From positions 1-24,328 of the IMG/VR virus record IMGVR_UViG_3300044712_002655: 24,328 nt of DNA. One strand, given 5' to 3'. Below the pieces are notes generated by a model. It was not told where the DNA came from and did no database searches. It saw only the letters and a program-made list of their open reading frames with translations. Position 1 is the stretch's first letter. The number at the start of each line of letters is the position of its first letter. Source of the DNA: a virus. This document shows positions 1 to 24,328 of the stretch, in pieces. A program made the translations under genes and the position numbers.

Positions 1-207
1 TCACCGCCCCTTCCTGGCCAGCTCCAGCGCCCCGACCTTGGCGTCCTCCGCGATCTCCGCGAGCTTCCGGCTCGACCAGATGACCTTCTTGGGGTTGCGC
101 GCCCCGAAGCAGGCCGCCGCGTAGAGGGCGACCAGGAAGAGGAGAACCTTCGCCGCGAACCATCCCCACGCCAGCACCGCCGAAACCGCGTCCACCATCG
201 TGTGCAT
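1..207 (-). CDS. Small membrane protein of the lysis cassette
   Basis: A 68-residue protein whose stop codon is at the very edge of the window, so it is complete. One hydrophobic segment spans about residues 9-34 (rich in Ala, Val, Leu, Trp). It is followed by a basic, charged tail of about 34 residues with RNPKK and SSRK motifs, which would stay in the cytoplasm if the N-terminus is outside. ATG at 207 follows GGAGGGG with a short spacer and starts one base after the stop of the preceding membrane protein gene. Position after the endolysin suggests a lysis role (holin, antiholin or accessory) but I recognise no family. It could equally be a superinfection-exclusion type membrane protein. Confidence 0.7.
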   Translation of the reverse strand: MHTMVDAVSAVLAWGWFAAKVLLFLVALYAAACFGARNPKKVIWSSRKLAEIAEDAKVGALELARKGR

Positions 208-208
208 C

Positions 209-490
209 TCACCCCTCCTGGCCCGTGGGGGCCGGTGTCGTGGTGCCCTTGTTGCGCCACCCGCGCTGCGCCAGGAACCCCAGCCAGACCCCCTCGGCCA
301 GCGCGTAGTCCGAGCCGCTCCGGGTGGCGAACGTCAGCGTGAGCCCTGCCACCTCGATCCGAATCCCGCCGACGATGAACCAGAGCGTCAGGATGATGGA
401 GATCGGGACCGCCAGCGTCAGCGTCCAGCTCGGGTTAGAACTGGAATCCCGGATCAGCCGGGGGTGGAGCCACGACAGGATCCGCAGCAT
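209..490 (-). CDS. Putative holin-like small membrane protein
   Basis: A 93-residue protein beginning MLRILSWLHP. It has one clear membrane segment at about residues 27-43 (LTLAVPISIILTLWFIVGG). A polar C-terminal half follows (IEVAGLTLTFATRSGSDYA, then a charged tail). ATG at 490 is preceded by AGGAGGT with a 5-6 base spacer, which makes this start much better than any upstream one. Its first 56 bases overlap the 3' end of the endolysin gene in another frame, so translation of the two is probably coupled. One membrane span plus its location beside an endolysin fits a class III-like holin or a lysis accessory protein. The family is not recognised, so the function is inferred from context. Confidence 0.65.
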   Translation of the reverse strand: MLRILSWLHPRLIRDSSSNPSWTLTLAVPISIILTLWFIVGGIRIEVAGLTLTFATRSGSDYALAEGVWLGFLAQRGWRNKGTTTPAPTGQEG

Positions 491-959
491 GGGGCACCTC
501 CTGGCCGACGTCGTACTGGGCGAGCTCGTAGTCCGCGATGATGTCGAGCAGCTTCTGGCTATAGAGCGGGTCGGTGGCCCAGTGGCGGGCCAGGCACCGG
601 ACGTAGCCCTCCAGGTCGAGGGCCTCGCGGGCGTCCTGGTAGTACCGGGAGTTGGTGACGAGGCGCCCATAACAGCCGAAGGCGTGGTCGTAGGAGTCGA
701 AGTCCTCGAAGGCGGCCTGCTGGGCGACGGCCTTCCCCGCCTCGACCTCGTGGGTGCCGACCGTGACGGAGCCAGGGTCCCACGTCAGGTCCTTGATCCC
801 CCAGAGGTTGAAGCCGATGGGCCGCTTGCCCCAGGCCGTCTCGAGAGCGGCCTGGGCAAGGCAGCAGGCCACACGCATCCCCGGCCAGGTGCGCTTCGCG
901 GCCACGGCGTAAGGGGCCAAGGAGGCGAGCCAGGCGGAGCGGGAGGCTGTGGGGGGCAT
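435..959 (-). CDS. Endolysin, GH73-type N-acetylglucosaminidase
   Basis: This 174-residue protein resembles the FlgJ/LytG glucosaminidase family (glycoside hydrolase 73), which cuts the glycan strands of peptidoglycan. The hallmark is the N-terminal QAALETAWGK segment, where Glu40 matches the catalytic glutamate. It is followed by GFNLWGIK (about residues 49-56), and a later ATDPLYSQKLLDII stretch (128-141) is also typical of the family. No signal peptide is evident, so release through a holin is expected. The C-terminus is a Pro/Ala-rich tail without a recognisable wall-binding repeat. ATG at 959 has GGAGGTGAT upstream, a very strong ribosome binding site. It lies directly after the membrane/coiled-coil gene and overlaps the next membrane protein gene by 56 bases. 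Confidence 0.88.
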   Translation of the reverse strand: MPPTASRSAWLASLAPYAVAAKRTWPGMRVACCLAQAALETAWGKRPIGFNLWGIKDLTWDPGSVTVGTHEVEAGKAVAQQAAFEDFDSYDHAFGCYGRLVTNSRYYQDAREALDLEGYVRCLARHWATDPLYSQKLLDIIADYELAQYDVGQEVPHAADPVVAPPPADPGFQF

Positions 960-965
960 GGGGCA

Positions 966-1331
966 TCACCTCCGCCAGTAGTCGTTACACCGCGCCACCT
1001 GGACGGTGTCCCCCTTGGCGATGTTCTGGCAGGTCGCCAGGAGGATGTTGATGACCTTCTCGTCGCTGCGACGGCTGGTGTCGACCTCGGAGCGCATCGC
1101 TTTGGTCGCCGTGTCCAGCTTGTCCTCCACGCGCCGCATGATGGCCAGATTCTCGGTGATGGGCGACGGGAGCCACCCGGTCCACATGCCCAGGAAGATG
1201 GCCGACACCAGCATGGACGGTCCAAACCAGAACGTGATGAGGATCGCGACCTTCACCCCCCACGGTGCGCCCTCGAGCGAGAGGACCGTGGACATCCCGG
1301 ACGTGGCGCTTGCATCGTGATGTTCTCTCAC
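966..1331 (-). CDS. Membrane protein with coiled coil, holin or i-spanin candidate
   Basis: A 121-residue protein. A short N-terminal region is followed by a long hydrophobic stretch (about residues 24-54, with WGVKVAILITFWF and SMLVSAIFLGMW) that could form one or two spans. A predicted helical, charged segment (about 60-105: ENLAIMRRVEDKLDTATKAM and onward) follows and ends near a CNDYWRR tail. One membrane anchor followed by a helical periplasmic part is the build of inner-membrane spanins, while two closely spaced spans would suit a holin. I chose GTG at 1331 because AAGGGGG lies at a good distance upstream. An internal ATG at 1295 lacks a good site. It directly precedes the endolysin gene (6-base gap). 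Confidence 0.65.
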   Translation of the reverse strand: MREHHDASATSGMSTVLSLEGAPWGVKVAILITFWFGPSMLVSAIFLGMWTGWLPSPITENLAIMRRVEDKLDTATKAMRSEVDTSRRSDEKVINILLATCQNIAKGDTVQVARCNDYWRR

Positions 1332-1378
1332 GGTGCACCCCCTTGCAGGGCCAGGAGCAGCAACGCTTCGTTGGACAC
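1328..1378 (-). CDS. Possible 16-codon leader peptide upstream of the lysis genes
   Basis: A tiny frame starts with GTG at 1378. It is preceded by GGAGG with a 7-base spacer and encodes about 16 residues (SNEALLLLALQGGAP after the start). Its TGA overlaps the GTG start of the lysis membrane protein as GTGA, the same coupling used elsewhere in this operon. It fills much of the 106-base gap between 1331 and 1438. Such peptides can couple or delay holin translation, but a sequence this short could be chance. Confidence is low. Confidence 0.25.
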   Translation of the reverse strand: MSNEALLLLALQGGAP

Positions 1379-1437
1379 GGTCACGCCTCCGGTGTGGGAG
1401 TGCAGTCCGTCGGCTATCTGCCCGCGATAAAGACCGC

Positions 1438-1947
1438 CTACCGCCGCCCCTCCGCGCGCTCGCGCTCTCCCAGGTCGAACCAGGACTCAGGGACGCGGAC
1501 GGTCCAGATGGTCGCATCCTGTGCGGGGGCCTCGCTCGTCGCGGGGTCCGGGGGCGCAGCCTGGCACGGAGAGATCTCGATCAGGCTCCACGCGCCGAGC
1601 GGGATGGCGAGATCGACCCAGCCGGGGGCGTCGATCGGCAGGGTCATCCGGACCAGCAGCGGGCCGATCATCCAGGCCGGGAACATCTCCTCACTCTCGA
1701 GGCCGCCGACCACTCCGGAGAGCGCAATGATGGTCCGATCGGGGCGACCCAGGACGGTTCCCCAAACGGGGACCGGCTCTCCCGGCACTGGGTAGGCTGC
1801 GCTCGGCTGCCAGGTGCCGGTGACGACACCCTGGGCGGCGCGGAGGGTCCAGGTCGATCCGAGGTAGTCCTGCAGGCAGAGCTCCTGGGCAAGGGCCGGG
1901 ACGCCCAACACGAGCACGAGAGTGAGGGCCACGATGATCTGTCGCAT
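1438..1947 (-). CDS. Secreted protein with cleavable signal peptide, unknown function
   Basis: A 169-residue protein with a textbook signal peptide: MRQ, a hydrophobic core IIVALTLVLVLGV, then PALA before Gln21 as the likely signal peptidase I site. The mature part is about 149 residues, Pro/Trp-rich, with predicted beta character and two cysteines (one near the new N-terminus, one in EISPCQAA) that could form a disulfide. The first cysteine is not at the +1 position, so it is not a lipoprotein. ATG at 1947 is chosen over ATG at 1953 because AGAGGAG sits 6 bases upstream of the former and abuts the latter. It lies between the putative tail fibre gene and the lysis genes, a common place for lysogenic-conversion or exclusion genes. 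No homologous family is recognised. Confidence 0.7.
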   Translation of the reverse strand: MRQIIVALTLVLVLGVPALAQELCLQDYLGSTWTLRAAQGVVTGTWQPSAAYPVPGEPVPVWGTVLGRPDRTIIALSGVVGGLESEEMFPAWMIGPLLVRMTLPIDAPGWVDLAIPLGAWSLIEISPCQAAPPDPATSEAPAQDATIWTVRVPESWFDLGERERAEGRR

Positions 1948-1959
1948 GAGCATCTCCTC

Positions 1960-2970
1960 TTAGGCGTGGCGGTCCCCAGGACGGCCGGGGAACTCGACCA
2001 CGAGCTTGGTGGTATCACCGACGGCCCCGCCGAGGACGGTGACCGTCCCGGCGGCCGTGCGGCCATAGAGAGAGATCAGGTGATAGCCGGGCTGCAGCCC
2101 CTTGGTGAATGGCACCGTGAGGGCGTGGGCATAGGTCCCGATCGCGTTTGACTGGAGGAAGCGGTTCTCGAAGGATCCGGGGGCGTGATACGCATGCACG
2201 CCAAACGAGCAGGAGCGCGGAGCGTCCCCCGTGAAACTCACGAGCCCCATCATGTGGATGGGGTCTAAGTACCCGAGAGAGACCACCCGACTCCGCAGGG
2301 CAGTAGAGATCTCGATGCCCGGGACGGGCGTGGTGTCGGTGAGGGCCACATTGCCCGTGAGCGCGATCTCAATCGTGGACGGGGATTCGTTGTCCCAGGA
2401 GCGGACCAGCCGGTCGGCAATGCTGTTGACCCAGGCGGCCGTCCCGGTCTCGGTGTAGGCGGCCCCGACGACCCGGCGGGAGGTATCCCCGTTCTTTTGA
2501 TAGCGGCCAGTAGTCGCGTCTACGACCGGCGCGGTCGTGGAGGCCTCCAGGGCGACGTCGGTCCCCGTCCAGTAGGCGTAGATGTAGTAGAGTGTGGCCG
2601 CCGACAGGCCCCCCACCCCCAGCGTCGGGAGGGTGGTGCACTTCCGCAGGACGCCATCGATGTTGATATAGCTGCCCCCGCGTCGCGCGAGGGTGAGGTT
2701 CGGTAGGCTAGGGAGCAGTTCGAAGTCGTTCCGGGTCTCCCAGTGCGGCGAGCCGGTCGGAAAGGCGCTGGTGGTAGCCAGGTCGGAGAGGTCCACCGTC
2801 GCCCCATCGATGAGCGTGTTGACCAAGCGCTTGAAGTTGGCCACGACGCCCTTTACGGTGCGGTTCACCACGTCCGCCCTGGACAGCGGGTCGGCGTCAC
2901 CGACGGGGTACTCGTAGCTCGCGTGGGGCTTGGTCTTGTGGTAGCTGGGATCCGTGAACGTGTTGGCCAT
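1960..2970 (-). CDS. Putative tail fibre / receptor-binding tail protein
   Basis: A 336-residue protein located after the tail-tip genes and before lysis, the usual site of fibre genes. The N-terminal 75 residues (MANTFTDPSYHKTKP, then DADPLSRADVVNRTVKGVVANF) look like an attachment region with a short helix. The rest is rich in Thr, Ser, Gly, Val and Tyr and predicted to be mainly beta, including LGVGGLSAATLYYIYAYWTG and YHLISLYGRTAAGTVTVLGG. The C-terminal third suggests a compact beta-sandwich head. ATG at 2970 has AGGAG 8 bases upstream and lies 3 bases after the stop of the preceding gene. No enzymatic motif is visible. The receptor-binding role is inferred from position and composition. 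Confidence 0.65.
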   Translation of the reverse strand: MANTFTDPSYHKTKPHASYEYPVGDADPLSRADVVNRTVKGVVANFKRLVNTLIDGATVDLSDLATTSAFPTGSPHWETRNDFELLPSLPNLTLARRGGSYINIDGVLRKCTTLPTLGVGGLSAATLYYIYAYWTGTDVALEASTTAPVVDATTGRYQKNGDTSRRVVGAAYTETGTAAWVNSIADRLVRSWDNESPSTIEIALTGNVALTDTTPVPGIEISTALRSRVVSLGYLDPIHMMGLVSFTGDAPRSCSFGVHAYHAPGSFENRFLQSNAIGTYAHALTVPFTKGLQPGYHLISLYGRTAAGTVTVLGGAVGDTTKLVVEFPGRPGDRHA

Positions 2971-2973
2971 GGC

Positions 2974-4137
2974 TCAGGCTCCTAGCCGCAGGATAAGGTC
3001 GGGCGCGCCGGCGCTCAGGAGGCGTTTCCCCGTCTCCAGGGCCTCGATCGTCACCGGCCCGGCGGGCGGCTGCAGGTCGACGTTCAGCACCTTCAGGATG
3101 CGGTTCCGGTATTTGTCCGCCCCGCTGGCCGGGCCGGCGTCCCAGGAGAAGCCGATCCGGTCGTTGCGGGTCAGGCGGCCGAACCCCGGATCATGGCAGG
3201 CAAACCGCACGAGCGCCGGGGCCGGCCGCGTGGTGCCGTCCAGGAGGGCGAAGAGGACGGTCGCCAGGGCGTCCAGGTGGGCCGTGCTCCGCACGGTCTG
3301 GCAGGCCAGGGCGCGCGCCTGATCCCCGTACACCCCCCGGCTGGGCGCGCTGGTGCGCTCCACGCCGGCGGAGGAGTAGTCCCCGCGGCGCGGGTGCCAG
3401 AGGTGCGAGAATTTCAGGATGTTGACCAGGCTGGAGAGATCGGCCTGCATGGTGACGCCCGCCTCGCCCCGCACGACATCCCGGGCCGCGATGATGTGGG
3501 CCGCGAGCTGGGCCTCGGGGACGGCGGCCCCGGTCTCCACCTCGAGCACTAGGCGGCGCTGCCGGTCCAAGTAGTAGTCGGCCAGGAGGTCCCGGGCCCA
3601 GGTGGTGAGCCAGGCCCCGACGGACTGCTCCCGGTCCAGGAGCGCCGCGAACGTGTAGCCCTGAGCGTCGCAGGCCCGCCGAGCGGACTCCAGGGCGGTC
3701 GGCTCGAAGTCCAGGGCGCTCCAGGCGCCCCACTCCCTCAGGATCGCCTCCCAGGCGGTGATCGGGTTGGCGTGGCAGGCGCCCGCGCTGGTCGGGAGCC
3801 CCTGGCCCCGCCAGTAGATCGGCCCCACCTGGGCGGCCGTGAACTGCAGCGCGGCCACGACACCCTGGCCCTCCAGGTTGGTGGCCAGGTATTTGGTCAC
3901 CCCAGTGGTGATCTCCGCGCCGGACACGTCCCAGACGCTATCGATCGAGACCGCGCCGCCGCCGCTGGCCACGTAGATGAAATTCGTCGTGTCGACCAGG
4001 ACGGTGGGCAGGAGGCCCCCCTCGCCGCCCGTCCTCCAGTCGCCGATCGCCACCGGTAGGAGCTGCCCCGCCTGCTCCGGCCGCGCGTAGCGGGTGGAGG
4101 TGGCCAGGGAGAGGATCTGGTCCAGCCGGGTGGCCAT
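2974..4137 (-). CDS. Tail-tip / baseplate hub-like protein
   Basis: A 387-residue protein beginning MATRLDQILSLATSTRYARP. An N-terminal region with PVAIGDWRTGGEGGLLPTVL and TTNFIYVASGGG resembles phage tail proteins that introduce a beta-rich hub. The middle (about residues 125-260) is helical and charged, including LLADYYLDRQRRLVLEVE. A later segment, LVRFACHDPGFGRLTRNDRI, and the C-terminal KYRNRILKVLNVDLQPPAGP are again beta-like, as in gp27/gpD hub proteins where the end describes position-dependent derivatives. GGAG lies 6 bases before ATG 4137, which begins immediately after the preceding stop. By order (tape measure, Dit-like, small tip protein, this gene, fibre) a hub or adsorption-platform role is likely. 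Exact family not proven. Confidence 0.6.
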   Translation of the reverse strand: MATRLDQILSLATSTRYARPEQAGQLLPVAIGDWRTGGEGGLLPTVLVDTTNFIYVASGGGAVSIDSVWDVSGAEITTGVTKYLATNLEGQGVVAALQFTAAQVGPIYWRGQGLPTSAGACHANPITAWEAILREWGAWSALDFEPTALESARRACDAQGYTFAALLDREQSVGAWLTTWARDLLADYYLDRQRRLVLEVETGAAVPEAQLAAHIIAARDVVRGEAGVTMQADLSSLVNILKFSHLWHPRRGDYSSAGVERTSAPSRGVYGDQARALACQTVRSTAHLDALATVLFALLDGTTRPAPALVRFACHDPGFGRLTRNDRIGFSWDAGPASGADKYRNRILKVLNVDLQPPAGPVTIEALETGKRLLSAGAPDLILRLGA

Positions 4138-4644
4138 CTAGAGCTCCGTGTGCTCGAGCGTGGCGGTGCTCGCGCCGAGCGTCCAGCGGCTCACGCGCCC
4201 GCTCGCCCGTTCGATGTAGTCGCTCAGGGCCAGGCCGCTGTATCCCAGCAGGATGGTGGCCTCGGCGAACAGGAGGTACTCCTCGGCGATGAGGCGCGAG
4301 ATGGCGCCGTCCTCGTTGGCCACGGTGACGGAAAATCCAGAGCGCATCGACTCCCCGAGGCCGACTAGCAGGTCCGAGCCGATCGGGAGGGCCCGCTCCG
4401 ACAGGGCCCCCCAGCGGAGGATCCGTGGCTCGGCTTCGAGGTAGGGGGCGCCGGCATCCCAGGGGATCTCGGCATCACTCGCGACCGCCGCGTCGAGCGG
4501 CACGCCGGCGGAGACGACGCCGTCCGGGATCCGCCCGGTTGCCCACACCCGGGCGCCCAGCGGCGTCAAGAGCCGGTAGAGCGCCACCGGCTGCCGGCTG
4601 CGGTCCATCCGGGCCTGGTCGTAGGCCAGCGTGGTGCGGATCAT
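4138..4644 (-). CDS. Small tail-tip protein
   Basis: A 168-residue protein starting MIRTTLAYDQARMDRSRQPV. The remainder has alternating hydrophobic residues consistent with a beta barrel (ALYRLLTPLGARVWATGRIP; GFSVTVANEDGAISRLIAEE; ATILLGYSGLALSDYI). The ANEDG and ILLGY(S)G pattern resembles phage baseplate proteins in which a measured or strand-exchanged barrel supports the hub. ATG at 4644 overlaps the previous stop as ATGA, so it is translationally coupled to the Dit-like gene. It ends immediately before the next ATG. No catalytic motif is visible. I assign it only as a tail-tip structural component from gene order. Confidence 0.6.
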   Translation of the reverse strand: MIRTTLAYDQARMDRSRQPVALYRLLTPLGARVWATGRIPDGVVSAGVPLDAAVASDAEIPWDAGAPYLEAEPRILRWGALSERALPIGSDLLVGLGESMRSGFSVTVANEDGAISRLIAEEYLLFAEATILLGYSGLALSDYIERASGRVSRWTLGASTATLEHTEL

Positions 4645-5717
4645 GCCAGACTCCGGACGTGCTCGCGGAAGCGAACCGACAGCTCCCAGTGGGCGAGGAA
4701 CGGGGTGGTGGCGATCCCGGCCCCCTCCCAGTACGCCAGCAGCACGTCGTTCGGCGTGGCCGGGTTGGGGCAGATGACGCAGGGCCGCGCCCGCCGGGTG
4801 GTCGTCGGGTAGAGCGCCGGATAGATGGTGTCCAGGAGCGTGGCCCGGTCGGCCTCCGGGATGGTCCGGAAGTCGACCTCCAGGATCTGCGGCAGGCCCA
4901 GGACCACGGTCGTCGGGTGGAGGGCGGCGAGATCCCCGTCGAGGTACGGCTCGACCCCGCGCTTCCAGCCGCGATCGAAGTTCTGCGTCAGCTCGGTGAA
5001 CGGCCCGAGGAACAACTCGGCGAGCCGGAGATAGCCGTCCGGGTTGGCCGTGTCGGTGATCGAGAGCTGCCAGTACCGGTACGTCTCGGCCGCGGCCAGA
5101 AAGTGCGCGAGCTTGCCGGCAGCCCACGTCACTGTCACCGGGCCATAGGCAGGGGCGCCCCAGGCGTTGCTGGAGTTGGCGGCCAGCGTGATGGTGGCCG
5201 CGGCGGTCAGATTGTGATCCATCAGGACCAGGGCCTGCACGGCCAGGGCGCTGCCCAGGTCCAGCGTCAGTGTGACGGGCGAGGCGACGGCGGCCGAGCG
5301 CCACTCGGTGTTGCGGTTGCGGTCGAGCGCCCGAGCCGGGCCGTAACCGAAGAGGACCTTGAAGTCCCACCGATCGCCCGCGCTGAAATCCGTCCCCGCC
5401 CCGCCCGCGAACGTCACGGTGATGCCGTGACTGAGCGCCACCGGGCTGGTATCCGTGACGACTCCTGTGGCGTCCCAGGTGGCCCCGCCGTCGTCCGACC
5501 ACTGGACTGTGGCCGCGCCCACGTCGCCGGCGCCGTCGATCACCACGACGTAAGTCAGCTCGGTGGTCCCCGCAAACGTTCCACCGGGAGTGAGCGTGCC
5601 GGAGCCGGATCCCGTCTTCTGCGCGGACGTGATCTGGGCAGCCGCCTGGGAGGAGGCGACGACCGACGCGGCGGCCGCGTCAAGCAGGTTGGCATAGAGG
5701 AAGCGGATGTTGGCCAT
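4641..5717 (-). CDS. Distal-tail-like protein with discoidin-like segment
   Basis: A 358-residue protein directly downstream of the tape measure gene, the usual place of the distal tail (Dit) protein. After an Ala/Ser-rich N-terminus comes a beta-rich stretch (TELTYVVVIDGAGDVGAATV, then WSDDGGATWDATG). At about residues 125-240 there is a galactose-binding-like (F5/8 type C) pattern: ALDRNRNTEWRSAA, VTLTLDLGSALAVQALVLMD, then RYWQLSITDTANPDGYLRLAEL. The C-terminal third (FDRGWKRGVEPYLDGDLAAL onward) looks like the tail-docking part. TGATG links the tape measure stop and ATG 5717. A GTG at 5720 is an alternative start. The discoidin-like part may bind host surface sugars. This is inference from motif shape. 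Confidence 0.62.
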   Translation of the reverse strand: MANIRFLYANLLDAAAASVVASSQAAAQITSAQKTGSGSGTLTPGGTFAGTTELTYVVVIDGAGDVGAATVQWSDDGGATWDATGVVTDTSPVALSHGITVTFAGGAGTDFSAGDRWDFKVLFGYGPARALDRNRNTEWRSAAVASPVTLTLDLGSALAVQALVLMDHNLTAAATITLAANSSNAWGAPAYGPVTVTWAAGKLAHFLAAAETYRYWQLSITDTANPDGYLRLAELFLGPFTELTQNFDRGWKRGVEPYLDGDLAALHPTTVVLGLPQILEVDFRTIPEADRATLLDTIYPALYPTTTRRARPCVICPNPATPNDVLLAYWEGAGIATTPFLAHWELSVRFREHVRSLA

Positions 5718-8407
5718 CACGCCACCGCCGGGAAGAGTGCCGAGCCAGGCATCCGGCCCTTGAGGCGCTGGAACTCGTCCAGCAGCAGCCGGGCCGCCTC
5801 CTGCATCCCGTCGACCCCGAAGATCGGGCCGTAGAAGTTGACGGTGACCTGCGGACCGCCCAGGCTGCCCACCTCCCGCGGGTTGCGCAGGACGGCGACC
5901 GTCTCACGGCCCGCCTCGCCCACAGTCATGCGCGTGGTGCCGGTCGTGTTGAAGACGCCACCGGAGGCGTAGTCGCGCCCGCCGTCCCCCTCGTTCCCCA
6001 CATCGGTCCCGATCCCGGTCCCGCTCGTCTCGCTGCCCCGCTCACTGCCCATGTCGGCGCCGTAGGAGCTGCCCCAGCTCATCCCGCCGGCGCTCGCGTC
6101 ATACGAGGTCATGTCGGCCACGACCGAGGCGATAAACCCAGGGGTGACGGTGCTGGGGAGTCCTTCGAGCGCGGATGCGACGCTCCGGGCGGCAGCCGGG
6201 CTGAGCCCGAAGGCGTCCTGGAGGTCTGAGACGTCCATCGCGCCGAAGCCGCGCAGCATTCCGTAGAACGTAAGCGGGGCGGTGAGTGGATTTGTCGCCA
6301 TCTTGTATGAGGAGTAGGCGAAGCTGGCAATGCGACCGGCTAGGGAGACCGCCATCTGTGCCGGGCTGAGATTGCCCATGATTGCTTCGGATATGCCTGC
6401 TGCCGAGGTCTGCGGACTTTGCCCGATGCCACGCCCCTCGGTGCCGCCAAAGATCCCCGCCAGTGCCGAGGACGCCCGCGACGATACGGACGGCGAATAG
6501 CTCGCTCCGGAGGAGCTGGGGCCGAAGAGGAGGCGCCCCCATGGGCCGCGCACGCCCCCCTGTTCCCGGATGGCCGCGGCCGCGGCCGGCGGGAGCACCA
6601 TCTCGCCCGGATGCAGGACGGCCCACTCCTGACCCTTGAGGTCGGGGACGTTCCACATGCCAGTATTCAAGAAGCCGAGGAAGGAGCCGACCGAGGACGC
6701 CGCCGAGCTGACGCCGCCCCAGAGGGAAGAGCCGGCATCCGAGAGCCACCCGAGCGCGGACGTGCCGTAGCCGGCCAGCGCCCCGCCCAGGAGGCCCCCG
6801 CCACCGTTCGAGCCCAGCAGGTAGTTGCTGATCCCGCTCGACATCTGGCCAGTCAGGACCCGCAGCATCGAGTAGCCGAACTGTTCCGCGACGGATCCCA
6901 GGTCCTTGAACTTGCCGGTGAGGACCGAGAAGAAGGCGTCGTCCAGCGAGCGGGTGAGGTTCTGGCCGACCTGCTGCGTCGCCTGCACCATCCGCGCGTA
7001 GGTCTCGCGCTGCTTGCGGTACATGGCGTCGTACTTCTCCGCCTCGGCACGGGCGGTCTGGTCGGCGAGCTCCATCTCCATCTCGGCGACCTTGACCCAC
7101 CCCTCCAGCTCCTGCTTCTGGGCCTCCTCGCGCTTCTTGACCTGCTCGGCCAGCAGCTCGTTCTCGACGGCGTTCTCTCGCTCGGCCAGCTCCAGCTCGG
7201 CGTCGGCGATTTTGACCCAGGCCGCGATTTCGTTCTTGGCCGCCTCCTCCTGTGCCTTCACCTCGTCCGCGAGGACCTTCGATTCCCACGCGTTGAACTC
7301 GGCGATGTCCTTTTCCCGCTGGGCCTGGACCTGCTGATCGAGCTTCAGGAAATACAGGGCGCGCTCGGTCGCTCTCTTGCGCTCCTCTTCCTGCTGCTTC
7401 AGCTCGCCCGCGGTCAGGGGCTCGACGGGCTTCGTCTTGTACCCCGTTGTGTGGAGCGAGGGATCGTCGTAGAGGCCGTAGGAACGATACGAGGTCGGAA
7501 CGTTTCGGTAGAGGCCGGGCAGCGCCTTCCGCGCCGCCTCCTCGATGGTGGTCGGCAGCGCGTCCGGAGAAACCGTCTCCCCGGAGGGCGTGAGCCACTT
7601 GATGGCCATGGTGATCGGGACCACGATGTCGCCAGCAACGCGGAGCTTGAGCGCGTCAAACGCGTCGCCCAGGTTGGCGATGGCGAGCTGATACTCGCGG
7701 GCCCGCTTCAGATCCTCGGCGGTCAGGACCTTGTTCGACTCGGCCGCCATCTGCTTGAGCGCCGCGGACCCCTGTTCGATCACGGGGATCATCTGCGTCC
7801 AGCCGCGGCCGAAGATCTCCCGGGCCAGGCTGTTCCGCTCGATCTCCCCCCGCACGCCGCCGAGGGCATCGATCGATTCGTAAAACAGGGTGAGGGCGTT
7901 CTTCTGGTGGCCGGAGGCATCGCGCGTGGAGAGGCCGAGGCGGGCCAGCGCCGGAGAGCCGCTCTCGATCGCCGCGCTCATCTTGGCGATGCCGGTCTGC
8001 ACCGTGTCGGAGCTGATGCCGAGGTCGCCCAAGGCGTCGACCAGGCCGCTGATCTTCTCGGGAGAGGCGCCGGAGATGTAGGAGAGGTCGCGCACCTCGT
8101 TGGCCAGGGCGACGAACGTCTGCAGGGAGGCCGCCGCGGCGGCGGTGAGGCCGCCACCCAGGGCTGCCGTGTAGAGGCCGAGCGGACCCAGCCCGCCCAG
8201 GATGCTGCCCGTGACCCCGCCGAAGCGCTGGGCGACGCCGGTGAGCTCGCCTTGGAGGGAATTCATCGTCCGGTTGAGATTCCCGGCGTCGTTGGTGAGC
8301 TGAACCTTGCCCTTGGAGAGCTTGGACAGGTCCTCGGTGAGCGTGCGAATCACCGGCTGGCCGGTCGCGTCGACCTTGATTTCGAGGCGGACGACTTCGT
8401 TACCCAC
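5717..8407 (-). CDS. Tail tape measure protein
   Basis: The longest gene in the window, 896 residues, which sets tail length and in lambda (gpH) forms the core around which the tube polymerises. Residues 62-100 are hydrophobic and Gly/Ala-rich (GGLGPLGLYTAALGGGLTAA), a typical membrane-active segment. ISGASPEKISGLVDALGDLG and LAREIFGRGWTQMIPVIEQG are hallmark tape measure stretches. A charged helical region at about 333-475 contains a repeat with a period of 40 residues (W397 and W437 in WVKIADAELELAER and WVKVAEMEMELADQ). The C-terminus (ASGGVF, MTVGEAGRETVAVLRNP) also matches the family. GTG at 8407 overlaps the GT frame stop by 8 bases and follows GAGGGG. Confidence 0.92.
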   Translation of the reverse strand: MGNEVVRLEIKVDATGQPVIRTLTEDLSKLSKGKVQLTNDAGNLNRTMNSLQGELTGVAQRFGGVTGSILGGLGPLGLYTAALGGGLTAAAAASLQTFVALANEVRDLSYISGASPEKISGLVDALGDLGISSDTVQTGIAKMSAAIESGSPALARLGLSTRDASGHQKNALTLFYESIDALGGVRGEIERNSLAREIFGRGWTQMIPVIEQGSAALKQMAAESNKVLTAEDLKRAREYQLAIANLGDAFDALKLRVAGDIVVPITMAIKWLTPSGETVSPDALPTTIEEAARKALPGLYRNVPTSYRSYGLYDDPSLHTTGYKTKPVEPLTAGELKQQEEERKRATERALYFLKLDQQVQAQREKDIAEFNAWESKVLADEVKAQEEAAKNEIAAWVKIADAELELAERENAVENELLAEQVKKREEAQKQELEGWVKVAEMEMELADQTARAEAEKYDAMYRKQRETYARMVQATQQVGQNLTRSLDDAFFSVLTGKFKDLGSVAEQFGYSMLRVLTGQMSSGISNYLLGSNGGGGLLGGALAGYGTSALGWLSDAGSSLWGGVSSAASSVGSFLGFLNTGMWNVPDLKGQEWAVLHPGEMVLPPAAAAAIREQGGVRGPWGRLLFGPSSSGASYSPSVSSRASSALAGIFGGTEGRGIGQSPQTSAAGISEAIMGNLSPAQMAVSLAGRIASFAYSSYKMATNPLTAPLTFYGMLRGFGAMDVSDLQDAFGLSPAAARSVASALEGLPSTVTPGFIASVVADMTSYDASAGGMSWGSSYGADMGSERGSETSGTGIGTDVGNEGDGGRDYASGGVFNTTGTTRMTVGEAGRETVAVLRNPREVGSLGGPQVTVNFYGPIFGVDGMQEAARLLLDEFQRLKGRMPGSALFPAVA

Positions 8408-9073
8408 GGGGCCCCTCTTTCGGTGCGAGCGTCCGGAGCGTCTCGATCCGGTGGGCCAGGGCGCGCAACTCGTCGCGCGTCCCCGTCCACCCCAGCACGA
8501 TCAACGCCAGCTCCCAGGACATCCCCAGCTCCAGGAGCCGATGCAGCTCGGCCGCCTCCTGGAGGTCCTCGGTCCAGGCCACCCGCTCGCAGGTCCAGCA
8601 GGCCGGCTGGGCCCCCCGGGCCAGGAGCGGGCAGTCCGGGCAGAGGGGGTCCAGCACGACCCCCTCCGCCTTCCCGTGGGCCGCCCTTACGCGCTCGGCG
8701 TACCGGACGGCCCGGACGAGTTTTTTGCGGCGGCCTGCTCCAGGTCCGCGCGCGCCGGGGTCTCGCGGGCGGTGCGGATCGCCTCCTTCACACTCTCGGG
8801 CAGCCGGAGCTTGTTCTCCCGCGTGAGCGGCGGGTTCCCGTCCAGCCCGCGCCAGTCGATGAGGGAGGCGTCGAGCAGGTCGTCCTCGACAGCCTGCAGG
8901 TAGGTGGCGAGGGCGTCGGGGTCCTGGGAGACCCGGGCCTCGCGCATGGCGCGGCGGTGTGCCCCCTGGATCTCGCGCCGGGCCGCGTCGGAGAGCCGGC
9001 GCACGTCGAATTCAGACTCCCCGATGGAGACCACGATCGGGGGCTCGTCATCCGCGATCAATCGGACGCGCAT
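8400..9073 (-). CDS. Tail assembly chaperone GT, -1 frameshift product
   Basis: The extended form of the tail chaperone, made if ribosomes slip -1 on the heptamer at 8720-8726. Codons 1-118 come from the upstream G frame, then reading continues in the -1 frame with no stop to TAA at 8400, about 224 residues in all. The T part contains a C-x2-C-x11-C-x2-C pattern (CPDCPLLARGAQPACWTC) that could bind zinc, followed by two predicted helices (LQEAAELHRLLELGMSWELA and DELRALAHRIETLRTL). In lambda, G and GT bind the tape measure and tube proteins and are absent from the virion. Location between tube and tape measure genes fits exactly. A separate GTG start at 8657 for T alone is possible but lacks the family logic. 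Confidence 0.8.
8687..9073 (-). CDS. Tail assembly chaperone G (unshifted product)
   Basis: A 128-residue acidic-to-basic helical protein. It starts with a short beta region (MRVRLIADDEPPIVVSIGES), followed by helices (SDAARREIQGAHRRAMREAR; LATYLQAVEDDLLDASLIDW) and a low-complexity tail (AAAKNSSGPSGTPSA) that is read only when no frameshift occurs. Size, predicted fold and placement between the tail tube and tape measure genes match lambda gpG-type chaperones, which keep the tape measure soluble before tube assembly. Sequence similarity to a named family is not evident to me. The assignment rests on gene order plus the slippery heptamer ten codons before its stop. Confidence 0.78.
   Translation of the reverse strand: MRVRLIADDEPPIVVSIGESEFDVRRLSDAARREIQGAHRRAMREARVSQDPDALATYLQAVEDDLLDASLIDWRGLDGNPPLTRENKLRLPESVKEAIRTARETPARADLEQAAAKNSSGPSGTPSA
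8720..8726 (-). promoter_or_regulatory. -1 programmed frameshift heptamer A_AAA_AAC
   Basis: On the minus strand the G frame reads GCA AAA AAC, giving A_AAA_AAC in the exact X_XXY_YYZ phase needed for tandem tRNA slippage by -1. This is one of the most efficient bacterial slippery sequences. After slipping, the frame opens into the zinc-motif T region and remains open to 8400. Downstream GC-rich sequence contains CCGG direct/inverted repeats but no long stem is obvious. Confidence 0.8.
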
Positions 9074-9099
9074 ACTGCCTCCACACTGTGTAGGGTGGA

Positions 9100-9119
9100 C
9101 GGGGGCCGGGTGGCCCCCG
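9100..9119 (-). terminator. Hairpin after the tail tube gene
   Basis: Perfect 8-bp inverted repeat CGGGGGCC/GGCCCCCG with a 4-base loop in the 52-base gap between the tail tube stop (9126) and the G chaperone start (9073). There is no T-run after it, so it is more likely a partial terminator, attenuator or mRNA-stabilising stem than a full stop, since downstream tail genes must still be transcribed. Confidence 0.5.
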
Positions 9120-9125
9120 GAGAGG

Positions 9126-10085
9126 TTACGCGAAGGAGATCGTCAGGTCGGCGTCCCCGCCGGCCGGGTCGCAGAGGTTGCAGGTGGCCCGGTACATCAG
9201 GATCCCTTCCTTGTCGAAGGTCTCCAGGCGGGCGAACTGCATCGCGGGGATGGTCACCGTGACCTTGTTGTACTGGGTCGCCCCGACCGTGAAGCTGCAG
9301 TCGATCTGGGTGCCGGCGAGCAGCGTGGCGAACCAGGGATACCCCGCCTCGGTGGTGGCCTCGGCCTCAAAGGTGATCACGGGGGTCCGCTCGGCGACCA
9401 TCTCCATCCCGGCGTAGCCCGTGGCGGACGTCCCGTCCCCGCGGGGGACGATCCGGCGGCCGAGGTCGAGGCGGATCTCGCCATGCTTGGCGGCGTAGTT
9501 GGCCGCGGCGATCTGGAAGGCCGAGGCCAGCATCACCGGGAAGGCGATGGTGGGCTCGCCCGTGGGCACGACCGTCGCCCCGTCGGCGGGGGCGGTGTAG
9601 AGCGCCCGGAGCCCGGCGGACAGCCGCGCGGGGGCCCCGACGGGGAAGGTGAAGCTCCCCAGGGCGCGGGCCCCGAGCAGCTTCGTGATCACCCCGTCCA
9701 GGTAGACGTAGAAGCTGAACGACTCGAAGGCACTGGAGCGGAGCGTGTAGTCCCACTTCTCCGAGCCGGGGGTGGCCGTGTTGGCCGCGGCGAGCCCACA
9801 GGCCCGGAGCAGGGCGTCCGCCTTGGGCTTGACGCTGGCCGAGTAGGCCACGCCCGACCCGCGGAGCAGGACCTCGGCCTGGCCCTCGAAGCGCCGCGCC
9901 CCGATCACGCCGGGGAGCTGGGAGCCCTTGCCGGTGTGGACGTTGGGGACGTAGAAGTCCACCTGGGGATCGGGCGGGGTGATCAGGGCGTAGAAGCCCT
10001 CCGCCGCCGCCGGGGTGGCGTCCGTCCCCTCGGGGGACTCCACCTTGCCGAGCATCGTGGCGAGCTTGAGCAGTCGCGTGGCCAT
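9126..10085 (-). CDS. Major tail tube protein
   Basis: A 319-residue protein opening with MATRLLKLATMLGKVESPEG and then TDATPAAAEGFYAL. The 'K.ESPEGTDA.P' pattern is widespread at the start of siphovirus tail tube proteins. The rest is predicted beta-rich, with segments like PGVIGARRFEGQAEVLLRGS and ARALGSFTFPVGAPARLSAG. It would stack as hexamers around the tape measure (lambda gpV role). GGAGGAGAG precedes ATG 10085. Downstream of it are a hairpin and then the chaperone genes, which agrees with the lambda V-G-GT-H order. At 319 residues it is longer than lambda V (246), so it may carry an additional domain. A beta-rich tail with CNLCDPAGG ends the protein. Confidence 0.75.
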   Translation of the reverse strand: MATRLLKLATMLGKVESPEGTDATPAAAEGFYALITPPDPQVDFYVPNVHTGKGSQLPGVIGARRFEGQAEVLLRGSGVAYSASVKPKADALLRACGLAAANTATPGSEKWDYTLRSSAFESFSFYVYLDGVITKLLGARALGSFTFPVGAPARLSAGLRALYTAPADGATVVPTGEPTIAFPVMLASAFQIAAANYAAKHGEIRLDLGRRIVPRGDGTSATGYAGMEMVAERTPVITFEAEATTEAGYPWFATLLAGTQIDCSFTVGATQYNKVTVTIPAMQFARLETFDKEGILMYRATCNLCDPAGGDADLTISFA

Positions 10086-10112
10086 CGGTCTCTCCTCCTG
10101 TCCGGCCCCGCG

Positions 10113-10388
10113 TCAGGCGGCGGCCTCATCCATGGGGGGGGCGGGATCGGTCGGGGGCTCCGGGATGGCCTCCGGCTCCTGGGGCAGCTCGGGGGCGGAC
10201 TCCGGCTCCGGGGATGGCTCCGGGGCCGGGGCGGGCGGCGGGTCCTCGGCAACCGGCACGGCCCAGCCGCGAGCGATCCATTCGCGGGCCGTGGATTCCT
10301 GGGCGTCGAGCACAGTGCCGTCCGCCAGGTCCTCGCCCACCTGGAGCGGGGCCACGAGCAACACGTTGGGAGCGATCTGGATGCGCAT
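10113..10388 (-). CDS. Small protein with Pro/Glu-rich tail, unknown function
   Basis: A 91-residue protein in two parts. Residues 1-49 form a small folded region (MRIQIAPNVLLVAPLQVGED, then ESTAREWIARGWAVPV). Residues 50-91 are almost entirely Pro, Glu, Ala and Ser (for example PAPAPEPSPEPESAPELP), an extended disordered acidic tail. GGAGG precedes ATG 10388. The 'AREWIARGWAV' segment occurs in small phage proteins near head or tail genes but I cannot name a function. It lies at the end of the four-gene insert that precedes the tail tube gene. The PE tail could be a flexible linker or a spacer exposed on the virion. Confidence 0.65.
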   Translation of the reverse strand: MRIQIAPNVLLVAPLQVGEDLADGTVLDAQESTAREWIARGWAVPVAEDPPPAPAPEPSPEPESAPELPQEPEAIPEPPTDPAPPMDEAAA

Positions 10389-10399
10389 GAGACCCTCCG

Positions 10400-10702
10400 T
10401 CAGGGGCCGACCTCCAGGAGGTCGACCTTGATCTCGGCGACGTAGACCTCATCGCCGATGGTGCCCTTGAGCTGGACGAAGTAGAAGCCGGGGGCGGCCA
10501 GCACGGGGAGCGTGGAATCGAACGGGGCGGACAGCTCGCTGGTCGTGGAGTCCCAGGTGGCCGCGGTCCAGTCCACCACCACCGCGCGGGCGGCGGTCAG
10601 GATGCGGAAGCTCGGCGCCGTGAGGAGCCAGGCGCCGGTGCCCCGGGCCTGCGAGACTTTGACCGTCACGTCCCGCTTGTCGCCCTCGCGCAGCGTGATC
10701 AT
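10400..10702 (-). CDS. Small beta-rich virion protein, unknown function
   Basis: A 100-residue protein, MITLREGDKRDVTVKVSQAR, then SFRILTAARAVVVDWTAATW and APGFYFVQLKGTIGDEVYVA. Alternating hydrophobic residues suggest a single immunoglobulin-like beta sandwich, similar in shape to the N-terminal modules of some baseplate or fibre proteins. ATG at 10702 overlaps the stop of the LamG-fold gene as ATGA, so the two are translated together and may act together. No family assignment is secure. Confidence 0.65.
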   Translation of the reverse strand: MITLREGDKRDVTVKVSQARGTGAWLLTAPSFRILTAARAVVVDWTAATWDSTTSELSAPFDSTLPVLAAPGFYFVQLKGTIGDEVYVAEIKVDLLEVGP

Positions 10703-11520
10703 CGGGACACCTCGGTAAGCCGGAATTTCGGCCCCAGCTCGGTCATCCTGAACCGCGGCGGCAGTTCGGTTGTCCGGAACCCCATCCCCAGCCCGCTCAC
10801 CGTGAAGTACCGCCGCTGCGGCCCCGCCGGGCGAATCAGGGCGTAGGGCTCGGCCGAGACCTGGCGGGCCTCGTCGGCAGTCAAGGCGCGGCCCGTCCAG
10901 AGCGCCAGGTGGGCGATGGAGCCGTGGAGGGAATTGCTCGAGTTGTCGTTGCCGACGTAGGTCAGATTTGTCGACAGCACATTCGCCATGGTGCCATCCG
11001 GCCGCCCGTCGAGATACCAGGTTCCCGCCCCGGCGCGGACGGAGAGGATCGCGTCGTACCAGCGGTCCAGGGCCAGCACGGAGTTGGTGAGATGGTCTCC
11101 AATATAGAAGTAGGTAAGCTTCGAGACCCCACCGCCGCGCGCCCACAAGCCGATGCTTGACGACGGGCCGACGATCACGGAGCCGTAGGTCTCCGCGTAG
11201 GAGGAGATCAGCAGCCGGACCAGGAGCGTGAACGTGGTCCCCGTGGTGATCGGGGGGACGGCCATGCCCTCGGTGGTCGAGGCGGTCGGGACGGCGCGGA
11301 GGCCCATCGAGCCGCCCGGACCGCACCCCCAGGAGACGGCGGAGCCGGTCAGCAGCCCATCGCGGCCCTTGCCGGTCACGTCGCGCACGCGCCGGCCTGC
11401 CCCCTCGTGGCAGAGCCAGTAGGCGGCGAGGCTGGACTCCAGCGGGTGGCCCCAGTCCATCTCGCTGCCGAGGGGCGGCTTCTGGCGGGCCGGGGAACGC
11501 CCGGTGCGCGCGATGTGCAT
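10699..11520 (-). CDS. LamG/concanavalin-fold protein with C-terminal 9-residue repeats
   Basis: A 273-residue protein. Residues 25-230 fit the laminin-G / concanavalin-like sandwich (LamG_3 type) common on phage surfaces: LESSLAAYWLCHEGAGRRVR, a central TTGTTFTLLVRLLIS, RWYDAILSVRAGAGTWYLDG, and the diagnostic end HGSIAHLALWTGRALTADEA followed by AEPYALIRP. Such domains bind carbohydrates. The last 26 residues are three tandem copies of FRxTEL/V (FRTTELPPR, FRMTELGPK, FRLTEVSR), probably an anchoring peptide or oligomer contact. ATG at 11520 shares one base with the preceding stop (TGATG), and its own stop overlaps the next start. It is a candidate virion decoration or host-attachment protein. 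The carbohydrate ligand is unknown. Confidence 0.78.
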   Translation of the reverse strand: MHIARTGRSPARQKPPLGSEMDWGHPLESSLAAYWLCHEGAGRRVRDVTGKGRDGLLTGSAVSWGCGPGGSMGLRAVPTASTTEGMAVPPITTGTTFTLLVRLLISSYAETYGSVIVGPSSSIGLWARGGGVSKLTYFYIGDHLTNSVLALDRWYDAILSVRAGAGTWYLDGRPDGTMANVLSTNLTYVGNDNSSNSLHGSIAHLALWTGRALTADEARQVSAEPYALIRPAGPQRRYFTVSGLGMGFRTTELPPRFRMTELGPKFRLTEVSR

Positions 11521-12173
11521 CAGGCCCCCTGCTCGCTGTCGAGCGTCTGCGCGTAGCAGACCACGGCCACCGCCTCGCCCGCCGCGTCGTCGCCGTAGTC
11601 GATGATCACCTCGACCGTGCAGCCGCCGGGGACCCAGACCCACCACTGATCCGCCTTGCTGGTCAGGATCTCGTTGTCAACCTTGACCTGCTTGCAGGGG
11701 GCATCGATGGTCAGCGTGGTCCCGCTGAACTTGGAGACGCGGACGAACTCCAGCTTGGGGAGCGCGGTCCCCCCGGCGGGGATGGCGTCGACCCCCCAGC
11801 AGGCGTAGTCCTCATCCGCCGCCGGGGTGCCGGTGCCGTCGACCTCGAAGGCCGAGGAGCCTGCGGGGTAGCCCGCGCCCAGGTTGATGGCCTTGAGGAT
11901 GGCCGCCGCGGTCTGCGAGAGGAACGAGGCCCAGGGCGCGCCCGGCGTCAGGATTGCGCCCGCGTTGAGGGTGCGGCGGATCTCGACCTGGACGCCGTTG
12001 GTCAGGGCGGTGGTGCCGCCGCGGCCGACGCCGACGAAGAGGTAGGCCCCGTGCTTGCCCGCGAGGGCCAGCGTGCCACGGACGACGGAGCCCCGGGCGA
12101 GGGCCTGGGGGGCGATGACCACGCGGGTGCCCGCCGCGTCGTCGGTCCAGCTCGGGGTGAAGGTGATCGTCAT
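11520..12173 (-). CDS. Beta-rich structural protein, unknown function
   Basis: A 217-residue protein beginning MTITFTPSWTDDAAGTRVVI. Most of it is Gly/Ala/Thr/Val-rich with alternating hydrophobics (KHGAYLFVGVGRGGTTALTN; VQVEIRRTLNAGAILTPGAP; LTIDAPCKQVKVDNEILTSK; DQWWVWVPGGCTVEVIIDYG), consistent with a beta-barrel virion protein. Two cysteines occur in the C-terminal half along with CWGVDAIP. ATG at 12173 lies 9 bases after the tail terminator-like gene, and its stop is fused to the LamG-fold start (TGATG). This tight coupling suggests that it and the LamG protein are partners, for instance base and head of an appendage. No named family is recognised. Confidence 0.68.
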   Translation of the reverse strand: MTITFTPSWTDDAAGTRVVIAPQALARGSVVRGTLALAGKHGAYLFVGVGRGGTTALTNGVQVEIRRTLNAGAILTPGAPWASFLSQTAAAILKAINLGAGYPAGSSAFEVDGTGTPAADEDYACWGVDAIPAGGTALPKLEFVRVSKFSGTTLTIDAPCKQVKVDNEILTSKADQWWVWVPGGCTVEVIIDYGDDAAGEAVAVVCYAQTLDSEQGA

Positions 12174-12182
12174 GCGCTCCCC

Positions 12183-12647
12183 CTATCCCTGCGTGCTCGG
12201 GTCGCCGCGGAGGGTCTGGTACTGGATCTTGAACTGAGCGGAGACGGCGGCCAGGATGCCGGGCGGCTCGTCGGTGGCCACCTCGTTGTCGGTCATGCTC
12301 ACATTGTTCACGAGCCCGCCCAGGGTGGCGTCGGCGGTGAACGCGCGCTCCAGGTCGGCGAGCATCCGGTTGGCGACCGTCGACGGCTTCTCCTCGGCGG
12401 GGCACTCCATCCACACGTCCACGAAGATATGGAGCGTCCGCAGGATGAGGCCGGCGATCTCCTCGTCGTGCGTCTCCTCCTCCCCCTCCTGGAGGAACGC
12501 GGCCGGGAGGGTGCCCAGGGCGGCCGGGTTGTATTTCCCCCGGCGGACCGTGGCCATGACGTGGTGATAGGCCCCTGTCCCGTTGATGGCCAAGAGGCGG
12601 GCCTCGCACGCCTGGAGGATGACTTCGCGGTGCGGTTCGCTGGCCAC
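12183..12647 (-). CDS. Tail terminator-like protein (gpU position)
   Basis: A 154-residue protein. Its C-terminal two thirds (FVDVWMECPAEEKPSTVANR, MLADLERAFTADATLGGLVN, then a final ILAAVSAQFKIQYQTLRGDP) match the alpha-beta pattern of phage tail terminators. In these, a helix with 'A..ML.D.E.A' is followed by beta strands and an ending of the form 'F.I.Y.T..GDP', a feature seen in many gpU-like proteins. The tail terminator caps the tail tube and joins it to the head. GTG at 12647 has GGAGGG close upstream. It follows the gpZ-like gene by 10 bases, as U follows Z in lambda. Confidence 0.7.
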   Translation of the reverse strand: MASEPHREVILQACEARLLAINGTGAYHHVMATVRRGKYNPAALGTLPAAFLQEGEEETHDEEIAGLILRTLHIFVDVWMECPAEEKPSTVANRMLADLERAFTADATLGGLVNNVSMTDNEVATDEPPGILAAVSAQFKIQYQTLRGDPSTQG

Positions 12648-12657
12648 GGGCCCTCCG

Positions 12658-13200
12658 TCAGCGGCGGTGCAGGAGGAACGTGATTTCGCGCGTCAGATGC
12701 TTCCGGAACTCGATCGTGGTAAGCGGCTCCATGGCCGCGAAGAGCTGCTCCGTCTCGACGATCTCCGGCACGGAGGGGCCGAACTGCGAGTGAATCGGGG
12801 TCCGCTCCCGGCCGCCGCGCAGGAACACGCCGGGGCGCCCGCGCGGGAGCTTGGGGAGCAGGAACGCGTGCTCCAGCGTGACCCGGCCCGCGCCGGTCTT
12901 GAACGTGACCCCGTGGGCAGTCTGCCGAGCCCCGAACGCAAGCCGGGTGATGGGCCCGCCCCGGGCGGTCAGCGTGGCAGCCAGGTTGCCCACGTAAGCC
13001 TGCTTGATCTTGAGGTTGCCGGAGACCTGCTTCTGCGTCAGGCCGATGGCTCGGGCGATCTCGCGCTTGGCGTAGGTGCGCGCCGTCTTGATGGTCCGGT
13101 TCAGCGCCCGGTAGATGGCCGTGGGGGCGTCGTCCCCCAGCGCTTTGAGCGCCCGCATGGCGGCGTCGGCGTCGAAGGCGTAGGAGAGCAGGACGGGCAC
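12658..13200 (-). CDS. Minor tail protein Z-like (head-tail connection)
   Basis: A 180-residue protein resembling the prophage minor tail protein Z (gpZ) family. The N-terminal half is helical and basic: MRALKALGDDAPTAIYRALN, RTIKTARTYAKREIARAIGL and TQKQVSGNLKIKQAYVGN, where 'RALNRT...R....I....GL.QK.V' is the family pattern. The C-terminal half is beta-like with LPRGRPGVFLRGG, then the conserved RTPIHSQFGPSVPEIV. In lambda gpZ is needed to connect the tail to the head. GTG at 13200 follows the preceding stop with a single-base gap. Length and order (FII-Z-U) agree with lambda. Confidence 0.82.
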   Translation of the reverse strand: MPVLLSYAFDADAAMRALKALGDDAPTAIYRALNRTIKTARTYAKREIARAIGLTQKQVSGNLKIKQAYVGNLAATLTARGGPITRLAFGARQTAHGVTFKTGAGRVTLEHAFLLPKLPRGRPGVFLRGGRERTPIHSQFGPSVPEIVETEQLFAAMEPLTTIEFRKHLTREITFLLHRR

Positions 13201-13201
13201 G

Positions 13202-13555
13202 TTACCCCCCCGAGCGCGGGATGACCACCAGGCGGATCTCGTCGGCGTGCTGGCTCTTGATCGACTCGACCCCCCACGACACCACCGTCCCGCCGACCTG
13301 CTCGGCCGCGGCGATCACCGTCCCGCGGGGGATGGTGGGCCGCCGAGTGGCCGCGTCGACCGGGAAGACCGCCGCCGGGAGCGCGAGGACCCGCTGGGCC
13401 TCCTGCGTCCGGAGGTAGACTCCCTCCACCGGGGACGGCTCCGGCGGGAGCCAGATGACCGTGGTGGTCACCGGATCCTCGCCGGGCACCGTCACCGTGG
13501 CGGGCAGGCCGAACGCCGCGAGGGCGGGGAGCATGGGGGGGCGGAGATCAGCCAT
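13202..13555 (-). CDS. FII-like head-tail joining protein
   Basis: A 117-residue protein, the same length as lambda FII. After a short helix (MADLRPPMLPALAAFGLPAT) it has a beta pattern: TTTVIWLPPEPSPVEGVYLR, then TVIAAAEQVGGTVVSWGVES and a final HADEIRLVVIPRSGG, similar to the small beta sandwich of joining proteins. ATG at 13555 is preferred over GTG at 13561 because GGAG is 9 bases upstream of the former and only 3 from the latter. Gene order (major capsid, two small genes, this, Z, U) supports the assignment. Direct residue similarity is weak, so an alternative small connector role is possible. Confidence 0.65.
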   Translation of the reverse strand: MADLRPPMLPALAAFGLPATVTVPGEDPVTTTVIWLPPEPSPVEGVYLRTQEAQRVLALPAAVFPVDAATRRPTIPRGTVIAAAEQVGGTVVSWGVESIKSQHADEIRLVVIPRSGG

Positions 13556-13576
13556 GGGCACACGCTCCAGGGATCA

Positions 13577-13602
13577 GCGGGGCGCCGTGGGGGCCGCCCC
13601 GC
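13577..13602 (-). terminator. Intergenic hairpin before the FII-like gene
   Basis: Perfect 8-bp inverted repeat GCGGGGCG/CGCCCCGC with a 10-base loop in the 70-base gap between the 202-residue gene (stop at 13626) and ATG 13555. No T-run follows. Partial terminator, RNA stabiliser or chance in GC-rich sequence are all possible. Confidence 0.4.
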
Positions 13603-13625
13603 CTCTCTCAGGTCAGTTGCTGCAC

Positions 13626-14234
13626 TCACTGCTCGGGATCGACCTCGCGGAAGAGGAACGTGAAGAGCATGGTGGCCGTGTTGGCCGCCGCGGAGTAGAT
13701 GGCCGCGAACGACCCGGGAGTGAGGATGGTCGAGCCCTCCAGGTCGATCCAGTTCCACGGTCCCAGGCTGTAGCCCGTGGTGGCCAGCGTGCCGGCCGGC
13801 GCGAAGACAAAGTCCAGGGTCGGCGTGCCGATGGTGCCGCCGCTGGAGGCCCAGGCGCCGGAGGCCGCCGGGCCGCCGATGAGGCGATTCTTGGGGGTGA
13901 GGGGGTTGGTCGCGATCTCGGTCATCTGCCCGCTCATCAGGCCGAGGGCCGTCGCCGTGGCGACCGCTGCCGTGTTGGCCCAGGCCAGGGCGAGCAGCTC
14001 GAGGTTCTTCGCGCTCGCGGCCTTGTTGCCGAGGACCAGGCCGGTGTAGGTGGTCGCCAGGGCTGCGGTGAGCGCCACCGCCGCCGTGTTGGCGACGCTG
14101 AAGAGGCGCCCGCGGCGGGCATCCTCCGCGTACTTCGCCCCGCCGATTTCCACCACCAGGCGCCCCGCGCGGTCCAGCCGCGGGGGGGCCGAGACGCCGG
14201 CGGCCGGGGACTGCAAGCCTACGCGTCCGAACAT
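13626..14234 (-). CDS. Predicted structural protein, unknown function
   Basis: A 202-residue protein. The N-terminus (MFGRVGLQSPAAGVSAPPRL, then VVEIGGAKYAEDARRGRLFS) leads into a long Ala/Thr/Leu-rich stretch (TAAVALTAALATTYTGLVLG; ELLALAWANTAAVATATALG) and a Gly/Thr/Phe-rich beta-like end (TLDFVFAPAGTLATTGYSLG; TILTPGSFAAIYSAAANTAT). Phage proteins of this composition, with a 'G.KYAE..RRG..F..A' start, occur beside head genes. The function is not established here. GGAGG precedes ATG 14234 by 8 bases. It could be a second decoration or appendage protein. Confidence 0.62.
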   Translation of the reverse strand: MFGRVGLQSPAAGVSAPPRLDRAGRLVVEIGGAKYAEDARRGRLFSVANTAAVALTAALATTYTGLVLGNKAASAKNLELLALAWANTAAVATATALGLMSGQMTEIATNPLTPKNRLIGGPAASGAWASSGGTIGTPTLDFVFAPAGTLATTGYSLGPWNWIDLEGSTILTPGSFAAIYSAAANTATMLFTFLFREVDPEQ

Positions 14235-14261
14235 GGGGAGTGCCTCCTGTCTGCGCTCCGA

Positions 14262-14492
14262 TCAGAGCGCCGCAGAGTGTCGAATGGCGCGCGCCAGCCG
14301 CAGGTCGGGGACCCAGGCGCCGGCGTGGAACACGTAGCACTCGCCGGTGTCGACGAGGTGCAGCGTGGAACCGTCCGGCAGCGGCTGCGCGTCCGGGCCC
14401 ACCACCGGCGGCTCGTCGCTGGAGAGGGCTTGAATCTCCTCGCCCACGGGGGAGCCGACGAGGGTGCTCCGAGTCAGATAGATGGCCGTCAT
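14262..14492 (-). CDS. Small head-region protein in the FI position, unknown function
   Basis: A 76-residue protein, MTAIYLTRSTLVGSPVGEEI, with a DGSTLHLVDTGECYVFHAGA(W) stretch that resembles short beta hairpins seen in fibre-like or connector proteins, ending LRLARAIRHSAAL. ATG at 14492 has GGAGG about 9 bases upstream. It is preceded by a GC-rich hairpin after the major capsid gene. The position equals lambda FI, but FI is acidic and helical and this is not, so I do not transfer that name. Confidence 0.6.
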   Translation of the reverse strand: MTAIYLTRSTLVGSPVGEEIQALSSDEPPVVGPDAQPLPDGSTLHLVDTGECYVFHAGAWVPDLRLARAIRHSAAL

Positions 14493-14525
14493 CCTGCGTC
14501 CCTCCTGTCTGTCACTCCGTCGAGA

Positions 14526-14565
14526 ACGGGGGCGGTGGCGCCCGTCGCGGCGGCGGTCCGCCCCC
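14526..14565 (-). terminator. Hairpin after the major capsid gene
   Basis: A 9-bp perfect inverted repeat CGGGGGCGG/CCGCCCCCG separated by 22 bases, inside the 99-base gap after the major capsid stop (14592). On the minus strand a short TTCTC follows, not a strong T-run. This position, just after the most heavily used gene, fits a leaky terminator or 3' stabilising stem. Confidence 0.5.
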
Positions 14566-14591
14566 GCTCCCACCAGAGGATCGCGGGGCGA

Positions 14592-15623
14592 CTAGACCTT
14601 AGTGAGCTTGATCACGGCCCGGGGCACCAGGCAGAGCGACAGCGGGTTGCTCTGGGTGTGGATGAGTCGGCTGCGATTCAGGCCGCGCGGATCGGGCGCC
14701 TGCTTGGCGTAGATCGGGCGACCGATCGTGTTCACCGCCTCCTCGAAGTCGGCCGGGGCGAAGTAGGTGCTGAACAGGTAGCTGCCGTTCGGGAGCACCA
14801 GCGGGGTGTTGTTCGGCCCCTCCGGGAACAGGTAGGCGTCGGTGTCTCCGACGAACGACACCCCGCCGACCGATCCCCGGTACTCCTCCCAGGTGATCCC
14901 GCCGAACTGGAACCCGTTGCGGAGGTCCACCCGGAGCATCGCGGACTCCTGGTACTTCAGGGACTCCTGCACCAGGGTGTGGCCGACCAGGGCATCGAAG
15001 AATCCGGCGCCGCAGAACGCGCGCATGCCGGAAAACTCGACCCCGCCGAGCTCGGCCTCGGACAGCCGAATGGCCGCGACGCACTTCGCGCGGACATCGG
15101 TGGTGGTGGTCGTCAGCGCCATCCCGAGCGTCTGCTGGGCGACCCCGAACTCGGTGAAGAGGTTGTAGAGCGTGGTGGCGCCGTCGGCGTCGAGGATCAC
15201 GCCCTTGATGGCGCCGATCCGGTGGTACTCCAGGGTCACTTCGTGCATGGCGCGGAGGGTCTCCAACCGGCGGTTGACGACGCTCTCGATGGCCGCCAGG
15301 TTGTTCTCGCTCCCGAACTCGCGGAGGTTCTGGATCGAGTCGGCCAGGATGACGCTCTCCCGCTCCAGGTGGTGGCAGTTGAACGCCCGGGCAGTGCGCT
15401 TCTGCTCGCCGATGGTATCCCCGACGCCGCCGCGCGGGCTGGCGGGGATCATCGTCAGCAGGCCGGCCTTCTGCTCCACCATGATGCTGGTGGTCGGGAT
15501 GCCCTCCTCCTTGAACAACCCGAGACGGCCGATCCGGCGGGGCTGGTGCGGGACCGCCTCGATCGCATCCGTCAGGCTCTTGGTGGTGAAGGCGTTCGAG
15601 TCGAATACATCCATTACGGCCAT
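14592..15623 (-). CDS. Major capsid protein, lambda gpE family
   Basis: A 343-residue protein, close to lambda gpE (341). The N-terminal part MAVMDVFDSNAFTTKSLTDA, then an arm (PHQPRRIGRLGLFKEEGIPT) and GLLTMIPASPRGGVGDTIGE match gpE family proteins, which form the HK97-fold shell. Further conserved parts are LERESVILADSIQNLREFGS, the ADGATTLYNLFTEFGV segment, and VEFSGMRAFCGAGFFDALVG. The C-terminal RLIHTQSNPLSLCLVPRAVI is also typical. ATG at 15623 has AAAGGCGG upstream; ATG at 15614 is an alternative. Flanked by decoration protein upstream and small connector genes downstream, as in lambda D-E. Confidence 0.93.
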   Translation of the reverse strand: MAVMDVFDSNAFTTKSLTDAIEAVPHQPRRIGRLGLFKEEGIPTTSIMVEQKAGLLTMIPASPRGGVGDTIGEQKRTARAFNCHHLERESVILADSIQNLREFGSENNLAAIESVVNRRLETLRAMHEVTLEYHRIGAIKGVILDADGATTLYNLFTEFGVAQQTLGMALTTTTTDVRAKCVAAIRLSEAELGGVEFSGMRAFCGAGFFDALVGHTLVQESLKYQESAMLRVDLRNGFQFGGITWEEYRGSVGGVSFVGDTDAYLFPEGPNNTPLVLPNGSYLFSTYFAPADFEEAVNTIGRPIYAKQAPDPRGLNRSRLIHTQSNPLSLCLVPRAVIKLTKV

Positions 15624-15640
15624 CTCACTACCGCCTTTCT

Positions 15641-15696
15641 GCCCGGAACGCCGGGCCGGAACCAGCAGCGCCAGCCCCCGCACTGGAGGCTGGCGC
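15641..15696 (-). promoter_or_regulatory. Two hairpins in the leader of the major capsid gene
   Basis: The 101-base gap between decoration and capsid genes holds two perfect stems: GCGCCAGCC/GGCTGGCGC (15668-15676 with 15688-15696, 11-base loop) and GCCCGG/CCGGGC (15641-15646 with 15651-15656, 4-base loop). The second ends only a few bases before the ribosome binding site of the capsid gene. Possible roles are partial termination after the decoration gene, RNA processing or stability. No T-run follows either stem. Confidence 0.5.
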
Positions 15697-15724
15697 GATT
15701 CGGTGCGTGGGGGTGACGGGGCGG

Positions 15725-16681
15725 CTACGACCGGGCGAGGACGCCCAGCTTCTCCAGGTCGGCGTAGGCGCTGAGCTTCTCGGCCGCGGTGATGCCGGTG
15801 GCCCACTGCAGGTCACCGATCCGGACCTCGGCGTCCTTGGCGATGAGCACCCCGGCCTTGTCGGCCAGGCTGGCGTCCACCGCCTCGTAGAGCACGCCGC
15901 AGGCCTTCTGGCGGCCGTCCCAGGCGGTCGGGGTGGGATCCCACTCGACCACCTTCTTGGTCACCTTGTTGTAGACGCAGAGGTCGAAGTAGTTGCCCAG
16001 GATGAAGTCCGTCGCGTCGGTCAGGGTGAAGACCACGTGCCGCGTGGTGAAGGTGGCCGCCGCGCCGCTGCCGGTGCCCATCAGGAACCGGCCGATGCTG
16101 GTGCCGTCCGGGGCGATGACCTCGAAGTCGCCGCCGTTGGCGACCACCGCGCGGTTGATGATGCGGTAGTTGCCCGGCATGGCGTCCGGACCGAGCGCGT
16201 GCGCCGACAGCGTGCCGGTGCCGGTCCCGCCGATGACGGTCGGGGCGGTCGACCCGACCACGATGGTGAACACGTCGTCCACCTCGAAGTCGGTGTTGTC
16301 GGTGATCGAGAAGTTGATGTGGCGCGAGGTGTAGGCCGTGGTCCCGCCGGCCCCCACCGTGAGGGTGCAGTTCGGGAGCGCGGTGCCATCCGGCGCCGTG
16401 ACGGAGAAGACGCCGCCGTTGGCCACCTTGGTGATGCACTTGACGACGTAGTTCCCCTCCTGGACCTCCGGGCCGGCGGTGACCAGGGTCATGGTGCCGT
16501 TGCCGGTCCCGACGACGACCGGGATCGACGCGCTGCCGATCCCGTACAGGACCTTGCCGACGACCTCGCCGGCCTCCAGGTCCTGGCCGCTCAGGACGGT
16601 GACGTTCTCGCGGCTCCGGTTGCCCGGCGCCTCCGAGAGGATGAACTCCCCGGCGTGCTGTCCTTCCACCAACGCGGCCAT
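15725..16681 (-). CDS. Head decoration protein (gpD-like) with duplicated inserted domain
   Basis: A 318-residue protein, far longer than lambda gpD (110). The N-terminal 1-50 (VEGQHAGEFILSEAPGNRSR, then ENVTVLSGQDLEAGEVVGKV) and C-terminal about 238-318 (VVEWDPTPTAWDGRQKACGV and the end) are the two halves of a decoration protein that binds capsid three-fold axes. Between them are two tandem copies of a beta-rich unit of about 94 residues: GTGNGTM at 58 and GTGTGTL at 152, each followed by an ANGG..F.V.APDGT stretch and a TSRH/TTRH segment leading to (S/T)ITDxTDF or TLTDATDF. GGAG lies 7 bases before ATG 16681. It sits between protease and major capsid genes. Confidence 0.88.
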   Translation of the reverse strand: MAALVEGQHAGEFILSEAPGNRSRENVTVLSGQDLEAGEVVGKVLYGIGSASIPVVVGTGNGTMTLVTAGPEVQEGNYVVKCITKVANGGVFSVTAPDGTALPNCTLTVGAGGTTAYTSRHINFSITDNTDFEVDDVFTIVVGSTAPTVIGGTGTGTLSAHALGPDAMPGNYRIINRAVVANGGDFEVIAPDGTSIGRFLMGTGSGAAATFTTRHVVFTLTDATDFILGNYFDLCVYNKVTKKVVEWDPTPTAWDGRQKACGVLYEAVDASLADKAGVLIAKDAEVRIGDLQWATGITAAEKLSAYADLEKLGVLARS

Positions 16682-16683
16682 GG

Positions 16684-17805
16684 TCAGGCTCCTCTCTGCC
16701 CGTTACGGGCGTGGGCGGCGGCTTCGGCACGCAACCGATAGACCTCCGCGGTCGTGGGGCCGGTCTTCGCGCGGGGAGCACTCCCGCCGTCCGCCGGCAG
16801 GGCGGTGACGATCTCCACCGCGTCCATCTTGGCGGTGATCGTGGTCAACTGTGCCTTCACCGTGGCGGGGGGCACGCGGGCCGCGAGGTAGCCGTCGGCC
16901 AACTCGGGGAGCTTCGCCGCCGCGCAGAGGCCGCGGATCTCGGTGGCCTCGGCGATCCGGGCGGCGGCCTGCTCCGGGGTGGCGCGTGCGGCGACCAGCT
17001 CCTCGGCCAGGTCGAGGCAGTGGCCGGCCTTGCAGGCGGCGAGGATGGCCTGGGCATCGGCGGGGGCCGGGGCGACCGGGACGACCTGATCGGGGACGGG
17101 CTCCGACTTCGGCGGCTCCATCAGCGCCTCGATCTTGACCCGCAGCGGTTCCGGCATCGCGGCCACCGTGGCGCGGCCGCGCGGATCGAAGGCGGCGGCC
17201 ATCGCGGGGAGGCCTTCGATCTTCGTGTCGGCGAACCCCCAGGCGATCGCCTCGTCCGCATCCATCAGCGTCTCGGCATCCATCAGCTCGCGCAGCTCCT
17301 CCTCGCTCAGCTCGGAGCGCCAGCGGTACGCGACGATGATGCCATTGGCCACCTTGTCCATGTCCTCGGCGGCCTTCCGGAGCTGGGAGGCGTTGCCCAC
17401 GGAGACCGTCCAGGGGTTGTGGACGTACATCTGGCCGTTGTCGGCGATGGATACCTGCCCCCTGGTCCCGGCGCTGGTGATGATCGTGGCCGCACTCGCC
17501 GCGAGGCCGACGATCGACACCTTGACGGTCCGGCCCTTTGAGGCCTGCTGCTCCCGGAGCAGGTTGGCGATCGCGTTGGCGGAGTAGACGTCGCCGCCCG
17601 GGCTGTTCACCCGGATGTGGATCGTCGTGATGGCGTCCGGGAGCGCGGCGAGCTGGTCGAGGAACTGCTTGGCCGTGGCACCGAATCCCCAGTAGTAGTC
17701 GATCCAGTCGCCGATGAAATCGAAGATCTCGATGTCGGCAACGGTGGGCTCTTCCGCCTTGTTGGATACCCGATACCACTCCCGCGGCGCACTATTCATC
17801 GGCAT
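16684..17805 (-). CDS. ClpP-like prohead protease (peptidase S14 family)
   Basis: A 373-residue head maturation protease, with a C-terminal region that may act as scaffold as in lambda gpC/Nu3. The N-terminal 200 residues have the ClpP fold: TIHIRVNSPGGDVYSANAIA, then GLAASAATIITSAG with Ser104 as nucleophile and MYVHNPW with His129, the same 25-residue spacing as Ser97/His122 of ClpP. The third residue aligns with Glu178 in AETLMDADEAIAWG, where ClpP has Asp; Asp176 is close by. Residues 230-373 are helical and Ala-rich. ATG at 17805 has GGAG 6 bases upstream and overlaps the portal stop by 14 bases. Upstream extension of the open frame to 17931 is arginine/proline-rich shadow sequence. Confidence 0.9.
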   Translation of the reverse strand: MPMNSAPREWYRVSNKAEEPTVADIEIFDFIGDWIDYYWGFGATAKQFLDQLAALPDAITTIHIRVNSPGGDVYSANAIANLLREQQASKGRTVKVSIVGLAASAATIITSAGTRGQVSIADNGQMYVHNPWTVSVGNASQLRKAAEDMDKVANGIIVAYRWRSELSEEELRELMDAETLMDADEAIAWGFADTKIEGLPAMAAAFDPRGRATVAAMPEPLRVKIEALMEPPKSEPVPDQVVPVAPAPADAQAILAACKAGHCLDLAEELVAARATPEQAAARIAEATEIRGLCAAAKLPELADGYLAARVPPATVKAQLTTITAKMDAVEIVTALPADGGSAPRAKTGPTTAEVYRLRAEAAAHARNGQRGA

Positions 17806-19318
17806 GGCTGTCTCCTTCTGCGGGTTGTGACGCCGCGGCGGGGGCCTTTCCGTTCGCAGGCCGCGAGCCGTCCGAATCGAACTGCAAGCCGAGGCGCCGC
17901 TCCCGGGCGTGGTCCGCGGCGATCTCTTCATCCACCCGCTCGACGTCCCAGCCGCGCTCCTTCACGACCTGGGCGCGGCTCTTGAAGCCGGACCGGACCA
18001 TCGCCTTCTCGTGCTCCACGTCCTGGACTGGGTGCAGGTACGGCCACGCCGGCGGGACCCACTCGACCCGGAGCCACGGGGTGGGGTCGGTCCAGTAGGC
18101 GGCCGGGACGGCCAGGGCGCCGGCGAGGATGGCGCGCTGGATGAAGGCCCGCCAGATCGGCCGATTCAGGGCGAACGCCACGATGTGGTGCTGCTGCTGC
18201 TCGATGCGGCGGCGGAACTCCTGCAGGATCACGCGGACCGTGCGGTCGTTGATGCCGCTGAGGTCCCCCGTCAGGACCTCGTAGGGGACGCCCGCGGCCA
18301 CGGAGGCCGCCCGGAGCTGGGTCTTGACGAAGTCCAGGTACATGTTCCCGACGTCGGGCGGGTCGGACCACTCCAGCTTCTCCCCGGGGTTCAGCTCCTG
18401 CATGAGGCCGGGCTCGAGCCCCACGATGGCGTTGTCGCCCTCCGTGGTGATCGGCTGGCCGGTCAGCGGGTCGACGTCGCCGTCCTCGGCCCCGCCGGGG
18501 CGGGTCACGAATCCGGCGAACAGGTTGCTGATCTGCTGCCGGAGCAGCGTGGCGTCGTCGAACTTGTCCCAGTCGTGCAGCTTGACGAGCGCCCGCGTGA
18601 GCTGCGGGAGCCCCCGGAGCTGCCCCGCCCGGAGCGGCCCGTACAGGTGGACCACCTGGTCGGCGGGGATGCGGACGCGGGTGCTGCCCTCCAGGAGATC
18701 CGGATCGCCGGGGCGCTGCTGCAGGGTCCAGTAGGCGACGCGCTGCCCGATCGGCGAGAGCTCGATCCCGGCCCGGATCCGGTTGGCGCCGTTCGTCCCA
18801 TCGTAGTCGTGCGGGACGAGCTCGGGCTCCAGGAGCTGCACCTGGAGGGGGACGGTGAGGCCATCCTCGAGGCGGCGATACCGGAGGCGGACGAACATCT
18901 CGCCTGCCTCCAGCCAACCGCGGACGGCCAGGGCCTGCAGGCCGTAGAAGTCGAGGCGGCCATCGGCGTCGGCCTGGTCGGTCCAGTCCAGCCAGAGCTG
19001 GTGGAGCCGCTCGCGGAAGGCCGGATCCGGGGCCTTGCTCTGCGGCAGGATCCCGGTGCCGACCATGTTCGACACGAGCGAGCCGATGCCGGACTCGGCG
19101 TACCCGTCATTGCGGGTCGCCGACCGTGAGCGATCGCGGAGCGTGCGGAGAGATCCGAGGACACCGGTGTTCGGTCCGACGGTCGGGGCTGCCCACCCCC
19201 GCGCCCGCCGGGTCTGCGAGGCCCCCTCATAGGTGGCCTGGTTCCGGATGACCGGAGCCACCCCGGCCCCCCGGACGTGGCGAATCGGACGGCCGTAGGC
19301 GTCGAGCAGCGTCGGCAC
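17792..19318 (-). CDS. Phage portal protein, lambda gpB family
   Basis: A 508-residue portal, which forms the dodecameric ring at one head vertex and docks the terminase. Typical family stretches are AESGIGSLVSNMVGTGILPQ near residue 80, FYGLQALAVRGWLEAGEMFV, then IPADQVVHLYGPLRAGQLRG and GLEPGLMQELNPGEKLEWSD. Downstream VKTQLRAASVAAGVPYEVLT and GDLSGINDRTVRVILQEFRR are also diagnostic. The last 60 residues are charged, with a Pro/Ala-rich end. GTG at 19318 begins one base after the gpW-like stop. Length is near lambda gpB (533). Translationally coupled with the protease gene (14-base overlap). Confidence 0.95.
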   Translation of the reverse strand: MPTLLDAYGRPIRHVRGAGVAPVIRNQATYEGASQTRRARGWAAPTVGPNTGVLGSLRTLRDRSRSATRNDGYAESGIGSLVSNMVGTGILPQSKAPDPAFRERLHQLWLDWTDQADADGRLDFYGLQALAVRGWLEAGEMFVRLRYRRLEDGLTVPLQVQLLEPELVPHDYDGTNGANRIRAGIELSPIGQRVAYWTLQQRPGDPDLLEGSTRVRIPADQVVHLYGPLRAGQLRGLPQLTRALVKLHDWDKFDDATLLRQQISNLFAGFVTRPGGAEDGDVDPLTGQPITTEGDNAIVGLEPGLMQELNPGEKLEWSDPPDVGNMYLDFVKTQLRAASVAAGVPYEVLTGDLSGINDRTVRVILQEFRRRIEQQQHHIVAFALNRPIWRAFIQRAILAGALAVPAAYWTDPTPWLRVEWVPPAWPYLHPVQDVEHEKAMVRSGFKSRAQVVKERGWDVERVDEEIAADHARERRLGLQFDSDGSRPANGKAPAAASQPAEGDSHADE

Positions 19319-19319
19319 G

Positions 19320-19517
19320 TCAGAGCCCCTTCTTCGCGTACAGGAGGAACTGCTTCGGCCGGGTCGTGGGCGTGACCTCGGCCTGCATCAGCGCCAGGGT
19401 GTCGCGCATCTCACGGAGGGACCGGTAGGTGACCTCCCGATCGGCGTACTTGACCGAGAGGACGCCCTGGGCGATCGCGCTCTTGAGCGCGTCGATTTCT
19501 GCCTGCGTCCAGGCCAT
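19320..19517 (-). CDS. Head-tail joining protein, gpW-like
   Basis: A 65-residue protein, MAWTQAEIDALKSAIAQGVL, then SVKYADREVTYRSLREMRDT and a basic C-terminus. The 'L..AIA.GVL.V.Y.DR.V.YRSL.EMR' pattern with a helix, a small beta hairpin and a second helix is that of gpW (68 residues in lambda), which plugs the portal after DNA packaging and prepares the tail-joining site. GGAGGTGACCC before ATG 19517 is a very strong ribosome binding site. It sits between large terminase and portal genes exactly as in lambda A-W-B. Confidence 0.9.
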   Translation of the reverse strand: MAWTQAEIDALKSAIAQGVLSVKYADREVTYRSLREMRDTLALMQAEVTPTTRPKQFLLYAKKGL

Positions 19518-19520
19518 GGG

Positions 19521-21554
19521 TCACCTCCCCAGGTAGCTCGAATGCCAGACGCGCCGGGCCGGTCGTGCAGACGTCTGCACGGGAGCGGCGGGCGGGGGCG
19601 GGGGCATCTCCGGGTGCCCGGGTGTCGCCTCCAGGGGAGCCCGCTCACTCCCCTCCGCAGGGGGCCCCGCCGGGGTCGGGGGCAACGCCGCCCGGATTCG
19701 CTGGGCCATGTCCGCGAGGTTCGGCCGGAGGATTCGGACCGCGACCAGCGCGAGCACGGCCTCGTCGAGCGCGTGGTTGTCGGTGCGGTCCTGCACCCAC
19801 ACGCTCGCGACGGCGACGCCGCCCCGGTTGTACCGGGTCTCCTTGTGCTCGCTGCACAGTTGCGCGAAGAACTCCGAGTCCACCCCGTCCACGCCGGCCG
19901 GGAAGTGGATGAAGTTCGGCCCCGGAGCCGCCAGGGCGAGGCTGGCCATGATCTGCGCCTTGCCGTCGTCCACGTTGACGTGGTACAGGGCCACGGGCCG
20001 GATCAGCTTCTTGGCCTTGGCCGCGGTCGCCCGGCTCTTCGTGGTGGTCTGGCCGGACGCCGGCGGCGCAATGCGCCAGATCAGCGGCTCCCCGGTCTTC
20101 CCCGCGTCGCCCTTCGTGGCGTAGATCCGCCGCGCCTGGTGGCGGAGGACGAACGTGTAGACGTCGTCGCTCGCGTAGCCGGAGTCGATGCACGTCGCGT
20201 GGATCGGCAGCAGGTGGCCACTCGCGTGCTGGTAGCGGCGGTCGAGCGATTCGAGGAGGGCCCCCTGGGTCTCGGCCTTCCGCGGATCCCCGGGGACGCT
20301 CTGGCGATCCACCAGCCACCGCTCCCCTGCCGGGCCCCAGGCGTAGACGGACAGCAGGAAGCAGGCCGCCTGCACGTCCACGCCGGCGGTCAGCGCCACG
20401 GCCGGCATCGGCACCTCGATCGGCGTGCCGTCGGGGAGGGCGCCGTAGTCCTCGACGCGGACCATCAACGCACTCGCCTCCTGCCGCGCTGTGCGATCGT
20501 CCCAGGGCTCGCCGAGGAGCGTGTTGACCCAGACGCGGAACGATTCGCGCCCCGCGGCCCGGGCCACCAGGAAGCCCGCCACGAGCTCCTGGAGGGTAAC
20601 CCACGGGCTGAGCATGGCCGGCAGGTGGAAGCAGGCGAGCCCCGCCTCGATCGGCTCGGCGGTCGGCAGCCACTCCCCGGAGGCGATCAGGGCCGCCCGC
20701 TGGGGCTCGCAGACCATCCAGCCGCAGCCGCCCCGCGAGTCGTCCGGGCACTCGATGCGGGCCGTCGCGGGATCCCGCTCGGTGAAGACCACGCGGAAGT
20801 GGGCCTCGTCGTTCCAGGTGATGTAATCCAGCCGGCCGCAGCGCGGGCAGCGGACGTGAAACCGGCGCTTGTCGCTCCGCTCCCAGAGGGCGTCGATCCG
20901 GCCGCCCTTGAGGGTGGGCGTCGAGACGAAGAGCACCAGCCGGTCGTGGAACGTCGTGGTACGCTTGGCCAGGAGCTGGCCCGGGTCCCCCTCGTCGCCC
21001 ACCACGGCCGGGAAGCGGTCGCAGTCGTCGCCGATCGCCAGCCGCACCGACCATCGCGCGAACGTATTTGGGCTGTTCGAGCCGCCCAGGGCGAGGTAAC
21101 CCCCGGGGAACAGCTTCAGGTCGAGCGTCGACTCCGGACGGCCGTCATCGCCGAGCACCCGATGGGTCTGCACAGAGGCGCGGAGCGCGGGGGTCGAGCG
21201 GATCATGTCGGCCAGGCGGTCTTTCGAGTACGCCTGTGCTACGAGCCCCGTGGGGTGGACCAGCAGCATGGGGCAGGGGTCGTGCTCCATGTGGTAGCCG
21301 AGGATGTTGTTCAACGCCTCGGACCCCCCGCTCTGCGCACACTTCATGAGGCCGGCCATCCGGATCCCCGGCTCATGGACGACGTTCATGATCCCCGCGA
21401 GGTAGGGGGCCGTCTCCGTCCGCCACCGGGCGCCGCGGGCCGCGCTGGTCTCCGGCAGCACGCGGTTCAGGTCGGCCCACTCGCTGACCGTCAGCCGCGG
21501 GGGCGGCGCCCAGGCGCTCGCCCACTCGGCGATCGGCGACGCGCCGTACCTCAC
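19521..21554 (-). CDS. Terminase large subunit, GpA family
   Basis: A 677-residue packaging motor and nuclease. The N-terminal ATPase has a Walker A-like KCAQSGGSE (71-79) and a Walker B-like LAIGDDCDRFP (172-182). Two cysteine pairs, CPRCG (236-240) and C269/C277, suggest a zinc-bound insert common in GpA terminases. The C-terminal nuclease shows GVDVQ (Asp393), CIDSGY (Asp457) and DNHALDE (Asp592, Asp597) as candidate metal ligands. The last 60 residues are Pro-rich (PPPPPAAPVQ), a flexible end that may contact the portal. GTG at 21554 overlaps the small-subunit stop as GTGA. Upstream reading frame to 22277 belongs to the small-subunit gene region in another frame, so it is not part of this protein. 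Confidence 0.95.
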   Translation of the reverse strand: MRYGASPIAEWASAWAPPPRLTVSEWADLNRVLPETSAARGARWRTETAPYLAGIMNVVHEPGIRMAGLMKCAQSGGSEALNNILGYHMEHDPCPMLLVHPTGLVAQAYSKDRLADMIRSTPALRASVQTHRVLGDDGRPESTLDLKLFPGGYLALGGSNSPNTFARWSVRLAIGDDCDRFPAVVGDEGDPGQLLAKRTTTFHDRLVLFVSTPTLKGGRIDALWERSDKRRFHVRCPRCGRLDYITWNDEAHFRVVFTERDPATARIECPDDSRGGCGWMVCEPQRAALIASGEWLPTAEPIEAGLACFHLPAMLSPWVTLQELVAGFLVARAAGRESFRVWVNTLLGEPWDDRTARQEASALMVRVEDYGALPDGTPIEVPMPAVALTAGVDVQAACFLLSVYAWGPAGERWLVDRQSVPGDPRKAETQGALLESLDRRYQHASGHLLPIHATCIDSGYASDDVYTFVLRHQARRIYATKGDAGKTGEPLIWRIAPPASGQTTTKSRATAAKAKKLIRPVALYHVNVDDGKAQIMASLALAAPGPNFIHFPAGVDGVDSEFFAQLCSEHKETRYNRGGVAVASVWVQDRTDNHALDEAVLALVAVRILRPNLADMAQRIRAALPPTPAGPPAEGSERAPLEATPGHPEMPPPPPAAPVQTSARPARRVWHSSYLGR

Positions 21555-22072
21555 GCCCCGGGCTTGGCCCCCGCGAGCAGGTCGAGTCCCTTGCGCCACC
21601 GGGCCATTTCCTCCAAGGCTTCCCGCACCACGTCTGCCGCGGCGGGCTGCTGCTCGACGGTGATGAGGCCCGCCTGCGCGATCCGGCGCGGGAGCGCGAG
21701 GAGCTTGGCCTTGGCGGCCTGCACGAAGGCCTTGCCGTCGCGGATCACCTGCTCGCGCGGCAGCAGCTCGCGGCGCGCTTCCTTTAGGCGCATCTCGTTG
21801 AGCTCGGCCTGGCTGCGATCCCGCCGGGCCCGCGCCTCCCGGTCGCCGCCGTTCTTGCCGGCCGTGTGCTGGAGGTAGGCGACGTAGGCCGGCACGATTA
21901 CCCACGGGTCGTACTCGGAGGGCTTCCGGCCGCTCCCGCGGACCGCGGCCACGATCACGCCGTCCGCCTCGAGGGTGGCGAAGGTGCGCTCCGGGATACC
22001 GCCCAGGAGCTTCCGGGCCTCCGGGCGGTGGATCGTCCGGAGCGGCTGGGGTGCCTCGTCGCTGGGTGCCAT
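21551..22072 (-). CDS. Terminase small subunit, Nu1-like
   Basis: A 173-residue protein starting MAPSDEAPQPLRTIHRPEAR. The N-terminal part (residues about 10-60) is a winged-helix type DNA-binding domain: KLLGGIPERTFATLEADGVI, then a SGRKPSEYDPWVIVPAYVAY stretch, comparable to lambda gpNu1. It recognises the cos or pac site and recruits the large subunit. A charged helical middle (QAELNEMRLKEARREL, LPREQVIRDGKAFVQAAKAK) is the dimer and large-subunit contact. ATG at 22072 is chosen because the coding pattern starts there and AAGG lies upstream. The stretch upstream to 22189 is Arg/Gly/Ser shadow sequence. Stop overlaps the large-subunit start by 4 bases. Confidence 0.85.
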   Translation of the reverse strand: MAPSDEAPQPLRTIHRPEARKLLGGIPERTFATLEADGVIVAAVRGSGRKPSEYDPWVIVPAYVAYLQHTAGKNGGDREARARRDRSQAELNEMRLKEARRELLPREQVIRDGKAFVQAAKAKLLALPRRIAQAGLITVEQQPAAADVVREALEEMARWRKGLDLLAGAKPGA

Positions 22073-22169
22073 GCAATGCTGCCTTACGGGCCCTTGCGAG
22101 CGGGACGAATTCTGCGCCGCGCCGACCCGCTGACGCCGAAAATCCGCAGGGGCCCCCCGATTTCCCGCG

Positions 22170-22191
22170 CCGTGCCGTCGCGTTGGCACGG
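22170..22191. terminator. Hairpin in the terminase leader (7-bp arms)
   Basis: Perfect inverted repeat CCGTGCC/GGCACGG with an 8-base loop, 98 bases before the terminase start. It is adjacent to a second, longer stem at 22199-22237. Neither strand has a strong T-run after it. It may be a terminator, an antitermination target or part of the packaging start site. Confidence 0.4.
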
Positions 22192-22198
22192 AAACGAC

Positions 22199-22237
22199 GA
22201 TGCCCCCGGGCGGTGGGCGAGTCCGCTCGGGGGCATC
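22199..22237. terminator. Strong hairpin in the terminase leader (15-bp arms)
   Basis: Arms GATGCCCCCGGGCGG (22199-22213) and CCGCTCGGGGGCATC (22223-22237) pair with one mismatch around a 9-base loop. This is the strongest intergenic stem in the window. On the minus strand GTCGTTTCC follows. It is a candidate terminator between the regulatory and late genes, or a site of processive antitermination. Confidence 0.5.
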
Positions 22238-22295
22238 TGGCCGGGAGGAGGAGGCGGGCAGGCGGTTGCTCTGTCACCTCTCCATCGTCGGGGTT

Positions 22296-22323
22296 AGAGT
22301 ACGGGGTTTTACTGCCCCGTCAA
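22296..22323 (-). promoter_or_regulatory. Putative late promoter reading into the terminase genes
   Basis: On the minus strand, TTGACG (22323-22318, 5 of 6 to the sigma-70 -35 box) and TACTCT (22301-22296) are separated by 16 bases. A start near 22289 would give a leader of about 217 bases to the terminase ATG. The surrounding 100 bases are visibly AT-richer than the rest. A 6-bp dyad ACGGGG/CCCCGT (22301-22306 with 22315-22320) overlaps the spacer and both boxes, as an operator would. Confidence 0.5.
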
Positions 22324-22336
22324 GATGACAAGTTGT

Positions 22337-22369
22337 GCCAAATCCGCCAAATCTGGACAGAACTGGACA
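22337..22369 (-). repeat. Two pairs of short direct repeats upstream of the late promoter
   Basis: On the + strand GCCAAATC occurs at 22337-22344 and 22346-22353 (9-bp period) and CTGGACA at 22353-22359 and 22363-22369 (10-bp period). They lie about 14-46 bases before the putative -35 box, near -48 to -80, a normal location for activator sites. They could also be small-terminase binding repeats of a cos region. Confidence 0.4.
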
Positions 22370-22394
22370 ATCGCGACACCGGGCATACGATTTT

Positions 22395-22580
22395 TCAACC
22401 CGCTCGGTGCTTGCACGTCCTACACGGGGCGTCTGTCACCGCACCCTTCGGGATCCGGACGATCCCGCCGAACTTCACGGAGGGAACCTCCCCGCTCTTC
22501 ACCTTGCGCGCCATCGTGCGCAGGCTGACCCGCAACAAGTCAGCCGCTTCCTTCGGGGTCAGGTACTCTGGTTCCGGCAT
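22395..22580 (-). CDS. Small helix-turn-helix DNA-binding protein, excisionase-like
   Basis: A 61-residue protein, MPEPEYLTPKEAADLLRVSL, then RTMARKVKSGEVPSVKFGGI(VRIPKG). The 'LT..EAA.LL.VS..T....V..G..P..K.G...RIP' pattern is the HTH_17 excisionase/MerR-like domain: helix-turn-helix followed by a short wing. The C-terminal tail has CRTCKHRAG, an unusual cysteine pair. It may act in recombination directionality, but with no integrase in view a transcriptional role at the nearby late promoter is just as plausible. GGAG lies 5 bases before ATG 22580, which overlaps the preceding gene by 22 bases. Confidence 0.75.
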   Translation of the reverse strand: MPEPEYLTPKEAADLLRVSLRTMARKVKSGEVPSVKFGGIVRIPKGAVTDAPCRTCKHRAG

Positions 22581-22957
22581 AGTGTCTCCTGGGGGATGCG
22601 GGGTTCTCGTGGCTGTAACAGTCCCTCATCTCGGAGCTTCATGGCCAGCTTCCCCGTGGCCCGCTGTAGTCGGGAGTACACCCGGCTCGGGTGCCGGCGC
22701 CATCGGGCGGCGATGTCAATCACCGGTAGAGCCTCGAGGTAGTACAGCGCCAGGAGTTCGCGCTCGGGGGCGGTCAGCTGATGGAGCGCGCGCCAGATCG
22801 CCCAGAGGGTCAGGACCAGGTCGAGCTGATCGCGGGCGCCTCCGGGGTGGCCGGGGACCAGGGCGGTTTCCGGGGTGGGCCAGACGGACCGCACCCCGTC
22901 GGACTTCACGGCCCGGGCGTACCAGTGCAGGGCCGACCCAACGCTGCGGAAGGTCAT
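22559..22957 (-). CDS. Sigma-70 region 4-like phage regulator, late-gene activator candidate
   Basis: A 132-residue protein. Residues about 62-105 (TAPERELLALYYLEALPVID, then IAARWRRHPSRVYSRLQRAT) have the sigma region 4 / helix-turn-helix pattern: 'L...ER..L.L.Y.E.....DIA......S.V...L..A...L'. The N-terminal 60 residues (SVGSALHWYARAVKSDGVRS) show no known domain. Proteins of this build (RinA/ArpU-like or Q-position regulators) often sit just before the terminase genes of phages and control late transcription. ATG at 22957 follows the replication gene by 7 bases. It would be expressed with the replication gene and then act on the promoter about 230 bases downstream of its stop. Target is inferred. 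Confidence 0.7.
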   Translation of the reverse strand: MTFRSVGSALHWYARAVKSDGVRSVWPTPETALVPGHPGGARDQLDLVLTLWAIWRALHQLTAPERELLALYYLEALPVIDIAARWRRHPSRVYSRLQRATGKLAMKLRDEGLLQPREPRIPQETLCRNQST

Positions 22958-22964
22958 GGCCGCC

Positions 22965-24023
22965 TCACGAGAAGGCGGGCTCGTCCGCGGTGGACGACGG
23001 CCCGGCTCCGATGGTCCGCATCACGTCCCCCAGGCACTGCATGTTCGGGGTCGCCCGCTTTCGCCGTTCGTGCGCCTCCAGGGAGAGGGTCAGGTGGAGC
23101 TCCGCATGCTCCCGGGTGATCGCCGTCTGCATCCAGGCCCACCGGCCGGGGTGGTTGATCGGCTCCTGCTCTCCGGCATCCCGGAGCCGGCGGAGGAGTT
23201 GGAGGGCGACCGTCACCGGGAGCTTCCCCCCCACCATCCGCTGGAGGCAGGCCCAGGGGTTGAACCGGTCCCCGTCCCGGACAACCTGCCGTTCGATGTC
23301 GGCAATGATCCGGGAGGCCCGGGCCTTCTCCTCGTCCGTCATGGTGGTCGTCGGGCTCGACTCGGTCCCCTCGGCCCCGTCCCCTCCCCCGGACCCCTGG
23401 TCGCCGGAGGCGCTGCCGGCAGGCCGGTCGGGTCGGGAAGTAGTTACTACGGGTTGGGTTGGGTTGGGTCCGGGGCTGGTGGCCTGCTGGTGAGGCCTGC
23501 TGGTGGCCTGCTGGTCGTCTGCTGGTGAGTGGTCACCAGCAGGCCGCTGGTCGTCTGCTGGTGACTCTGCTGGTGGGGCCGGTCGCTCTAAGGAAGCACC
23601 ATCACCAGCGGACGCACCAGCAGGCTGCTGGTTGGCTGCTGGTGCGTCCGCTGGTGCGAACTTTCCTCCGACACGCGCCGCATGTGACGCCCGCGCCTTT
23701 CCAGCTGTGGACTTAGCTTGCTTCAGTGCCTTTTGCTGATGGCTCACAACATCGCTGGCCGGCTGATAGTCGTGGTAGTCGTGGACACGATAACCTCCCT
23801 CGACTCTTTCCCACAGCCCGACATCGAGCAGCCTCATGGCACTGCGGCGAGGATAGGGGGTCCCAGGGGCCAGAGATGCTAGGGAGCTATCTGGGATGTA
23901 TCCGTCGGTTAGGTAGGCGTTGCAGTAACACAAACCAGACAAAAAGAGATCTCTTGCCAGCGGCCCCGCAGCGATCGCTTTGGGGTGGTGCGGGAAGCGG
24001 TCGTCAATCCGTACCCAGGCCAT
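22965..24023 (-). CDS. Replication-initiator-like protein, lambda O-like architecture
   Basis: A 352-residue protein in three parts. Residues 1-90 (MAWVRIDDRFPHHPKAIAAG and RRSAMRLLDVGLWERVEGGY(RVHDYHDYQP)) are the winged-helix type N-terminal domain of phage replication proteins. Residues 91-225 form a polar, Pro/Ala/Gln/Asp-rich linker; its codons 123-183 carry the CTGCTGGT DNA repeats. Residues 226-352 are helical (DEEKARASRIIADIERQVVR; FNPWACLQRMVGGKLPVTVA; HPGRWAWMQTAITREHAELH), a likely partner-binding part that would recruit helicase or loader. GGGGAG precedes ATG 24023 by 5 bases. The arrangement (binding domain, repeat-bearing linker, C-terminal contact domain) parallels lambda O. 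No ATPase motif is seen, so it is not a DnaC- or DnaB-type enzyme. Confidence 0.72.
   Translation of the reverse strand: MAWVRIDDRFPHHPKAIAAGPLARDLFLSGLCYCNAYLTDGYIPDSSLASLAPGTPYPRRSAMRLLDVGLWERVEGGYRVHDYHDYQPASDVVSHQQKALKQAKSTAGKARASHAARVGGKFAPADAPAANQQPAGASAGDGASLERPAPPAESPADDQRPAGDHSPADDQQATSRPHQQATSPGPNPTQPVVTTSRPDRPAGSASGDQGSGGGDGAEGTESSPTTTMTDEEKARASRIIADIERQVVRDGDRFNPWACLQRMVGGKLPVTVALQLLRRLRDAGEQEPINHPGRWAWMQTAITREHAELHLTLSLEAHERRKRATPNMQCLGDVMRTIGAGPSSTADEPAFS
23451..23468 (+). other. G-quadruplex motif beside the repeat array
   Basis: GGGTTGGGTTGGGTTGGG on the + strand: four runs of three G with two-base loops, a perfect intramolecular quadruplex consensus. It is inside the replication gene (coding PNPTQP on the minus strand) and 7 bases from the first GCTGGT repeat. 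The interrupted dyad GTAGT-T-ACTAC (23440-23450) lies immediately beside it. Confidence 0.5.
23475..23655. repeat. Iteron-like CTGCTGGT array, putative origin of replication
   Basis: Fourteen GCTGGT cores in 181 bp. Eleven are on the + strand, starting at 23475, 23486, 23499, 23510, 23521, 23546, 23557, 23569, 23627, 23638 and 23650. Three are on the minus strand, at 23535, 23604 and 23616. Ten belong to the full octamer CTGCTGGT. Neighbouring + strand copies are mostly 11-13 bp apart, close to one helical turn, and fall in all three reading frames, so the periodicity is of DNA and not a peptide repeat. The array lies in the linker of the replication gene. Confidence 0.65.
23519..23542. repeat. 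10-bp inverted repeat within the iteron array
   Basis: CTGCTGGTGA (23519-23528) and TCACCAGCAG (23533-23542) are perfect reverse complements with a 4-base loop. The structure places two octamers head to head and could form a short hairpin when strands separate. Confidence 0.6.
23603..23656. repeat. 21-bp perfect inverted repeat within the iteron array
   Basis: Positions 23603-23623 and 23636-23656 are perfect reverse complements, separated by 12 bases (23624-23635) that themselves contain another CTGCTGGT copy. Each arm contains two GCTGGT cores 12 bp apart. A hairpin or cruciform of this size within coding sequence is unlikely by chance. Confidence 0.7.
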
Positions 24024-24038
24024 AAGAGCTCCCCAGAC

Positions 24039-24260
24039 TCACTCGATTGTGAGGCCGACCTGCAGCAACCAGTACCAGTCCAGCGGGGTCGCCCGCTGCC
24101 TATTCTTGGCCCACTTGAGCCCCTGGATCGCCCCCGCCAGATACCACCCGAACCGATCGTCGGCCGTCTCGCGCTGAAGGCGATACAGGTCCCGCAGCTC
24201 CTGGGTGATGGCCTGCCCGGAGACCCGCGTCCTCCGGCGATGGGCGTAGCGCGGCCGCAT
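24039..24260 (-). CDS. Small protein, unknown function
   Basis: A 73-residue protein, MRPRYAHRRRTRVSGQAITQ, followed by ELRDLYRLQRETADDRFGWY, LAGAIQGLKWAKNRQRATPL and DWYWLLQVGLTIE. The N-terminus is very basic and the rest is helical with several aromatic residues, suggesting a small nucleic-acid or partner-binding protein. ATG at 24260 has GGGGG 5 bases upstream. A GTG at 24266 overlapping the previous stop (GTGA) is an alternative, adding two residues. It is 15 bases before the replication gene, so probably part of the same early operon. No family is recognised. Confidence 0.6.
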   Translation of the reverse strand: MRPRYAHRRRTRVSGQAITQELRDLYRLQRETADDRFGWYLAGAIQGLKWAKNRQRATPLDWYWLLQVGLTIE

Positions 24261-24262
24261 CC

Positions 24263-24328
24263 TCACCCCCGCGCCGCCTGCGCCCCGCGGAGCAGCTCCA
24301 CCGAGGCCTGGATCCCCAACCCCTGTCG
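24263..24328 (-). CDS. C-terminal end of a gene cut by the window edge
   Basis: An open minus-strand frame enters from the right edge and encodes the last 21 residues RQGLGIQASVELLRGAQAAR(G) before TGA at 24263-24265. The stop overlaps the GTG alternative start of the next gene as GTGA, the same coupling seen across this operon, which supports it as real. Too short to identify. Confidence 0.45.
   Translation of the reverse strand, partial: RQGLGIQASVELLRGAQAARG

Follow-up and report, generated by a model that had tools for sequence, protein, structure and literature searches.

An iteron-like repeat array within a phage replication initiator gene as its very probable origin, with a layout recurring across the initiator family

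The window, a GC-rich virus record of 24 kb, carries a gene for a replication initiator with a repeat array in its middle. The gene and the features within it are as follows.

22965–24023, − strand: replication initiator gene (352 aa; PHROG and tblastn) with an N-terminal winged helix, a low-complexity linker and a C-terminal domain
23694–24023, − strand: predicted N-terminal DNA-binding domain, residues 1–110 (AlphaFold2, VIA, BFVD)
23475–23655, both strands: iteron-like array of 14 GCTGGT cores, 11 of them on + and 3 on −, with centres 11–14 bp apart except at one 35-bp gap; period ~11.75 bp
23451–23474, − (coding) strand: polar C-rich tract CCCGGACCCAACCCAACCCAACCC, seen in the sequence and at the same place family-wide (78/91 loci)
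23451–23475, + strand: G-quadruplex-type sequence GGGTTGGGTTGGGTTGGGTCCGGGG (sequence pattern)
23440–23450, no strand assigned: AT-rich perfect palindrome GTAGTTACTAC of 11 bp abutting the C-rich tract, a weak equivalent to the AT-rich or hairpin element that relatives carry
22965–23352, − strand: C-terminal part, likely for helicase/primase recruitment by analogy with pSK41 Rep (PMC5703833)

Directly after the initiator gene and before the terminase genes lies a small ORF (22559–22957, − strand) with a sigma-70 region 4 (PF08281).

Profile searches matched the gene to PHROG 2447 (E 7.1e-27, residues 1–230) and to PHROG 3926 (E 9e-22), both annotated as "replication initiation protein". By profile and tblastn, it belongs to the PHROG 2447 replication initiation family and groups with the PHROG 2447/3926 initiators of actinophages. 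Searching with the protein by tblastn returned 265 phage records, many annotated as replication initiation protein or RepA-like, from Mycobacterium, Gordonia, Propionibacterium, Arthrobacter, and Microbacterium phages; the best matches listed shared ~35% identity and were confined to the first 110–120 residues. The N-terminal domain was modeled as a winged helix (AlphaFold2, pLDDT 94) from an alignment that left out rows from annotated phage records. Its VIA-align matches included winged helices of ORC/Cdc6, the RepA_N initiators 4pt7/5kbj (Z 7.1, RMSD 3.0 over 82 residues), with which other winged helices tied, and the DnaD N-terminal domain (2vn2/2v79, Z 6.2); nearly all scores were below Z 8 and may reflect a common arrangement only. 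BFVD matches comprised replisome organizers, including DnaD-like ones of phages, and actinophage HTH proteins. We treat the domain as a predicted winged helix that may resemble those of RepA_N/DnaD initiators. A PDB sequence search with the profile of this domain gave no match, NCBIfam held nothing relevant to the initiator, and Pfam at E ≤ 0.1 yielded no RepA_N (PF06970) match. The linker that follows is flexible, of low complexity, and rich in proline, glutamine, and alanine.

Recounting confirmed the array as first described in an earlier note: 14 GCTGGT cores within 181 bp, ten of them full CTGCTGGT octamers, with + strand spacings of 11, 13, 11, 11, 25, 11, 12, 58, 11, and 12 bp and with cores in all three codon phases and on both strands. 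Across the whole window, CTGCTGGT occurred 13 times, against a mean of 0.61 and a maximum of 4 in dinucleotide shuffles, and self-matches of the array at lags of 11–13 bp numbered 35, against a mean of 2.2. The cores had been described as keeping helical phase. A period of ~11.75 bp fits all 14 core centres (phase coherence 0.93), those of either strand and those on the two sides of the 35-bp gap alike, whereas 10.5 bp fits poorly (0.14). The repeat distance slightly exceeds one helical turn, and the array is regular without being strictly in helical phase. A larger unit is nearly duplicated within it (23505–23528 and 23542–23564), and the one-base difference reported between the copies is an indel. 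Part of the array was therefore built by duplication.

Further elements adjoin the array at 23440–23474 and were absent from the earlier description. The C-rich tract is modestly unusual given the protein it encodes (44/2000 shuffles), G-quadruplex-type runs are also found in other parts of this GC-rich record, and the palindrome GTAGTTACTAC is short, with arms of 5 bp. Just beyond the palindrome, at 23425–23437, the coding strand holds a second short C-rich stretch, CCCGACCCGACC. With its repeats, the C-rich tract at 23451–23474 and, in weak form, the palindrome at 23440–23450, the window has every part of the layout found in the relatives.

We gathered relatives among viral and genome contigs and annotated phages, using two sub-alignments for the profile scans, and reduced them to 93 non-redundant genes. 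In the 300 bp following the N-terminal domain, self-matches were strongly enriched at lags of 5, 6, 10–12, 15, 22–24, and 33–36 bp, which neighbouring stretches lacked, and two elements explain this: iteron-like repeats and a C-rich tract. Over the iteron region, which precedes the tract, of 78 loci, lags of 11 and 12 bp accumulated 272 and 254 self-matches and lags of 10 and 13 bp only 9 and 13; controls gave 17 and 45. Multiples recurred at 22–24, 33–36, and 44–45 bp. The tract, of the form (CCCRW[N])n and scored at three or more CCC runs, was found on the coding strand in 78/91 loci, compared with 4/91 on the other strand and 1–8/91 in the flanks. Its CCC runs step by 5 or 6 bp, mostly as CCCGA, CCCGT, CCCGTA, CCCAT, or CCCAA, and the G-rich strand carried a G-quadruplex-type pattern in 70/92 loci (3–5 in controls). 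After the tract, AT content peaked at a family mean of 58% over the first 10 bp and then 50%, compared with ~33%, and hairpins with stems of at least 8 bp followed in 23/78 loci (0–2 in controls taken from outside the repeats). Among these 78 loci, perfect hairpins in the first 50 bp after the tract carried recurring loops such as CTAACGG, CTACGG, and CTAAAG; such hairpins are possibly a signal for single-strand priming or loading.

Exceptions exist for each element. The C-rich tract was missing in 13/91 loci. At least two relatives (L188 and L212) instead carry tandem 6-bp CAGATA repeats after the iterons, which indicates that C runs are not strictly required. Some relatives, e.g. L146, lack clear iterons, although homologues without a linker array, which would speak against an origin at this place, were not the rule. 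Scanning for CCCGTA repeats mostly recovered low-complexity contigs, together with several isolated arrays in initiator-like genes that had repeats upstream. Long low-complexity runs of CCCGTA, CCCGGA, or CCCGTC in L360, L364, L386, L389, L396, and other IMG/VR loci may be non-viral contamination. GC skew is weak evidence in phages; a skew switch had been suggested for the array, and the cumulative extremes in the complete genomes of four phages (B22, 1191A, Dardanus, and Jinkies) did not fall at the site, so skew is uninformative on origin position. Judged by sequence comparison, this layout recurs in a large, little-studied initiator family, sampled here in ~90 non-redundant homologues, each time with a repeat word of its own.

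Repeated DNA could also arise from repeated amino acids, and a proline/glutamine/alanine-rich linker of low complexity is where this would be expected: synonymous-codon shuffles of the window gene, which leave the protein unchanged, by themselves gave a mean of 4.8 cores. None of 5000 shuffles reached the observed 14 (maximum 11), however, and the array thus exceeds what the encoded protein demands. The repeats also lie in all three frames and on both strands, and a spacing of 11 bp is as common as one of 12. The same held among relatives, where synonymous shuffles of each gene predicted 104 matches at iteron lags and 522 were observed; the iteron-lag excess was significant (p ≤ 0.05) in 44/67 loci, and the C-rich tract was longer than expected (p ≤ 0.05) in 41/70. 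In eight loci (L022, L145, L157, L261, L286, L288, L305, and L306), the coding sequence ends ahead of the tract, leaving the tract non-coding and, in most of these loci, part or all of the array as well; in one of these, Propionibacterium phage B22 (L145), the repeats continue through the stop codon. A further relative (L174/L471) has a C-rich tract and the same core as the window, yet its linker and C-terminus look unrelated. As the earlier note had anticipated, the repeats are kept as DNA while the linker varies. A protein-repeat explanation is very unlikely, and we rejected it on the basis of the synonymous shuffles and the arrays beyond the stop codon. Taken at the level of sequence, the comparisons show that the parts, their order, and their polarity are conserved as DNA, together with homology of the initiator.

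The layout is conserved, but the repeat word is not. The nearest relatives of the window carry GTAAC (L153) and GTCAC (L009) cores, and GTAAC, GAAC, GCAA, GTCAC, and GATTC cores were found at the same place across relatives. With core classes assigned by simple count, the seven classes required 30 changes on the tree, compared with 34 when labels were shuffled, on a tree whose few columns give low branch support. The CTGCTGGT unit had been put forward as novel; its sequence is indeed new as a repeat word, but comparison with relatives makes it one among many interchangeable cores rather than a family-wide unit. A winged helix reads DNA through the region of helix 2, the loop, and helix 3, which here spans residues 45–64. 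Per-column variability of the N-terminal domain was highest in this region, on the exposed face in the case of helix 3.

In four relatives (L144, L161, L235, and L238), iteron words seemingly lie inside the coding region of the N-terminal domain itself, where they appear as MAN or EAN repeats in a variable segment. The core of L144 there is ATGGCAAA, translated as MAN repeats, and in L161 the EAN repeats of a loop were judged from the protein. The window's core also appears outside the family: an AT-rich phage (L472, IMG/VR 3300009143_000001, ~480–1020, − strand) has CACCAGCAGACCACCAGCAGACC repeats at 11-bp spacing in the middle of a 329-codon frame, and its replication protein looks different, placing the core in an apparently unrelated initiator.

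Two further explanations were weighed. Three of the cores, at 23475, 23499, and 23569, form GCTGGTGG, which is the E. coli Chi octamer, and the array might accordingly be read as a recombination signal. These are only 3 of the 14, though, and cores occur in both orientations; a signal of E. coli need not hold for this GC-rich phage. Because the cores at this position differ widely among relatives, we reject this reading and give it next to no weight. The array could instead be a neutral product of tandem duplication or slippage without function, as the duplicated larger unit would allow. Against this, inverted copies stay in register with the others, and dozens of diverged homologues share the position, the spacing, and the adjoining parts; a functionless product is extremely unlikely.

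On the strength of these comparisons, the array, which lies within the linker-coding portion of the initiator's own gene, very probably serves a tailed phage as its initiator-bound replication origin. The order of parts, from initiator through repeats and polar tract to an AT-rich/hairpin element, fits an origin opened by a repeat-bound initiator that recruits helicase or primase. Iterons also serve plasmid copy control, and the array might be an initiator-binding site for autoregulation, copy control, or incompatibility (handcuffing or parS-like) rather than a site of DNA opening. Cores that change with hardly any constraint across the tree would suit incompatibility, and direct-repeat parS arrays adjoin repA in some mycobacteriophages (PMC7157519). 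Yet the array lies inside or just after the coding region and not at a promoter, and a polar C-rich tract with its AT peak and hairpin consistently follows it, a layout suited to strand opening; we consider a purely regulatory or partitioning role unlikely.

If the array is an origin, the N-terminal winged helix of each initiator protomer would bind a GCTGGT-type core, whichever way that core is oriented. Protomers spaced ~11.7 bp apart would then build a nucleoprotein filament. This filament would end at the polar C-rich tract and the AT-rich palindrome or hairpin, where the duplex would open. The G-rich strand, folded or held single-stranded, might help to keep the other strand free, and the C-terminal domain could then recruit helicase or primase, as in pSK41 Rep and lambda O. 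Candidate roles of the C-rich tract are quadruplex formation, single-strand recognition in 5–6-nt steps, and helicase placement.

An origin embedded in an initiator gene is already known. In the RepA_N plasmid replicons of staphylococci (pSK41, pTZ2162), a DnaD-like winged helix binds Rep boxes located centrally in rep; in pSK41 Rep, the N-terminal domain binds these mid-gene boxes, the linker is dispensable, and the C-terminus binds primase (PMC5703833). The window resembles them in repeat position only, its repeats being likewise central in the gene, a placement shared family-wide; its N-terminal model aligns to 4pt7/5kbj with the modest score given above, which other winged helices tie. It differs in the lack of a Pfam RepA_N match and in an array of 14 GC-rich cores. 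RepA_N replicons such as pSK41 are the best functional parallel. In ori-lambda, iterons in the middle of gene O are followed by an AT-rich tract (PMC7466680), a likeness to the window of layout only: lambda iterons are annotated as 18 bp at 20–24 bp spacing, compared with cores of 6–8 bp at ~11.7 bp here, the lambda stretch examined shows no C-rich tract of the family's kind, and the window initiator has no detectable protein similarity to lambda O (hhalign probability 0.1%), to which it could be only very remotely related. Our best reading, by analogy, is that the window system would work like pSK41 RepA_N and lambda O, a functional likeness that carries no claim of homology. The earlier proposal of an embedded, initiator-bound origin thus gained strong comparative support, but its description as an independent solution to that of lambda overstated the novelty, because Rep boxes inside the linker part of rep were known before from pSK41-type RepA_N plasmids (PMC5703833).

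In open-licence papers, we found no origin described for the PHROG 2447/3926 family and no relevant account of phage origins that carry C-rich or G-quadruplex elements. For mycobacteriophage RepA, possibly of another family, one study reported no repeats in the stretch it searched and did no more than suggest an origin inside or beside repA (PMC7157519). What is new here are the repeat words, the C-rich tract, and the rapid core turnover. We tentatively propose, with a little more doubt than belief, that they mark an undescribed, family-wide type of origin combining regular iterons of freely switching words with a strand-polar C-rich tract in 5–6-bp steps and a hairpin, in which the C-rich/G-rich tract (G-quadruplex-capable in about three-quarters of members) would serve as a strand-opening or helicase-loading element in GC-rich phages.

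To our knowledge, the origins of most Actinobacteria phages are unmapped. The layout supplies a sequence rule that predicts an origin in dozens of phages, including the cultured Propionibacterium phage B22, Arthrobacter phage 1191A, and Gordonia phage Murp. It also brings to light, in the polar C-rich tract, a strongly conserved element that calls for an explanation. Near-random turnover of repeat words between close relatives, paired with highly variable recognition residues, makes this family a natural system for studying how initiator and origin alter their specificity together.
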